DNA of 64,000 bases from Paracidovorax konjaci (GTDB lineage: Bacteria > Pseudomonadota > Gammaproteobacteria > Burkholderiales > Burkholderiaceae_C), in the NCBI RefSeq assembly GCF_900112675.1, contig NZ_FOMQ01000001.1:248001-312000 (forward strand), written 5' to 3'. Made by a program: the position numbers and the translations under genes. Under the pieces are notes generated by a model, which was given only the letters and a program-made list of their open reading frames with translations, searched no databases and had not been told where the DNA came from. Shown here piece after piece: positions 1-64,000 of the stretch (positions are counted from its first letter, which is position 1; each line of letters begins with the position of its first letter).

Positions 1-2112
<2,112 letters not shown>

Positions 2113-2324
2113 GTCGCGGGCGGAGGCGGTGGGTGGGGCCCTCTGCCCCCGCTGTCCTCCGTGCGCGTTATCGCCCGCATGCCCGAAGGTTTTGAACAGT
2201 CCGGGGCCGTTCTGCGTCATTTCCCTGGAGCCCCACCGGCTCGCACCGAACCCGCCCGCACCCACGTCGGGGGGAACCGGATTCCGTGGCCCGAGAGCGT
2301 GCCACCTCCAGGAGATCTGTCTGC

Positions 2325-4787
2325 ATGCATGAATCATCTTGTTGCGGTTTGCGTCCGCTGTCCGCGCTGTGCCTGGCCGCACTGACGGCTTGCGGAGGCA
2401 GCACCGGCAATGCCATCGGCGACGCCGCCTCCGGCCGACCGGCCTCCACCTACCAGGCCGAGATCCGCCGCACCGCGATGGGCATTCCCCACATCAAGGC
2501 CGACAGCTGGGGCAGCGCCGGCTTCGGGTACGGCTACGCGCAGGCGCAGGACAACCTGTGCACCATGGCGGACTCCTTCCTGACCTACCGGGGCGAGCGC
2601 TCGCGCCATTTCGGCGGCGACGCGCGGGTGGCCTACGACAGCACGCTCGGCCGCCCGCTCAACATCGAGTCCGACTTCTTCCACCGCCACGTGCTCACGG
2701 CCGATGTGATCCAGCGCATGGCGGCCGCGCAGCCCGAGAAGCTGCGCCAGATGGTGGAAGGCTTTGCCGCCGGCTACAACCGCTATGTGCAGGAGGCCCG
2801 CACGTCCGAAACGGCCCACGCGGCCTGCCGCACCGAACCCTGGGTGCGGCCGATCGACGCGCAGGATCTGTGGCGCCGCATGTTCGCCGCCAACCTCGCC
2901 GGCGGGTACAGCAATTTCGCGGCGGCGATCGCCAATGCCACGCTGCCGCAGCAGGCCCCGTCGCAGGCTGCCGCAGCGCATGCGACCGCGCGCACGGCCG
3001 CCATCGACCCCCGCCTCACGCGCGCACCCGCACTGCAGGTGGGCGGCACGCTCGGCATCGGCAGCAACATGATGGGTTTCGGGTCGGCCGCCACCGGTGA
3101 AGGTACCGCGCTGCTGTTCGGCAATCCGCATTGGTACTGGAAGGGGGCCGACCGCTTCTACCAGGCCCAGATCACGATCCCGGGCGAGCTGGACGTGAGC
3201 GGCGTGTCGTTCCTCGGCATTCCGGTGGTGCTGATCGGCTTCAATGCCGACATCGCCTGGAGCCACACGGTGTCCACCGCACGCAGGTTCGGTCTCTACC
3301 AGCTTCAGCTCGCCGAGGGCGACCGCACCAGCTATCTGCGCGACGGCCGGCGGGTGGCGATGGAGCCCCACACGATCACCGTGCAGAACCGCGGTCCGTC
3401 CGGAGAGCTGGTCGACGTGACGCGCACGCTCTACCAGACGGAAGTCGGGCCCGTGGTGAACCTGGACCGCCTCAATCCGGCGCTGGCCTGGAGCGACACC
3501 ACGGCATTTGCCATCCGCGACATCAATGCCGGGAACTTTCGCAGTTTCCGCATGTGGATGCGCTGGAGCCAGGCGAAATCGCTCGACGAATTCATCGGCA
3601 TCCAGCGCCAGGAGGCGGCGACGCCGTGGGTCAACACCGTGGCGGTGGGCCGCGGCCAGCCCGACGCCTGGTATGCCGATATCGGTGCGGTGCCCAATGT
3701 CAGCGCCGGGCAGATGGCCGCCTGCGCCACGGCGGCCGCCAAGGCCGTCGCGGCGGCGCTTCCCAACGTGCCCTTCCTGGATGGATCGCGCAGCGACTGC
3801 GATTGGCAGAGCGATCCCGATTCGGTACAGGCCGGTGCGTTGGGGCCCCAGCGCATGCCGAGCCAGTTGCGGCCCGATTACGTCGCGAACATGAATGACA
3901 GCTACTGGCTGACCAACGTCCACGCGCCGCTCACGGGGTTTCCCGCCATCTTCGGGCCGGCGGGCACCCAGGCGCAGACCCTGCGCACGCGCCTGGGCCA
4001 CGCCATGGTGCTCGACCGTTTCGCCGGTACCGACGGGTACGCGGGGCGGCTGGCCAACAGCGCAGCGGTGCGGCAGATGGTGCTGGGCAGCCGCGTCTTC
4101 TCGGCAGAGCGGTTCAAGGACGACGCCCTCGGCATCGTGTGTGCGGCGCCGCAAATCGCCCTGAACGGCAGCGACGTGGAGGTGGCTTCCGCATGCGCCG
4201 CGCTGCGCGCCTGGGACAATACAGGCAGCGCCACCGCGCGCGGCTCGCACGTCTGGGACGAGTTCTGGAGGCGCGTGCAGGCGCTGCCGGCCACGCAGCT
4301 GTATGCCGAGGCCTTCGACCCCGCGCGCCCCATCGACACGCCCCGGGGGCTGCGGCCTGCGGCGGCGGGACCTCTGCGGCAAGCCTTCGCCGAGGCGGTC
4401 GCGAAGGTGCGTGCCAGCGGGTTCGCGATGGACGCACCCCGGGGAGAGGTGCTCTATGCCACGCGCGGGGGGCAGAAGATCCCGCTCTACGGCGGCTGCG
4501 GATGGGGCTACTTCATCATCACCTGCTCCGAGAATTCCATCGATCGGGGCGGCTACAGCATGGACGGCCAGCCGCACGGCAACAGCTATCTTCAGGTGGT
4601 GGGTTTTCCGGCAGGGCGCGTGCAGGCCCACACGCTGCTGGCCCACTCGCTCTCGGACGACCCGGCCTCGCCGCACCAGGGCGACTCCACCCGGGCCTAC
4701 GGCGAGCGGCAATGGCTGCGCGTGCCTTTCACGGAGGACGAAATCACCGCAGACGCGGGCTACCGCACGATCACCGTGCGCCCGTAG
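2325..4787 (+). CDS. Penicillin/AHL acylase family lipoprotein
   Basis: Protein of 820 residues. The N-terminus is a lipoprotein signal ending LAALTAC, with Cys23 as the predicted lipidated residue, so the enzyme should be anchored in the cell envelope. The family is the N-terminal-nucleophile penicillin amidases: alpha-chain start EIRRTAMGIPHIKADSWG, nucleophile Ser247 in GTLGIGSNMMG, then FGNPHWYW and NADIAWSHTVS of the beta chain. Family members hydrolyse amides such as acyl-homoserine lactones, aculeacin or beta-lactams and mature by self-cleavage before the Ser. Start 2325 is preceded by AGGAG at 2310-2314; translation from 2286 would add residues that spoil the signal. Quorum-quenching AHL acylase is the likeliest role, but the substrate is not established from sequence. 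Confidence 0.87.
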   Translation: MHESSCCGLRPLSALCLAALTACGGSTGNAIGDAASGRPASTYQAEIRRTAMGIPHIKADSWGSAGFGYGYAQAQDNLCTMADSFLTYRGERSRHFGGDARVAYDSTLGRPLNIESDFFHRHVLTADVIQRMAAAQPEKLRQMVEGFAAGYNRYVQEARTSETAHAACRTEPWVRPIDAQDLWRRMFAANLAGGYSNFAAAIANATLPQQAPSQAAAAHATARTAAIDPRLTRAPALQVGGTLGIGSNMMGFGSAATGEGTALLFGNPHWYWKGADRFYQAQITIPGELDVSGVSFLGIPVVLIGFNADIAWSHTVSTARRFGLYQLQLAEGDRTSYLRDGRRVAMEPHTITVQNRGPSGELVDVTRTLYQTEVGPVVNLDRLNPALAWSDTTAFAIRDINAGNFRSFRMWMRWSQAKSLDEFIGIQRQEAATPWVNTVAVGRGQPDAWYADIGAVPNVSAGQMAACATAAAKAVAAALPNVPFLDGSRSDCDWQSDPDSVQAGALGPQRMPSQLRPDYVANMNDSYWLTNVHAPLTGFPAIFGPAGTQAQTLRTRLGHAMVLDRFAGTDGYAGRLANSAAVRQMVLGSRVFSAERFKDDALGIVCAAPQIALNGSDVEVASACAALRAWDNTGSATARGSHVWDEFWRRVQALPATQLYAEAFDPARPIDTPRGLRPAAAGPLRQAFAEAVAKVRASGFAMDAPRGEVLYATRGGQKIPLYGGCGWGYFIITCSENSIDRGGYSMDGQPHGNSYLQVVGFPAGRVQAHTLLAHSLSDDPASPHQGDSTRAYGERQWLRVPFTEDEITADAGYRTITVRP

Positions 4788-4881
4788 CGCAGGGGCCGGT
4801 TGGGCTGGCGCACAATCGGGAGACCGGCCGTCCCAGCGCCCGTTTCCCGGGCGTTCCGCGCCACCGAATGGAAGCAACACC

Positions 4882-5823
4882 GTGTCCACACCCCGCATTC
4901 CCCTTCTCGTCCTCAATACCCTGTCGCCGCAGCACCAGGCGCAGATCGCCGCGGTCTACGACCTGCACTACGCGCCCCAGCCCAACGACCGCACCCAGGC
5001 CATCGCCGCGCAGGGCGGGCTGTTCCGCGCGGTGCTGACCATCGGCTCGGTCGGGCTGACCGCCCAGGAGATCGAGGCCATGCCGTCGCTCGAGCTCATC
5101 TGCGCATTGGGCGCGGGCTACGAGAACATCGCGCTCGATGCCGCCCGGGCGCGGGGCATCGCGGTGGCCAACGGTGCGGGCACCAACGACGACTGCGTGG
5201 CAGACCATGCCTTCGGGCTGCTGATCTCCATCGTGCGCGGTTTGCGCCCGCTGGACCGGCTTTGCCGCGAAGGCGTGTGGCGCGATGCCATCGGCCTGCC
5301 GCCGAACGTTTCGGGCAAGCGCCTGGGCATCTTCGGCCTGGGCACCATCGGCCAGAAGATCGCACGCCGCGCGGCCGGCTTCGACATGCAGATCGGCTAC
5401 CACAACCGCAGCCCCCGCGAGGGCGTGCCCCACACGTATTTCGCCAGCCTGCGCGAACTCGCCGAATGGTGCGACATCCTCGTGTGCGCCACGCCCGGCG
5501 GTCCCGCCACGCGGCATGCGGTGAACACGGAGGTGCTCGACGCCATCGGCCCGCTGGGCTACCTGGTGAATATTGCACGCGGCAGCGTGGTCGATACCGA
5601 GGCGCTGGCGGCCGCGCTGCGCGAGCACCGCATCGCCGGCGCGGGACTGGATGTCTACGAAAGCGAACCGCATCCGCCCGAGGCCCTCATCGGGCTCGAC
5701 AACCTGGTGCTGACACCCCACGTGGCCGGCTGGTCGCCCGAGGCCGTGCAGTCCAGCGTGGACCGCTTCCTCGCGAACGCTGCGGGGCATTTCGCCGGGA
5801 CCGGCGTGGTATCCCCGGTCTGA
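4882..5823 (+). CDS. D-isomer-specific 2-hydroxyacid dehydrogenase
   Basis: Protein of 313 residues, normal for the family. The Rossmann motif GLGTIGQKIARR sits in the middle; the catalytic Arg lies in NIARGSVVD, the Glu in the YESEPHPP region and the His in TPHVAGWSPEA. It should reduce glyoxylate or hydroxypyruvate, or oxidise a D-2-hydroxyacid, with NAD(P)H in the cytosol. I use the GTG at 4882, which starts VSTPRIPLLVLN where homology begins; the frame is open far upstream but that sequence overlaps the acylase gene and is not protein-like. Glyoxylate/hydroxypyruvate reductase (GhrB-like) is the best guess. A strong terminator follows at 5888. Confidence 0.85.
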   Translation: MSTPRIPLLVLNTLSPQHQAQIAAVYDLHYAPQPNDRTQAIAAQGGLFRAVLTIGSVGLTAQEIEAMPSLELICALGAGYENIALDAARARGIAVANGAGTNDDCVADHAFGLLISIVRGLRPLDRLCREGVWRDAIGLPPNVSGKRLGIFGLGTIGQKIARRAAGFDMQIGYHNRSPREGVPHTYFASLRELAEWCDILVCATPGGPATRHAVNTEVLDAIGPLGYLVNIARGSVVDTEALAAALREHRIAGAGLDVYESEPHPPEALIGLDNLVLTPHVAGWSPEAVQSSVDRFLANAAGHFAGTGVVSPV

Positions 5824-5887
5824 AGCGCCTGCGCTGCGCGGGGCCGGCGGGTAGAATCCGCCGGCTTTCGCAAGCGGTTTTTCCGCC

Positions 5888-5921
5888 AAAAGGCTGCTGT
5901 CCCGGCAGCCTTTTCGTTTTT
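5888..5921 (+). terminator. Rho-independent terminator
   Basis: A perfect inverted repeat, AAAAGGCTGC and its complement around a short loop, is followed by TTTTCGTTTTT. It lies 65 bases past the dehydrogenase stop and 30 bases before the BMP-protein start, so the two genes are probably separate transcription units unless read-through occurs. Confidence 0.8.
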
Positions 5922-5950
5922 CAGAGCCCGGGACCATGTAGAGGACCACC

Positions 5951-7048
5951 ATGTACAAAAACCTCGCTGCCGCGCTCGCGGCCGCCTGTCTTTTCCTTTC
6001 CCCCGCCGCGTTCTCGCAGCCAGCCGCATCCGGGGCTTCTCAGCAGCCCGGGCCGGTGAAGGCCGGCTTCGTCTATGTGTCGCCGATCACCGAGGCCGGC
6101 TGGACGCGGCAGCACGAGGAAGGCCGCCGCGCCGTGGAGGCCGCGCTGGGGCCGCAGGTGCGCACCACCTTCGTGGAGAACGTGGCCGAGGGCGCCGATG
6201 CGGAGCGCGTGATCCGCGATCTGGCGGCCACGGGGCACCAGATCATCTTCACACCCAGCTTCGGCTACATGGAGCCCACCCTGAAGGTGGCGCGCGACTT
6301 CCCCGATGTGAAGTTCGAGTCCATCACGGGCTACAAGACCGCGGCCAATGTGGCCACGGCCAACGCGCGCTACTACGAAGGCCGGTACCTCGCCGGGGTG
6401 GCCGCCGGCCGCATGACGCGGTCGCACGTGGCGGGCTTCGTGGCGGGCTTCCCGATTCCCGAGGTGCTGCAGGGCATCAATGCGTTCACGCTGGGCATGC
6501 GCTCGGTGGACCCCAAGGCCACGGTGAAGGTGGTGTGGCTCAACGCCTGGTTCGATCCTCCGAAGGAGCGCGACGCCGCCATGGCGCTCTTCAACGACGG
6601 CGTGGACGTCGTGGCCTTTCACACCGGCTCCACCGCCGTGATGGCGGCAGCGCAGGAGCGGGGCCGCTTCGCCATCGGTTACCACTCCGACATGCGGCAG
6701 GTCGGCCCGGACGCGCAGATCCTGGCCGTCACCCACCAATGGGGTGCCTACTACACGGAGCGTGTGCGCGCCGTGCGCGAGGGCCGCTGGAAGAGCGGCA
6801 ACGTCTGGGGAGGCGTGCGCGAGGGCATGGTGCGTGTGGAAGGCTTCGGCAGCAAGGTGCCCCCCGCCGTGCGGAAGGAAGTGCTGGCCCGGCAGGAGGA
6901 CATCGCGCGCGGCCGCCTGCACCCGTTCCGGGCCGGAGCGTCGCCCGTGCGCGACAACACCGGCCGCGAGGTGATCGCCCCCGGCCGCACGCTGACCGAC
7001 GAGCAGATCCTGCGCATGGACTGGTTCGCCGAGGGCGTGCAGCGATAG
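5951..7048 (+). CDS. BMP family ABC transporter substrate-binding protein
   Basis: Protein of 365 residues with a Sec signal peptide (MYKNLAAALAAACLFLSPAAFS, cleavage near residue 22-23). It then matches the Bmp/PnrA (basic membrane protein) periplasmic-binding family: AGFVYVSPITEAGW at the start of the mature protein, IIFTPSFGYM, and VVAFHTGSTAVM in the second lobe. Members of this family bind nucleosides or purines and feed an ABC importer. RBS GAGGA precedes the ATG by about 6 bases. No permease or ATPase gene follows here, so the transporter is either encoded elsewhere or this protein is an orphan. Nearby adenine and guanine deaminase genes make a purine or nucleoside ligand plausible, by inference. 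Confidence 0.82.
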   Translation: MYKNLAAALAAACLFLSPAAFSQPAASGASQQPGPVKAGFVYVSPITEAGWTRQHEEGRRAVEAALGPQVRTTFVENVAEGADAERVIRDLAATGHQIIFTPSFGYMEPTLKVARDFPDVKFESITGYKTAANVATANARYYEGRYLAGVAAGRMTRSHVAGFVAGFPIPEVLQGINAFTLGMRSVDPKATVKVVWLNAWFDPPKERDAAMALFNDGVDVVAFHTGSTAVMAAAQERGRFAIGYHSDMRQVGPDAQILAVTHQWGAYYTERVRAVREGRWKSGNVWGGVREGMVRVEGFGSKVPPAVRKEVLARQEDIARGRLHPFRAGASPVRDNTGREVIAPGRTLTDEQILRMDWFAEGVQR

Positions 7049-7084
7049 GCGCTGCCCGCGGCCCGCGGCGGAGGCCCTGGGGCG

Positions 7085-7528
7085 TCAGTTGCGTTCGCCT
7101 TCGTTCGGCGCGACATACACCTGCAGCGTGCCCGCGCCGAAGTCCGGCGGACTGATTGCGGCCAGGCTCACCGGGCGGTGGGCCGCCACATCGAATTTCC
7201 ACGCGAAGGTCTTGTCTCCATTGCGGAATGCGATGGTCTGGCCGCATTTCACGTTGAGCGTCCGCGTCTGCGAGGCATCGACTGTGCGCGCTGCATCCGT
7301 TGCGCTCGCGGGCCGGCCCAGGGTGGACTGGCCGCTGGCGTAAGCCGTGCCTTCGACCGCGCCCCCAGAACGGGAGGCGGCGGCCGGGGCGGTACCTGCG
7401 TGGTCGGGGTGAGAGGTGTAGCCCGACTCGGTGGGGACGCTGTGGATGATGCCGCTGGCAAAGCCGGCCGCCGGCAGCAGGGCGGCGCAAGCCAGGGCGG
7501 CAGACAGGGAGTGGCGGATGCTTTTCAT
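7085..7528 (-). CDS. CzcE-like heavy-metal resistance periplasmic protein
   Basis: Protein of 147 residues with an N-terminal Sec signal (MKSIRHSLSAALACAALLPAAGFAS). The mature part ends in a small beta-rich domain, TLNVKCGQTIAFRNGDKTF followed by AWKFDV and LQVYVAPNEG, which resembles the CzcE family of periplasmic copper-binding proteins of Cupriavidus. A single Cys is present. It is transcribed divergently from a response regulator of the metal type, with a strong palindrome between the two starts, which suggests that the two-component system controls it. RBS AGGAG lies ahead of the start. The metal bound is not evident from sequence. Confidence 0.72.
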   Translation of the reverse strand: MKSIRHSLSAALACAALLPAAGFASGIIHSVPTESGYTSHPDHAGTAPAAASRSGGAVEGTAYASGQSTLGRPASATDAARTVDASQTRTLNVKCGQTIAFRNGDKTFAWKFDVAAHRPVSLAAISPPDFGAGTLQVYVAPNEGERN

Positions 7529-7633
7529 GGATGTCGATCTCCTGAAGTGGATGTGGATGAAACGGAAGCCATGTCTTGCGGCGATGGCCTTGGGACAGCA
7601 CCGACTCTAGAAAGGTGTCCCCGACAGGCCGCC

Positions 7634-7667
7634 GCCGCGGAGATGACAAATTCGTCATCTCCGCGGC
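7634..7667. promoter_or_regulatory. Perfect 14-bp-arm palindrome, CopR/CusR-like operator
   Basis: Arms GCCGCGGAGATGAC (7634-7647) and GTCATCTCCGCGGC (7654-7667) are perfect complements around a 6-base spacer. The core ATGACAAATTCGTCAT differs by one base from the CusR/CopR-type box ATGACAA-N2-TTGTCAT. It sits 26 bp before the response-regulator start and about 105 bp before the divergent CzcE-like gene, so it could serve autoregulation and joint control. Function is inferred. Confidence 0.72.
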
Positions 7668-7693
7668 AGTGCGCCCTGGGCACAATCCGGCGC

Positions 7694-8392
7694 ATGAAAC
7701 TGCTGTTGATCGAAGACGAGCCCAAGTTGGCGGAATACCTGCGCAAGGGCCTGGGGGAGGAGGGGTTCGTGGTCGATGTGGCGCACGACGGCGTGGACGG
7801 GCTGCACCGTGCCACCGAATACACGTACGACGCCATCGTGCTGGACCGCATGCTGCCCGGCATCGACGGTATCGCCGTACTGGCTGCCCTGCGCACCGGC
7901 CGGCAGACGCCAGTGCTCATGCTCACGGCCCAGGGCCGGGTGGAAGACCGTGTGCAGGGCCTGCAGGCAGGCGCGGACGACTACCTCGTCAAACCCTTTG
8001 CATTCTCCGAGTTGGTGGCACGGCTGCATGGGCTGCTGCGGCGTGCGCGGGGCATCGCAGCGCCTGCAGAAGCCACGGTGCTGCGCATGGCCGATCTGGA
8101 ACTGGACCTGATCCGCCGCAAGGCGGTGCGCGCCGGGCAGCGGCTGGACCTGACTGCCAAGGAGTTCAACCTGCTGAGCCTGCTGTTGAGGCGCCAGGGC
8201 GAGGTCCTTTCGCGCACCGAACTGGCGGAGCAGGTGTGGGATATGAATTTCGACAGCGAAACCAACGTCGTCGAGGTGGCCGTGCGGCGCTTGCGCGGCA
8301 AGCTCGATCAGCCTTTCGAGCGGCCCCTGCTGCACACGGTGCGCGGCATGGGCTATGTGCTGGAGCCACGGCCCGCGGAAATGCAGCCATGA
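7694..8392 (+). CDS. OmpR/PhoB-family response regulator, heavy-metal type
   Basis: Protein of 232 residues. The receiver domain shows the acidic pair in LLIEDEP, phospho-acceptor Asp51 in IVLDRMLPG, Thr in MLTAQG and Lys100 in DYLVKPF; the C-terminal half is a winged helix with LDLTAKEFNLL and VVEVAVRRLRGK, ending VRGMGYVLE. This is the CzcR/CopR/IrlR/CusR subgroup. It should bind the palindrome just upstream and activate metal-response genes. The stop overlaps the kinase start in ATGA, so the pair is translationally coupled. Start 7694 is preceded by CACAAT only 8 bases upstream and has no clear RBS, which hints at a leaderless or very short-leader message. Confidence 0.92.
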   Translation: MKLLLIEDEPKLAEYLRKGLGEEGFVVDVAHDGVDGLHRATEYTYDAIVLDRMLPGIDGIAVLAALRTGRQTPVLMLTAQGRVEDRVQGLQAGADDYLVKPFAFSELVARLHGLLRRARGIAAPAEATVLRMADLELDLIRRKAVRAGQRLDLTAKEFNLLSLLLRRQGEVLSRTELAEQVWDMNFDSETNVVEVAVRRLRGKLDQPFERPLLHTVRGMGYVLEPRPAEMQP

Positions 8393-9777
8393 CGGCTTCG
8401 CTCGGGGGGGCGCTGTCGCGCTGGCTGGCCGTGCAGACGGTGCTGGGCCTGGGCGTCGTGTGCGCGGCGGTGTACCTCGTCATCGCGCTGACGCTCGCGC
8501 AGCGGCAGGAGGAATCCATCGCCAGCAAGGAGCGGGCGGTGGCCGAGGTGCTGGCAGGGCACCGGCCGGGGCACGATGCGCAGGCAGGCCACATGCTCGA
8601 CGACATGCTGGCAGGGCACGGCGAACTGGCGTTGCGCGTGACCGATGCCCGGGGCGAGGTCGTCTATGTCCGCAATCCGGCACTCCTGTCGTCGCAAGAC
8701 CAGGTCCGCCGCTCGATCGAGGTCAACGGCCCGCCGGAGCGCCCGCATGCCTTCTTCGCCACGCTGGTGCTCGACACCCGCGCCGACGACGCGTTGCTGC
8801 GCCGGCTGGGCTGGACGCTGCTGATCGCCGCGCTGGCCGGAGCGGCAGCCGTGTCGCTCGGGGCTTTCTGGCGGGTCCGGCGCGGCCTTTCGCCGCTGCG
8901 GCAACTGGTCGCACAGACCGCCGGCATCGCGGCCAGGAGCGGCGGCCGGCGCCTGGACGGCTCCGCCCAGCCGACCGAACTGCAGCCGCTGATCGGACAG
9001 TTCAATGCGCTGCTGGACCGCGTTGCCGGCGCCCATGACCAGTTGGAGGCGTTCAACGCCGATGCGGCGCACGAGCTGAATACGCCCCTGGCTACCCTCA
9101 TCAGCAGTTGCGAACTGGCTTTGCGCCGCTCGCGCGGGGAGGAGGAGCTGCGTGAGACGCTGGCGTCCAACCTGGAGGATCTGCGCCGGTTGGCCGGTAT
9201 CGTGGCCGATATGCTGTTCCTCTCGCGGGCCGATCGCGGCACGGCGCTGCGCTGCGAGAGTGTGGCGAGCCTGGCGGCGCTGGCCGGCGAGGTGCTCGAG
9301 TTCCACGAGGCGGCCCTCCAGGAGTCCGGCCTGCGGATCGCCATCGACGGCGACGCGAGCATGGCGGTGGATGCCCGGCTGCTGCGTCGTGCGTTGTCGA
9401 ACCTCGTGGGCAATGCCACTCGCTACGCAGTGCCGGGCTCCGTACTGCAGGTGCGCATAGTGCCGGAGCCCGCTCCTGCAGTTGCCGTCCGGTTGTCGGT
9501 GCGCAACGAGGGCGAGGGCATCGCGGCAGAGCACCTGCCGCGCATCTTCGACCGCTTCTACCGTGCCGACAGCGCACGGCCGCAGGCCGGCCGCCACCAT
9601 GGCCTGGGCTTGTCCATCGTGGCGGCGATTGCACGCATGCACGGCGGCGATGTGTATGCCGTGTCGGACGGTGCGGGCGTGGAAATCGGCCTGCGACTGC
9701 CCGCCGAGCGGCCCGGGCACGGGCATGGGACCGTGTCATCATGGGCCCATGCCCGCGATGCCGTTGCCACCCCCTGA
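8389..9777 (+). CDS. Two-component sensor histidine kinase, heavy-metal type
   Basis: Protein of 462 residues. Transmembrane helices at about 12-35 and 142-163 flank a short periplasmic sensor loop; a HAMP-like segment (RRGLSPLRQLVAQT) follows, then the dimerisation H-box with His228 in AAHELNTPLATL, an N box (LSNLVGNATRYA), and G boxes NEGEGI and GLGLS. The H-box reads HELNTP where most CusS/CzcS relatives have HELRTP. The kinase should sense an envelope signal, probably metal, and phosphorylate the upstream regulator. The C-terminal tail (HGHGT...) is His-containing and overlaps the start of guanine deaminase by 29 bases. Confidence 0.9.
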   Translation: MTASLGGALSRWLAVQTVLGLGVVCAAVYLVIALTLAQRQEESIASKERAVAEVLAGHRPGHDAQAGHMLDDMLAGHGELALRVTDARGEVVYVRNPALLSSQDQVRRSIEVNGPPERPHAFFATLVLDTRADDALLRRLGWTLLIAALAGAAAVSLGAFWRVRRGLSPLRQLVAQTAGIAARSGGRRLDGSAQPTELQPLIGQFNALLDRVAGAHDQLEAFNADAAHELNTPLATLISSCELALRRSRGEEELRETLASNLEDLRRLAGIVADMLFLSRADRGTALRCESVASLAALAGEVLEFHEAALQESGLRIAIDGDASMAVDARLLRRALSNLVGNATRYAVPGSVLQVRIVPEPAPAVAVRLSVRNEGEGIAAEHLPRIFDRFYRADSARPQAGRHHGLGLSIVAAIARMHGGDVYAVSDGAGVEIGLRLPAERPGHGHGTVSSWAHARDAVATP

Positions 9778-11068
9778 ATCCCCTGCCCACCTCTACCGCG
9801 CAGCGCTGCTGCGATTCGATGCCGGCGGCCTGCCCATCTATGACGAACACGGCTTGCTGGCCGTCGGCCCGGACGCTGCCGGCGTGCCGCGCGTGGTCGC
9901 CGCAGGCGCCTGGTCCTCGCTGGCGCCGCGTTTCACCGGCTTGCCGGTCACGCATTTGCCGGACCGCATCATCGCCCCCGGTTTTGTCGACATGCACGTG
10001 CATTTCCCCCAGACCGATGTCATCGGGTCGCCCGCCGAAGGGCTGCTGCCCTGGCTGGAGAACTACACCTTCCCGCACGAATCGCGTTTTGCCGACCCAG
10101 TCTATGCACGTGGCGTGGCCACCGTTTTCATCGACGAACTGCTGCGCAACGGTGTCACCACGGCACTCACCTTCGCCACCTCCCATCCCGCATCGGTGGA
10201 TGCGCTGATGGCGGAGGCCGACGCGCGCGGATTGCGGCTCATCGCCGGCAAGGTGCTGCAGGACCGGCATTCGCCCGATGGCGTGCGCGACAGCACGGAG
10301 CAGTCCCTGTTCGACACCGAGGCGCTGATCCACCGCTGGCACGGCCGCGGCCGCCTGGGGTACGCGATCACCCCGCGTTTCGCGCCGAGCTGCACCGAGG
10401 CGCAACTGCGCGGCGCGGGTGAATTGGCGGCCCATTACCCGGACGTATGGATCCAGTCCCACGTGGCCGAGAACCGCGACGAGATCCGCTGGGCACGCGA
10501 ACTCTTTCCCGAGGCCCGCAGCTATCTTTCGATCTACGGCGGCTTCGGACTGCTGCGCGAACGGGCGGTGTATGCGCATTGCATCCACTTCGACGACGAT
10601 GACCGGGCGCTCATGCGCGACACCGGCACCGTGGCGGCCGTCAGCCCCACCAGCAACCTGTTTCTGGGCAGCGGTTTCTTCGACTACGCGGGGGCCGACC
10701 GGGTGGGGTTCCGCTACGGTCTGGCCAGCGATGTGGGCGGCGGCACCAGCTTCAGCCCGTTCCACACCATGCTCGCGGCCTACTATGTCGGGCGCGAGGG
10801 GCAGACCAAGCCGGGCCTCTCGCTGTCGCCCGGCCACCTGTGGTGGCAGCACACGGCCGGCGCTGCGCAGGCGCTCGGGCTCGAAGGGGTGATCGGCAAT
10901 CTGCAGCCGGGCTGCGAGGCGGATTTCGTGGTGCTGAACCCCCGGGCCACCCCGATGCTGGCACGCAAGGCGGAGCAGGCGTCCAGCTTGGACGAGCTGC
11001 TGTTCGCGATGATCGTGCTGGGCGATGACCGGGTGGTCGAGCGCGCCGTGATCGCAGCGAAGCCATAG
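9749..11068 (+). CDS. guaD: Guanine deaminase
   Basis: Protein of 439 residues, usual length. It hydrolyses guanine to xanthine with a bound metal in purine catabolism. Amidohydrolase motifs: DMHVHFPQTD (metal His pair; the PQTD extension is characteristic of guanine deaminases), the LPWLENYTFP segment, SHVAEN, YAHCIHFDDDD, and SDVGGGTSFS carrying the last metal Asp. Start 9749 or the in-frame ATG at 9758 both lie inside the end of the kinase gene; homology begins at LYRAALLRF, so no later start is available. The overlap puts guaD in the same unit as the two-component system. Together with adenine deaminase and the BMP protein it suggests a purine-use region. Confidence 0.9.
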   Translation: MPAMPLPPPESPAHLYRAALLRFDAGGLPIYDEHGLLAVGPDAAGVPRVVAAGAWSSLAPRFTGLPVTHLPDRIIAPGFVDMHVHFPQTDVIGSPAEGLLPWLENYTFPHESRFADPVYARGVATVFIDELLRNGVTTALTFATSHPASVDALMAEADARGLRLIAGKVLQDRHSPDGVRDSTEQSLFDTEALIHRWHGRGRLGYAITPRFAPSCTEAQLRGAGELAAHYPDVWIQSHVAENRDEIRWARELFPEARSYLSIYGGFGLLRERAVYAHCIHFDDDDRALMRDTGTVAAVSPTSNLFLGSGFFDYAGADRVGFRYGLASDVGGGTSFSPFHTMLAAYYVGREGQTKPGLSLSPGHLWWQHTAGAAQALGLEGVIGNLQPGCEADFVVLNPRATPMLARKAEQASSLDELLFAMIVLGDDRVVERAVIAAKP

Positions 11069-11167
11069 GCCTGCAGGGCATGTGGAGCGCCAGTATTCAG
11101 CTATGAAAAGAGTAGTATCGCGTCCGCGCGCCGCCTTCGACCTGGCGCGCCCGAGGAGAGGAAGCAC

Positions 11168-11734
11168 ATGAGCATCAAGAGCGATAAATGGATCCGCCGC
11201 ATGGCCGAGCAGCACGGGATGATCGAGCCGTTCGAGCCCGGCCAGATCCGCGAGAGCGATGGCCGCAAGATCATCAGCTACGGCACCAGCAGCTATGGCT
11301 ACGACATCCGCTGCGCGCCCGAATTCAAGGTGTTCACCAACATCCACAGCACGGTGGTGGACCCCAAGCATTTCGATGAGAAAAGTTTCGTCGACTTCCA
11401 CGGCGACAGCTGCATCATTCCGCCCAACAGCTTCGCGCTGGCACGCACGGTGGAATATTTCCGGATCCCGCGCAACGTGCTCACCATCTGTCTGGGCAAG
11501 AGCACCTATGCACGCTGCGGCATCATCGTGAACGTCACGCCGTTCGAGCCCGAATGGGAGGGCTATGTGACGCTCGAATTCAGCAACACCACGCCCCTGC
11601 CGGCGCGGATCTACGCGGGCGAGGGATGTGCCCAGGTGCTGTTCTTCGAGAGCGACGAAGTCTGCGACGTGAGTTACAAGGACCGCGGCGGTAAATACCA
11701 GGGCCAGGTCGGCGTAACGCTGCCCAAGGCCTGA
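11168..11734 (+). CDS. dcd: dCTP deaminase
   Basis: Protein of 188 residues, standard length. It deaminates dCTP to dUTP, supplying dUMP for thymidylate synthesis in the cytosol. Recognisable parts are [12 protein letters not shown] near residue 40, the active-site region [11 protein letters not shown], the catalytic-Glu segment [13 protein letters not shown], and the C-terminal [12 protein letters not shown] good RBS (GAGGAGAGGAA) lies 6-10 bases ahead of the ATG. It is 99 bp from guaD and may be separately transcribed. Assignment is secure. Confidence 0.96.
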
Positions 11735-11851
11735 GCGGAGGGCAGGAGCGCGCTGCGACTGGAGCGTGTCCTACAAGCGGGCGGCGTTTTTCTCCGATGC
11801 GGGCACGGTAGCGCAGGCCTAGCATCCCTGCCATGGACTGCCGTTGCATGC

Positions 11852-11867
11852 TGTGATGTTTGTCACA
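11852..11867. promoter_or_regulatory. CRP-like palindrome TGTGA-N6-TCACA
   Basis: The bases match the Escherichia coli CRP consensus half-sites exactly, with spacer TGTTTG, and the symmetry extends one base to CTGTGA/TCACAC on the right side. It ends 44 bp before the ATG of the small gene at 11912, a reasonable position for an activator site. Whether this lineage uses a CRP of that specificity is not shown. Confidence 0.45.
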
Positions 11868-11911
11868 CAGCCCCGGCAGACTGATCGCAGTACCGCTTCG
11901 AGGACGCCGCC

Positions 11912-12259
11912 ATGCTTGCCCCATCCCTGTCACATTCCGCTATCGCCACCGGCGCTCCGGTGGGTCTGACTTCCGAGCGGCCGGGCGCCTCGGCCCGCTA
12001 CTCCCAATGCCTTTCCGGCTCCCGTGGACCACGCTACTGGCCCGCGCAGACCCTGGATGCCTTTCTCCTTCAGATGGCGGCCCGAGGGCACTGCATCAGC
12101 GCCGCCATGATGCTGGGCGATCGCCGCTACGCCCTGGAGCAGATCGAGCATGCCCGAGGCCTGCAGGGCGAGACGCTGCGGGCCTTGGTCCAGGAGCTTT
12201 CCGAATATTTTCAGGATACCGAGCCTGCAGTCGCCGGACTGCATTGGTGCCACCGTTGA
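11912..12259 (+). CDS. Small protein of unknown function
   Basis: Protein of 115 residues that I do not recognise. It has a low-complexity N-terminal half (SLSHSAIATGAPVG) and a predicted helical C-terminal half around CISAAMMLGDRRYALEQIEH, ending GLHWCHR. It has two or three Cys and no signal peptide or membrane segment that I can see. Support for being a gene: RBS GAGGA 7-8 bases ahead of the ATG, a perfect CRP-like site upstream, and typical third-position GC. It could be transcribed with the next small gene, 74 bp downstream. No function is proposed. Confidence 0.55.
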   Translation: MLAPSLSHSAIATGAPVGLTSERPGASARYSQCLSGSRGPRYWPAQTLDAFLLQMAARGHCISAAMMLGDRRYALEQIEHARGLQGETLRALVQELSEYFQDTEPAVAGLHWCHR

Positions 12260-12333
12260 ACCGCGGCGCCAGGGTCCGGCGATGCCTGTTCGGGGCGTCG
12301 GCCCTGGCAGCGTCTTGTCCAGGAGCGTCATAC

Positions 12334-12621
12334 ATGTCCAACCCCACCATCGACTTTTCGTCATCCCGGATGCATGAGGATGCGCCCGCGCGCCCCGTTG
12401 CCCGGCCGGGCTTTCTTGCCCTGGGCGCGGTCGTGATCGCGTTCCAGGTGGCTGTCATGGCCTGGGTGCTGGAGGACCACGTCCAGCACGCGGCGCAGCA
12501 GCAGGCCTCCTGGGTGGCGAGGGGCATGCAGCCGCCGGGCGGCGCGCAGACCACCTCCGGAGTGCCGACGGTCCAGGCGGATTCCGGCATGCCGGGCCAG
12601 TCGCTGGTAGTGCTCCGCTGA
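12334..12621 (+). CDS. Small single-pass membrane protein, unknown
   Basis: Protein of 95 residues with one transmembrane segment at about 30-48 (FLALGAVVIAFQVAVMAWV), a polar N-terminus and a Gln/Gly/Pro-rich tail likely outside the inner membrane. A clear AGGAG lies about 8 bases before the ATG at 12334, which decides the start; longer in-frame readings are not protein-like. I recognise no family. It lies between the unknown gene at 11912 and the YpfJ-like peptidase gene, all on the same strand. Confidence 0.6.
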   Translation: MSNPTIDFSSSRMHEDAPARPVARPGFLALGAVVIAFQVAVMAWVLEDHVQHAAQQQASWVARGMQPPGGAQTTSGVPTVQADSGMPGQSLVVLR

Positions 12622-12681
12622 GCGGGACGTTCCGGGATTACCATCCGGCCTTCAGGATGAACCGCTGCTGAGGTACGCACG

Positions 12682-13563
12682 ATGAGATGGGACGGCAATC
12701 GCGAATCGGACAACGTCGAGGACCGGCGCGATGAAGGCAGTGGGGGGGGCATGCCCATCTTCGGCGGGCGCAGCATCGGCATCGGCACCATCGTCATTGC
12801 GCTCATCGGTGGGTGGGTGTTCGGCATCAATCCGATCACGCTGCTGGGCCTGCTGAGCGGCGGTGGCGCACCTGCCCATGTCCAGACGCAACAGGCGCCT
12901 GCGCACCGCCCTCCTGCGGACGACACCATGGCCCGTTTCGTCTCTACCGTGCTGGCCGATACCGAAGATGTCTGGGCCGAGGTGTTCCGCCAGGGCGGAG
13001 GCACCTATCAGAACCCACGCCTCGTGCTGTTCCGCGGCTCCACGCCCACGGCCTGTGGCACGGGGCAGGCGGCGATGGGCCCCTTCTACTGCCCGGCCGA
13101 CCGCAAGGTCTACATCGACCTGGGCTTCTACGAAACCCTGAAGACCCGGCTCGGGGCCCCGGGCGACTTTGCGCAGGCCTACGTCATCGCGCATGAAGTG
13201 GGCCACCATGTGCAGAACCTCATGGGCATCAGCGGCCGCGTGGACCAGATGCGGGGCCGGGTGAGCCAGGTCGAAACCAACCACCTCTCGGTCCGTCTTG
13301 AATTGCAGGCCGATTGCTTCGCCGGCGTGTGGGCGCACCATGCCCAGAACGCGCGGCAGATTCTGGAGCAGGGCGACGTGGAAGAAGCCATGAACGCGGC
13401 GGCGAAGATCGGCGACGACGCCTTGCAGCGTGCTTCCGGTGGCGCCGTGGTGCCCGACAGCTTCACCCACGGCACCAGCGCGCAACGCCAGCGGTGGTTC
13501 CATACCGGGTTGCAGACGGGCAGCGTGAAGGCTTGCGACACCTTCTCCAGCCGCAATCTTTGA
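12682..13563 (+). CDS. YpfJ-like neutral zinc metallopeptidase
   Basis: Protein of 293 residues. After a charged N-terminus and one transmembrane helix (about residues 33-55, IGIGTIVIALIGGWVFGI) comes the predicted peptidase domain with zinc motif HEVGHHVQ and downstream ELQADCFAG, the third-ligand region. The family (YpfJ/putative neutral zinc metallopeptidase) is widely conserved but poorly characterised; members are inner-membrane anchored. The C-terminus carries the conserved FTHGTSAQRQRWF segment. All key residues are present. A stem-loop repeat follows 13 bp after the stop. Confidence 0.88.
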   Translation: MRWDGNRESDNVEDRRDEGSGGGMPIFGGRSIGIGTIVIALIGGWVFGINPITLLGLLSGGGAPAHVQTQQAPAHRPPADDTMARFVSTVLADTEDVWAEVFRQGGGTYQNPRLVLFRGSTPTACGTGQAAMGPFYCPADRKVYIDLGFYETLKTRLGAPGDFAQAYVIAHEVGHHVQNLMGISGRVDQMRGRVSQVETNHLSVRLELQADCFAGVWAHHAQNARQILEQGDVEEAMNAAAKIGDDALQRASGGAVVPDSFTHGTSAQRQRWFHTGLQTGSVKACDTFSSRNL

Positions 13564-13575
13564 TTTTCCGGTTGG

Positions 13576-13640
13576 AATTGCTATGTTTTTAATAGCATAA
13601 AAAGACCTGGCGGCGGCGGCATGGGGCTGAAAATAGCCCC
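13576..13640 (+). repeat. Dispersed stem-loop repeat, copy A
   Basis: TTGCTAT-N7-ATAGCAT stem-loop (13578-13598) followed at the same distance as in other copies by GGCGGCATGG. The central TTCAATGGATAC seen in copies B and C is not conserved here. A second hairpin GGGGCT/AGCCCC (13623-13640) closes the tail. Lies between the peptidase gene and the rhlE-type gene, in the 5-prime region of the latter. Confidence 0.7.
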
Positions 13641-13673
13641 ACGGGAGGGCTGGTGCGACAATAACGGCCTCAA

Positions 13674-15167
<1,494 letters not shown>

Positions 15168-15210
15168 CGGGGTGGTGCCGGGCCCTGGGTCCCCCGGGGT
15201 GCCGGCCTGA

Positions 15211-16053
15211 TCAGCCCGGCGCCTGGGCCTGATCGCACTGCACGCTGAGATGCTCGCGCTCGGCCAGTGTGGCGCCGAAGCGCACGGCACTGAGGCAGCC
15301 ACCCCAAACGCACCCCGTATCGAGCGCCAGCAGATCGGGCCGGTTCATCCATCCCAGCGTGGACCAGTGGCCGAACGCGATCAGCGTTCCTTGTGTGCGG
15401 CGGCCCGGTGCATCGAACCACGGTACGAGGTTTTCCGGCGCTGTCTCGGCGCTTTCGCTGCTTTCGAAATCCATGCGTCCGTCGGGCGTGCAGAACCGAA
15501 GCCGGGTCAACGCGTTCACGATGGCCCGCCAGCGGTCCATTCCCGAAAGATCGCCGCTCCAGCGGTCGGGCTGGTTTCCGTACATCGCCTGCATGAACTC
15601 CGCCAACCCCGGCCCTTGCAGCTGTGCGTGCACCTCGGCAGCATGGAGAAGCACGTCTTCCGCAGTCCAGGAAGGCATAACGCCTGCATGCACCATCAGA
15701 AGCCGTTCTCCGCCGTGGCGGTGCTCCCGGGCGAGCGGCTGCTGCCTCAGCCATTCCAGCATCGCGTCCCGGTCGGCTGCTTCCAGCACGCTCTGGATCG
15801 TGTCGCGCCGGGAGGGCTTGCGGGCACCTAGCGATGCCGCCAGAAGATGCAGGTCATGGTTGCCGAGCAGGCTCCGGACACTGTCGCCGGCCCGAGCGCA
15901 TCGCCGAAGTACCTGTGCGGATTCCGGCCCGCGATTCACGAGGTCGCCGAGGAGATAAACCGTATCCCGGCTTGGAGAAAACCCTATGGTGTCGAGCAGG
16001 CGCTGCAGTGCGCTGTCGCACCCCTGAATATCTCCAATGCAGTAGAGGGCCAT
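15211..16053 (-). CDS. apaH: Symmetrical bis(5'-nucleosyl)-tetraphosphatase
   Basis: Protein of 280 residues. It cleaves Ap4A to two ADP and also acts on NpnN caps of RNA. Calcineurin-like phosphoesterase motifs are intact: GDIQGC at residues 7-12, GDLVNRGP, GNHDLHL, and the C-terminal FGHWSTLG and LDTGCVWGG. The gene converges on the rhlE-type gene (43 bp between stops) and is divergent from the H-NS-family gene. Usual length, confident assignment. Confidence 0.95.
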   Translation of the reverse strand: MALYCIGDIQGCDSALQRLLDTIGFSPSRDTVYLLGDLVNRGPESAQVLRRCARAGDSVRSLLGNHDLHLLAASLGARKPSRRDTIQSVLEAADRDAMLEWLRQQPLAREHRHGGERLLMVHAGVMPSWTAEDVLLHAAEVHAQLQGPGLAEFMQAMYGNQPDRWSGDLSGMDRWRAIVNALTRLRFCTPDGRMDFESSESAETAPENLVPWFDAPGRRTQGTLIAFGHWSTLGWMNRPDLLALDTGCVWGGCLSAVRFGATLAEREHLSVQCDQAQAPG

Positions 16054-16238
16054 GGTCGTGTTGGGTTAATTGTGCAAGGCGCCATTGTGAAGGGGAAAGC
16101 CGGAGGCTTGCCGGATCTGCTATTGGAGGCAGGCGGGCTTCGAGAAGGGTGGGTTTTCAAAGTTCCGCATCCGCCATCCGGCAAGGCTTTTTCCAAATGG
16201 ATGAATCCGGAGTGGCGCACTTAATCGAAAATAGTTTC

Positions 16239-16244
16239 TATAAT
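16239..16244 (+). promoter_or_regulatory. -10 hexamer TATAAT of the H-NS-family gene
   Basis: A perfect TATAAT sits 33 bases before the ATG at 16278. No good -35 is seen at 17 bp. The local AT-rich patch (TCGAAAATAGTTTC) stands out and would suit H-NS autorepression, by inference. Confidence 0.55.
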
Positions 16245-16277
16245 GCGACCTCGTTTTCCACTTCCACTTCGACTGAC

Positions 16278-16568
16278 ATGACCACCAGCTACAAAGATCT
16301 GCTGAAACAGCGCGACCAACTCGAGCAGCAAATCAGCGAGGCCCGCCGCCGCGAACTGTCGGACGCGATCTCCCAGGTTCGCTCCCTTGTCACGGAGTAT
16401 GGCCTGAAGGCTGATGATGTATTCCCCTCCGGCCGTGCCCGCAGTGCCAGCGCCGGTACCAAAGTGGCGCCCAAATATCGCAATCCGGCCACTGGCCAGA
16501 CCTGGACGGGCCGCGGCAAGGCGCCCAAATGGATCCAGAACGAAAATCGCGATCAATTCGCCATCTGA
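16278..16568 (+). CDS. H-NS family nucleoid protein
   Basis: Protein of 96 residues, standard for betaproteobacterial H-NS (BpH3/HvrA-like). The N-terminal coiled coil (KDLLKQRDQLEQQISEARRR) mediates dimerisation, and the C-terminal DNA-binding loop is KYRNPATGQTWTGRGKAPKW. It binds AT-rich, often horizontally acquired DNA and silences it. The start at 16278 is chosen because the coiled coil begins there and a TATAAT box lies upstream; longer in-frame readings run into ApaH antisense sequence. A terminator follows about 80 bp after the stop. Confidence 0.93.
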   Translation: MTTSYKDLLKQRDQLEQQISEARRRELSDAISQVRSLVTEYGLKADDVFPSGRARSASAGTKVAPKYRNPATGQTWTGRGKAPKWIQNENRDQFAI

Positions 16569-17186
16569 TATTCAGGCCTGTACCGGTTGTCGGCCAAGTG
16601 CTGCTGCCGACGGGCCCTGCCGTCCCCTGTGGACAGTGGTCGAATCATTGAAACCCGCCCATGGCGGGTTTCTGCTTTTCCGGGGTGCGTTTTTCAAGGC
16701 CCTCTCGGGCAGTGCCGGTTGGCGCTGATTGCAGGGCGAGAAGGGAGGCTTTCGAATCGTCCGGTTTTCCAGCACCCGGGTTATGGGCAAGCCGTTTAAT
16801 GGCCGAGCTGCCGTGGCGTGGAATGCGCCGATTCTTGGATGCGTGGGATAAGGGCACTGTGCCTGTGGCGGCATTTATCGCTTGCGTGCAAATGGCGCGT
16901 GCCTCGCGATTAACACAGTTCTGCCCCCTGTTATTGCAGGACGGAACGCCGGGCTGCCGATATCCAAACGATCTGCCATGCCGCCATGGCGGGCCACGAT
17001 GAACGGGCAGGGTTTCGCAGCCCGTGACCGAAAACCATTGAATTGCCGCGGTACCGAACTTCCCGCTGCCGCCGGCATCGCATGAAAAGCCTGCCGGGTG
17101 TCTTCCATTCATCGCCCCACGATTGCATCGAATTCCCGGACTGCCAGAATGGCAAGGTCGCCCCCAATTAAAAGGAGTAGTGCTAC
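16569..17186. other. 618-bp gap between the H-NS-family gene and acnA
   Basis: Holds the terminator at 16650-16679 and the acnA ribosome-binding site (AAAAGGAG, about 17171-17178). I find no convincing protein: the open frames on both strands are Arg/Pro/Ser-rich and lack an RBS. No tRNA signature (GGTTCGAATCC-like) is present. The last 350 bp may be a long acnA leader. Confidence 0.5.
16650..16679 (+). terminator. Rho-independent terminator after the H-NS-family gene
   Basis: GAAACCCGCC-CAT-GGCGGGTTTC is a strong GC-rich stem with a short loop, followed by TGCTTTT. It lies 81 bases beyond the stop codon of the H-NS-family gene. Confidence 0.75.
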
Positions 17187-20111
17187 ATGGCCTCGAAGTC
17201 CTCCGTGGTTTCCACCCACGCTTTCGCATCGACCCTCCAGACATTCACCACCGGATCGGGCAAAAGCGGCCAGTTCTATTCGCTGCCTGCATTGGCGCGG
17301 CAGTTTCCCGAGGTCGGGCGCCTGCCTGTGTCGATCCGCATCGTGCTGGAGTCGGTGCTCCGCAATTGCGATGGTCTGAAAGTGACGCCCGAGCATGTGG
17401 AGCAATTGGCGCGGTGGCAGCCGGTGGCCGACCGCAAGGACGAGATCCCCTTCGTCGTCTCGCGCGTGGTGCTGCAGGATTTCACGGGCGTGCCCTTGCT
17501 GGCCGATCTGGCCGCGATGCGCAGCGTGGCCCAGCGGCTGGGCAAGAAACCCAAGAAGATCGAACCGCTGGTGCCGGTCGATCTGGTGGTGGACCACTCG
17601 ATCATGGTCGACCACTACGGCAGCAAGAAGGCGCTCGACCTGAACATGAAGCTCGAATTCCAGCGCAACCGCGAGCGCTATGAATTCATGAAATGGGGCA
17701 TGCAGGCCTTCGACACGTTCGGCGTGGTGCCTCCGGGCTTCGGCATCGTGCACCAGGTGAACCTGGAGTACCTCGCGCGCGGGGTGCACAAGCGCGCCGA
17801 TGGCGTCTACTACCCCGACACGCTGGTCGGCACCGACAGCCACACCACCATGATCAACGGCATCGGTGTGGTCGCCTGGGGCGTGGGCGGTATCGAGGCC
17901 GAGGCGGCGATGCTGGGGCAGCCGGTGTATTTCCTCACGCCGGATGTGGTGGGCTTCGAGCTGACAGGCCAGTTGCGCGAAGGGGTGACCGCCACCGACC
18001 TGGTGCTGACCGTGACCGAGATATTGCGCCGCCACAAGGTGGTGGGCAAGTTCGTGGAGTTCTTCGGCGAGGGCACGCGCACGCTGTCCCTGCCGGACCG
18101 TGCCACGATCGGCAACATGGCGCCCGAGTACGGCGCGACGATGGGGTTCTTTCCCGTGGACGAGAAAACCATCGACTACTTCCAGGGCACGGGGCGCACC
18201 CGGACCGAGATCGAGGCGTTCGAGGCGTATTTCCGGGCCCAGGGGCTGTTCGGCGTGCCGCAGGCCGGGGACATCGATTATTCGCAGGTGGTGCGGCTCG
18301 ACCTCGGCGATGTGACGCCGAGCCTCGCCGGTCCCAAGCGGCCGCAGGACCGCATCGAACTCGGCAAGGTCAAGGAGCAGTTCACCGCGCTGTTCGCCAA
18401 GCCCGCGGGCGAGAACGGATTCAACCGCCCGGCCGAACTGCTGCACACGCGGCACCACATCCACCGCGGCGATGAGGGCGTCTGTGAAGACGTTCCCGAC
18501 GAGAAGGCGACGCCTGCGGGCGGCCCGCGCTTCCTCGTGGAGATGGAGCACAACAAGCCCCGGCTCGCGGTCAAGCACGCCGACCCGTCGATCCGGCTGC
18601 CGGCGAAGGGCTCCGATCCGACCATCGGCAATGGCGACGTGCTGATCGCCGCGATCACCAGTTGCACCAACACGTCCAACCCCAGCGTGCTGCTGGCCGC
18701 CGGCCTGCTGGCCAAGAAGGCGGTGGAGGCGGGCCTGAAGGTGCAGCCCCACATCAAGACATCGCTGGCGCCGGGTTCGCGCATCGTGACGCAGTACCTG
18801 ACCGAAACGGGCCTGCTGCCGTACCTGGAGAAGCTGGGCTTTGCCGTCGCGGGCTACGGCTGCACGACCTGCATCGGCAATGCGGGCGATCTGGCGCCCG
18901 AGATCAACGACGCCATCACCGGTAACGACCTGGTGTGCGCGGCGGTGCTGTCGGGCAACCGCAACTTCGAGGCGCGCATCCATCCCAACATCAAGGCCAA
19001 CTTCCTTGCGAGCCCGCCCCTGGTGGTGGCCTACGCGATCGCCGGCACGGTGCTGCGCGACCTGATGAGCGAGCCGGTGGGCAAGGGCCGCGGAGGCCGG
19101 CAGGTGTACCTGGGCGACATCTGGCCCAGCAGCGAAGAAGTGCACCAGCTCATGAAGCACGCGATGAACGGCAAGGCGTTCCGCGAGAACTACGGCAAGG
19201 TCAAGACGGATCCGGGCGCGCTGTGGGGAAAGATCCAGGGCGTGACTGGCGACACCTATAACTGGCCTGCCAGCACCTACATCGCCGAGCCACCGTTCTT
19301 TGCGAAATTTGCTATTGATTCTGTAGCAGAGAATTCAATGGAATCGGCGGCATCAGGGCAAAAAGGGTCGCAATCCGTGTTGGGGGCACGCATCATGGCC
19401 CTCTTCGGCGATTCCATCACCACCGACCACATCTCGCCGGCGGGTTCGATCAAGGAAACCTCGCCCGCGGGCCAATGGCTGCTGCAGCACGGTGTGATGA
19501 AGCAGGACTTCAACAGCTATGGCGCCCGCCGCGGCAACCACGACGTGATGATGCGCGGTACCTTCGCGAACGTGCGGATCAAGAACCTGATGATTCCACC
19601 CAAGGAGGACGGTTCGCGCGAGGAGGGCGGCCTGACGGTCTTCCAGAACGAGGGGTCTCACCACGGCACCAAGATGTACATCTTCGATGCGGCCATGCAG
19701 TACCTGGCGCACGGCACCCCCACGGTGATCTTCGCCGGGGAAGAGTACGGCACGGGTTCCAGCCGCGACTGGGCGGCCAAGGGCACGCAGTTGCTGGGCA
19801 TCAAGGCCGTGGTGGCGCGCAGCTTCGAGCGCATCCACCGCTCCAACCTGGTGGGCATGGGGGTGCTGCCGCTGCAGTTCCGCGGCGACGACTCCTGGGA
19901 ATCGCTGGGCCTGAAGGGGGATGAAACCATCGATGTGGTGCCCGATCCGGCGCTCGCGCCGCAAAGCGACGCGCAACTCGTGATCCGCCGCGCCGACGGC
20001 ACCCGCCAGGAAGTGACCGTGACCCTGCGCATCGACACCCCCATCGAGGTCGACTACTACCGCGCCGGCGGCATTCTTCCCTATGTGTTGCGCCAACTGC
20101 TGACTTCCTGA
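17187..20111 (+). CDS. acnA: Aconitate hydratase A
   Basis: Protein of 974 residues, longer than the 890-900 of Escherichia coli AcnA. It interconverts citrate and isocitrate in the TCA cycle via a 4Fe-4S cluster. Cluster ligands are Cys493 ([10 protein letters not shown]), Cys559 and Cys562 ([12 protein letters not shown]). Swivel-domain motifs [44 protein letters not shown] and [10 protein letters not shown] are intact. Two extra stretches stand out: one near residues 420-480, and one near 705-730 ([19 protein letters not shown]) whose DNA is a copy of the dispersed stem-loop repeat, in frame. RBS AAAAGGAG supports the start. No neighbouring TCA genes are present. Confidence 0.97.
19308..19365 (+). 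repeat. Dispersed stem-loop repeat, copy D, inside acnA
   Basis: TTTGCTA and TGTAGCA mark the stem; GAATTCAATGGAATCGGCGG and CATC complete the tail, matching copies B and C base for base over most of its length. It is read in frame as [17 protein letters not shown] within aconitase, between the PPFF segment and [11 protein letters not shown]. The stem has decayed relative to other copies. Confidence 0.8.
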
Positions 20112-20225
20112 AAGGTGGTTCGAGCGGACGGACGGGCCACCGCCCGTGCGGCAGGGTCGATACACTTGTGACGATATGTTTACCGCGTAGCCCGTCACGA
20201 GCCTGCCCGCCCATACGACCACGCC

Positions 20226-23200
20226 ATGCGCCCGTCCCGCCTGCCAACCTTCGGCTCCTTCTGCCGAGCCCTCCTGTCTGAAACCCCGGCCGTCACCGCC
20301 ATGCTGGTGGTCGCGGGGATGGCGCTGCTGCTCGTTTCCATCGTGCAGTTGCTGGGGCCCGGGCTCAAGGGCCTCCATGGGCTGGAGCCGTTCCTGGACA
20401 TGGTGGCGGTGCTGATCGGGCTGCTGGCCGTTTCGGTGTCGCTGCACATGCTGGACGAAAGCGCGCAAGGTCGGGCCAATGTGCTGGTGCTGGGCCTGGC
20501 CACGGCGGCGGTGTGCAATTTCCTGCACGGCGTGCTGCAGCACGAGGTGATGGGCGTGGTGGAGAGAGACCGCATCCATGTCTCGGGGTATTTCGCGATG
20601 TGGGCCCGCGGAATCGAGGCCGCCACGCTGCTGCTCTTCGCGCTGCGTGCATCGTGGCGCGGCCCCGGGCGGGCGTGGGCCGTGGCGGCGGGCGGCGTGT
20701 CCCTGGCCATCGTCTGGACGGCCACCGCAGGCTGGCCCGAGCGCCTGTCGGCCGCATTCGGCAGCGCATTGCCCCAGGTGAGCGGCGCGGCGTCCGGTGC
20801 CGTGCTGGCGCTGTCGGCAGCCCTGCTCTACGGATTGCCGCCCCGCAAGGGCGAGGCGCCGCTCGGCCATGGCCGCCGGCACACCATGGCAGCCGCGGCC
20901 GCGTCCATGGCGGCGGGCCGGTTCGTCCTGCTCGTGCCGCCGGACCCGTCGGCATGGATCGATACGCTGTCGCATGCCTTCCACGTGCTGGGCTATGCGC
21001 TGCTGTTCCAGGCGGTGTTCGTGGCCGGCATCCGCCTGCCGTTCGCGCGTGTGCGCGAAGCGGAATCGCGGCTGCGGGAGAGCGAGCTGCGGCTCCAGCT
21101 GCTGGGGCGCAACCTGCCCGACAGCGTGCTCTACCAGGTGGTGCGCGAGCGCGACGGCCGGCGCCGCTTCGTGCACATGGGCGAAGCGCTGGAGCGGCTG
21201 GTCGGGCTGCGCGCCGCCGAGGTGATGGAGGACGCAGGCCGCCTGTTCGCGCAGATGGAACCGGAGGACCGCGACGCCAGTGCCGCAGCCGACGAGGCCT
21301 CCTACCGCACCATGGGCGTGAGCGAGTCGGTGGTGCGCATGCGGCGCACGGACGGGCAGCAGCGCTGGATGCGCCTGAGTTCGTCGCCGCGGCCCCTGGG
21401 CGACGGCAGCGGGCGCGTGATCTGGGACGGCGTGCTCACCGACGTCACCGAGGCGCGCGAAGCGCAGGACCTGAGCCGGGCGCACGAGATCCAGCTCGCC
21501 AGCCTGCTGGGCCGCATGCCGGGCGGGGTCTCGCGGCTCGACCATGACCTGCGCATTCTCTACGTCAATCCTTCGCAGGCGCAGTGGCTGTACCGCACGG
21601 CGCAGGAACTCGAAGGCCAGTTGCTCACCGACGTGCTGCCCGCCGAGCTGATCCATTCCCTGCGCCCGCAGGTGCTGCGCGCGCTACAGGGCCACACGGT
21701 GGTGTTCGAGTACCGCACGCCGGGCAGCCGGTCCGGCCCGCTCTTCTTCCACACCACCATCGTGCCCGAGACGGGCCCCGACGGCCGGGTGGCCGCCGTG
21801 GTGGTGTTCGCGTTCGACCTCACCGAGCAAAAGCGCCTGGCCCTCGAATTGGCGCAGCAGCGTTCGCGGCTGGCGAGCCTCGTGAACGCCATCCCGGACG
21901 TGGTGTTCCTCAAGGACGCGAACGGCCGCTACCTGTCGTGCAACCCGGTGTTCGAGCGCTTCGTAGGCCGCCGCGAGCGCGAGATCATCGGCCTCAGCGA
22001 TGAAGAACTGCTGCCGCCGATCGAGGCCGCGCGCGTGCGCCAGCTCGATGAGCGCGCCATGGCCGCCTGGCAGCCGCTCGTGTACGAAGAAACGCTCACC
22101 TTCGCGGAAGACGGCTACGCGGGTTATTTCGAAACCATCAAGACGCCCATCCGCGATCTGCACGGCCACGTGACCGGGCTGCTCAGCGTGTGCCGCGACA
22201 TCACGGACCGCAAGAAGGCCGAACAGCAGATCGAGCTGCTGGCGTTCTTCGATGCGCTCACGGGCCTGCCCAACCGGCGCCTGCTGCTGGACCGCCTGCA
22301 GCGTGCGAGCGCGGCCTGCCAGCGCAACCACCAGCTGGGCGCGCTGCTCTTCATCGATCTGGACAACTTCAAGGACCTGAACGACACGCTGGGCCACGAC
22401 ATGGGCGACCGGCTGCTCGTGCTCGTGGCCCAGCGCCTGCAGGAGTGCGTGCGCAGCTCCGACACCGTGGCGCGCTTCGGCGGCGACGAGTTCGTGGTCA
22501 TGCTGGAGAGCCTGGACGGCGACGTGGCGCAGGCCGCGCTGCAGGCCGAACAGGTGGCCGAGAAACTGCTCGCGCAGCTCAACCAGCCGTTCCCGATGGG
22601 CGCGCAGGAGCACTACAGCACGCCCAGCATCGGCATCACGCTGTTCGGCGACCAGCGGCGCAGCGTGGACGAACTGCTCAAGCGCGCCGACCTCGCCATG
22701 TACCAGGCCAAGGCGGCCGGGCGCAACACGCAGCGTTTCTTCGATCCGGACATGCAGGCCCAGGTGACGGCGCGCTCGCAGCTCGAAGCCGACCTGCGCC
22801 AGGGCATCGCCCGGCAGGAGCTCACGGTGCATTTCCAGCCCATCGTGGACGGCAGCACGCGCCTGTGCGGCGCCGAGGCGCTGGTGCGGTGGCGGCATCC
22901 CGAAAAGGGCACCATCAGCCCGGCGGATTTCATCCCGCTGGCCGAAGAGACGGGCCTCATCCTGCCGCTGGGACGCCAGGTGCTGCAGATCGCCTGCGAG
23001 CAGCTCGTGCGCTGGGCGGCGCACCCCGCCAGCTCCGCGCTCACCGTGGCGGTGAACGTGAGCGCGCGGCAATTCCGCCAGCCCGACTTCGTCACCGAGG
23101 TGCTGGAGACGCTGGTGCGCACGGGGGCGAATCCGCAGCGGCTCAAGCTCGAACTCACCGAAAGCCTGCTGCTGGGCGATGTGGAGGACACCATCGCCCG

Positions 23201-23597
23201 CATGGCACAGCTCAAGCGGGCCGGCGTGGGCTTCGCGCTCGATGATTTCGGCACGGGTTATTCCTCGCTCAGCTACCTCAAGCGCCTGCCGCTCGACCAA
23301 GTGAAGATCGACCAGGGGTTCGTGCGCGACGTGCTCACCGACCCCAACGACGCCGCCATCGTGCGCACGATCCTGGCGCTGGCCAAGAGCCTGGATCTGC
23401 AGGTGGTGGCCGAGGGGGTCGAAACCGCCGGGCAGCTCAGCTTCCTGAAGCTGCACGGCTGCGAAGGCTTCCAGGGCTACCTGTTCGGGCGCCCCGTGCC
23501 GGTGGCCGCGTTCGAGCGCGAACACCAATTGCCTGGCGCCGCGGTGCCTCCGCCGTCTCCGCCCGCGGGGCAGGACGTGGTGGCTTCCGGCGCATGA
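20226..23597 (+). CDS. Membrane PAS-GGDEF-EAL cyclic-di-GMP protein
   Basis: Protein of 1123 residues. The N-terminal about 275 residues form a multi-helix membrane sensor of the MASE kind. Three PAS-like domains follow (about 285-410, 418-540, 545-665, the last ending DITDRKKAEQQIE), then a GGDEF domain with intact GGDEF at 752-756 and an EAL domain with EALVRW at 884, TESLLLGD, Asp1006-Asp1007 in DDFGTGYSS, KIDQGF and AEGVET. Both cyclase and phosphodiesterase active sites look complete. It should set cyclic-di-GMP levels in response to a membrane or ligand signal. The stop overlaps the start of the next gene by four bases. No helix count was computed. Confidence 0.9.
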   Translation: MRPSRLPTFGSFCRALLSETPAVTAMLVVAGMALLLVSIVQLLGPGLKGLHGLEPFLDMVAVLIGLLAVSVSLHMLDESAQGRANVLVLGLATAAVCNFLHGVLQHEVMGVVERDRIHVSGYFAMWARGIEAATLLLFALRASWRGPGRAWAVAAGGVSLAIVWTATAGWPERLSAAFGSALPQVSGAASGAVLALSAALLYGLPPRKGEAPLGHGRRHTMAAAAASMAAGRFVLLVPPDPSAWIDTLSHAFHVLGYALLFQAVFVAGIRLPFARVREAESRLRESELRLQLLGRNLPDSVLYQVVRERDGRRRFVHMGEALERLVGLRAAEVMEDAGRLFAQMEPEDRDASAAADEASYRTMGVSESVVRMRRTDGQQRWMRLSSSPRPLGDGSGRVIWDGVLTDVTEAREAQDLSRAHEIQLASLLGRMPGGVSRLDHDLRILYVNPSQAQWLYRTAQELEGQLLTDVLPAELIHSLRPQVLRALQGHTVVFEYRTPGSRSGPLFFHTTIVPETGPDGRVAAVVVFAFDLTEQKRLALELAQQRSRLASLVNAIPDVVFLKDANGRYLSCNPVFERFVGRREREIIGLSDEELLPPIEAARVRQLDERAMAAWQPLVYEETLTFAEDGYAGYFETIKTPIRDLHGHVTGLLSVCRDITDRKKAEQQIELLAFFDALTGLPNRRLLLDRLQRASAACQRNHQLGALLFIDLDNFKDLNDTLGHDMGDRLLVLVAQRLQECVRSSDTVARFGGDEFVVMLESLDGDVAQAALQAEQVAEKLLAQLNQPFPMGAQEHYSTPSIGITLFGDQRRSVDELLKRADLAMYQAKAAGRNTQRFFDPDMQAQVTARSQLEADLRQGIARQELTVHFQPIVDGSTRLCGAEALVRWRHPEKGTISPADFIPLAEETGLILPLGRQVLQIACEQLVRWAAHPASSALTVAVNVSARQFRQPDFVTEVLETLVRTGANPQRLKLELTESLLLGDVEDTIARMAQLKRAGVGFALDDFGTGYSSLSYLKRLPLDQVKIDQGFVRDVLTDPNDAAIVRTILALAKSLDLQVVAEGVETAGQLSFLKLHGCEGFQGYLFGRPVPVAAFEREHQLPGAAVPPPSPPAGQDVVASGA

Positions 23598-26182
23598 GCA
23601 CGCGCATCGCCTGGATCGATGCCGCACCGGCGCCGGAACGTGCCGCGGCGGCCGCCGCCCTGGCTGCGCAGGGCGCGCAGTGGGGCCACGCGTGGGAGGT
23701 GGTGCCTCTGCCCTGGCAGGCGACCGTAGCGCCCACTGGCGCCCGGGCGCGCGCGGCCGACGGCCTGTCCGGGCCGGGCGCCGGCTTCGAGGCCGTGGTG
23801 CTGGCGCCGGACCGGCATGCCACCACCTTGCCTGCCTGGGCCGTGCAGCCCGGCCGGCGCATGCCCGTGCTGGTGTGCCTGGGGCAGGAGCCCGCGCAGG
23901 AGGCACTGGCAGCGCGGGCCCTGCGCGCGGGGCCCGGCGACTATGTGCTGAGTGCCGGCCAGGGCGATGGCACGGTGCGTGAACTCGCCCTCCGGCTCGT
24001 GGCCCTGCTGGAGTCCCGGCCGGGCAGCGGCATGGACTGGGCGCGCGACGCCTCGGCGCGGCAGGAGGGCCCGGCCGCCTGGTCCAACGCCGTCGCCGCG
24101 CCTGCAGAGCTGCTGCAGACGGCGCTGGACCACATGGCGCTGGGGCTGCTCGTGCTCGGGCCGGACGACCGCGTGCGGCTCTACAACGCCCGCCTGCTGG
24201 ACATGCTGGAGCTGCCGCGCAGCCTGCTGGACGGCGCGCCCACGCTGTCCGAACTCACGCTGCTGCAGGCCCGGCGCGGCGACTTCGGCGAGGATTTCGC
24301 CCGCGTGGACGACCGCGGGCGCCCCCACGTGGAGAGCGGCGCCAGCCTGGCGGCGCCCGGCGTCTACTGGCGCAGGACGCACGACGGCCGCACGCTGGAG
24401 GTCTACACCACCACGCTGCCGGGCGGCGGCCTACTGCGCACCTTCTCCGACGTGACGCCGCACACGCGCCTGCAGGCCGAGCTGCGCCTGAGCGAGGCCC
24501 GCTTCCGGAGCCTGAGCGACCTGTCCTCCGACTGGTACTGGGAGCAGGACGCCGACTACCGCTTCGTGCATTTCACGGGCGGGTCGAACCGGCTGCGGAT
24601 GGCCGCCTCCGAGATCGTGGGGCGCACGCGCTGGGAGCTGGGCGCCCTCAACTTCGGCGAGCCCGACTGGGCCGCGCACCGCCGCCTGCTGGAAGCGCGC
24701 GAGCCCTTCCGCGACCTGGAGCTGCAGCGCGCGGGCCCGGACGGCAATCCCTACTGGGTGGCCGTGAGCGGCGTGCCGGTGTTCGGCGCGGATGGCGCGT
24801 TCCTGGGATACCGCGGGGTGGGGCGCGACATCTCGGAGCGCAAGCGCGTCGAGGCCGAGATCGAGCGGCTGGCGTTCTTCGACGTGCTGACCGGCCTGCC
24901 CAACCGGCGGTTGCTCACTGACCGCCTGCAGCGCGCGCTCGGCACGGCGGCGCGCGAAGAGGCCCACGGCGCGGTGCTGTTCCTCGATCTGGACAATTTC
25001 AAGGACCTGAACGACACGCTGGGCCACGACATGGGCGACCGCCTGCTCGAACAGGCGGCGCAGCGGCTGCTGACCTGCGCACGCCCGCAGGACACGGTCT
25101 GCCGCTTCGGCGGGGACGAGTTCGTGGTGCTGGCCGAAGGCCTGCCGGGCGATGTGCACGCGGCGCGCGCGGAGGCCGCCGTGCTGGCGCACCGCATCGT
25201 CGCCGCACTGGGCAAGCCCTATGCGGTGGGCCGCATGGGCTACCACTACAGCACGCCCAGCATCGGGCTCACGCTGTTCGGCGCGCGCCAGGGCACGGAG
25301 GCGGGCGTGGACGACCTGCTCAAGCAGGCCGACCTCGCGATGTACCAGGCCAAGGCGGCCGGGCGCAACACGGTCCGCTTCTTCAACCCGGCCATGCAGG
25401 CGGCCGTCAACGACCGCGCGGCGCTGGAATCCGAACTGCGGCATGCGCTGCGCTCCGACGAACTCGTGCTGCACTACCAGCCGATCGTGGACAGCGGCGG
25501 CCGCATGCTGGGCGCCGAGGCGCTCGTGCGCTGGCGGCACCCGCAGCGCGGCATGGTGCTGCCGGGTGAATTCATCCCGGTGGCGGAGCAGGGCGGCCTG
25601 ATCGTGCCGCTGGGGCAGTGGGTGCTGGAGCGCGGCTGCGAGCAACTGGTGGCCTGGAGTCGCAGCCCGGCCACGGCGCAGCTGGCCCTGGCGGTGAACG
25701 TGAGCGTGCGGCAGTTCCGCCAGCCCGATTTCGTGGACCACGTCCTGCAGGCCGTGCGCCGCAGCGGCGCGCAGCCGCGCCTGCTCAAGATCGAACTCAC
25801 AGAGAGCCTGCTCATGGCGGATGTGGAGGAAGTCATCGCGCGCATGGAGCAGTTGCGCGCGCACGGCGTGGGTTTTGCGATCGACGACTTCGGCACCGGT
25901 TACTCGTCGCTCGCCTACCTCAAGCGGCTGCCGCTCGACCAGCTCAAGATCGACCAGAGCTTCGTGCGCGACGTGCTGACCGACCCCAACGATGCCGCCA
26001 TCGTGCGCACCATCCTCGCGCTGGCGCAGAGCCTGGACTTGCGTGTGGTGGCGGAAGGCGTGGAGACCACGGGCCAGTTGCAGTTCCTGCAGCGCCACGG
26101 CTGCCATGCCTTCCAGGGGCACCTTTTCGGGCGCCCGGCCCCGGCTGCGGTGCTGGAGCGCGCGCTGCGCCCTGCGCTCTGA
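23594..26182 (+). CDS. PAS-GGDEF-EAL cyclic-di-GMP protein with degenerate receiver-like N-terminus
   Basis: Protein of 862 residues without membrane segments. Residues 1-140 look like a decayed receiver domain: IAWIDAAP where IxxxDD would be, and RALRAGPGDYVLSAGQG in place of the usual GA-DYLxKP, with no clear phospho-acceptor Asp. PAS domains lie at about 172-290 and 296-420 (second one WYWEQDADYRF, ending DISERKRVE), then GGDEF at 506-510 and EAL at 642-644 with TESLLMAD, DDFGTGYSS and AEGVET, all intact. The GGDEF-EAL half is strikingly close to the upstream gene at both protein and DNA level, so the pair arose by duplication. ATGA overlap implies co-translation. Confidence 0.88.
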   Translation: MSTRIAWIDAAPAPERAAAAAALAAQGAQWGHAWEVVPLPWQATVAPTGARARAADGLSGPGAGFEAVVLAPDRHATTLPAWAVQPGRRMPVLVCLGQEPAQEALAARALRAGPGDYVLSAGQGDGTVRELALRLVALLESRPGSGMDWARDASARQEGPAAWSNAVAAPAELLQTALDHMALGLLVLGPDDRVRLYNARLLDMLELPRSLLDGAPTLSELTLLQARRGDFGEDFARVDDRGRPHVESGASLAAPGVYWRRTHDGRTLEVYTTTLPGGGLLRTFSDVTPHTRLQAELRLSEARFRSLSDLSSDWYWEQDADYRFVHFTGGSNRLRMAASEIVGRTRWELGALNFGEPDWAAHRRLLEAREPFRDLELQRAGPDGNPYWVAVSGVPVFGADGAFLGYRGVGRDISERKRVEAEIERLAFFDVLTGLPNRRLLTDRLQRALGTAAREEAHGAVLFLDLDNFKDLNDTLGHDMGDRLLEQAAQRLLTCARPQDTVCRFGGDEFVVLAEGLPGDVHAARAEAAVLAHRIVAALGKPYAVGRMGYHYSTPSIGLTLFGARQGTEAGVDDLLKQADLAMYQAKAAGRNTVRFFNPAMQAAVNDRAALESELRHALRSDELVLHYQPIVDSGGRMLGAEALVRWRHPQRGMVLPGEFIPVAEQGGLIVPLGQWVLERGCEQLVAWSRSPATAQLALAVNVSVRQFRQPDFVDHVLQAVRRSGAQPRLLKIELTESLLMADVEEVIARMEQLRAHGVGFAIDDFGTGYSSLAYLKRLPLDQLKIDQSFVRDVLTDPNDAAIVRTILALAQSLDLRVVAEGVETTGQLQFLQRHGCHAFQGHLFGRPAPAAVLERALRPAL

Positions 26183-26203
26183 GCCGGCGGCCCGCACCGG
26201 GAA

Positions 26204-26224
26204 AAGGCCTGCCGGCAGGCTTTG
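26204..26224 (+). terminator. Possible terminator after the GGDEF-EAL pair
   Basis: AAGGCCTGCC-GGCAGGCTTT forms a compact inverted repeat 22 bases past the stop but lacks a real T-run (TTTGCCCCC follows). Weak candidate. Confidence 0.3.
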
Positions 26225-26312
26225 CCCCCGGCGGGGAAAGATGGCCGTCCGCGGTGCCGCACCTTGACCTGCCTCGTACCGGGCGCCTGGCGCTCCGCGC
26301 ACAATCGCGCCC

Positions 26313-27551
26313 ATGCAAGACACACGACAGCAGGTGCTTCTGGTCGCCGGCGGCGGCATCGGCGGCCTGGCCGCGGCCCTGGGCGCGGCGCGCGCGGGCT
26401 GGGCGGTGGAGCTGTGCGAGCGCGCACCGGCGTTCACCGAGGTGGGTGCTGGCGTGCAGCTCGGGCCCAATGCGGTGCGCTGCCTGCATGCCTGGGGACT
26501 GGAGGCGGCGCTGCGCGGCGTGGCCGCCTGCCCGGACCGGCTGCAGGTGCGCAGCGCCCTGGACGGCCGTGTACTGGCCGGGATGCCGCTGGGCGCGGCC
26601 ATCGAGGCACGCTACGGAGCGCCGTACCTCGCCATCCACCGCGCCGACCTGCACGGGCTGCTGCTGGCGGCGGTGCGCCCGCTGCCCGGCGTGCGCCTGC
26701 ACCAGAGCGAAACCATCGCCGACCACACCGAGAGCAGCCAAGGCGTGGTGCTGCGCACCGCGGCGGGCCGCCAGCTGCAGGGCGATGCGTTCATCGGCGC
26801 AGACGGGCTGCGCAGCGCCACGCGCGCGCGGCTGCTGGGCGAGGCGCCGGCGCGGGTGTCGGGCCACCTGGCCTACCGCACGGTCGTTGCGCAGGCGTCG
26901 CTGCCGCAGCGGCTGCGCACCGCGCAGGTCACGGCCTGGCTGGGGCCCGGGCTGCATGTCGTGCAGTACCCGGTGCGCCGCGGCGAACTGATGAACATCG
27001 TCGCCATCCGCCACGGGCGCCCGCCGGACGATCTGGAGCACTGGGACCATGCCGGCAACGCGGGCGACCTGGAAGGCGCGCTGCGCGGCACCTGCTCGGC
27101 GCTGCAGGACCTGGTACGCGCGGTGCCGCAGGCCGGTGCGGGCTGGCGCCTCTGGCCGCTGTGCGACCGCGACCCCGTGGAAGGCGCGCATGAGATGGCC
27201 CGGGAACGCGTGGCGCTGCTGGGCGATGCGGCCCACCCCATGCGCCCCTATCTGGCCCAGGGCGCGGGCATGGCGATCGAGGATGCCGCCGTGCTGCAGG
27301 ATGTGCTGGCGCAGGCCGGCATCGGCGTGCCCGAGCGGCTGCAGCGCTACGCGGACCGGCGCTGGCGGCGCAGCGCGCAGGTGCAGCGGCGGGCGGAGCG
27401 CAATGGGCGCATCTTCCATGCGACGGGGCCGGTGCGGTGGGCGCGCGACCTGTCGCTGCGCCTGCTGGGCGAGCGGTTGCTCGACCAGCCCTGGCTCTAT
27501 CGCGCGCCGGGCGGTGCCGCGCTGCCCGGGGGCGCAGGCAGCAGCCGGTAG
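26313..27551 (+). CDS. FAD-dependent aromatic monooxygenase, salicylate-hydroxylase type
   Basis: Protein of 412 residues. FAD motif GGGIGGLAAALGAARAG at residues 12-28, EVGAGVQLGPNAVR, GADGLRS (DG motif) and GDAAHPMRPYLAQGAGMAI place it in the class A flavoprotein hydroxylases such as salicylate or 3-hydroxybenzoate 6-hydroxylase. It should use NAD(P)H and O2 to hydroxylate a small aromatic or heterocyclic acid; the substrate is not deducible. Its 3-prime end overlaps the convergent MFS gene by 55 bp. It lies next to the kyn operon, so a tryptophan-derived aromatic is possible, but it does not look like kynurenine 3-monooxygenase. CACAAT lies 7 bases before the ATG. Confidence 0.8.
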   Translation: MQDTRQQVLLVAGGGIGGLAAALGAARAGWAVELCERAPAFTEVGAGVQLGPNAVRCLHAWGLEAALRGVAACPDRLQVRSALDGRVLAGMPLGAAIEARYGAPYLAIHRADLHGLLLAAVRPLPGVRLHQSETIADHTESSQGVVLRTAAGRQLQGDAFIGADGLRSATRARLLGEAPARVSGHLAYRTVVAQASLPQRLRTAQVTAWLGPGLHVVQYPVRRGELMNIVAIRHGRPPDDLEHWDHAGNAGDLEGALRGTCSALQDLVRAVPQAGAGWRLWPLCDRDPVEGAHEMARERVALLGDAAHPMRPYLAQGAGMAIEDAAVLQDVLAQAGIGVPERLQRYADRRWRRSAQVQRRAERNGRIFHATGPVRWARDLSLRLLGERLLDQPWLYRAPGGAALPGGAGSSR

Positions 27552-28768
27552 GCCAGCGCGCCGGCCAGCAGCAGGCCGGCGATGGTGAGCAACACCGTGG
27601 CATACGGATCGGCGCCGCGCGCCGTGGCGAGCGCTGCCGCCCAGCCCGTCGCCCATTGCACCAGCGCCACGCCGAGGAACATCGCCATGGTGAAAACGGC
27701 CATGGCGCGCCCCGTCATGGCGGGCGGATAGGCCGAGCGCACGTCGGCGTACTGCAGCACCAGCGCCCCGGAGAACAGGCCCACCGCCACCGCGCCGGCC
27801 ACGTCCGCCGAGGCACTGTGCAGCACGCCCATGGCCAGGAAGATCGCCGCGATCAGCAGGGTTCCGGCCAGGATCCAGCGCCTGCGGCGGGCCGGCCCCG
27901 GGTCCAGCCGGCCGAAGACCGCGGGTCCGAACAGCGACACCAGCGATACCAGCAGCGCGACGTTGCCGCTGTCCACGAGCGAAAAGCCGTGCCGCCCGAT
28001 GAGCAGCGGCCCCAGCCACAGCCCGCGCAGCGCGAGGAAGGCCGCGTAGGTGACGAGGCCCAGCAGCAGGATGCCCAGCGTGTGCGGCAGCAGGAACAGC
28101 GCGCCGAAGCCGCGCATCGCCGCGCCCACCGATTCGCGCGGCGGCGCGCCGCTATCGGCGCGCACGGTGGGTTCGTGCACCCGCCAGGCGATGAGCAGCC
28201 AGGCCCCCGCGGCCAGGCCCGCGAGCACGCCGAAACCCACGCGCCAGGACGAGCGCTCCACCAGCCAGGCCAGCGGGGTGCCGGTGAACAGCATGCCCAG
28301 CCCACCCACGCCGAGCGCCACACCCGAGACGAACGCGAAGCGCCGCGCCGGAAAGTGCCGTGCGATGAACACCGTGCACACGAGGAAGGCCGGCGCGCAG
28401 CCCACGCCGATGAGCACCTGTCCGATCAGCACCGCGCCGTAGCCGGGGGCCAGCGCCGACAGCAGCGCGCCCGCGACCGCCAGCGGGAACACCGCGAGCA
28501 CCGTGCGCCGCACGCCGAAGAGATCGATACCCACGCCCATGAAGAGCTGCATGGTTCCGAACGCGAAGGCGAAGGTGCCCGCGAACGTGCCCAGCGCCTG
28601 CGCCCCGAGCCCGAATTCGGCCTGCAGTCCCGTGGCGATGATGGCGGTGACGGTGCGGAACGCCTGGCTGAGCGCGAAGCCCGAGACCAGCGCGAGCAGC
28701 ATGGCCCAGGGGGCGGAGGGCTCCGGGGGCACGGGCGTTTCGGCGGCGGGCGGGTGGGCGCAGGGCAT
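27497..28768 (-). CDS. MFS transporter at the end of the kyn cluster
   Basis: Protein of 423 residues with about 12 hydrophobic segments. The N-terminal half carries the loop motif GIDLFGVRRT between helices 2 and 3, and GQVLIGVGCAPAFL follows. It belongs to the major facilitator superfamily (nitrate/cyanate and aromatic-acid-like branch). I start at the ATG at 28768 (MPCAHPP); the frame is open further upstream but overlaps kynA in another frame. It lies 101 bp downstream of kynA on the same strand, so it may export or import tryptophan, kynurenine or anthranilate, by position only. Its 3-prime end overlaps the FAD monooxygenase gene. Confidence 0.8.
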   Translation of the reverse strand: MPCAHPPAAETPVPPEPSAPWAMLLALVSGFALSQAFRTVTAIIATGLQAEFGLGAQALGTFAGTFAFAFGTMQLFMGVGIDLFGVRRTVLAVFPLAVAGALLSALAPGYGAVLIGQVLIGVGCAPAFLVCTVFIARHFPARRFAFVSGVALGVGGLGMLFTGTPLAWLVERSSWRVGFGVLAGLAAGAWLLIAWRVHEPTVRADSGAPPRESVGAAMRGFGALFLLPHTLGILLLGLVTYAAFLALRGLWLGPLLIGRHGFSLVDSGNVALLVSLVSLFGPAVFGRLDPGPARRRRWILAGTLLIAAIFLAMGVLHSASADVAGAVAVGLFSGALVLQYADVRSAYPPAMTGRAMAVFTMAMFLGVALVQWATGWAAALATARGADPYATVLLTIAGLLLAGALAYRLLPAPPGSAAPPGAR

Positions 28769-28869
28769 GGCGGCGGAACGAAGGCACCGGCAATTCTCGG
28801 CCTTCTGCCGTGGGCGCGCAGTCCCCCAGGCGCAGGGCGGTGGGCCGCCGCCCGGGCCGGCGGGCGGCC

Positions 28870-29769
28870 TCAGAGGCTGGTTCTGAGCTTCCAGATCTCG
28901 GGGAACAGCACCACGTCCAGCATGCGGCGCAGGTAGCTCACGCCACCGGTGCCGCCCGTGCCGCGCTTGAAGCCGATCACGCGCTCGACCGTGGTCACGT
29001 GGCGGAAGCGCCAGAGGCGGAAGGCGTCCTCCAGATCGGTGAGTTTCTCGCCCAGCTGGTAGAGGTCCCAGTGCGTCTGCGGGTCGCGGTAGGCGGCGAG
29101 CCAGGCGTTCTCGACAGCCTCGCTTTCGGCATAGGGCTGGGTCCAGTCGCGGTCGGTGTGGCTGGCGGGCACCGCGAGGCCGCGGCGCGCCAGCAGGCGC
29201 AGGGCCTCGTCGTACAGCGAGGGCGCGGCGTAGGCCGCCTCCACCTGGGCGAGCAGGTCGGGCCGGTGCGCATGGGGTTTGAGCATCGCGGCGTTCTTGT
29301 TGCCCAGCGAGAACTCGATGCAGCGGTACTGGTAGCTCTGGAAGCCGCTGGACTGCGCCAGGTAGGGCCGTATAGCGCTGTACTCGGGCGGCGTCATCGT
29401 GGCCAGCACGTCCCAGGCATGCACGAGCTGCTCCATGATCTTCGAGACCCGCGCGAGCATCTTGAAGGCTGGCGGCAGATCGTCTTTCGCCACGTGCGCG
29501 ATGGCTCCGCGCAGCTCGTGCAGCATGAGCTTCATCCACAGCTCGCTGGTCTGGTGCTGCACGATGAACAGCAGCTCGTTGTGGTTGGGCGAGAGCGGCT
29601 TTTGCGCGTTCAGGATCGCGTCGAGCTGCAGGTAGTCGCCATAGCTCATGTCGCGGCTGAAATCGAGCTGGGCGCGCTCCTCGTGCACGATGGCTTCGGG
29701 CAGCGCGGCTGCGGCTGCGGACGCGGGGGCGGCTGCCGGGGCAGCGGATTGCGGGGCGTGGGGGCACAT
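28870..29769 (-). CDS. kynA: Tryptophan 2,3-dioxygenase
   Basis: Protein of 299 residues. It oxidises L-tryptophan to N-formylkynurenine, the first step of the kynurenine pathway, using heme. Signature parts are [28 protein letters not shown] (distal-site His), [14 protein letters not shown], and the heme-ligand region [13 protein letters not shown], then [15 protein letters not shown] (substrate loop). The first 30 residues are Ala/Pro-rich and not part of the fold. Start 29769 lies 23 bp after the kynU stop, indicating an operon kynB-kynU-kynA. Confidence 0.96.
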
Positions 29770-29792
29770 GGTGGGCTGTCTCCGGCCGGCCT

Positions 29793-31100
29793 TCAGGTCA
29801 CGGCGTGTTGTTGGTTGAATTCGGGGCGGCGCCATTCGCCGCTCTCCAGCACGGCGCGCAGGTGCTCCACGGCGTTCCAGACGTCCTCGTGGCCGAGGTA
29901 CAGCGGCGTGAAGCCGAAGCGCAGGATGTCCTTGTGCGGGCCCTGGCCGCCGTCGCCCTTGCGGAAGTCGCCGATCACGCCGCGCGCGATCAGCGCCTGC
30001 ACGATGGCGTAGGCGCCGCTGCCCTGGCCGTCCACGCCCTGGCCTTCGTCCCGCGTGAGGCACACCTGCGAGCCGCGCCGCGCGTGATCGCGCGGCGTGG
30101 CCAGGCCCAGTCCGTGGCCCGCGCAGCGCTCCTCGACCAGCCGGATGAAGAGGTCGGTGAGTGCCAGCGATTTGGCGCGCAGCGCCACCATGCCGCCCAG
30201 CGGCTGCGCGGCGGTGAACACGTCCAGCCCGCACTGCAGCGCCGAGAGGCTGATGATCGGCTGCGTGCCGCAGAGGTAGCGCGCGATGCCGGGCGCCGGC
30301 CGGTAGTCGGGCGTGAAGGCGAACGGCGCCGCATGGCCCCACCAGCCCGACAGCGGCTGCCAGAAGCGGTCCGCATGGCGCGGATGCACCCACACGAACG
30401 CCGGTGCGCCGGGGCCGCCGTTGAGGTACTTGTAGCCGCAGCCGATCGAGAAATCCGCGTCCGCACCGCGCAGGTCCACCGGAACCGCGCCGGCGCTGTG
30501 CGCCAGGTCCCAGACGCAGAGCACCCCTTGCGCGTGCGCGGCAGCGGTGACGGCGGCCATGTCGTGCATCGCGCCCGTGCGGTAGTTGACGTGCGTGAGC
30601 ATCAGCACCGCCACGTCGGCCGTCAGCGCGGAGGCGATCTCCTCGGGCTCGACCAGCACCAGCTCCAGCCCGCGTTCGCGGCGCAGGCCTTCTGCGATGT
30701 AGAGGTCGGTGGGGAAGTTGCTGCGCTCGCTCACCACGCGGCGGCGGGACGGCGCGTCCTCGCGGGCGATGTTGAGCGCCGCGCTCAGCACCTTGTAGAG
30801 GTTGATCGACGTGCTGTCGGTGCAGGCCACTTCGCCGGCGCCCGCGCCGATCAGCGGCGCGAGCTGGTTGCCCAGCCGCTGCGGCAGATCGAACCAGCCC
30901 GCGTTGTTCCAGGAGCGGATCAGGTCCGTGCCCCATTCCTGCGCCACCACTTCGGCAATGCGTGCGGGAGCGGCCTTGGGCAGCACGCCCAGGGAGTTGC
31001 CGTCCAGGTAGATCACGCCCTCGGGGAGCTGGAAATGATCGCGCAGCGGGCGCAGCGGGTCTTGCGCATCCAGTGCGCGGCAGTCGTTCAAGGTGGTCAT
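29793..31100 (-). CDS. kynU: Kynureninase
   Basis: Protein of 435 residues, slightly longer than the 416 of the Pseudomonas enzyme. It cleaves kynurenine to anthranilate and alanine using PLP. The PLP lysine is Lys224 in [12 protein letters not shown]; other features are YLDGNSLG near the N-terminus, [20 protein letters not shown] (PLP Asp region) and [14 protein letters not shown] near the end. It is flanked by kynA downstream and kynB upstream; the gap to kynB holds a stem-loop repeat. Confidence 0.96.
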
Positions 31101-31110
31101 GGTGGATGTG

Positions 31111-31170
31111 GTTGCTACTTAATTGATAGCAAAGTATTCAATGGATACGGCGGCATGGATGCGAAAAAGT
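31111..31170 (+). repeat. Dispersed stem-loop repeat, copy B
   Basis: TTGCTA (31112-31117) and TAGCAA (31127-31132) form the stem, followed by AGTA, then TTCAATGGATACGGCGGCAT and GGATGCGAAAAAG. It lies between kynU and kynB, inside the presumed operon but oriented against its direction. It is one of the two best-preserved copies, with copy C. Confidence 0.82.
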
Positions 31171-31198
31171 TCGAACATCTGCCGTGCTGCGCGGCGCG

Positions 31199-31849
31199 TC
31201 AGGCCAACGCGCGCAGCACGGCCCGCACGGGCGAGGCGTCGGCCGAGGTGAGCTTCAGGGGCAGGGCGATCAGTTCGTAGTCGCCCTCGGGCACGGCGTC
31301 GAGCACGAGGTTCTCCAGCACCCGCAGGCCGCGGCGGCGGATCACCTGGTGGCTCTCCAGCGCCTTGCTCTCGGCGGGGTCGATGCTGGCGGTGTCGATG
31401 CCCACCAGCACCACGCCGCGGTCGGCCAGGCGCTCGATGGTGGCGGGGGCATAGGCGGCCAGGGCGCCGTCCCAGCGGTCCACGGGCATGCGGTCGTACG
31501 TGCGCACCAGCACGCGGGGCGGCAGCGCGGGGCCGGCGCGGTCCACCGCGTGGACGATGTGCTCCCACTCGATCAGGGGCCCCCTGCCGACGGCGTGGAT
31601 CACGCGGCAGGGCCCGAGGAAGGCGTCCAGCGACACGTCTCCGATCGTGGCGCCCTGCGCGTCGTAGTGCAGCGGCGCATCGGCGTGCGTGCCCACGTGC
31701 GGCGACAGCGTGAGGGCACTCACGTTCACCGGGCACTGCGGGCCGATGGTGGCGCACCACTGCTGCGAATAAGGTGTGTCGCCCGGAAACACCGGGCTGC
31801 CGGCATGCACCGGCGCGGAAATGTCCCACAGCGTGCGGGGGGCGGTCAT
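31199..31849 (-). CDS. kynB: Kynurenine formamidase
   Basis: Protein of 216 residues. It hydrolyses N-formylkynurenine to kynurenine and formate. It is of the metal-dependent bacterial KynB type: ISAPVHAGSPVFPGD near the start, HVGTHADAPLHY carrying the metal His and Asp residues, and GIDTASIDP. First gene of the kynB-kynU-kynA unit and divergent from kynR, with a 141-bp control region between. Confidence 0.95.
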   Translation of the reverse strand: MTAPRTLWDISAPVHAGSPVFPGDTPYSQQWCATIGPQCPVNVSALTLSPHVGTHADAPLHYDAQGATIGDVSLDAFLGPCRVIHAVGRGPLIEWEHIVHAVDRAGPALPPRVLVRTYDRMPVDRWDGALAAYAPATIERLADRGVVLVGIDTASIDPAESKALESHQVIRRRGLRVLENLVLDAVPEGDYELIALPLKLTSADASPVRAVLRALA

Positions 31850-31956
31850 AGGCGTCTCCTTGGGGCGCGGCGGCCGCGAGGGCCGTCACGGGCGCATCCT
31901 AGGCAGGCAGGGCGGGCGTGGTGTCGTTTAATCCCTACAGCCTCTGAAATTGGATA

Positions 31957-31978
31957 AATCTGCCGCCATGGGCGGATT
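31957..31978. promoter_or_regulatory. Inverted repeat in the kynB-kynR control region
   Basis: AATCTGCC (31957-31964) and GGCGGATT (31971-31978) are complementary at seven of eight positions around 6 bases. It lies 12 bp before the kynR ATG and 108 bp before kynB. Its symmetry and place suggest a KynR operator; this is inference. Confidence 0.5.
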
Positions 31979-31990
31979 CAGGAAAAATCT

Positions 31991-32461
31991 ATGCCCACCG
32001 ACCTCGATCGCACCGACCGCCAGCTGGCCGCGGCCCTGCAGGACAATGCGCGCCTCACCTCGGGCGAACTGGCCCAGATGGCGCACCTTTCGCAGTCGCC
32101 GTGCTGGCGTCGCGTGAAGCGCCTGGAGGAAGAGGGCGTGATCGCGGGCTACCACGCAGCGCTCAACCGCCGCGCGCTGGGGCTGGGTGTGATGGTGTTC
32201 GTGATGGTGGGCATCGACCACCAGACCGAGGCCTCGTCCCGGCCCTTCGAGGATGCGGTCTGCGCGATCCCCGAAGTGGTGATGTTCCACGGCATCTCGG
32301 GCCCCGAGGATTTCATGCTCGTCGTGGTGGCGCGCGACCTGGACGCCTATTCCGAGCTGCTGCAGAACCGGCTGCACCGCCTGCCCGGCGTGCGCCGGGT
32401 GCACAGCTATTTCTCGCTGCAGGAGTTCAAGGGGCGCGTCGTGGGGCTGCCCGTGCCCTGA
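31991..32461 (+). CDS. kynR: Lrp/AsnC-family regulator of the kyn operon
   Basis: Protein of 156 residues. N-terminal winged helix starts LDRTDRQLAAALQDNARLT, with recognition-helix region LAQMAHLSQSPCWRRVKRLEE and GVIAGYHAALN; the C-terminal RAM/ASNC ligand-binding domain contains HGISGPEDFMLVVVARD. Divergent position next to kynB identifies it as the KynR type known from Pseudomonas and Ralstonia, an activator responding to kynurenine. The gene name rests on context plus family. Confidence 0.88.
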   Translation: MPTDLDRTDRQLAAALQDNARLTSGELAQMAHLSQSPCWRRVKRLEEEGVIAGYHAALNRRALGLGVMVFVMVGIDHQTEASSRPFEDAVCAIPEVVMFHGISGPEDFMLVVVARDLDAYSELLQNRLHRLPGVRRVHSYFSLQEFKGRVVGLPVP

Positions 32462-32484
32462 GCCTTGCCCGGGTCCGTGCGGCC

Positions 32485-32811
32485 CTACAGCACGAAGCCG
32501 TCTGCCAGCGCATCCAGCCCGTGCCGCCGGCGCGCGCGGCCGCAGGCTTCGCTGCCCGCCTCGAACTCGCGGCACGGCGAGGGGCGCCACTCGTAGATGC
32601 CGCAGGCCGCCCGCGTGCCCACGCGGCCGGTAAGGGCCGCGCAGCGCGGCGCGGTGTGGTCGGTGCCGCGCATGCGCCGCAGCCGGTCATTGACCTCCAC
32701 GGTGAGGCCCGCGGGAACGCAGCCGCCTTCGTCCTCCGACTCGTGCACCGAGAAATCGACGCGGAAGCTCGCACAGCAGGCGCCGCAGGTCAGGCAGGGG
32801 TGAAGGCTCAT
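32485..32811 (-). CDS. YkgJ-type cysteine-cluster protein
   Basis: Protein of 108 residues. The motif MSLHPCLTCGACCASFRVDF at the start, CAALTGRVG and CGIYEWRPSPCREFE give the Cys pattern of the YkgJ family (zinc- or iron-chelating domain). The cellular role is unknown. I start at 32811, where homology begins; the frame is open upstream but that part reads into an AT-rich control region. It sits between kynR (convergent) and the Fur-regulated feo operon; metal binding would suit the latter neighbour, but they are on opposite strands. Confidence 0.82.
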   Translation of the reverse strand: MSLHPCLTCGACCASFRVDFSVHESEDEGGCVPAGLTVEVNDRLRRMRGTDHTAPRCAALTGRVGTRAACGIYEWRPSPCREFEAGSEACGRARRRHGLDALADGFVL

Positions 32812-33012
32812 GGCGTGGCGTGCTGGAACGAAAAGGGAGCGGGGCAGGGGTGGGCGGGGGCCGCGCGATTGTGCCGTGCCGTGGCCGGACCAAGGCTCCC
32901 CTTTCCCGCCCGCGGGCGGGGCGGCTGCGAGAAAATCAGGCATTCCGCAGAACCTTTGCCCGTGGCCCGGATCTGTGATCCATCGCAAGGCCTGCAAGGG
33001 CCTGGGCGATAG

Positions 33013-33031
33013 AATGAGAATTAGTATCATT
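33013..33031. promoter_or_regulatory. Fur box ahead of feoA
   Basis: AATGAGAATTAGTATCATT matches the 19-bp Fur consensus GATAATGATTATCATTATC in its half-sites (GAGAAT / ATCATT), and it stands out in GC-rich surroundings. It lies 16 bp before the feoA ATG and predicts iron repression of feoA-feoB. Confidence 0.8.
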
Positions 33032-33047
33032 TCTAACAATAACTCCC

Positions 33048-33368
33048 ATGAAAATGTCCGCTGAAGACGCGGCCGGGCCCGCGTTGGACCGGCCTTCCGC
33101 CACGACCCCGTCCGTCGGTCTGGATCGGCTGCCCCGCAGCGCGCCCGCCCGGGTGACTTCCCTGGAGCCCGCGCGCGACGAACGCGAACAGGCCATCGTG
33201 CAGCGCCTCATGGAAATCGGCTTCCTGCCCGGCGAGCCCGTGCGCGTGGTGGCCAGCGGCTTCCCGGGCGGCGACCCGCTCGCCGTGCGCATCGGCCAGG
33301 CCACCTTCGCGCTGCGTCGCCACGAGGCGGCGCTGGTGCGTGTGCAGGCCGTGGGAGGCGCGGCATGA
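33048..33368 (+). CDS. feoA: Ferrous iron transport protein A
   Basis: Protein of 106 residues. The C-terminal 75 residues form the SH3-like FeoA domain: LMEIGFLPGEPVRVV, RIGQATFALRRHEAALV. The N-terminal 30 residues are a non-conserved extension. FeoA is a cytosolic partner needed for FeoB transport. The ATG at 33048 directly follows the Fur box; an alternative in-frame ATG lies at 33054. No good RBS is visible. The stop overlaps the feoB start in ATGA. Confidence 0.93.
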   Translation: MKMSAEDAAGPALDRPSATTPSVGLDRLPRSAPARVTSLEPARDEREQAIVQRLMEIGFLPGEPVRVVASGFPGGDPLAVRIGQATFALRRHEAALVRVQAVGGAA

Positions 33369-35266
33369 CCTTGCAGTCCCAGGTCCCTTCCGATTCGCTG
33401 CTGCGCGTCGCGCTGCTGGGCAATCCCAATTGCGGCAAGACCGCGCTCTTCAACCTCATCACCGGCGCGCGCCAGAAGGTCGCCAACTACGCGGGCGTCA
33501 CCGTGGAGCGCAAGGAAGGGCACCTGCAGACCGCCGGGGGCCGCCGCGTGCGCGTGCTCGACCTGCCGGGCGCCTACAGCCTGAATGCGCACAGCCTCGA
33601 CGAGGCCGTCACGCGCGATATCGTCACCGGCCGCCGCCCCGGCGAGGCCGTGCCGGATCTGCTGGTGTGCGTGACCGACGCCACGCATTTGCGGCTCAAC
33701 CTGCGCCTCGTGCTGGAGGCCCGGGCGCTGGGCCGGCCCATGCTGCTGGTGCTCAACATGAGCGACATGGCCGAGCGCCAGGGCATTGCCATCGACCGCG
33801 AAGCGCTGTCCCGCGAACTCGGCATGCCGGTGATCTCCACCGTCGGTGTGCGCGGCGATGGTGCCCGCGAACTGCTGGGCTGGCTGGACGCTGCGGGGTC
33901 CCTGCCGGCGCCGCCCGGCGCGCCCGACGCGCACGGTGCGGCCCCTTCCGCCGAGCGCGCCATGCGCCTGCACGAGGAGGTGCGGCGCATCATGTCCGTG
34001 GCCGTGCGCGAACCCGCGGCCGCCAGCCTGCGCACCGACGACCGCATCGATGCCGTCGTGCTGCACCCGTTCTGGGGCCTGCTGCTGCTGGCCGCCACGC
34101 TGTTCCTGATGTTCCAGGCCGTCTTCAGTTGGGCCGAGGCGCCCAAGGGCCTGATCGAGGACGGCGTGGCCGCGCTGTCGGGCGCGGTCAATGCGCACAT
34201 GGCCGAGGGCCCGCTGCGCAGCCTGCTCACCGACGGCATCCTGGCCGGAACGGGGGGCGTGCTGGTTTTCCTGCCGCAGATCCTGATCCTGTTCTTCTTC
34301 ATCCTGGCGCTGGAAGACTCGGGCTACCTGCCGCGCGCCGCCTTCCTGCTGGACCGCGCCATGGGCACGGTAGGTCTGTCGGGGCGCTCTTTCATCCCGC
34401 TGCTTTCCAGCTTCGCGTGCGCGGTGCCGGGCGTTATGGCCACCCGCTCCATCACCCACTGGCGCGACCGCATCGTGACCATCATGATCGCGCCGCTCAT
34501 GACCTGTTCGGCGCGCCTGCCGGTCTACGCACTGCTCATCGGCGCCTTCATCCCCGAGCGCACCGTGGCCGGCGTGTTCAACTTGCAGGGCCTGGTTCTG
34601 TTCGCGCTCTATGTCGGCGGCATCGCGAGCGCCATGGCCGTGGCCGCGGTGGCGAAGCTGGCGCGCCGGCAGGAAGGTGCCACGCCGCTGCTCATGGAAC
34701 TGCCGGCCTACCGGTGGCCCGGCCTGCGCAGCCTCGCGCAGGGCCTGTACGAGCGCGCCATGATCTTCCTGAAGCGCGTGGGCGGGATCATTCTGGCCGT
34801 CACCATCCTGCTGTGGTTCCTCTCCAGCTACCCCGCACCGCCGGACGGGGCCACGGGTGCCGCCATCACCTACAGCTTCGCCGGGCGGATCGGCGCATTC
34901 CTCGAACCCCTGGTGGCCCCCATCGGCTTCAACTGGCAGATCGCCATCGCGCTGGTGCCCGGCATGGCCGCGCGCGAAGTGGCGGTGAGCGCGCTCGGCA
35001 CCGTCTATGCGCTGTCGGCCACCGGCGAAGAGGCCGCCACGCAGCTCGGCACGCTGATCGCCGGCACCTGGTCCCTGGCCACGGCGCTGTCGCTGCTGGT
35101 GTGGTTCGTGTTCGCGCCCCAGTGCATTTCCACCATCGCTGCGGTGCGGCGCGAAACCAACGGCTGGCGGTATCCGCTGCTCATGACGGCCTACCTGTTC
35201 GTACTGGCCTATGCCGCGAGCTTCGTCACCTACCGCGTGGCCCTGGCCCTGACTTCCGGAGGTTGA
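33365..35266 (+). CDS. feoB: Ferrous iron transporter B
   Basis: Protein of 633 residues, in the short range for FeoB. N-terminal G domain: GNPNCGKTALFN (P-loop, residues 19-30), DLPGAYSLN, and NMSD; then Gate motifs in the membrane part around SSFACAVPGVMATRS and the second Gate near VPGMAAREVAVSALG. About eight transmembrane helices follow. It imports Fe2+ across the inner membrane. Coupled to feoA by ATGA overlap; the small Cys-rich gene follows by 6 bp, so all three form one Fur-controlled unit. Confidence 0.96.
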   Translation: MTLQSQVPSDSLLRVALLGNPNCGKTALFNLITGARQKVANYAGVTVERKEGHLQTAGGRRVRVLDLPGAYSLNAHSLDEAVTRDIVTGRRPGEAVPDLLVCVTDATHLRLNLRLVLEARALGRPMLLVLNMSDMAERQGIAIDREALSRELGMPVISTVGVRGDGARELLGWLDAAGSLPAPPGAPDAHGAAPSAERAMRLHEEVRRIMSVAVREPAAASLRTDDRIDAVVLHPFWGLLLLAATLFLMFQAVFSWAEAPKGLIEDGVAALSGAVNAHMAEGPLRSLLTDGILAGTGGVLVFLPQILILFFFILALEDSGYLPRAAFLLDRAMGTVGLSGRSFIPLLSSFACAVPGVMATRSITHWRDRIVTIMIAPLMTCSARLPVYALLIGAFIPERTVAGVFNLQGLVLFALYVGGIASAMAVAAVAKLARRQEGATPLLMELPAYRWPGLRSLAQGLYERAMIFLKRVGGIILAVTILLWFLSSYPAPPDGATGAAITYSFAGRIGAFLEPLVAPIGFNWQIAIALVPGMAAREVAVSALGTVYALSATGEEAATQLGTLIAGTWSLATALSLLVWFVFAPQCISTIAAVRRETNGWRYPLLMTAYLFVLAYAASFVTYRVALALTSGG

Positions 35267-35272
35267 ACCCAC

Positions 35273-35563
35273 ATGGCCCAGCAATGGATCGTCGCAGCTA
35301 TCGTCGTGGTGGCCCTGGCCTATCTCGCATGGAAATGGATGCCTGCGCGCTGGCGCGGACGCCTGGGCGCCGTTCACCCGGCACTGGCCGAATCCTCCGG
35401 TTGCGGAGGGTGCAGCAGTTGCGGCCCGGGCGGTGGCGGAGGCTGCTCGACGCAGGAAGGCGGCGCAGCGGCGGGCCATTCCGTGCAGTCCGTGGTGGTG
35501 CACGGCCCTGTGCCGAGGGGTTCGGCAGCGGGTGGGAAGCCTGAGGATCCGCAGCAGCGTTGA
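35273..35563 (+). CDS. FeoB-associated Cys-rich small membrane protein
   Basis: Protein of 96 residues with one N-terminal transmembrane helix (WIVAAIVVVALAYLAWKW, residues 5-22) and a cysteine cluster CGGCSSCGPGGGGGCS around residues 44-59. Single-pass proteins with a Cys-rich tail after feoB are known as FeoB-associated Cys-rich membrane proteins and are thought to help iron handling or the FeoB complex. Only 6 bp separates it from feoB. It is not FeoC, which is a winged-helix protein. Confidence 0.8.
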   Translation: MAQQWIVAAIVVVALAYLAWKWMPARWRGRLGAVHPALAESSGCGGCSSCGPGGGGGCSTQEGGAAAGHSVQSVVVHGPVPRGSAAGGKPEDPQQR

Positions 35564-35581
35564 ACAGGTTGCCGGCTGTGG

Positions 35582-36025
35582 TCAGCGGCCACGCTGCCCG
35601 GGGGGATCCTGGAATGCGAAGCCCGGCTCCAGGATGTCCTTGCAGGGACGGCAGAACAGGAACTGCGTTGTGCGCTGATTGCTGACCGCGCCCCAGCCGG
35701 TCCAATTGTCCAGGCTTACCTTGAAGCGGCGGCCATCCTTCAGCACGATGCGGCCCTCGGCGTTGCAGTCGTCCGTCTGCATCTGATGGTCATATTCGGT
35801 GGACGAACCCGGCTTGGCGTGGGCCAGGAAAAAGCGGAGCCTTTTCTCGTCCACGAGCAGATGCCCGCATTGCCCTTGTCCGAAACTCCTTGCCGAAGGG
35901 GTTTCGATGACAAACCGCTGCACGTGGCGAGGGTGCCAGAACGTTGCAGGGTCGCGCGGGCCGGCCTGCAGCGGCGGGATTGCCAGCATCCATGCCGCGA
36001 TGCACGCAAGGCGAAGAGCTGTCAT
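35582..36025 (-). CDS. Exported small protein, candidate immunity protein
   Basis: Protein of 147 residues with a Sec signal peptide (MTALRLACIAAWMLAIPPLQAG, cleavage near residue 21). The mature part has paired Cys (QCGHLL, DDCNAEG, LFCRPCKDI), as expected for a periplasmic disulfide protein. I recognise no family. The start codon overlaps the stop of the upstream amidase gene in ATGA, so the two are made together. An exported protein coupled to a signal-less peptidoglycan amidase fits the effector-immunity arrangement of type VI secretion; this is inference. The longer in-frame reading upstream is antisense to nothing useful and lacks the signal. Confidence 0.68.
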   Translation of the reverse strand: MTALRLACIAAWMLAIPPLQAGPRDPATFWHPRHVQRFVIETPSARSFGQGQCGHLLVDEKRLRFFLAHAKPGSSTEYDHQMQTDDCNAEGRIVLKDGRRFKVSLDNWTGWGAVSNQRTTQFLFCRPCKDILEPGFAFQDPPGQRGR

Positions 36026-36672
36026 TGCCAGGATGCCGTGGCGGCTTCCGTCACGTTTTTGCGGCTCACCTCGGGGTGCCGATGGGTTTCCGATGGCGGA
36101 ATATCCAACGCCTCGTTCAGCGCTCCGACCAGATAGCGCAATGCCGCCTGCTGCAGGCCAGTGAGCGGTTCGTAGACAGAGTGGTTTCCCATGAAAGCCC
36201 TTTGTTGCTGAGCGTTCAGCCCGGATGGCATGCGCACTCCCGGCGGTAGATAGGAGGCCCCCACCACCTCGATGCCAAGGCTGTCGCCGTTGGAAGGGTA
36301 GCGTCCTGGAACCACCTTCTGCATCTCGGCTTGATGCATCACGGTCGGGCTGGCAGAACGGTACGTTTTGATTTCCGCAGGTGTGCAACGGTGCTCGGCA
36401 AGGCACCTCGCTTTCAGTGGCCCGATGTGATTGGTGCGCTTGAAAACCGAAGCGGTCTGGTAAATACCGCCATCCTTCAAGATGAGGAAATGAGCACCGT
36501 TGGCGTTGGCCGAGCGGTAGCTATTGAACGTCGATGCCTCTGTGGGAGCGCCGGTTTGGTGAACGACGATTCCCGAAATCGTTTTCATGTGCGTGCGCTC
36601 GATTGCGGTGAATCTTCGGGGCTTGATCCTCGCGTTGTGAACCACCATGCCTTGGGCATCGAAAAATAGCAT
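36022..36672 (-). CDS. PGRP/Amidase_2-type N-acetylmuramoyl-L-alanine amidase, candidate T6SS effector
   Basis: Protein of 216 residues. The fold is the AmpD/PGRP amidase: zinc His38 in GIVVHQTGAP, GAHFLILKDGGIYQT, TNHIG, SLGIEVVGA, and the C-terminal HRHPEVSRKNVTEAATA with zinc His199. Where AmpD has its Asp ligand, ten residues on, this protein has Glu209. It lacks a signal peptide although its substrate is periplasmic. Similar stand-alone amidases are found beside VgrG/PAAR genes in other proteobacteria, as I recall. GGGAGG lies before the ATG and a CTATAAC box before that. DNA around it has lower GC than its neighbours, suggesting transfer. Confidence 0.78.
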   Translation of the reverse strand: MLFFDAQGMVVHNARIKPRRFTAIERTHMKTISGIVVHQTGAPTEASTFNSYRSANANGAHFLILKDGGIYQTASVFKRTNHIGPLKARCLAEHRCTPAEIKTYRSASPTVMHQAEMQKVVPGRYPSNGDSLGIEVVGASYLPPGVRMPSGLNAQQQRAFMGNHSVYEPLTGLQQAALRYLVGALNEALDIPPSETHRHPEVSRKNVTEAATASWQ

Positions 36673-36761
36673 TCACCCTCCCGCGTTATAGGTAGGCGAT
36701 GCTACTGGCGCCATCGGCACGACACGGGGCAGATGGATGAATTGCTTTTATTCCATGATTT

Positions 36762-37430
36762 CTATAACGTCTGCCCCTGGCTCAGCCTCTCCAGTGCATT
36801 GCGCAGGTTCTGGCAGGCTTGCGCCCCGAAGCGCTCGTTGAACCAGGGGGTGGCATAGACCGTGGGGCGGTCCAGGAAGGACCGCAGGATCGCGCAGCGG
36901 CCCGCCTGGTAGCGCGGCCAGCGCACGAAGCGGTATTCGCGGCGCACATTGCGCTCGAATTCGGCATACACCTCTGGTGGCTGGCCCAGGATGGCGAGGT
37001 CGATGTCCACCATCCAGCGGGTGTCGCCGTCGATGGTGCATGCCGGAACGTGGCGCGTGGCCAGGATGTGATGTTCGACCCGGTCCACCGTGGCGGGAGC
37101 CAGGCGCTGCGCCTCCATGAAGCGCCGTGCCCACCTGGCGCTGCGCTCCTCGTTGCGGCCGGACCAGGGCCAGTAGACGGCGTCGTGGAACCACAGCGCC
37201 ATGCCGACCGCCGCAGGGTCGGCCATGGCCCCGGGTCCGCTGGCACCGCATGCGGCCTCCCAGTGGCGGAGGCAGGCGTCCAGGTGGCGTGTGTCGTGGT
37301 ATGCGCGTAGCCAGCGGGACCAGTGGCGCAGCAGGCGGCGCCCCTCGGCCTGCCAGTCCGGGCCCTCCCGCGAGAGCGACTGCCCCAGCGCGCTCCAGCG
37401 GGCCAGGAGAACGGCCGGATCCGGTGCCAT
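36762..37430 (-). CDS. HD-superfamily metal-dependent phosphohydrolase-like protein
   Basis: Protein of 222 residues. The pattern YHDTRHL near residue 44 and WFHDAVYWP near residue 80, then RVEHHILATRH and DIDLAILG, is that of the predicted metal-dependent HD phosphohydrolase family (COG4339 as I recall it). The substrate is unknown. It lies 41 bp downstream of the argF stop on the same strand, so it may be the last gene of the arginine unit. Confidence 0.82.
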   Translation of the reverse strand: MAPDPAVLLARWSALGQSLSREGPDWQAEGRRLLRHWSRWLRAYHDTRHLDACLRHWEAACGASGPGAMADPAAVGMALWFHDAVYWPWSGRNEERSARWARRFMEAQRLAPATVDRVEHHILATRHVPACTIDGDTRWMVDIDLAILGQPPEVYAEFERNVRREYRFVRWPRYQAGRCAILRSFLDRPTVYATPWFNERFGAQACQNLRNALERLSQGQTL

Positions 37431-37470
37431 GGGGCTTTCCTGCGCGGCCCGGTTGCCTGCGGAGGCCTCT

Positions 37471-38382
37471 TCAGGCAGGCCGGCCGAGCAGCAGGAACTC
37501 CATGAGCGCCTTCTGCACGTGCATGCGGTTCTCGGCCTCGTCCCACACCACCGATTGGGGGCCGTCGATCACTTCGGCTTCGACCTCCTCGCCGCGGTGG
37601 GCGGGCAGGCAATGCATAAAAAGGGCCTCCGGCCGGGCCGCGGCCATCATCTCGGCGTCCACGCACCAGTCGGCAAAGGCCTTCTTGCGCGCGTCGTTCT
37701 CGGCTTCGTAGCCCATGCTCGTCCACACGTCGGTGGTGATGAGGTCGGCACCGCGGCAGGCCTCGATCGGATCCTGGAACACCTTGTAGTGCGATCCGGG
37801 TGCGACACCGGCGATCCGGCTGTCGACCTCGTAACCGGACGGCGTGCTCACGTGCACGGTGAAGCCGAGCAGTTCCGCCGCCTGCAGCCAGGTGTGGGCC
37901 ATGTTGTTGCCGTCGCCGACCCACGCCACGGTCTTGCCCTGGATGGAACCCCGGTGCTCGATGAACGTGAAGATATCGGCCAGGATCTGGCAGGGGTGGA
38001 ATTCGTTGGTGAGGCCGTTGATGACCGGCACCCGCGAGTGCGCCGCGAAGCGCTCGATCTTGGTCTGCTCGTAGGTGCGGATCATCACCAGGTCCACCAT
38101 GCGGCTGATGACCTTGGCGCTGTCCTCGATCGGCTCGGCGCGCCCGAGCTGGCTGTCGCCCGTGGTGAGGTGCACCACGCTGCCGCCCAGCTGGTACATG
38201 CCGGCCTCGAAGCTCACGCGGGTGCGCGTGCTGGCCTTCTCGAAGATCATCGCCAGCGTGCGGTCGCTGAGCGGGTGGTGCTTCTCGTAGTTCTTGAACT
38301 TGGCCTTGATGACCGCGGCGCGCTCGAACAGGTAGGCGTATTCGTCCGCGGTGAGGTCCTTGAATTGCAGGTAGTGCTTCAT
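37471..38382 (-). CDS. argF: Ornithine carbamoyltransferase
   Basis: Protein of 303 residues, standard length. It makes citrulline from ornithine and carbamoyl phosphate in arginine synthesis. Motifs: FEKASTRTRVSFE (carbamoyl-phosphate site), HPCQILAD, GDGNNMAHTW, and MHCLPAHRGEEV (HCLP). I prefer the start MKHYLQF at 38382; the in-frame ATG at 38400 overlaps the argD stop in ATGA and would add six residues. It directly follows argD. Confidence 0.96.
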   Translation of the reverse strand: MKHYLQFKDLTADEYAYLFERAAVIKAKFKNYEKHHPLSDRTLAMIFEKASTRTRVSFEAGMYQLGGSVVHLTTGDSQLGRAEPIEDSAKVISRMVDLVMIRTYEQTKIERFAAHSRVPVINGLTNEFHPCQILADIFTFIEHRGSIQGKTVAWVGDGNNMAHTWLQAAELLGFTVHVSTPSGYEVDSRIAGVAPGSHYKVFQDPIEACRGADLITTDVWTSMGYEAENDARKKAFADWCVDAEMMAAARPEALFMHCLPAHRGEEVEAEVIDGPQSVVWDEAENRMHVQKALMEFLLLGRPA

Positions 38383-38396
38383 GGGCTGCAGGGGGT

Positions 38397-39593
38397 TCAT
38401 TCGGCGAGGAATGCCTTGACCAGGGGGGCGAGCAGGGACACGATCTCGTCGGCCTCTTCCCGCGTGAGGATGAGCGCGGGCACCATGCGGATCACGCTGT
38501 CGGCCGTGACCGAAAGCAGCAGGCCGGCCTCGGCCGCGCGGCCCACGAGCACGCCGCAGGGGCGGTCGAGTTCGATGCCCAGCATCAGCCCCTGGCCGCG
38601 GATGTCCTTCACGCCCGGCAGGCTGCCCAGCTCGCGCTCCAGGGCCGCCTTCAGGTAGGCGCCCACATCGGCCGCGTTCTGCAGCAGGCCGTCTTCTTCC
38701 ATGATGCGGATCGTCTCGTTGCCGGCACGCATCGCGAGCGGGTTGCCGCCGAAGGTGGTGCCGTGGTTGCCGGGGCCGAAGATGTGCGCTGCCTTGGGGC
38801 CGGCCACGACGGCGCCGATCGGCACGCCGGAGCCCAGGCCCTTGGCGAGCGGCATCACGTCGGGAACGATGCCTGCCCACTGGTGCGCGAACCACTTGCC
38901 CGTGCGACCCATGCCGCATTGCACCTCGTCGATCATCATGAGCCAGTCACGCTCGTCGCAGAGCTGGCGCAACTGCTGCAGGTATTCGATGCGCATGGGG
39001 TTCACGCCACCTTCGCCCTGGATGGTTTCGAAGAACACGGCCACTACATCGGGGTTGCCTTCGGTGGCCTTGCGGATGGCGTCGATGTCGTTCATCGGCA
39101 CGCGGATGAAGCCTTCCACCAGCGGACCGAAGCCGGCCTGCACCTTGGGGTTGCCGGTGGCCGACAGCGTGGCGATCGAGCGCCCGTGGAAGGCTTTTTC
39201 GTACACCACGATCTGCGGTTTCTCGATGCCCTTGTCATGCCCGAATTTGCGTGCCAGCTTGATGGCCGCCTCGTTGGCCTCCAGCCCCGAATTGCAGAAG
39301 AACGCGTTCGTCAGTCCCGAGCGCTCCACCAGCTTGGCCGCCAATTGTTCCTGCAGCGGCACGTGGTAGTAGTTGGAGCTGTGGATCATCTTGGCGATCT
39401 GCTCCTGCAGCGCAGGCACCAGCTGGGGGTGGTTGTGGCCCAGCGTGTTCACGGCAATGCCGCCCAGCGCGTCGAGGTACTGCTTGCCGTTCACGTCCCA
39501 GACTCGGTTGCCCTGGCCGCGTTCGAGCGCGATCGGCAGGCGGCCGTAGGTGTTCATCACGTGGGGCGAGGCGGGCTGGGCGGAAGCGCTCAT
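38397..39593 (-). CDS. argD: Acetylornithine aminotransferase
   Basis: Protein of 398 residues, standard. It converts N-acetylglutamate semialdehyde to N-acetylornithine with PLP. Motifs: YLDALGGIAVNTLGHNHP, FFCNSGLEANEAAIK, IDEVQCGMGRTGKWF and the PLP lysine in PLAKGLGSGVP. Together with argF it forms an argD-argF unit. Divergent from the DUF3579 gene over a 254-bp control region. Confidence 0.95.
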   Translation of the reverse strand: MSASAQPASPHVMNTYGRLPIALERGQGNRVWDVNGKQYLDALGGIAVNTLGHNHPQLVPALQEQIAKMIHSSNYYHVPLQEQLAAKLVERSGLTNAFFCNSGLEANEAAIKLARKFGHDKGIEKPQIVVYEKAFHGRSIATLSATGNPKVQAGFGPLVEGFIRVPMNDIDAIRKATEGNPDVVAVFFETIQGEGGVNPMRIEYLQQLRQLCDERDWLMMIDEVQCGMGRTGKWFAHQWAGIVPDVMPLAKGLGSGVPIGAVVAGPKAAHIFGPGNHGTTFGGNPLAMRAGNETIRIMEEDGLLQNAADVGAYLKAALERELGSLPGVKDIRGQGLMLGIELDRPCGVLVGRAAEAGLLLSVTADSVIRMVPALILTREEADEIVSLLAPLVKAFLAE

Positions 39594-39763
39594 GCGGGGT
39601 CTCCAGGCGGTCTGTGCAAAGACGGAAAAAAGTGCGCCGGCCCGGAAAACCGGCCGGCGCGCGGAAGCCCGATTCTAGGTGCACGCCATGGCTGGGCTAT
39701 TGCCGATTGCGCATCACAGCCATGCGTGCCGGAGGCGGCGCAGGGGTCTTTGGCGCGGGGTAG

Positions 39764-39777
39764 CTCTTATATAAGAG
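39764..39777. promoter_or_regulatory. Perfect palindrome CTCTTATATAAGAG upstream of the DUF3579 gene
   Basis: A 14-bp perfect palindrome lies in the argD/DUF3579 divergent region, immediately before TTAGAAT (a good -10, 39778-39784). Similar CTTATATAAG palindromes occur ahead of central-carbon genes in betaproteobacteria and are thought to bind GntR-type regulators, as I recall. Overlap with the promoter suggests repression. Function not shown. Confidence 0.5.
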
Positions 39778-39847
39778 TTAGAATGCCGGGCGGTAGCGCC
39801 TGGCGGCGATCCTGCGGCGAATTTCATCCACGACCCCCCGATCCCCG

Positions 39848-40177
39848 ATGGTTTCCCCCAACTCGAAAGAAGTCTTCATCCAAGGCGTCACCCACGACGG
39901 GAAAACCTTCCGCCCGAGCGACTGGGCCGAGCGCCTGGCGGGGGTCATGAGCCAGTTCCGTCCCGGCGGGGCCCGTCCGGGCAGCCACCTGAGCTACTCC
40001 CCCTGGTGCGTCCCGACCACGCTGAACGGCATCAAGTGCGTGGTGATCCACCGGGACCTGCAGGGCCATGAACCGATGGCCTGGGATTTCGCCATGAACT
40101 TCGCGCGCGACAACGGCCTGCAGGTCGCGGAAGCCTGCCTGCTGCCCGACGGCAATCCGCCCCCCGGCAAGCCCTGA
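39848..40177 (+). CDS. DUF3579 family protein
   Basis: Protein of 109 residues matching the betaproteobacterial DUF3579 family: EVFIQGVTHDGKTFRPSDWAERL, SYSPWCVPTTLNGIKCVV, MAWDFAMNFA. Function unknown. Members commonly sit beside argF/argD and rpsT, as here. No signal peptide or membrane segment. RBS is weak (CCCCGATCCCCG). Confidence 0.9.
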   Translation: MVSPNSKEVFIQGVTHDGKTFRPSDWAERLAGVMSQFRPGGARPGSHLSYSPWCVPTTLNGIKCVVIHRDLQGHEPMAWDFAMNFARDNGLQVAEACLLPDGNPPPGKP

Positions 40178-40402
40178 AGCGCCACTGCGGCGCTCTTGCG
40201 GTGCGGTACCGCGCGTGGGTGCGCCGCATCGGCTTTTCTCACTCCATGACCGCCATGCGGCAGGCGCCAGACCGTAAGGCTCGGCGCAGCACGCCGCCTT
40301 GAGGCCGGGTGTCATGCCGGCCCTGCGCTGGCCGGTCTCCTGCGCCGGGAGAGGCCGTGGCACCGGGTTCCGCGCCGTGCGGAAAGCCCGGTTCCTGCGT
40401 GG

Positions 40403-42109
40403 TCAGAGCGCCTGCATTTCCTTGTTCAACTGGCGCGGCGCGGCAGGTGCCAGCGGCGCCGTGCTTGCTGCGCCGGCCTGCGGCAGGGCAGGCTGGGCCA
40501 GGTCCGCCGGAACCTCCAGATAAGGCAGGTGCAGGGCCGTGCTGGTCGCGCGGCGGATCTCGTTCGTGAGCGCGGGGCTCGCGTTGATCTTGCGGCCATA
40601 CGATGGAACGATCTGCTGGAGGCGCGGCTTCCAGCCGGCATCGGTCATTTGCTGCGGGAAGGCCTTCGCCATCAGGTTCAGCATGATGTGGGGTGCGGTC
40701 GACGCGCCCGGCGAGGCGCCCATGAGCGCCGCGATCGTGCCGTCGCGGTCGGTCACGATTTCGGTGCCGAACTGCAGCACGGCCCCCTTCTGGGGGTCGC
40801 GCTTGATGACCTGCACGCGCTGGCCGGCCGTCACGAGCTTCCAATCCTCGCGCCGGGCGTTGGGGAAATACTCCAGCAGCACCTTGTGGCGGTCTTCGTC
40901 GGTCAGCTCGGCCTGCTGCACCAGGTACTTCACCAAGTCGAGGTTGTGGATGCCCACGCGCAGCATGCCGGCCAGGTTGTCGTGCGTCACGGACGCGAAC
41001 AGGTCGAACCACGAGCCGTGCTTGAGGAACTTCGTGGTGGCCAGCGCGAAGGGGCCGAAGAGCACCACGGGCTTGCCGTCCATGTTGCGCGCGTCCAGGT
41101 GGGGCACGGACATCGGCGGCGAGCCGGTCGAGGCGATGCCGTACGCCTTCACGTCGTGGCGTGCGGTGATGGCCGGATCTTCGATGGCGAGGAACTGCCC
41201 GCCGACCGGAAAGCCCGCATAGTCCTTCGACTCCGGGATGCCCGATGCCTGCAGCAGCTTGAGCGCCGCGCCGCCAGCACCCACGAAGACGAACCTGGCC
41301 TTGACGGTCTTTTCCTTGCCGCCATCGGCCAGCTGGGCCACGGTGACGTTCCAGGTCTTGTCGGCGTTCTGGCGCAGCGCGCGCACCTCGTGCTGCAGGC
41401 TCAGCGTGAAGTGGGGGTTCTTGCGCAGGCCTGCCATCAGCTGGTTGGTCACCGCGCCGTAGTTCACGTCGGTTCCCAGGGGCATGTAGGTGGCGGCCAC
41501 CTTCTGGCCCGGGTCGCGGCCTTCGATCATCACTGGGGCCCATTGGCGGATCTGCGCCTGGTCCTCCGAATACTGCATGCCGTAGAAGAGCGGGTTCTGC
41601 ACGAGCGCCGCGTGGCGCTTGCGCAGGTAGGCGATGTTGTCGTCGCCCCAAACGAAGCTCATGTGCGGAGTCGGGTTGATGAAGGTCCCGGGGGCCTGCA
41701 TGTTGCCGCGGCCGATCTGGTGCGCCCAGAACTGGCGTGACACCTCGAACTGCTCGGCGATTCCCACGGCCCGCACGGTCTCGATGGAGCCATCGGGCAG
41801 TTGCGGCGTGTAGTTCAGTTCGGCGAACCCCGAATGGCCCGTGCCTGCGTTGTTCCAGCCGTTGGAGCTTTCCAGGGCCACGCCGTCCAGGCGCTCGAAC
41901 ACCTGGATCTTCCAGTCGGGCTGCAATTCCTGCAGGTAGGTGGCGAGCGTGGTGCTCATGACGCCGGCACCGACCATCACCACGTCGATGGGCTGTTCGT
42001 TCTCGGCGGGGGGCACGGATCGGGGAAAGAGGGGCCAGTACAGGAACAGTACGGCCGCCAGAACCAGCGCCAGGACGGCGCCGAACAAGGCTTTGAGCGA
42101 CTTTTTCAT
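40403..42109 (-). CDS. mqo: Malate:quinone oxidoreductase
   Basis: Protein of 568 residues, longer than the roughly 500-550 of the family. It oxidises malate to oxaloacetate and passes electrons to quinone at the inner membrane. FAD motif [17 protein letters not shown] begins near residue 44; [20 protein letters not shown] and the C-terminal SYGRKIN region are typical. Unusual: an N-terminal hydrophobic segment ([22 protein letters not shown], residues 7-28) precedes the catalytic part, and the C-terminal 50 residues are an Ala/Pro-rich extension. MKKSLKALF at 42109 gives the clean membrane anchor, whereas the in-frame ATG at 42175 adds 22 residues. Confidence 0.93.
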
Positions 42110-42437
42110 GGATCTCGACAACTGCGCGCGGAAAAAAGCCCGCAGGCTGTGCTGCAGGCTTGATGCGCTTATCAAAAAACTAGGATGTGCGAAAGCGGGA
42201 TTGTCCCACCAAAGCGAAAACCTTCCTGCAGATCAAGGTTCGCTTTCCCAGGCTGTGGTAGCCGGGGGGGCTCAGGTTGAGCGCATCCGAAAAAGCGGCC
42301 CAGGCAAGGCTGCGGATGCCAGAGAACGGGCGCAGAAACGAAAAAACCGCCCGAAGGCGGTTTCTCGTTTTTTGCTGACAGCGCACCCGTTGCAAACGGC
42401 GGACGGCGGGGCCGTCCGGGCTGTTGCCTGAAGAGGG
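42110..42437. other. 328-bp gap between mqo and rpsT
   Basis: Contains the mqo upstream region and the terminator at 42341-42377. No gene, RNA signature or repeat seen otherwise. Confidence 0.5.
42341..42377 (-). terminator. Rho-independent terminator after rpsT, possibly bidirectional
   Basis: AAACCGCC-CGAA-GGCGGTTT stem with AAAAAA on the left and CTCGTTTTTT on the right. Read on the minus strand it ends in a T-run 61-95 bases past the rpsT stop; the right-hand T-run would also stop plus-strand transcripts. Confidence 0.85.
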
Positions 42438-42737
42438 TCAGGCGGCCAGTGCCAGGGCTTTCACCTTGGCGGACAGGCGGCTCTTGTCGCGAGCAGCCTT
42501 GTTCTTGTGGAAGATGCCCTTGTCGGCGATGGTGTCGACAACGGATTGCATCTTCGCGAACAGTTCGGTGGCCTTCGTCTTGTCGCCGGCCACAACGGCC
42601 TTCTCGACGTTCTTGACGGCGGTACGGTACTTGGAACGCAGCGAGGTGTTGGCTGCGTTCAGCTTCACGTCCTGGCGCGCGCGCTTGCGGCCGGAGGCGA
42701 GGCGGGGGTTCTTTTTCTTGGGCTTGGCAGATGCCAT
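42438..42737 (-). CDS. rpsT: 30S ribosomal protein S20
   Basis: Protein of 99 residues, slightly longer than the 87 of Escherichia coli. It binds 16S rRNA early in 30S assembly. Sequence features: [52 protein letters not shown]. Unambiguous. Its RBS (TAAGGAAATT) lies just before the start, and a terminator follows. Divergent from murJ. Confidence 0.98.
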
Positions 42738-42864
42738 GGTAATTTCCTTAGGTGTCTGAGGATGATGTCAGCAAAGCCGGCGATTATAGCCCAGGCTTGC
42801 GGGCGGCTCTCTACCCCGGGCGTCGCCCGCGCGGGCGCGCATGCGCAGCGCATACACTCCCGCC

Positions 42865-44430
42865 GTGTCACTGTTCAAAGCCGCCTCCACCGTCTCCCTG
42901 CTGACCCTGGCTTCCCGCGTGACGGGCCTCGCGCGCGATCTGCTGATGGCGTCGATGTTCGGGGCCTCGGCGCTGACCGATGCGTTCAACATCGCGTTCC
43001 GCATCCCCAACCTGTTCCGCCGTCTTTTCGCGGAGGGCGCTTTCAGCCAGGCGTTCGTGCCCGTGCTGGCCGGGCACAAGGCCCAGCAGGGCGAAGAGGC
43101 CACGCGGGCCCTGATCGCGAACGTGGCCACGGCGCTCTTCTGGGTGCTGCTGGCGACCTGCCTCGCCGGTGTGCTCGGGGCGCCCGCACTGGTGTGGCTG
43201 CTGGCAAGCGGCCTGCGGCAGAGCGCCGACGGCTATGACGCCGCCGTGCTGATGACGCGCTGGATGTTCCCCTACATCGGTTTCATGTCGCTGGTGGCGC
43301 TCTCCGCCGGGGTGCTCAACACCTGGAAGCGCTTCGCCGTGCCGGCCGCCACGCCCGTGCTGCTGAACCTCTGCATGATCCTGGCCGCATGGCTCGGTGC
43401 GCCGCAGTTCGCCGCGCGCGGCATCGAGCCGATCTATGCGATGGCCGGTGGCGTGATGCTCGGCGGCATCGCGCAGCTCGCCGTGCAACTGCCCGCCCTC
43501 TACCGCCTGCGGCTGCTGCCGCGCATCGGCATCACGCCCTCGGCCGTGGCGGATGCCTGGCGCGACCCTGGCGTGCGCCGCATCCTCACGCTCATGGGCC
43601 CGGCGCTGCTGGGCGTGGGGGTGGCGCAGATCTCGCTGATGATCAATACGCAGATCGCCTCGTACCTCGCGCCGGGCAGCGTCACGTGGCTCTTCTACGC
43701 CGACCGGCTCATGGAGTTTCCGACCTCGCTGCTGGGCGTGGCGCTGGGCGTGGTGCTCACACCGCAACTGGCCGCGGCCCGTGCGGCCGCCGATGCCGAG
43801 CGCTATTCGGCCATGCTGGACTGGGGCCTGCGCATCGTGGTGCTGCTGTCGGTGCCCTGCGCGGTGGGCCTGCTCACGTTCGCGCAGCCGCTCGTGGCCA
43901 CGCTGTTCCACCATGGTGCACTGCACGATGGCGATGTGGGGCAGATCGCGCTGGCCCTGGCGGGCTACGGCGTGGGCTTGGTCGGGCTGGTGGCGATCAA
44001 GGTGCTGGCCCCCGGCTACTACGCCAGCCAGGACATCCGCACGCCCGTGCGCATCGCCGTCGTGGTGCTGGTCATCACGCAGGGGCTCAACGCCGTGCTC
44101 GTGCCGCTGCTGGACCACGCCGGCCTGGCGCTGTCGATCGGCCTCGGGGCGCTGGTGAATGCACTCTGGTTGCTGCTGGGGCTCCTGCGGCGCGGCAGTT
44201 TCCGGCCGCAGCCCGGGTGGGGACGGCTGCTGCTGCAGGTGGTGGCCGCCAGCGCGCTGCTGGCGATCTTCCTGATCTGGGGCTCCCGGCATTTCGACTG
44301 GATCGCGCTGCGCGCCCATGAGGCGCAGCGTGCGGGCTGGCTCGCGCTGCTGCTGCTGGGCGGCGTGGCGTTGTATTTCGGCGCGCTCTGGGCGGCGGGC
44401 CTGAAACTGCGCCAGTTGCTGCGCCGCTGA
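42865..44430 (+). CDS. murJ: Lipid II flippase
   Basis: Protein of 521 residues with about 14 hydrophobic helices. It flips lipid II to the periplasmic side for peptidoglycan synthesis. The conserved start SLFKAASTVSLLTLASRVTG with RDLLMASMFGAS and AFRIPNLFRRLFAEGAF (essential Arg residues) is intact. I use the GTG at 42865; TACACT lies at 42853-42858, six bases before it, consistent with a leaderless transcript. The ATG at 42841 would place that -10 inside the gene. Followed by the SirB1-type gene. Confidence 0.93.
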   Translation: MSLFKAASTVSLLTLASRVTGLARDLLMASMFGASALTDAFNIAFRIPNLFRRLFAEGAFSQAFVPVLAGHKAQQGEEATRALIANVATALFWVLLATCLAGVLGAPALVWLLASGLRQSADGYDAAVLMTRWMFPYIGFMSLVALSAGVLNTWKRFAVPAATPVLLNLCMILAAWLGAPQFAARGIEPIYAMAGGVMLGGIAQLAVQLPALYRLRLLPRIGITPSAVADAWRDPGVRRILTLMGPALLGVGVAQISLMINTQIASYLAPGSVTWLFYADRLMEFPTSLLGVALGVVLTPQLAAARAAADAERYSAMLDWGLRIVVLLSVPCAVGLLTFAQPLVATLFHHGALHDGDVGQIALALAGYGVGLVGLVAIKVLAPGYYASQDIRTPVRIAVVVLVITQGLNAVLVPLLDHAGLALSIGLGALVNALWLLLGLLRRGSFRPQPGWGRLLLQVVAASALLAIFLIWGSRHFDWIALRAHEAQRAGWLALLLLGGVALYFGALWAAGLKLRQLLRR

Positions 44431-44502
44431 GGCCGCCGGGCCGAGGGCTCACGGCCCGGCCCGCCGTTTGCACCTTTTCCCCTTGCGCGGAATGCCGCGC
44501 GC

Positions 44503-44532
44503 TTGACGCCCCCCGGCGCCCGCCCGTACAAC
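44503..44532 (+). promoter_or_regulatory. Sigma-70-like promoter of the SirB1-type gene
   Basis: TTGACG (44503-44508), an 18-bp spacer and TACAAC (44527-44532), then 7 bases to the ATG at 44540. The spacing puts the likely transcription start at or next to the ATG, so the transcript would be leaderless. No RBS is present. Confidence 0.6.
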
Positions 44533-44539
44533 CCCAAGC

Positions 44540-45391
44540 ATGGTTCTGAGCTATTCCCTCCCCACGCCGCTCGAATACTTCGCCGCCCTCGTGCAGAGCG
44601 ACGAGCAGTTTCCGCTCCTGGAGGCGGCCGCCTGCATCGCCCACGACGAATACCCCGATTTCGATGTCCAGCAACTGCTGGGCGACATCGACCAGCTGCT
44701 GGCCCGCGTGCGCCGGCGGTTGCCGGAGGATGCGTCTTCGCTGCAGCGGCTGCGGTCGCTCAACCAGTTCTTCTTCCACGACCTGGGTTTCGGCGGCAAC
44801 GTCAACAACTACTACGACCCCGACAACAGCTACCTGAACGCGGTGCTGCGCACGCGCCGCGGCATTCCGATCTCGCTGGCCATCCTCTGGATGGAGCTGG
44901 CCCAGGGCCTCGGGCTGCATGTGCGCGGGATTTCGTTTCCCGGCCATTTCATGGTCAAGGTGCTGCTGCCGCGCGGGCAGGTGGTGCTGGACCCGACCAC
45001 GGGCCAATCGCTTTCCCGCGAGGAGCTGGCCGAGCGGCTGGAGCCCTTCAAGCGGCGCAGCGGGCTGGTGGACGATTTCGAGGTGCCGCTGGGGCTGTAC
45101 CTGCAGGCCGCGCCCGCGCGCGAGGTGATCGCCCGCATGCTGCGCAACTTGAAGGAGATCCACCGTTCCCAGCAGGATTGGGTGCGGCTGGCGGCCGTGC
45201 AGGAACGCCTCGTGCTGCTGCTGCCCGATGCCTGGGGCGAATGGCGGGACCGCGGCCTCGCGCGGGCCGAGCTGGGCCATGCCGACGGCGCGGTGGCGGA
45301 CCTCGAAACCTACCTGGCCCACGCCGAGGATGCGCTCGACGTCGAGGCCATCTCCGCCCGCCTGGACCAGTTGCGCCGCGCCAACCACTGA
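44540..45391 (+). CDS. SirB1 family transglutaminase-like/TPR protein
   Basis: Protein of 283 residues. Central transglutaminase-like motif: LRTRRGIPISLAILWMELA, FPGHFMVKV and VLDPTTGQSLS; the C-terminal part has TPR-like helices (WVRLAAVQERLVLLLP, LARAELGHADGAVADLETYL). The family (SirB1/YchA) is widespread with no firm biochemical role. The typical catalytic Cys of transglutaminases is not seen at the usual place (Ser in ISLA), as in other SirB1 proteins. It stands between murJ and queF. Confidence 0.88.
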   Translation: MVLSYSLPTPLEYFAALVQSDEQFPLLEAAACIAHDEYPDFDVQQLLGDIDQLLARVRRRLPEDASSLQRLRSLNQFFFHDLGFGGNVNNYYDPDNSYLNAVLRTRRGIPISLAILWMELAQGLGLHVRGISFPGHFMVKVLLPRGQVVLDPTTGQSLSREELAERLEPFKRRSGLVDDFEVPLGLYLQAAPAREVIARMLRNLKEIHRSQQDWVRLAAVQERLVLLLPDAWGEWRDRGLARAELGHADGAVADLETYLAHAEDALDVEAISARLDQLRRANH

Positions 45392-45475
45392 CGCGCGCCC
45401 CATCGCGCACCGCCGCCAGTTCCCACGGCCCCGGATGCGGCCGCAGCGCCGTAAAGGAGCGGCCCGACGTGCTTC

Positions 45476-46321
45476 CTACTGCCGCGCCGTGCGGGTGTTC
45501 GGCGGCAGCGCCTGCGGATGGCTGGTGCGCAGCGGGTTGATGTCCAGGCCGCCGCGGCGCGTGTAGCGCGCGTAGACGGACAGCTTGATCGGCCGGCAGC
45601 GCGTCCACACGTCCATGAAGATGCGCTCCACGCATTGCTCGTGGAATTCGTTGTGATTGCGAAAGCTCACGAGGTACTGCAGCAGCCCCGCCTGGTCGAT
45701 CTGCGCGCCGCTGTACTGGATGCGCACGCTGCCCCAATCGGGCTGTCCGGTCACGAGACAGTTGCTCTTGAGCAGATGGCTCGTGAGCGTTTCGGTGACG
45801 GGCGCCTCGCCCTGGCTGGCCTGCAGCAGCTCGGGCGCCGGGGTGTACCGATCGCATTCCACGTCCAGCCGGTCCAGCAGCAGGCCGTCGAGTTCATGCA
45901 CCGGCTCGCGGTCGAACATCTCGGGCAGCACGAGCTTCACACCCACGGTGGACGGCCGGTCCGCGCCGCGCCACGCGGCTTCGCTCACGTCCGCGCGGAT
46001 GCGGGCCTGCACCTCGGCGGCATCGGCGAAACGGGTGTTGTTGAAGCTGTTGAGGTAGAGCTTGAACGACTTGCTCTCCACGATGTTCGGCGTCTCGCAC
46101 GGCACGGTGACGTGCGCGATCGCCACCTGCGGCTTGCCGCGCAGGTTCAGCCACGACAGCTCGAAGGCGGTCCAGAGGTCCGCGCCGAAGAAGGGCGGCG
46201 CGCCGGTGACGCCGATCTCGTCGCGCTTGGGCTGGCGGGGCAGGGGGTAGAGCAGGGAGGCGTCGTACTGGTCCGCATAGGCGGAGGCGCGGCCCAGTTG
46301 CGACTGGTCGGGGGAGTTCAT
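45476..46321 (-). CDS. queF: NADPH-dependent 7-cyano-7-deazaguanine reductase
   Basis: Protein of 281 residues, the long two-domain YqcD form. It reduces preQ0 to preQ1 in queuosine synthesis. Catalytic Cys188 lies in [16 protein letters not shown], and the NADPH motif is [18 protein letters not shown]-terminal half contains [14 protein letters not shown]. Complete and standard. No other queuosine genes are present in the window. Confidence 0.96.
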
Positions 46322-46339
46322 GGCGTGGCTCTGGATCTG

Positions 46340-46400
46340 TTTGCTATGTTATTGATAGCAATCTTTTGAATGGATACGGCGGCATGGAGGCGATTTCATT
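46340..46400 (+). repeat. Dispersed stem-loop repeat, copy C
   Basis: TTGCTAT (46341-46347) and ATAGCAA (46355-46361) form a 7-bp stem, followed by TTGAATGGATACGGCGGCAT and GGAGGCGATTTCA. Lies between queF and the 2OG oxygenase gene, whose stop codon (46396-46398) is in its tail. Confidence 0.82.
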
Positions 46401-47292
46401 CAAACCGCCGTTCGCGCAGCCATTTCGTGGCGATCCACTTGTCGCCTGCGACGACCGGTGCGCCGCCATGCAGCGTGCGGGTGGAGGGGTGCGGGCGCTC
46501 GTAGCTGAAGAACACCGCATTGCCCCGGCGCGGAGCCACCTCCAGGTGCACGTCGGGGAAAGTGGTGCCGCCGCCCTTTTCGGGGTTGTTGAGGTAGACG
46601 ACGAGCGTGGCCACGCGCTGGCCGCCGCGGCGCAGGATCGTGGGCGTGCCCGGCTCGGCGGGATCGAAGTAGTCGTAGTGCGGCTTGTATTCGGCGCCGG
46701 GGCGGTAGTGCAGCACCTGCAGGCCCTCGCCGTTCTCCAGCGGCCAGTTCACGAGCCGCGCGATGCGTTCTTCGAGCCGGGCCACCACCGGGTCTTCCCC
46801 GCGCTGGAAGAACATGCCGTTGCTGGTGCGGTCATCGTTGACTTCCTCGCCGCCCGTGCGCGTGGCGACGGTCAGCGAGCGCGCCATGCGCGGCTCTGCG
46901 GCGGCGATCAGGGCATCGCATTCCTCGTCGGAGAGCAGGTTGCCGAACAGCACCACGCGCGGCTGCGCCATGGCCATCAGCACCTCCACCTGGCGATCCC
47001 CCACGTCGATGAACCCGGGGGCGTCGGCCAGATCGGGTTCGGGCACGCGGGAGGCGGGCGGCTGGCCCTGCTGCACGGCGAGGGTTTCCAGCTGCTCGCG
47101 CAGCACGTGCTCCATCGCGTGCGTGGCCACGTCCTCGTTCCAGCCGGCGTCGAGCATGGACTGCAGCACGGCAGGCGCCTCGAAGCCGGCCTGGGCCTGC
47201 GCGATGATCCACGCCCGGAGATCGGGCGTGATGGACTGGGAGAGTGCGGCGCCCGTGTCGGCGCGCGCGGGCGAGGAGCGGGAAGCGGACAT
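46396..47292 (-). CDS. 2OG-Fe(II) oxygenase, prolyl-4-hydroxylase-like
   Basis: Protein of 298 residues. The C-terminal 190 residues are a double-stranded beta-helix with HYDYFDP (iron His and Asp), STRTLHGGAPV (second iron His) and GDKWIATKW (2-oxoglutarate Lys). The first 90 residues are a separate helical segment (WIIAQAQAGFEAPAVLQSML). It resembles bacterial P4H-like enzymes; the substrate protein is unknown. Start 47292 (MSASRSS) is chosen because upstream in-frame residues are low-complexity. Between queF and yaaA on the same strand. Confidence 0.87.
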   Translation of the reverse strand: MSASRSSPARADTGAALSQSITPDLRAWIIAQAQAGFEAPAVLQSMLDAGWNEDVATHAMEHVLREQLETLAVQQGQPPASRVPEPDLADAPGFIDVGDRQVEVLMAMAQPRVVLFGNLLSDEECDALIAAAEPRMARSLTVATRTGGEEVNDDRTSNGMFFQRGEDPVVARLEERIARLVNWPLENGEGLQVLHYRPGAEYKPHYDYFDPAEPGTPTILRRGGQRVATLVVYLNNPEKGGGTTFPDVHLEVAPRRGNAVFFSYERPHPSTRTLHGGAPVVAGDKWIATKWLRERRFE

Positions 47293-47400
47293 GGTGTTCG
47301 GTCGGGGAATGGAAAAAACGGGGAGCGGGACCGGCGGAAGACCGGGGACGTTAACGCCCGCGGCAAACACGCCTTCCCCGTGCGGTCTTTCAGGCGGCGG

Positions 47401-48180
47401 TCATGGCGCGGCCTTGCGGCGGAAGACGAGCCGGTCGGGCGCGGAGGCGGCCGCGGCGAACGCATAGCCTTCGAGGTCGAACCCTTCGAGCTGGCGCGGC
47501 GTGAGCACGCGCTTTTGGATGGCATAGCGCGCCATGAGGCCGCGCGCCCGCTTCGCGTGGAAGCTGATGATCTTGTAGCGGTCGCCCTTCCAGTCCTCGA
47601 ACACGCATTCGATCACGCGGGCTTTCAGCACGCCCGTGTCCACCGATTTGAAGTATTCCTGCGAGGCGAGGTTGACCACCACCGGCGTCGCGTCGGCCGC
47701 GAGGCGCCGGTTCAGGTGGTCGGCGATGCGCGCGCCCCAGAAACGGTAGAGGTTGGCGCCAGCCTCGGTGGCCAGCCGCGTGCCCATTTCCAGGCGGTAG
47801 GGCTGCATGCGGTCCAGCGGGCGCAGCACGCCGTAGAGGCCGCTCAGGATCGCCACGTGGTCCTGGGCCCACTGCAGGTCTTCGGTGCCCAGCGCGCGCG
47901 CCTGCAGGCCCTCGTAGACGTCGCCGTTGAAGGCGAAGAGCGCCTGGCGGGCGTTGGAGGCGGTGAACCGGGGCGACCAGGCGGCATAGCGCGCCACGTT
48001 CAGGCCCGCGAGCGTGTCGCTGAGGTCCATCAAGGACGCGATGTCCTGGGGCGATTTCTCGCGCAGCACCTCGATGAGGCGTGTGGACTCGGGGATGAAC
48101 GGCGGGAGCGTGTGCGGCAGCCCCGCAGGCAGGGGCGTGTCGTAGTCGAGGGACTTGGCGGGAGACAGCAGGAACAGCAT
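47401..48180 (-). CDS. yaaA: YaaA family peroxide stress protein
   Basis: Protein of 259 residues, full length for UPF0246/YaaA. Motifs [13 protein letters not shown] at the start, [32 protein letters not shown] and [16 protein letters not shown]. In Escherichia coli it lowers intracellular iron under peroxide stress and has DNA-binding activity. No OxyR site was recognised upstream. Confidence 0.94.
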
Positions 48181-48298
48181 CGGCGCGGATCCTCGGAAAG
48201 GTACGGAGCGAGCGGGCGGAAGAACCGGCGCAGGCAGGGCGGAAATGGCGACGGCGGCACCGCGCGATTGCGGTGCCGCCGTCAGCCGGTGCGGTCCG

Positions 48299-51200
48299 TC
48301 AGGCGGCGGACGAAGGCGGCTGCTGTTGCTGCTCGAACGGCAGCTTCAGGTCGCGCAGGTCGCGCCGCGTCTCCACCAGCACCAGCGGGCCCTCATCCAG
48401 AACGACCACCGGGGGCCGTTCGCGCGGCACGTGCACCGGGCGGGGTTCGGCGGCGATCGCTGCCTGCGCGGCGGCGATCTTTCCGGCGTCCGAATTCACC
48501 CACTGCAGGCCGGAGTGCTCTGCGATGCGGTTCAGGTCATCCACGGGAAGCGTGAACGCCTGGACGCGTGGCAGGCCCGGTGCCGGCACGGCCGCTGCGG
48601 CCGGTGCCGGTGCCGGGGCTGGCACCGCGACCGCGGCAGGCGCGGGCTCGATGGCTGCCTGCGCGGCCGGTGCCACGGCAGCCGGGACGGCAGGCGCTGG
48701 GGCCGGGACCGGGGCTGGAGCGGGCGACGCAGGGGCGACCGCATCCAGCACGGGGGCCGGCACCTCGGGCACCGCGGCCACCTCCGCCGCTGCAGGTGCT
48801 GCAGCCGGAGCGTTGCCGCCCTGGCTGAAGTAGCTGCGGCGTGGCGAGTCCTGCGCGGCATCGCCGTCTTCCGTGGAATTCACGGAGCGGGCGGGTGCAT
48901 CGCCGGCCTGCGCGGCTTCGGCCTCGAAGCCTTCGCGCGGAGCACGGTCGCCACCACGCTCGCGGCGGTCGCGGCCGTAGCGGTCGCGAGACCGGCGCTG
49001 GCGCGGCTCCTCGCCGGGTGCGCCTTCGGCCGGGGCGGGGGCATCGCCCAGGGTCAGGTCGAGATCGGGCAGCGACGCCAGCGGAGAGGTGTCGACGAAT
49101 TCGGCCTGCGCCTCTTCGCCCCGCGGAGCGCGCTCACCGCGCTCGCGGCGTTCACCACCCCGTTCGCGGCGCTCGCCGCCCCGGTCACGGCGTTCGCCGT
49201 TGCGCGGGCCGCGGTCGCCACGCTCCTGCGGGGCATTCGCGGCATCGCCGGCCAGCGACACCTCGGCAGCGCCGGGTGCTGCACCTGCATCGACGCCCAG
49301 GGGCTGCTGGCGCTGCGGATCCAGGGCGTCACGGCGTTCGCGGCCCCGTCCGTTTTCACGGCCTTCGCGGCCCTCACCGCGGCCTTCGCCACGGCCATTG
49401 CCATTGCGCTGCGCCGGCTCGCCCTCGCCGCGGGGAGCGAAGTCGCGTCCGCCGTCGCGCGGGGTGTCGCGGCCGTGCTCGCGGCCGCTCTCGCGATCGC
49501 GGTCCCGGCCCGGGCGGCCCTCACGGCCCTCGCGGCCTTCACCCTCGCGCGGGCCCCGGGCGTTGCGGGCGGCTTCGCCGTCCGGGCGCTCGGCGCGCTC
49601 GCCACGGTCTCCGCGCTCGCCGCGGCGGCCGCCACGGCCTTCGCCGGTGCCGTTCTCGCGCTGTCCATCGCGGCCACCGCCGCCGCTGCCGTTGCGTTCG
49701 CCACGGCGGCCGCCACGGCCGTCGCGGCCATCACGCCGGCCTTCGCGCGGTGCATCGGCGGCGGGGGGCGGAGCGGGTGCGGCCACGGGTGCGGGCGCGG
49801 GCTGCGGTCCGAAGCCGAACAGGCTCTTGAGCCAGGCGAAGAAGCCCTGCTCCACGGGTGCTGCGGGGGCGGGTGCCGGCGCGGGTGCCGGCGCCGCGGC
49901 GGGCGCGGCGCTGGCTGCGGCGCCTGCACGGGAGCCTGCTGCAGTACGGGGCGACTCGGGCCGCGGCTCGGCCACGGGCGCGGGCGCGTCGGGCAGCACG
50001 CCCTTGATCACCGGGGTCTGCTTGTTGGTGGGTTCCTGCGAGCGGCGGGTGACGGTCGTGGGGTCTTCCAGTTCCTCGGCCAGCTTGTAGCTGGCCGCGA
50101 TGTGGTCCAGGCGCGGATCGTCGTGCTTGAGGCGCTCCAGCTTGTACTTCGGCGTTTCCATGGTCTTGTTGGGAACCATGAGCACGCTCACGCGCTGCTT
50201 GAGTTCGATCTTGGCGATCTCGGTGCGCTTCTCGTTGAGCAGGAACGACGCCACTTCCACCGGCACCTGGCAGTGCACGGCGGCGGTGTTGTCCTTCATG
50301 GACTCTTCCTGGATCATGCGCAGGATCTGCAGCGAGAAGCCTTCCGTGTCGCGCACGTGGCCCGTGCCGTCGCAGCGCGGGCAGCGGATGTGCGCGCCTT
50401 CGCTCAGCGAGGGCTTGAGGCGCTGGCGGCTCATTTCCATGAGGCCGAACTTGCTGATGGTGCCGAACTGCACGCGTGCGCGGTCCTGGCGCAGCGCGTC
50501 GCGCAGGCGGTTCTCGACTTCGCGGCGGTTCTTCGACTCTTCCATGTCGATGAAGTCGATCACGAGCAGGCCGCCCAGGTCGCGCAGGCGCATCTGGCGT
50601 GCGACCTCGTCGGCGGCCTCGAGGTTGGTGCGCGTGGCGGTTTCCTCGATGTCGCCGCCCTTGATGGCGCGTGCGGAGTTCACGTCCACCGACACCAGTG
50701 CTTCGGTGTGGTCGATCACGATGGCGCCGCCGCTGGGCAGCTGCACCGTGCGCGCATAGGCGGACTCGATCTGGTGCTCGATCTGGAAGCGGCTGAACAG
50801 GGCCGCGTCGTCGCGGTAGCGCTTCACCTTGGCGGCATGCTCGGGCATGACGTGCGCCATGAACTGGTGCGCCTGCTCGTAGATGTCATCGGTGTCGATG
50901 AGGATGTCGCCGATGTCGTTGTTGAAGTAATCGCGGATCGCGCGGATCACCAGCGACGACTCCTGGTAGATCAGGAAGGCACCCTTGCCGCCCTTGGCCG
51001 CGCCGTCGATCGCGGTCCAGAGCTTGAGCAGGTAGTTCAGGTCCCATTGCAGCTCGGGCGCCGTGCGGCCGATGCCGGCGGTGCGCGCGATGATGCTCAT
51101 CCCCTTGGGGTATTCGAGCTGGTCCATCGCTTCCTTGAGTTCGGCCCGGTCCTCGCCTTCGATCCGGCGGGAAACACCGCCGCCGCGCGGGTTGTTGGGC

Positions 51201-51586
51201 ATCAGCACCACATAGCGGCCGGCCAGGCTGACGAAGGTGGTCAGGGCCGCGCCCTTGTTGCCGCGTTCTTCCTTCTCGACCTGGACCAGCAGTTCCTGGC
51301 CTTCGCGGATCACCTCGTTGATGCGGGCCTGGCTGGGGGAGACGCCTTCGGCGAAATACTGGCGGGAAATTTCCTTGAAGGGCAGGAAACCGTGGCGGTC
51401 TTCGCCGTAATCGACGAAGCAGGCTTCCAGGCTGGGTTCGACGCGGGTGACGACGGCCTTGTAGATGTTGCCCTTGCGCTGTTCACGTCCCTCGATCTCG
51501 ATCTCGTAGTCCAGCAGCTTCTGGCCGTCCACGATGGCAAGGCGCCGTTCTTCCGGCTGCGTGGCGTTGATGAGCATCCGCTTCAT
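48299..51586 (-). CDS. rne: Ribonuclease E
   Basis: Protein of 1095 residues. The N-terminal catalytic half is canonical: [21 protein letters not shown]1 domain, catalytic Asp301 (SVDVNSARA) and Asp344 (VIDFIDM), and the Zn-link Cys402/Cys405 (RCPRCDGTG). It is the main mRNA-decay and rRNA/tRNA-processing endonuclease and degradosome scaffold. From about residue 560 the C-terminal half is low-complexity: [27 protein letters not shown] and Ala/Pro-rich stretches, likely RNA-binding and partner-binding. Start 51586 is standard. It is divergent from rluC, with a long leader. Confidence 0.96.
48960..49740 (-). repeat. Degenerate short repeats in the rne C-terminal coding region
   Basis: Several hundred bases are built of near-repeats of GGCGAACGCCGTGACCG-like units encoding Gly-Glu-Arg-Arg-(Asp/Glu)-Arg. 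Best-ordered between about 49100 and 49220 and between 49460 and 49740. They create long open frames on the other strand that are not genes. Slippage could change their number between strains. Confidence 0.7.
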
Positions 51587-52167
51587 GATGCGATTCCTTT
51601 TTTCGTTGCATACGGAACGCTGCGCTGCCGGTGGCTGCACGCGTGCCGTGGGGGTTCAACCGATGACACAGGCCCTTCAGGAGCCATGGATGCCAGGGCC
51701 GACGGATTGAAACGAAGGAATTGCCGCTGAAAGCCAGGCGGCCGCGAAGCGACTAGCTTGGCAGCCGGGGAGGTGGGGCGTGGATGGGGGCGATGCAGGA
51801 AGCGTGCTTTTTTGCCACGAAGAATGTCGCTGGCAGCGCGCGCCATGCGGGCGATTCGGGCATGCGGATCGCCCATGCCAGAGGCTGTTGCCTCTGCCAG
51901 AGAGCCATGATCCAAGCCATCAGCGCCAACATGTTTTTCGCTTTGATCCGCGGCAGGGCAGTCTCGAAGGGGAGCTGGCCTGCCGGCTGGGGATTCCGTT
52001 TGGGTGTTTCAATTCGTCAGCCGGGCCGTGCGGCATGCGGGCTCTGCAGGCAATCGGCCTGCAATCTGCGCGCACGACGCCCGTTGGCATCGACCTTGCC
52101 TGCGCGGCTTGCTGGGTTGGGTGGACTAAACTCCAGACAAATCAACCACTTACACAACGTCGCACAG
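51587..52167. other. 581-bp gap between rne and rluC
   Basis: Probably mostly the rne 5-prime untranslated leader, since the best minus-strand -10 lies just beyond it at 52177-52182. Leaders of rne mediate autoregulation in Escherichia coli; I can see GC-rich potential hairpins (for example CCAGAGGCTGTTGCCTCTGC near 51880) but not the specific known structure. No protein supported. Confidence 0.5.
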
Positions 52168-53193
52168 GTGAAACACATTATAGGGGCCAAATCGGCGCCC
52201 GCCCGTTCCCCGGGTGCCGACTCCGCTGGCGCCGCCGCCGTGCGCTGGATGGAAGTCGATGCCGAATCCGCCGGCCAGCGGCTGGATAACTTCCTGATAC
52301 GTGAACTCAAGGGTGTTCCCAAGACCCTTGTCTACCGCATCATCCGCAGCGGCGAGGTGCGCATCAACAAGGGCCGCGCGAGCGCCGACACCCGGGTCGC
52401 GGCGGGCGACGTGGTGCGCGTGCCGCCCGTGCGCATTTCCGACCGGGTGGCTGAAAAGGCCGAACGGCCCGCGCCCGCGCGGGAATTTCCGCTGCTGCTG
52501 GAAGACGAGCATGTGATCGCGCTCGACAAGCCGGCCGGCGTGGCCGTGCACGGCGGAAGCGGCGTGAGTTTCGGCGTCATCGAGCAACTCCGGCAGGCCC
52601 GCCCGCAGGCGCGCTTCCTGGAACTCGTGCACCGGCTGGACCGCGAAACCTCCGGCGTGCTGCTCGTGGCGAAGAAGCGCTCAGCGCTCACCCACCTGCA
52701 GGACCAGTTCCGGGAGAGGGAGACCGGCAAGACCTACCTGGCGCTCGTCACGGGCGACTGGCCCGACCGCCTGAAGGTGATCGACGCCCCTCTGCACAAG
52801 TATCTGCAGGCAGACGGGGAACGCCGAGTGCGCGTGACCACTGCGGATGACCCCGACGGCATGCGGTCCATCACCCTGGTGCGGGTGCGCACCCGCCTTG
52901 CGGCCCGTTCGGCAGAGGGGCTGCCCGCCATGACGCTGCTCGAAGTCACCATCAAGACGGGCCGCACCCACCAGATCCGCGTGCATCTGGCCAGCCAGGG
53001 CCATCCCATCGTGGGCGACGACAAATACGGTGATTTCGATCTGAACCGCCGCGTACAGAAGCACGCCCTGCGGCGGATGTTCCTTCACGCATGGCGGTTA
53101 CAGTTCAATCACCCCGCCAGTGGCGAACGCATCGAACTGCACGCCGAGCTGCCGCCCGAGCTGGCCGGGTTCGTCTCCGCCTCCCACCCTTGA
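52168..53193 (+). CDS. rluC: 23S rRNA pseudouridine synthase C
   Basis: Protein of 341 residues. N-terminal S4 domain (AGQRLDNFLIRELKGVPK to RINKGR), then the RluA/RluC catalytic domain with LVHRLDRETSGVLLVAKK (catalytic Asp in HRLDRE), DKPAGVAVHGGSG and TGRTHQIRVHLASQGHPI. It modifies U955, U2504 and U2580 of 23S rRNA in Escherichia coli. I use the GTG at 52168; an ATG at 52249 is an alternative that removes 27 non-conserved residues and escapes overlap with the rne -10. Next gene follows by 13 bp. Confidence 0.93.
   Translation: MKHIIGAKSAPARSPGADSAGAAAVRWMEVDAESAGQRLDNFLIRELKGVPKTLVYRIIRSGEVRINKGRASADTRVAAGDVVRVPPVRISDRVAEKAERPAPAREFPLLLEDEHVIALDKPAGVAVHGGSGVSFGVIEQLRQARPQARFLELVHRLDRETSGVLLVAKKRSALTHLQDQFRERETGKTYLALVTGDWPDRLKVIDAPLHKYLQADGERRVRVTTADDPDGMRSITLVRVRTRLAARSAEGLPAMTLLEVTIKTGRTHQIRVHLASQGHPIVGDDKYGDFDLNRRVQKHALRRMFLHAWRLQFNHPASGERIELHAELPPELAGFVSASHP
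52177..52182 (-). promoter_or_regulatory. Candidate -10 hexamer TATAAT for rne
   Basis: Minus strand reads CCCCTATAATGTG. It is the only perfect minus-strand -10 in the gap and would give a leader of about 585 nt. It falls within the first codons of rluC as annotated. No matching -35 at 17 bp. Inference. Confidence 0.45.
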
Positions 53194-53206
53194 ACCTGCC
53201 GCCGCC

Positions 53207-53875
53207 ATGTCCGCATCCCGCCCCCGCCGCTTCGACCTGATCGCCTTCGACTGGGATGGAACGCTGTTCGACTCCACCGCCATCATCGTGCGCTGCATCC
53301 AGGAGGCCGTGCGCGATGTCGGCGGCACCGTGCCGAGCGACCGGGACGCGGCCTGGGTGATCGGCATGGGCCTGATGGAAGCGCTTGCGCACGCCGCGCC
53401 GCACGTGCCGCCCGAGAAGCACGCCGAACTGCGCAGCCGATACGGCTACCACTACGCTCGCCACCAGGGCGATCTGAGCCTGTTCGAAGGCGTGCTGCCG
53501 CTGCTGGAGGATCTGCGCGCGCGCGGCCACCTGCTGGCCGTTGCCACGGGCAAGAGCCGGCGCGGCCTGGACGAGGTGCTGCACACGGTGGCGTTGCGCG
53601 GCATGTTCGACGGCTCGCGCACGGCGGACGAAACCGCCAGCAAGCCCCATCCGCTCATGCTGCAGGAGCTCATGGCCGAATTCGGTGTGGCGCCTGAGCG
53701 GCTCCTCATGATCGGAGACACCACGCACGACCTGCAGATGGCCTTGTCCGCCGGGTGCGCCAGCGTGGGCGTGAGCTATGGCGCCCATGAGCCCTCGGGG
53801 TTCGACGCCCTGGCGCCGCTGCATGTGGCGCATTCCGTGAGCGACCTGCATGAATGGCTGGCCCGCAACGGCTGA
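53207..53875 (+). CDS. HAD-IA family phosphatase, Gph-like
   Basis: Protein of 222 residues. HAD motifs intact: FDWDGTLFDS (nucleophile Asp), VATGKSRRG, KPHP (Lys) and MIGDTTHDLQMA (acidic pair). It is phosphoglycolate-phosphatase-like, cytosolic; the true substrate is uncertain. Located between rluC and a Rieske-protein gene in the same order as in many betaproteobacteria, suggesting one transcription unit. Confidence 0.9.
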   Translation: MSASRPRRFDLIAFDWDGTLFDSTAIIVRCIQEAVRDVGGTVPSDRDAAWVIGMGLMEALAHAAPHVPPEKHAELRSRYGYHYARHQGDLSLFEGVLPLLEDLRARGHLLAVATGKSRRGLDEVLHTVALRGMFDGSRTADETASKPHPLMLQELMAEFGVAPERLLMIGDTTHDLQMALSAGCASVGVSYGAHEPSGFDALAPLHVAHSVSDLHEWLARNG

Positions 53876-53919
53876 GCGGCGACCGCCTCGCTGACATCGC
53901 CATATCCACCATATCCGCC

Positions 53920-54297
53920 ATGTCCTTCCCTCCCGGCGAGCCGATCGCACTCTGCGCCAGCGCCGAGCTGGTCGAAGGCGGGCTGGCCGTGCCCTTCGAC
54001 GTGGTCCATGCCGGCCAGACCTGCCGCGCCTTCGCCGTGCGCTACCAGGGCGTGCCCCACGCCTATCTGAACCGCTGCACCCACGTGGCCATGGAGATGG
54101 ACTACCAGCCCAACCGGTTCTTCGACGACACCGGTCACTGGCTGCTGTGCGCCACGCACGGCGCCGCCTACCAGCCCGCGACGGGCGCCTGCGCGGGCGG
54201 CCCCTGCCGCGGCGGGCTGGTGAAGATCGCAATTTCGGAAGAGCTGGGAGTGGTGCGCTGGCATACTGACCGCCAGTTGCAACCCGTGGAATTCTGA
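53920..54297 (+). CDS. Rieske 2Fe-2S domain protein
   Basis: Protein of 125 residues, essentially one Rieske domain. Cluster motifs are NRCTHVAMEMD (Cys-x-His) and LLCATHGAAYQPATGACAGG (Cys-x2-His). It is small and soluble like Rieske ferredoxins. Partner unknown. Start 53920 (MSFPPGEP) matches the beginning of homology. Lies directly ahead of the S49 peptidase gene (8 bp). Confidence 0.9.
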   Translation: MSFPPGEPIALCASAELVEGGLAVPFDVVHAGQTCRAFAVRYQGVPHAYLNRCTHVAMEMDYQPNRFFDDTGHWLLCATHGAAYQPATGACAGGPCRGGLVKIAISEELGVVRWHTDRQLQPVEF

Positions 54298-54305
54298 GTA
54301 ATCAC

Positions 54306-55358
54306 ATGACCGATCCGAACCGGAACGAACCCTCCGGCCTGGGAAACCATCCGTCGCCAACCCCTGATCTGTGGGCAAAGCCTGCTCCTGAAAAAGGAGT
54401 GAATGAAACGAATGCCAGCGCGGCGAAGGCGCCCGGCTGGGAGCGTGACGTGCTGGAAAAGCTCGTCTTCTCGACCCTGGCGGAGCAGCGATCCGCCCGC
54501 CGCTGGAGGGTTTTCACCCGCCTGGCATGGCTGGTATTCCTGATCGGCATCGCCTGGGTGTTGCTGGCACGCGACGCCGCGGCCCCCAGCAAGAGCACTC
54601 CACACACCGCCGTGGTCGATGTGAAGGGCGAAATCGCCGCCGGTGCGGAAGCCAGCGCGGAGTTCGTCGTCGCGGCCATGCGCAGCGCCTTCGAGGATTC
54701 GGGTTCGCAGGCCGTGGTGCTGCTGATCAATTCGCCGGGCGGCAGCCCCGTGCAGGCAGGCATCATCAACGACGAGATCATCCGCCTCAAGGCCAAGTAC
54801 AACAAGCCGGTGTATGCGGTGGTCGAGGAGACCTGCGCATCCGCGGCCTACTACATCGCGGCCGGGGCCGACCAGATCTTCGTGGACAAGGCCAGCATCG
54901 TCGGGAGCATCGGCGTGCTGATGGATGGCTTCGGCTTCACCGGCACCATGGAGAAGCTCGGCGTGGAGCGCCGCCTGCTCACGGCCGGCGAAAACAAGGG
55001 CTTCCTCGATCCCTTCAGCCCCCAGACGGAGAAGCAGCGTGCCTATGCGCAGGCCATGCTCGACCAGATCCACCAGCAGTTCATCCATGTGGTCCAGGAA
55101 GGGCGGGGCGATCGCCTCAAGACCTCGGCCGACACCTTCAGCGGCCTGTTCTGGACAGGCCAGCAAGCGGTGGAGATGGGGCTGGCCGACCACCTGGGCA
55201 ACCTCGACTACGTGGCGCGCGAAGTGGTGAAGGCCGAGGAAATCATCGACTACACCCGCCGCGACAACGTGGCGGAACGCCTCGTCAAGAAGTTTGGCGC
55301 GTCCGTCGGCGAGACGGCCATGAAGGCCATCGGCCGCAGCATGCCGGCGGTGCGCTGA
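54306..55358 (+). CDS. S49 family peptidase, SppA-like
   Basis: Protein of 350 residues, the short one-domain SppA type. One transmembrane helix near residues 72-90 (FTRLAWLVFLIGIAWVLLA) anchors it in the inner membrane. Catalytic Ser in EETCASAAYYIAAGAD and Lys in GENKGFLDPFSP; also INSPGGSPVQAG and IVGSIGVLMDGFGF. It should degrade cleaved signal peptides or membrane protein fragments. A strong terminator follows, closing the rluC-HAD-Rieske-peptidase unit. Confidence 0.93.
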   Translation: MTDPNRNEPSGLGNHPSPTPDLWAKPAPEKGVNETNASAAKAPGWERDVLEKLVFSTLAEQRSARRWRVFTRLAWLVFLIGIAWVLLARDAAAPSKSTPHTAVVDVKGEIAAGAEASAEFVVAAMRSAFEDSGSQAVVLLINSPGGSPVQAGIINDEIIRLKAKYNKPVYAVVEETCASAAYYIAAGADQIFVDKASIVGSIGVLMDGFGFTGTMEKLGVERRLLTAGENKGFLDPFSPQTEKQRAYAQAMLDQIHQQFIHVVQEGRGDRLKTSADTFSGLFWTGQQAVEMGLADHLGNLDYVAREVVKAEEIIDYTRRDNVAERLVKKFGASVGETAMKAIGRSMPAVR

Positions 55359-55399
55359 AAAGCGTTCCACCGCGTGGCGATCCGCGATCGCTGCACAAG

Positions 55400-55425
55400 A
55401 AAGAGGCGCCGCGGCGCCTCTTTTT
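55400..55425 (+). terminator. Rho-independent terminator after the S49 peptidase gene
   Basis: AAGAGGCGCC-GC-GGCGCCTCTTTTT, a strong stem and T-run 42 bases past the stop. Confidence 0.88.
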
Positions 55426-55480
55426 CATTGAGCCGGCCAGTTCCGCTCCGGGAGCACTGCCCATCCCTCCAGTTCAAGGG

Positions 55481-55536
55481 AAATTTGCACCATGCCGCCG
55501 GATTCATTGAAAATATTGCTATAAAACAATAGCAAT
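55481..55536 (-). repeat. Dispersed stem-loop repeat, copy E
   Basis: On the minus strand: TTGCTAT-N6-ATAGCAA (55516-55535), TATT, then TTCAATGAATCCGGCGGCAT and GGTGCAAATTT. It lies between the terminator and the methylase-like gene, in opposite orientation to the other copies. Confidence 0.8.
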
Positions 55537-55576
55537 TATGGGCTTGCCGGTGCATTTCGGCAGGCAACGGAGGCGC

Positions 55577-56407
55577 TCAGCGTCCGATGGCGAAGACGGC
55601 CGGTGTGCGGTTGTCCGGCGGCTCCGGCTGCTGGCGCCATTGGCGGACCAGGCGGCTTGCCGTGCGGGCATGGTCCAGCGTGAGTCCGCTGGCGATGGCG
55701 AGGCGCGTATTGGCCTGCAGCGTCTGCAGGAGGGCCTGCCAGAGCGCGGGATTGCGGTAGGGGGTTTCGATGAAGAGCTGGGTCTGGCCCTGTTTGAGTG
55801 CCAGCGCCTCCAGGTCGCGGATGCGCTGGGCGCGCTGCGCCGCGTCCTGCGGCAGATAGCCATTGAATGCAAAGTTCTGCCCGTTGAGGCCGCTCGCCGC
55901 AAGGGTCAGCAACAGCGAAACGGGCCCTACCAGCGGCACCACGCGCAACCCCAGGTCATGGGCCGCGCGCACCACGGAACTGCCCGGGTCTGCCACGGCC
56001 GGCATGCCTGCCTCGCTCACCAGCCCCATGTCCTGCCCGCCGAGCGCTGCCGCCAGAAGGCCGCGGGCATCGAATGGGGTGGACGCGCCGCTGCCGTGGT
56101 GGTCGCCTTTCTTGTGGACTTCTCGGGGCAGCTCGGTGATCTGCTGCTCCTGCATCGGCGCGCGCAGCGGATGGAGCGCGTCGATGCGCTTGAGGTAGGC
56201 GCGTGTGCTCTTGGCGTTTTCGCAGATCCAGTGCGTCAGCCGTGAAGCCGTCTGCAACGTGCCGGCAGGCAGGACATGTTCCACGGGAGACTGCGCGTCG
56301 CAGCCGAAATCCAGCGGTGCCGGCACGAGGAAGAGCGTCCCGTGCTGCGATGGGGCGGCGGTTTCTGCGCCGGCGGCGGCGTCCTGGGGGCGTGCGGCCT
56401 GCGTCAT
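55577..56407 (-). CDS. Tetrapyrrole-methylase-superfamily protein, RsmI-like
   Basis: Protein of 276 residues. The S-adenosylmethionine-binding fold is seen in MGLVSEAGMPAVADPGS, LVGPVSLLLTLAASGL and FAFNGYLPQD, and LFIETPYRN matches the RsmI C-terminal part. The N-terminal half lacks the usual GNLEDIT-type RsmI motif and instead reads LFLVPAPLDFG. It is therefore a paralogue of the 16S rRNA 2'-O-methyltransferase RsmI of unknown target, rather than RsmI itself. Its start overlaps the yceF stop by ATGA. Confidence 0.82.
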   Translation of the reverse strand: MTQAARPQDAAAGAETAAPSQHGTLFLVPAPLDFGCDAQSPVEHVLPAGTLQTASRLTHWICENAKSTRAYLKRIDALHPLRAPMQEQQITELPREVHKKGDHHGSGASTPFDARGLLAAALGGQDMGLVSEAGMPAVADPGSSVVRAAHDLGLRVVPLVGPVSLLLTLAASGLNGQNFAFNGYLPQDAAQRAQRIRDLEALALKQGQTQLFIETPYRNPALWQALLQTLQANTRLAIASGLTLDHARTASRLVRQWRQQPEPPDNRTPAVFAIGR

Positions 56408-57003
56408 GGCAGCACCAGCCCTGCGGCGCGCAGCATGCGGCAGGTGCGGATCAGCGGCAGACCCACCAGCGCGGTGGGGTCGTCGCTCACGATGGCATCC
56501 AGCAAGCTGATGCCCAGGCCTTCGCTCTTGGCGCTGCCCGCACAGTCGTACGGTTGCTCGGCCCGCAGATAGCGTTCGATCTCCGCATCGGACAGGTCGC
56601 GGAAGCGCACCTCCACGGGTGCGATGTCGGTGGCCTCGAAGCCGGTGGCCTTGCAGGCGACCGTCACGGCCGTCTGGAAAATCACCGTCTGGCCGCGCAT
56701 GCGGCGCAGCTGTTCCACCGCCCGCTCATGGGTTCCCGGCTTGCCGAGCGGTGCACCGGCGAGGTCCGCCACCTGGTCGGAGCCGATGACGACGGCCTCG
56801 GGGTGGTGGTGCGCCACGGCCTGCGCCTTGGCCTGCGCAAGCCGCAGTGCGAGGTCGCGCGGCGATTCGCCGGCGCGTGGGGTTTCATCGACCTCGGGCG
56901 CCGCGACGTCGAAGGGGAGGGCGAGCCGGCTCAGCAGTTCGCGCCGATAGCGGGAAGTCGAGCCCAGTACCAGTGGGCGGATCAGGGGGGCGGAATCGGG
57001 CAT
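56404..57003 (-). CDS. Maf-family nucleotide pyrophosphatase, YceF type
   Basis: Protein of 199 residues. Family motifs LVLGSTSRYRRELLSRL at the start, VIGSDQVADLAG with the catalytic Asp, GKPGTHERAVEQL, and CAGSAKSEGLGI. The SDQVA form and the RYRRELL segment point to the 7-methyl-GTP pyrophosphatase subgroup (YceF) rather than the dTTP/UTP enzyme. Divergent from the DUF177 gene by 26 bp, as yceF and yceD are in many proteobacteria. Confidence 0.92.
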   Translation of the reverse strand: MPDSAPLIRPLVLGSTSRYRRELLSRLALPFDVAAPEVDETPRAGESPRDLALRLAQAKAQAVAHHHPEAVVIGSDQVADLAGAPLGKPGTHERAVEQLRRMRGQTVIFQTAVTVACKATGFEATDIAPVEVRFRDLSDAEIERYLRAEQPYDCAGSAKSEGLGISLLDAIVSDDPTALVGLPLIRTCRMLRAAGLVLP

Positions 57004-57029
57004 GGCGGCGATTCTCTTACACTGCCGCC

Positions 57030-57581
57030 ATGACCAAGGAATTCTCCCCTCAGCGCCTGGACGTCAAGGCATTCGCGCAGGCGGGCGGTCATCTGGCCGG
57101 CCATGATTCGCTTCTCAAATACGAGCGTCTGGCGCAAGAGGCCAAGGGACTGCACCCGGATCTGCTGGTGGACTGGCAAGCGCACGGCGAAGTGCGAACC
57201 ACGCATGGCATCGGCGGCCAGATCTGGTTGCGGCTCACCGTCAAGGCCGCCTTTCCCATGACCTGCCAGCGCTGCCTGGGCCCGGTGGATGTTCCGCTGG
57301 AAGTCGAGCGCGAGTTCCGCTTCGTCGCCGACGAGGCCACGGCAGAAGCCCTCGATGACGAGAGCGAAGAAGACCTGCTTGCCCTGAGCCGAGAATTCAA
57401 TCTGCGCGAGTTGATCGAAGACGAGCTGCTCATGGCCCTGCCCCTCGTTCCCAGGCATGACGAGTGCCCTGCGCCCGTTCCGATGGAGTCCAGCGATGAC
57501 GACTTCGAAGAGGCCAATGCCGACAAGCCCAACCCCTTCGCTGCGCTCGCGTCGTTGAAGTCAGACAAGCCCAAGGACTGA
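57030..57581 (+). CDS. DUF177 family protein (YceD), rpmF-linked
   Basis: Protein of 183 residues. Typical YceD/DUF177: CQRCLGPVDVPLEVEREFRFV in the middle and the acidic DDESEEDLLAL and FNLRELIEDELLMALP segments. Family members are involved in 23S rRNA accumulation (as known from chloroplast and bacterial work); the role is incompletely defined. TACACT lies six bases ahead of the ATG, suggesting a leaderless transcript. It precedes rpmF by 103 bp. Confidence 0.92.
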   Translation: MTKEFSPQRLDVKAFAQAGGHLAGHDSLLKYERLAQEAKGLHPDLLVDWQAHGEVRTTHGIGGQIWLRLTVKAAFPMTCQRCLGPVDVPLEVEREFRFVADEATAEALDDESEEDLLALSREFNLRELIEDELLMALPLVPRHDECPAPVPMESSDDDFEEANADKPNPFAALASLKSDKPKD

Positions 57582-57595
57582 AAAACCGTTTGGGA

Positions 57596-57601
57596 TATAA
57601 T
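57596..57601 (+). promoter_or_regulatory. -10 hexamer TATAAT ahead of rpmF
   Basis: Perfect TATAAT, 83 bases before the rpmF ATG and just past the DUF177 stop; GGGA precedes it rather than a clear -35 at 17 bp. Probably a second promoter for the rpmF-plsX-fab genes. Confidence 0.5.
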
Positions 57602-57684
57602 CGAGGGCTTCGCGCGAATCCCCTCGTGTCTTCTATGGGCTGATCGCGTTTTTACCAACCCACCCTTCAAGACCAGGAGCCACC

Positions 57685-57867
57685 ATGGCTGTTCAGCAAA
57701 ACAAAAAGTCTCCCTCCAAGCGCGGCATGCACCGTTCGCACAATGCACTGAATGTGCCGGGAATCGCCGTGGAACCCACCACCGGTGAAACCCATCTGCG
57801 CCACCACATCAGCCCCAACGGTTTCTACCGTGGCCGCCAGGTGCTGAAGAACAAGTCCGAAGCCTGA
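57685..57867 (+). CDS. rpmF: 50S ribosomal protein L32
   Basis: Protein of 60 residues, standard. Sequence [19 protein letters not shown] then [15 protein letters not shown]. It lacks the Cys pairs of the zinc-binding L32 form. Located just ahead of plsX as in most proteobacteria. RBS AGGAG lies 7-8 bases before the ATG. Confidence 0.98.
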
Positions 57868-57884
57868 CCTTTGCTTGCGCGCCC

Positions 57885-57926
57885 AGGCCCGCTGCTACGC
57901 AAACAGTAGCGCGGGCCTTTGTTTTG
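57885..57926 (+). terminator. Terminator or attenuator between rpmF and plsX
   Basis: AGGCCCGC-TGCTAC and GTAGC-GCGGGCCT pair around a 7-base loop, followed by TTTGTTTTG. It could lower expression of plsX and the fab genes relative to rpmF. Confidence 0.7.
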
Positions 57927-57979
57927 TCTGCCGTATCTTTTTTCCCGGGCCGCATTCCTTGCGGCTCGCCTAGTCGCCC

Positions 57980-59014
57980 ATGATCACACTGGCTGTTGAC
58001 TGCATGGGGGGCGACCACGGCCCCCGCGTCACGCTGGCGGCGTGCCGCCAATTCCTCGAAAACCACGCGCAAGCGCGCCTCATGCTGGTGGGGCAACCCG
58101 ACAGCCTGGCTGGATTCGCGCACGAGCGGGCCGTCATCGTGCCGGCCAGCGAAGTCGTGTCCATGGATGATCCTGTGGAGGTGGCACTGCGCCGCAAAAA
58201 AGACTCCTCCATGCGGATTGCCATCCAGCAGGTGAAGGATGGTGCGGCCCAGGTGGCAGTCTCGGCAGGCAATACCGGCGCATTGATGGCGATTGCCCGC
58301 TATCTCCTGAAGACTTTGGAGGGCATCGACCGTCCAGCCATCGCCACGCAGATGCCGAACGCCCAGGGCGGCGCAACCACCGTGCTGGATCTGGGCGCCA
58401 ACGTGGATTGCACGGCGGAGCACCTGCTGCAATTCGCGGTCATGGGCGCTGCGTTGGTGTCGGCGCTCGGGGATGGCGGCACCGAGCCATCGGTGGGGCT
58501 TCTGAACATCGGCGAAGAAGCCATCAAAGGCAGCGAAGTCATCAAGAGAACTGGTGAACTTCTGCGTTCCGCTGCGAATTCCGGTGATTTGAATTTCTTT
58601 GGCAATGTCGAAGGCAATGACATATTCAAAGGCACCGTGGACATCGTCGTGTGTGACGGGTTCGTGGGCAATGTGGCACTGAAGGCGAGCGAAGGCGTTG
58701 CCTCGATGATCGTGGGCGCACTCAAGCAGGAGTTCAAACGCAACATCTTCACCAAATTGGCGGCAGTTGTGGCGTATCCGGTGCTATCTGCGCTTATGCA
58801 GCGCATGGATCATCGGCGTTACAACGGTGCTGCCCTCCTGGGGCTGCGCGGACTGGTCTTCAAAAGCCATGGATCGGCTGACACATTGGCTTTCGAGCAG
58901 GCTTTGAACCGCGCGTATGATGCGGCCCGCAACAACCTGCTCGACCGGGTCCGCTCGCGGGTTGCGCACGCCGCACCCCTGTTGGGGCCCACCGCTGCGC
59001 AGCCAGCGCCTTGA
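57980..59014 (+). CDS. plsX: Phosphate acyltransferase PlsX
   Basis: Protein of 344 residues. It converts acyl-ACP to acyl-phosphate, feeding PlsY in phospholipid synthesis. Start motif [13 protein letters not shown]; also [43 protein letters not shown], and [16 protein letters not shown]. Complete. First gene of plsX-fabH-fabD-fabG; fabH follows after 23 bp. Confidence 0.96.
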
Positions 59015-59037
59015 GTGAATGTTTCGAGCCCCATTGA

Positions 59038-60015
59038 ATGAGCCGCTATTCCCGTATTACAGGCACTGGTAGCAGTCTGCCGCCGCGCCGTCTGAGCAAT
59101 GCCGATCTCGTGGCTGAACTGGCCGAGCGCGGAGTGGAGACATCGGACCAGTGGATCGTGGAGCGCACGGGAATCCGCGCCCGGCATTTCGCCGAACGCG
59201 ACGTGTGCAGCAGCGATCTGGGCCTGGAGGCCGCGCGCAAGGCACTTGCCGCTGCGGGTCTCGAGGCCCAGGACATCGATCTCATCATCGTGGCGACATC
59301 GACGCCGGACATGGTCTTCCCGTCCACGGCCTGCATCCTCCAGAACAAGCTGGGGGCCAACGGCTGCCCCGCTTTCGACGTGCAGGCAGTGTGCAGCGGT
59401 TTCGTTTATGCCCTGACGGTGGCCGATTCGATGATACGCACCGGGGTGGCGCGCCGCGCTTTGGTGGTCGGTGCGGAAGTTTTCAGTCGCCTGCTGGATT
59501 TCGGAGACCGTACAACCTGTGTCCTTTTCGGAGACGGGGCCGGCGCCGTGGTGCTGGAGGCTTCCGACGTGCCGGGAATTCTGGCCAGCGATCTTCATGC
59601 GGACGGGCGGCACGTGGGCATTCTGTGCGTGCCGGGCAACGTCTATGGTGGGCAGGTGCTGGGCGACCCCTTGCTCAAGATGGATGGCCAGGCCGTGTTC
59701 AAGCTCGCGATCGGTGTACTCGACAAGGCTGCGCGCGCCGTGCTGGAGAAGGCGAACCTGAAGGAATCGGACATCGACTGGCTGATTCCCCACCAAGCCA
59801 ACATCCGCATCATGCAAGGCACGGCCAAGAAGCTGGGCCTGTCCATGGAGAAGGTCGTGGTGACGGTGGACCAGCACGGCAATACATCGGCGGCTTCCAT
59901 CCCGCTTGCGCTGGACCACGCCGTGCGCTCCGGCCAGGTGCAGCCGGGGCAGAACCTCCTGCTCGAAGGGGTCGGCGGCGGTTTTACCTGGGGCGCGGTG
60001 CTCTTGACATTGTGA
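59038..60015 (+). CDS. fabH: 3-oxoacyl-ACP synthase III
   Basis: Protein of 325 residues. It starts fatty-acid synthesis by condensing acetyl-CoA with malonyl-ACP. Catalytic Cys119 in [12 protein letters not shown], His in [11 protein letters not shown], Asn in [10 protein letters not shown]; also [12 protein letters not shown] and the end [12 protein letters not shown] stretch DVCSSDLG looks like an adapter artefact but is not (see rejected items). Follows plsX and precedes fabD. Confidence 0.96.
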
Positions 60016-60073
60016 GAATGGTCCGCCTGGCATCCTTCGTGCGGAGGTCGGGGCCATTCATCGGTTTGAATTC

Positions 60074-61030
60074 ATGACAACAAAAAACTTTGCATTTGTG
60101 TTTCCCGGTCAGGGCTCCCAGTCCGTGGGCATGCTCGATGCCTGGGAGAATCATCCCGCAGTGGTCGCTTCCCTTGAGGAAGCTTCCGAGGCGTTGAGCG
60201 AGGACATCGGCCGCCTGATCCATGACGGGCCCAAGGAAGCACTGGCGCTCACGACCAACACCCAGCCTGTCATGCTGGTGGCGGGTGTGGCTGCCTGGAG
60301 GGTCTGGCTGGCGGAAGGGGGTCCTATGCCTGCGGCGGTCGCGGGCCACTCCCTCGGAGAGTACTCGGCACTGGTGGCGGCAGGCGTTCTCACCTTGGCC
60401 CAGGCGGCTCCGCTGGTGCGACTGCGCGCGGCTGCCATGCAGGAGGCCGTGCCCGTGGGGGCTGGAGCAATGGCTGCGATCCTGGGCCTGCCGGCCTCGA
60501 AAGTCGTTGCCGGTTGCTTGGAGGCGTGCGATACGTTCGGCGCCGGTTCCGGGGACGTGGTGGAAGCGGTGAACTTCAACGATCCCGTTCAGACGGTGAT
60601 CGCCGGCACCAAGGCGGGCGTCGAGAAAGCCTGCGAGATGCTCAAGGCGGCAGGAGCCAAGCGCGCTTTGCCGCTGCCTGTTTCTGCGCCTTTCCATTCC
60701 AGCCTGATGAAGCCCGCTGCGGAAAAGCTGCGTGCGGCCCTGGCGGAACTGGCGTTCGAGGCGCCCCGTATCCCGGTGGTCAACAACATCGATGTGGCGG
60801 TCGTCCAGGAGGCCGCGGCAATCCGCGACGCGCTTTATCGGCAGGCTTTCGGCCCGGTGCGGTGGGTGGAGTGCATCGGTGCACTGCAGGCCCGCGGCGT
60901 CACGCATGTGGTGGAGTGCGGTCCTGGCAAAGTGTTGTCAGGCTTGACCAAGCGGATCGACGCAGCGCTGGTCGCGGCTTCCGTGTCCGACCCGGCCTCG
61001 CTTCGGGAAACCCTTGAACTGCTGGCATAA
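60074..61030 (+). CDS. fabD: Malonyl-CoA:ACP transacylase
   Basis: Protein of 318 residues. Catalytic Ser93 in GHSLGEYSALV, start FAFVFPGQGSQSVGM, FNDPVQTVIAG, and SAPFHSSLMKPA with the catalytic His. It loads malonyl groups on ACP. It sits in standard order between fabH and fabG; 3 bases separate it from fabG. Confidence 0.97.
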   Translation: MTTKNFAFVFPGQGSQSVGMLDAWENHPAVVASLEEASEALSEDIGRLIHDGPKEALALTTNTQPVMLVAGVAAWRVWLAEGGPMPAAVAGHSLGEYSALVAAGVLTLAQAAPLVRLRAAAMQEAVPVGAGAMAAILGLPASKVVAGCLEACDTFGAGSGDVVEAVNFNDPVQTVIAGTKAGVEKACEMLKAAGAKRALPLPVSAPFHSSLMKPAAEKLRAALAELAFEAPRIPVVNNIDVAVVQEAAAIRDALYRQAFGPVRWVECIGALQARGVTHVVECGPGKVLSGLTKRIDAALVAASVSDPASLRETLELLA

Positions 61031-61033
61031 GCA

Positions 61034-61798
61034 ATGAGCACCATGTCTACCCAAAACACAACCACCTCCGTGCCTCAGATTGCCCTGGTGACGGGTGCAT
61101 CCCGCGGCATTGGCGCCGCGATCGCCGCGGAACTGGCTGCCCGCGGTTACCGCGTGATCGGCACTGCGACGACCGAAGACGGCGCGCAGCGCATCACGCA
61201 AGCCCTGGCGGGCCACGAAGGCTGCCGGGGTGCGGCGCTCGATGTCAATGACGCCGCATCGCTGGATGCATTGGTGGATGGCATCGTGAAGGAACAAGGT
61301 GCATTGCACGTGCTCGTCAACAATGCGGGCATCACGCGCGACCAGATCGCCATGCGCATGAAGGACGACGATTGGGATGCCGTACTGGACACGAACCTGA
61401 AAGCGGTTTTCCGCGCCAGTCGTGCCGTCATGCGTCCGATGATGAAGCAGCGGTTCGGCCGCATCATCAACATCACGAGTGTGGTGGGTGCTTCGGGAAA
61501 TCCAGGGCAGGCCAACTATGCGGCGGCCAAGGCAGGGGTGGCTGGAATGACCCGATCATTGGCCAGAGAACTGGGAAGCCGTGGCATCACCGTCAATTGC
61601 GTGGCCCCCGGTTTCATTCGCACCGACATGACCGCGGAACTCTCCGATGAGCAGCACAAGGCGCTGCAGGCCCAGATTCCGCTGGGGCACATGGGGCAGC
61701 CTTCGGACATCGCACAGGCTGTCGCCTACTTGGCTTCTGCTGGTGCGGGCTATGTGACGGGCCAGGAGTTGCACGTCAATGGCGGCATGTACATGTAA
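61034..61798 (+). CDS. fabG: 3-oxoacyl-ACP reductase
   Basis: Protein of 254 residues. Short-chain dehydrogenase: VTGASRGIGAAIA (NADPH), NNAGITRD, Ser in INITSVVGASG, Tyr and Lys in NYAAAKAGVAG. Reduces 3-oxoacyl-ACP in the elongation cycle. The start may be 61034 or the in-frame ATG at 61043; the first codons are not conserved. Directly after fabD. Confidence 0.96.
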   Translation: MSTMSTQNTTTSVPQIALVTGASRGIGAAIAAELAARGYRVIGTATTEDGAQRITQALAGHEGCRGAALDVNDAASLDALVDGIVKEQGALHVLVNNAGITRDQIAMRMKDDDWDAVLDTNLKAVFRASRAVMRPMMKQRFGRIINITSVVGASGNPGQANYAAAKAGVAGMTRSLARELGSRGITVNCVAPGFIRTDMTAELSDEQHKALQAQIPLGHMGQPSDIAQAVAYLASAGAGYVTGQELHVNGGMYM

Positions 61799-61862
61799 TT
61801 GAAGCAAGTTAACGCCGATTCTTCCGCGCGGCAGGCCATTTCGGGGTGTATCTCGATACGGC

Positions 61863-62141
<279 letters not shown>

Positions 62142-62206
62142 TTCCGGTCTTCGTTTCTCTCGGGTCGAATGTTCGATCCGAAATCAGCACGAAAGAGTCT
62201 TAGCGC

Positions 62207-63451
62207 ATGAGCCGTCGTCGCGTTGTCGTGACCGGCCTGGGTTGCATTACCCCCGTCGGTAACACGGTGGCGGAAGCCTGGGCACACATCCTTGCCGGTC
62301 AGTCCGGCATCGACCTCATCACCAAGTTCGATGCTTCGAACTTTGCCTGCAGGATCGCTGGCGAGGTCAAGGGTTTCGACCTGAATGCCTATATCAGTGC
62401 CAAAGATGCGCGCACGATGGACAGCTTCATCCACTATGGCATCGCTGCAGCAGACGAGGCTGTGCGCGATGCAGGCTTGCCGACGGGCGATGCCCTGGAT
62501 GAAGATATGGCCAGTCGTATCGGTTGCATCATCGGCTCGGGTATCGGTGGGTTGCCGCTGATCGAGAACACGCACGCGGAACTCGAGAACCGCGGCCCCC
62601 GCCGGATCACGCCCTTTTTCGTGCCGGCTTCCATCATCAACATGGTGGCGGGGCATGTGTCGATGCGGTTCGGGTTCAAGGGCCCCAACCTGTCGGTGGT
62701 CACGGCTTGCACCACGGGTCTCCATTGCATCGGTGAGGGCGCTCGCAAGATCGAATATGGCGATGCGGATGTCATCGTCGCTGGCGGGACGGAATCCACC
62801 GTCTCTCCTCTGGGAGTTGGAGGCTTCGCAGCCATGCGGGCTCTTTCCACGCGCAACGACGATCCGAAGACGGCGTCGCGCCCATGGGACAAGGACCGCG
62901 ATGGTTTCGTGCTCGGCGAAGGGGCGGGTGTCTTGGTGCTGGAAGAATACGAGCATGCAAAAGCCCGTGGTGCCAAGATCTATGCGGAGCTGTGCGGCTA
63001 TGGCATGAGTGCCGATGCGGGACACATGACCGCTCCCAGCATGGACGGCCCACGCCGTTCGATGTTGGCGGCGCTTCGCAATGCAGGCATCAATGCCGAC
63101 GAGGTCGATTACCTGAATGCCCATGGTACGTCGACCCCGCTGGGTGATTTGAATGAAACCAACGCCATCAAGGCGGCGCTGGGCGACCATGCCAAACACA
63201 TGGTGGTGAGTTCGACCAAGTCGATGACCGGGCATTTGCTCGGAGGCGCTGGCGGCATCGAAAGCGTTTTCACCGTCCTCGCGCTGCGTGATCAGAAGGC
63301 TCCTCCGACGATCAACATCTTCGAGCAGGATCCCGAGTGCGATCTGGATTACTGCGCCAACACGGCCCGCGACATGAAGATGGATATTGCCGTGAAGAAC
63401 AACTTCGGCTTTGGCGGAACGAACGGCACGTTGGTGTTCCGACGGGTCTGA
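62207..63451 (+). CDS. fabF: 3-oxoacyl-ACP synthase II
   Basis: Protein of 414 residues. Catalytic Cys in [14 protein letters not shown], His residues in [11 protein letters not shown] and [13 protein letters not shown], end [12 protein letters not shown]. It elongates acyl-ACP, notably palmitoleate to cis-vaccenate. Last gene of the fab cluster; 65 bp after acpP. Confidence 0.97.
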
Positions 63452-63502
63452 CGCCCTGGTTGTTGTAGGTTCACGGAACCTTATCGAACCCTGCCGGGCT
63501 CC

Positions 63503-64000
63503 ATGGCGTCTTTCATCAGGGAGCAGCATGCGCCTGCTGTGCAGTACCCTTTTGGTGCCGGTCGCATTCTGCGGCAGTGGGTGCTGGGAGTCGGGGTAGC
63601 CAGTTTTGCCATGCTTTGGCTCTGGCTGCTGTCGGTGGGGGAGTCGTCCGACTGGCGATCCCTGTGGGCCTTTGCTCTGTGGGCCGTCAGCTCCGGGGCT
63701 GCCTGGTTCGCGGTAGTGAAAGGGCCGTCAGGCATGCTGGCATGGGATGGCCTCCAGTGGTCCCTGGAATGCGGAGAGGCACGCCCCTGGGTGAACTGCC
63801 GGTTGGAAGTCCTTCTGGATATCCAGCGTTTCATGCTCGTGCGCCTCACATCTATGCAGGGCCGACGGATATGGCTGAGCCTGGAGTCAGGGCATGGTTC
63901 TGCCGAGTGGAGCGCTCTGCGCCGTGCGGTATATTCGCGGCCCAAACGGGAGCCCGCTGTCGAGGGTCCGACGACCCCTCCTGCTCATCGCTCCGATGCG
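63503..64000 (+). CDS. Unknown membrane protein, right end outside the window
   Basis: The frame is open from an in-frame TAG at 63467 to the window end with no stop, giving at least 166 residues from the ATG at 63503. Two hydrophobic helices are seen at about residues 24-45 (RQWVLGVGVASFAMLWLWLLS) and 50-72, then a soluble beta-rich part with LECGEARPWVNCRLEVLLD and RRIWLSLESG and a polar tail. A basic-charge, two-helix protein after fabF recalls the short YgfX/CptA-like membrane proteins found ahead of rpoE in related genomes; I do not claim that identity. RBS weak. Confidence 0.7.
   Translation, partial: MASFIREQHAPAVQYPFGAGRILRQWVLGVGVASFAMLWLWLLSVGESSDWRSLWAFALWAVSSGAAWFAVVKGPSGMLAWDGLQWSLECGEARPWVNCRLEVLLDIQRFMLVRLTSMQGRRIWLSLESGHGSAEWSALRRAVYSRPKREPAVEGPTTPPAHRSDA

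Follow-up and report, generated by a model that had tools for sequence, protein, structure and literature searches.

Within the window, by which we mean the whole 64,000-nt stretch of DNA analysed, positions 7634-7667 read GCCGCGGAGATGAC-AAATTC-GTCATCTCCGCGGC, a palindrome whose arms are perfect over 14 bp and which lies between a divergent czcE-like gene and a heavy-metal two-component system. The features of the locus are listed here from left to right.

7085-7528, minus strand: CzcE-family protein, 147 aa, probably periplasmic (PF16986, 68.7 bits, cut-off 30)
7604-7609, minus strand: predicted -10 of the czcE promoter, TAGAGT, a divergent hexamer conserved in relatives
7621-7625, plus strand: direct half-site 2, CCGAC, intact, 22 bp from the left half of the dyad
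7632-7636, plus strand: place of direct half-site 1 (C..[AT]C in the family), 11 bp from the left half of the dyad
7634-7667, no strand: palindrome with 14-bp perfect arms, -60 to -27 relative to the regulator ATG
7634-7640, no strand: left GC arm, GCCGCGG, its symmetry not kept in relatives; 7634-7636 overlap the place of half-site 1
7641-7660, no strand: conserved dyad AGATGACAAATTCGTCATCT, columns -10 to +10, with the 16-bp box at 7643-7658
7661-7667, no strand: right GC arm, CCGCGGC, none of its columns exceeding 0.2 bits
7681-7686, plus strand: predicted -10 of the regulator promoter, CACAAT, 22 nt after the box and ending 7 nt before the ATG
7694-8392, plus strand: heavy-metal response regulator, OmpR/PhoB type (TIGR01387 cztR_silR_copR, 307.2 bits, cut-off 279.2)
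8389-9777, plus strand: heavy-metal sensor histidine kinase (TIGR01386, 328.9 bits, cut-off 292.55)

An earlier reading, made from the sequence only, had placed the site between a CzcE-like gene and a two-component system, and this placement is borne out by matches over the cut-off to PF16986, TIGR01387 and TIGR01386. The czcE-like product passes the gathering score of PF16986 and is the sole match to that family in this genome. The box thus adjoins a regulator of the cztR_silR_copR subfamily, in which D51 is, by reading, the likely phospho-acceptor. The NCBI models of CusR-type and HprR-type regulators align with the regulator from residue 1 on both sides, which supports the start codon.

The sequence-only reading also gave the palindrome exactly, in both sequence and coordinates. 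The central six bases add two further pairs and one A/C mismatch, for 16 of 17 pairs (94%). Perfect 14-bp arms with a loop of at most 6 bases occur at two places in the window, 7634-7667 and 48250-48283, and 60 dinucleotide-shuffled versions of the window gave one such case in total, so that the palindrome is beyond chance, yet with a companion in the same window. No further copy of the 34-mer was found in the window at up to three mismatches. That the site is an ordinary intrinsic terminator or a chance palindrome is hardly credible: the second perfect repeat in the window is what can be said for this view, but the site has no T run, it lies between the starts of divergent genes and not between their ends, and the conservation of its core at a fixed place, described below, refutes this explanation for the core. 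The repeat at 48250-48283 is itself GC-rich, with a 6-base loop and no T run, of a kind that shuffles rarely give. Elsewhere in the window, a 12-bp perfect palindrome at 55400-55423 is followed by a T run and has the look of an intrinsic terminator.

The upstream regions of 91 related regulators were collected, 77 from a family search and 14 further ones from 17 genomes of the genus. The family search covered 250 genomes, 62 of which had a match at E 1e-95, and all 77 rows among the matches listed were used; the genus search used 16 regulators among the matches listed, leaving out L104-L110, L117-L123 and listed rows without a locus. A box, ATKACN6GTMAT, was chosen after inspecting these upstream regions and matches the AgrR consensus in the literature. 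Allowing one mismatch, 68 of the 91 regions carry it within some 115 nt upstream of the gene, and 60 carry it exactly, compared with means of 0.36 and 0 in shuffled upstream regions; this conservation strongly supports the earlier proposal of a CusR/CopR-type core between czcE and the two-component system. No box was found in the remaining 23 regions within the stretch searched. Nine of these hold a variant, ATGACARTTYGGACAG (L142, L157-L160 and L162-L165), which looks like an altered right half-site, and nothing was recognised in the rest. Among 80 named, more distant relatives, one of which had less than 110 nt upstream, the box was found in 24 (at most one mismatch, within about 160 nt upstream), including representatives of Pseudomonas, Herbaspirillum, Limnobacter and enteric bacteria. 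Three paralogues within the genus (L114, L115 and L116) have a second box type, ATTAC.GAT..GTAAT, with a -10 at 21 nt behind it; about 25 nt more, with a purine-rich, Shine-Dalgarno-like stretch, lead on to the start codon. For the analysis of single columns, 11 of the 68 aligned operators were dropped at 75% identity or more, among them that of the sister species G009, which left 57 non-redundant operators less than 75% alike.

A comparison with characterized systems shows where this operator-like site belongs. AgrR of Cupriavidus metallidurans is reported to bind ATKACANNNNTGTMAT, and mutants show that additional direct half-sites, in phase with it, also count (PMC7380067). This inverted repeat fits the site here at 11 of its 12 specified positions, the one departure being C for T at the eleventh base, where C is the commoner base in relatives (35 of 57 operators). 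The likeness to the AgrR box of copA2-copR2 thus takes in a 6-4-6 inverted repeat with one mismatch, divergent promoters, a position of about -60 to -26 and a poor -35; the reported 35-nt AgrR footprint covers -60 to -26 of the copR2 start, from which its authors infer class II activation, and AgrR is described there as activating in its unphosphorylated form (PMC7380067). Unlike copA2-copR2, the divergent partner here is czcE-like rather than copA2, and the site has long symmetric GC arms. The core had been described earlier as one base from the known CusR/CopR box. This holds for the inner 16 bp of the Escherichia coli CusR box AAAATGACAAnnTTGTCATTTT (PMC11195947), which differ by one base, but not for the whole box, as its outer AAA/TTT are absent here and the three outer bases are GAG/CTC. 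As in E. coli, the site lies between the regulator and a divergent target, with a seemingly small regulon, although that target is czcE-like and not cusC(F)BA. The service of one palindrome to two divergent operons, predicted here, is also a feature of the Pseudomonas palindrome reported as common to CusR, CopR and CzcR (PMC11195947); in the six box-carrying Pseudomonas/Stutzerimonas loci that we examined, 57-78 nt separate the box from the start codon, in contrast to 51 nt here. Finally, czcE adjoins a heavy-metal two-component system in czcRSE of C. metallidurans as well (PMC10127602, PMC9045368), but there it is reported to lie downstream of czcS in the same orientation and to have its own promoter, whereas here it is divergent and the operator would be shared.

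Alignment of the operators on the box allows the parts of the palindrome to be judged separately. Ten columns are conserved by construction, the box being the aligning element; columns -10 to +10 round the centre read AGATKACAAATTYGTMATCT, and those of them outside these ten owe nothing to the alignment. In 5000 unaligned draws the largest column information was 0.29 bits. Strong islands stand to the left of the dyad at -42 to -47 (the minus-strand -10, TANAGT, here TAGAGT, with an A at -38 beside it), at -30 to -26 (CCGAC) and at -19 to -15 (C..[AT]C), and to its right at +32 to +36 (ACAAT of the plus-strand -10). Weaker columns of 0.2-0.3 bits are found at -41, -39, +22 and +43 to +45, the last three being the usual start codon. 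None of columns +11 to +21 and -11 to -14 exceeds 0.2 bits, and left-right pairing at offsets 11-17 equals the permuted expectation in the 57 non-redundant operators.

The symmetry therefore has two parts of different standing, one that relatives keep and one that they do not. Counted outward of the 16-bp box in all 68 operators, it extends by 0 pairs in 17, 1 in 20, 2 in 24, 3 in 4, 4 in 1 and 9 in 2; the nine-pair extension occurs only in this genome and its near-identical sister G009 (regulators 99% identical), and the other 66 have 0-4. The next relatives retain the arms partially: in G005 the left arm is present letter for letter and the right arm matches at 4 of 7 positions; in G001 the arms match at 4 of 7 (left) and 5 of 7 (right). 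On this alignment the long symmetry is a local peculiarity atop a conserved dyad, and we read the perfect GC arms as a lineage-specific extension. The arms might be functional in the sister pair, a longer dyad strengthening the binding of a second dimer or another factor. The 34-bp symmetry is near the 31-35 nt reported for AgrR footprints (PMC7380067), and it is unchanged between the two species, in which 8 of 165 intergenic bases have changed elsewhere. At that rate, however, 34 unchanged bases would, by our estimate, be expected by chance roughly one time in six, the pairing in relatives is at the permuted expectation, and the left arm runs into the place of half-site 1, all of which make this an unlikely explanation.

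Conserved C's at -4, -15 and -26 are separated by 11-bp steps, or about one helical turn. The dinucleotide [AT]C is found at -16/-15 in 47 of the 57 operators and at -27/-26 in 44, with a frequency of 9.6% in other flank columns, and at the mirror places on the right in only 3 and 4 of 57. The operator is therefore lopsided, with three half-sites in one direction and one in the other, in an array that resembles the in-phase direct repeats of AgrR, whose relevance was established by footprinting and mutation (PMC7380067). The same distance separates a GT half-site from the -10 at both promoters, being 27 bp from +4 to +31 on the regulator side and from -15 to -42 on the side of the divergent gene. 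While extra in-phase half-sites at 11 and 22 bp are frequent in relatives, only the 22-bp one is intact here; half-site 1 is a degenerate CCGCC without the [AT]C of the 47 operators, and because of this the multi-half-site model fits this genome worse than it fits most relatives. The long arms had been taken earlier as a sign of cooperative binding, a view that finds no support in columns +11 to +17 and -11 to -14, all below 0.2 bits, or in pairing no better than permuted. Judged from the alignment, the cooperativity signal that is present lies instead in the direct-repeat half-sites on one side of the dyad and not in the longer symmetry.

Promoter elements lie at similarly regular distances. 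A -10-like hexamer (at least 4 of 6 positions) follows the box at a distance of 21-23 nt in 46 of the 68 operators, compared with 1.1 in shuffles, and in the non-redundant set such hexamers are found at +30 to +32 for the regulator in 39 of 57 operators (18 are without one) and at -41 or -42 for the divergent gene in 40 of 57 (17 without). Fifty-eight of the 68 operators have some hexamer carrying A2 and T6 in the range searched; among these, 55 have the candidate -10 beginning 21-23 nt past the box, and in 48 it ends 5-8 nt short of the start codon, with gaps of 25-56 nt in the other 10. In 49 of the 68 operators the box begins 49-52 nt upstream of the start codon. A Shine-Dalgarno-like four-mer was found in 4 of these 49 short-spacing operators, equal to the shuffled expectation (8%), in 6 of the 19 others and in 11 of the 23 boxless regions. 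The regulator here has no Shine-Dalgarno signal before its ATG and its candidate -10 is only 7 nt away, and its mRNA is therefore predicted to be leaderless, which would mean a 5' UTR under 5 nt. The box overlaps the -35 place of this predicted promoter, in which the sequence gives a -10-like CACAAT and a poor -35; a strict sigma-70 scan of 7400-7800 found no promoter and no -35/-10 pair, a result compatible with a missing -35 that lends the prediction no support.

The arrangement differs in the named, more distant relatives. There a distance of 68-90 nt separates box and start codon in 19 of 24 cases, and a hexamer with A2 and T6, several of them weak, is found 20-25 nt behind the box in 17 of 24. 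Fourteen of these hexamers stand 24-43 nt from the start codon and one stands 14 nt from it; for the remaining two, from an Acidovorax and a Massilia, the gap is 6 nt. That the -10, where found, stays 20-25 nt behind a box often more distant from the start codon is what one would expect of a box and -10 acting as a unit, and we infer that the leader changed between the groups while the promoter did not. In C. metallidurans, copR2 starts are reported at 147, 75 and 46 bp upstream and the nearest copR1 start at 56 bp upstream (PMC9045368), in contrast to the leaderless mRNA predicted for the regulator here. Leaderless mRNAs are reported in that organism for the regulators arsR, ompR, ohrR and zniR (PMC7563307); in the parts of the literature covered by our search we found no description of a leaderless copR or cusR mRNA.

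A second role suggested earlier for the palindrome was that of an RNA hairpin in the leader of the regulator mRNA, in which case transcription would start upstream of 7634 and the stem-loop would control translation or mRNA stability. An RNA of 7610-7700, if made, would have a folding energy of -49.9 kcal/mol (z -6.05; shuffles -29.9, sd 3.3) and would include a second stem covering the ATG, and copR2 of C. metallidurans is reported to have several starts, at the distances given above (PMC9045368). However, the predicted -10 of the regulator lies downstream of the palindrome, and the predicted czcE start is past its other end. With starts placed by prediction at about 7694 for the regulator and about 7597 for czcE, neither mRNA would contain the palindrome, which is thus probably outside any RNA leader, although minor upstream starts are possible. 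The arms are not kept beyond one near-identical sister, and relatives show none of the kept GC-arm pairing that a leader hairpin or attenuator would have, their pairing being at the permuted expectation. There is no terminator-like site, and Rfam returned only one microRNA match (E 0.07; 25.2 bits, where the gathering score is 94). The hairpin, which we regard as very unlikely, was set aside on conservation and promoter anatomy despite its stable fold. In a longer transcript the second stem, which is GC-rich and spans 7669-7695, would cover the -10 together with the ATG; judged by eye, the sister species lacks one base pair of this stem.

The reading that we prefer, with a probability of roughly 85%, is that two divergent promoters share the palindrome as an operator of the CusR/CopR/AgrR type, to which the adjacent response regulator binds. 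A regulator dimer would occupy the 20-bp dyad (7641-7660), the right half of which may stand in for the -35 hexamer that the regulator promoter lacks; the regulator would thus activate its own leaderless mRNA by class II activation in a positive feedback. Further subunits on the direct half-sites 11 and 22 bp away would extend the complex towards the czcE promoter, where the G of half-site 1 is placed 27 bp from the czcE -10, matching the distance on the regulator side. Sequence, conservation, spacing and gene families are the observed side of this model, from which we infer binding, activation, start sites, the active form of the regulator (phosphorylated or not) and the metal (copper, silver or zinc). 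As far as its sequence goes, the operator is ordinary in kind, and its extended symmetry is real though not conserved.

A search of the genome (5.08 Mb, 36 contigs) for further copies, as had been proposed earlier, found the degenerate box ATKACRRATYYGTMAT exactly at one place, this one, and with one mismatch at two more. By reading, neither of the latter resembles the promoter of a metal gene; one seems to fall where a coding frame ends and the other in a gap between frames. One contig with a one-mismatch box, C30, also carries L201 (2604-3167, minus strand), presumably the end of an RHS-repeat protein. The looser ATKACN6GTMAT has five exact places genome-wide, of which only 7634-7667 has the AAATTC centre. 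One exact tight box and one PF16986 match fit a regulator whose targets are mainly its own divergent pair, as is reported of CusR in E. coli and P. paraeruginosa (PMC11195947).

In many relatives the divergent frame encodes, by reading, a small protein with a signal-peptide-like beginning; these frames were called heuristically (at least 60 aa, a Shine-Dalgarno-like signal preferred), and several are plainly non-genes. Ten divergent proteins, picked by hand from 14 and not a random sample, gave one CzcE, six DUF4148, one CusF-like and two without a Pfam match. A GYTxHPxH segment occurs near the N-terminus in 13 of 68 divergent frames (L094-L097, L100-L103, L134, L135, L140, L166 and L194), and its carriers include proteins with a CzcE domain (L097) and with DUF4148 (L100 and L134). 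CzcE or DUF4148 follows the common segment in some of these proteins, as if the C-terminal part had been exchanged.

By this analysis a conspicuous palindrome becomes a predicted operator whose borders are exact, the parts of interest being the predicted leaderless architecture and the lopsided array of half-sites. For the family to which the window belongs, we give even odds to a more general picture in which autoregulated metal regulators are expressed mostly from leaderless mRNAs, under a lopsided operator of an inverted pair and two direct half-sites, the leader having been lost or gained with the promoter unchanged, and in which the sister pair has swapped one direct half-site for a long perfect dyad. 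In such an operator each divergent promoter would meet a half-site of like relative orientation 27 bp from its -10, and in the distant named relatives (Pseudomonas, Herbaspirillum, Limnobacter, enterics) the spacing of box and -10 would be about equal with the start codon further on. A widespread metal regulator is probably translated from a leaderless mRNA in this group, and usually not in its distant relatives. If so, this would bear on how the switch responds when normal translation initiation is impaired.
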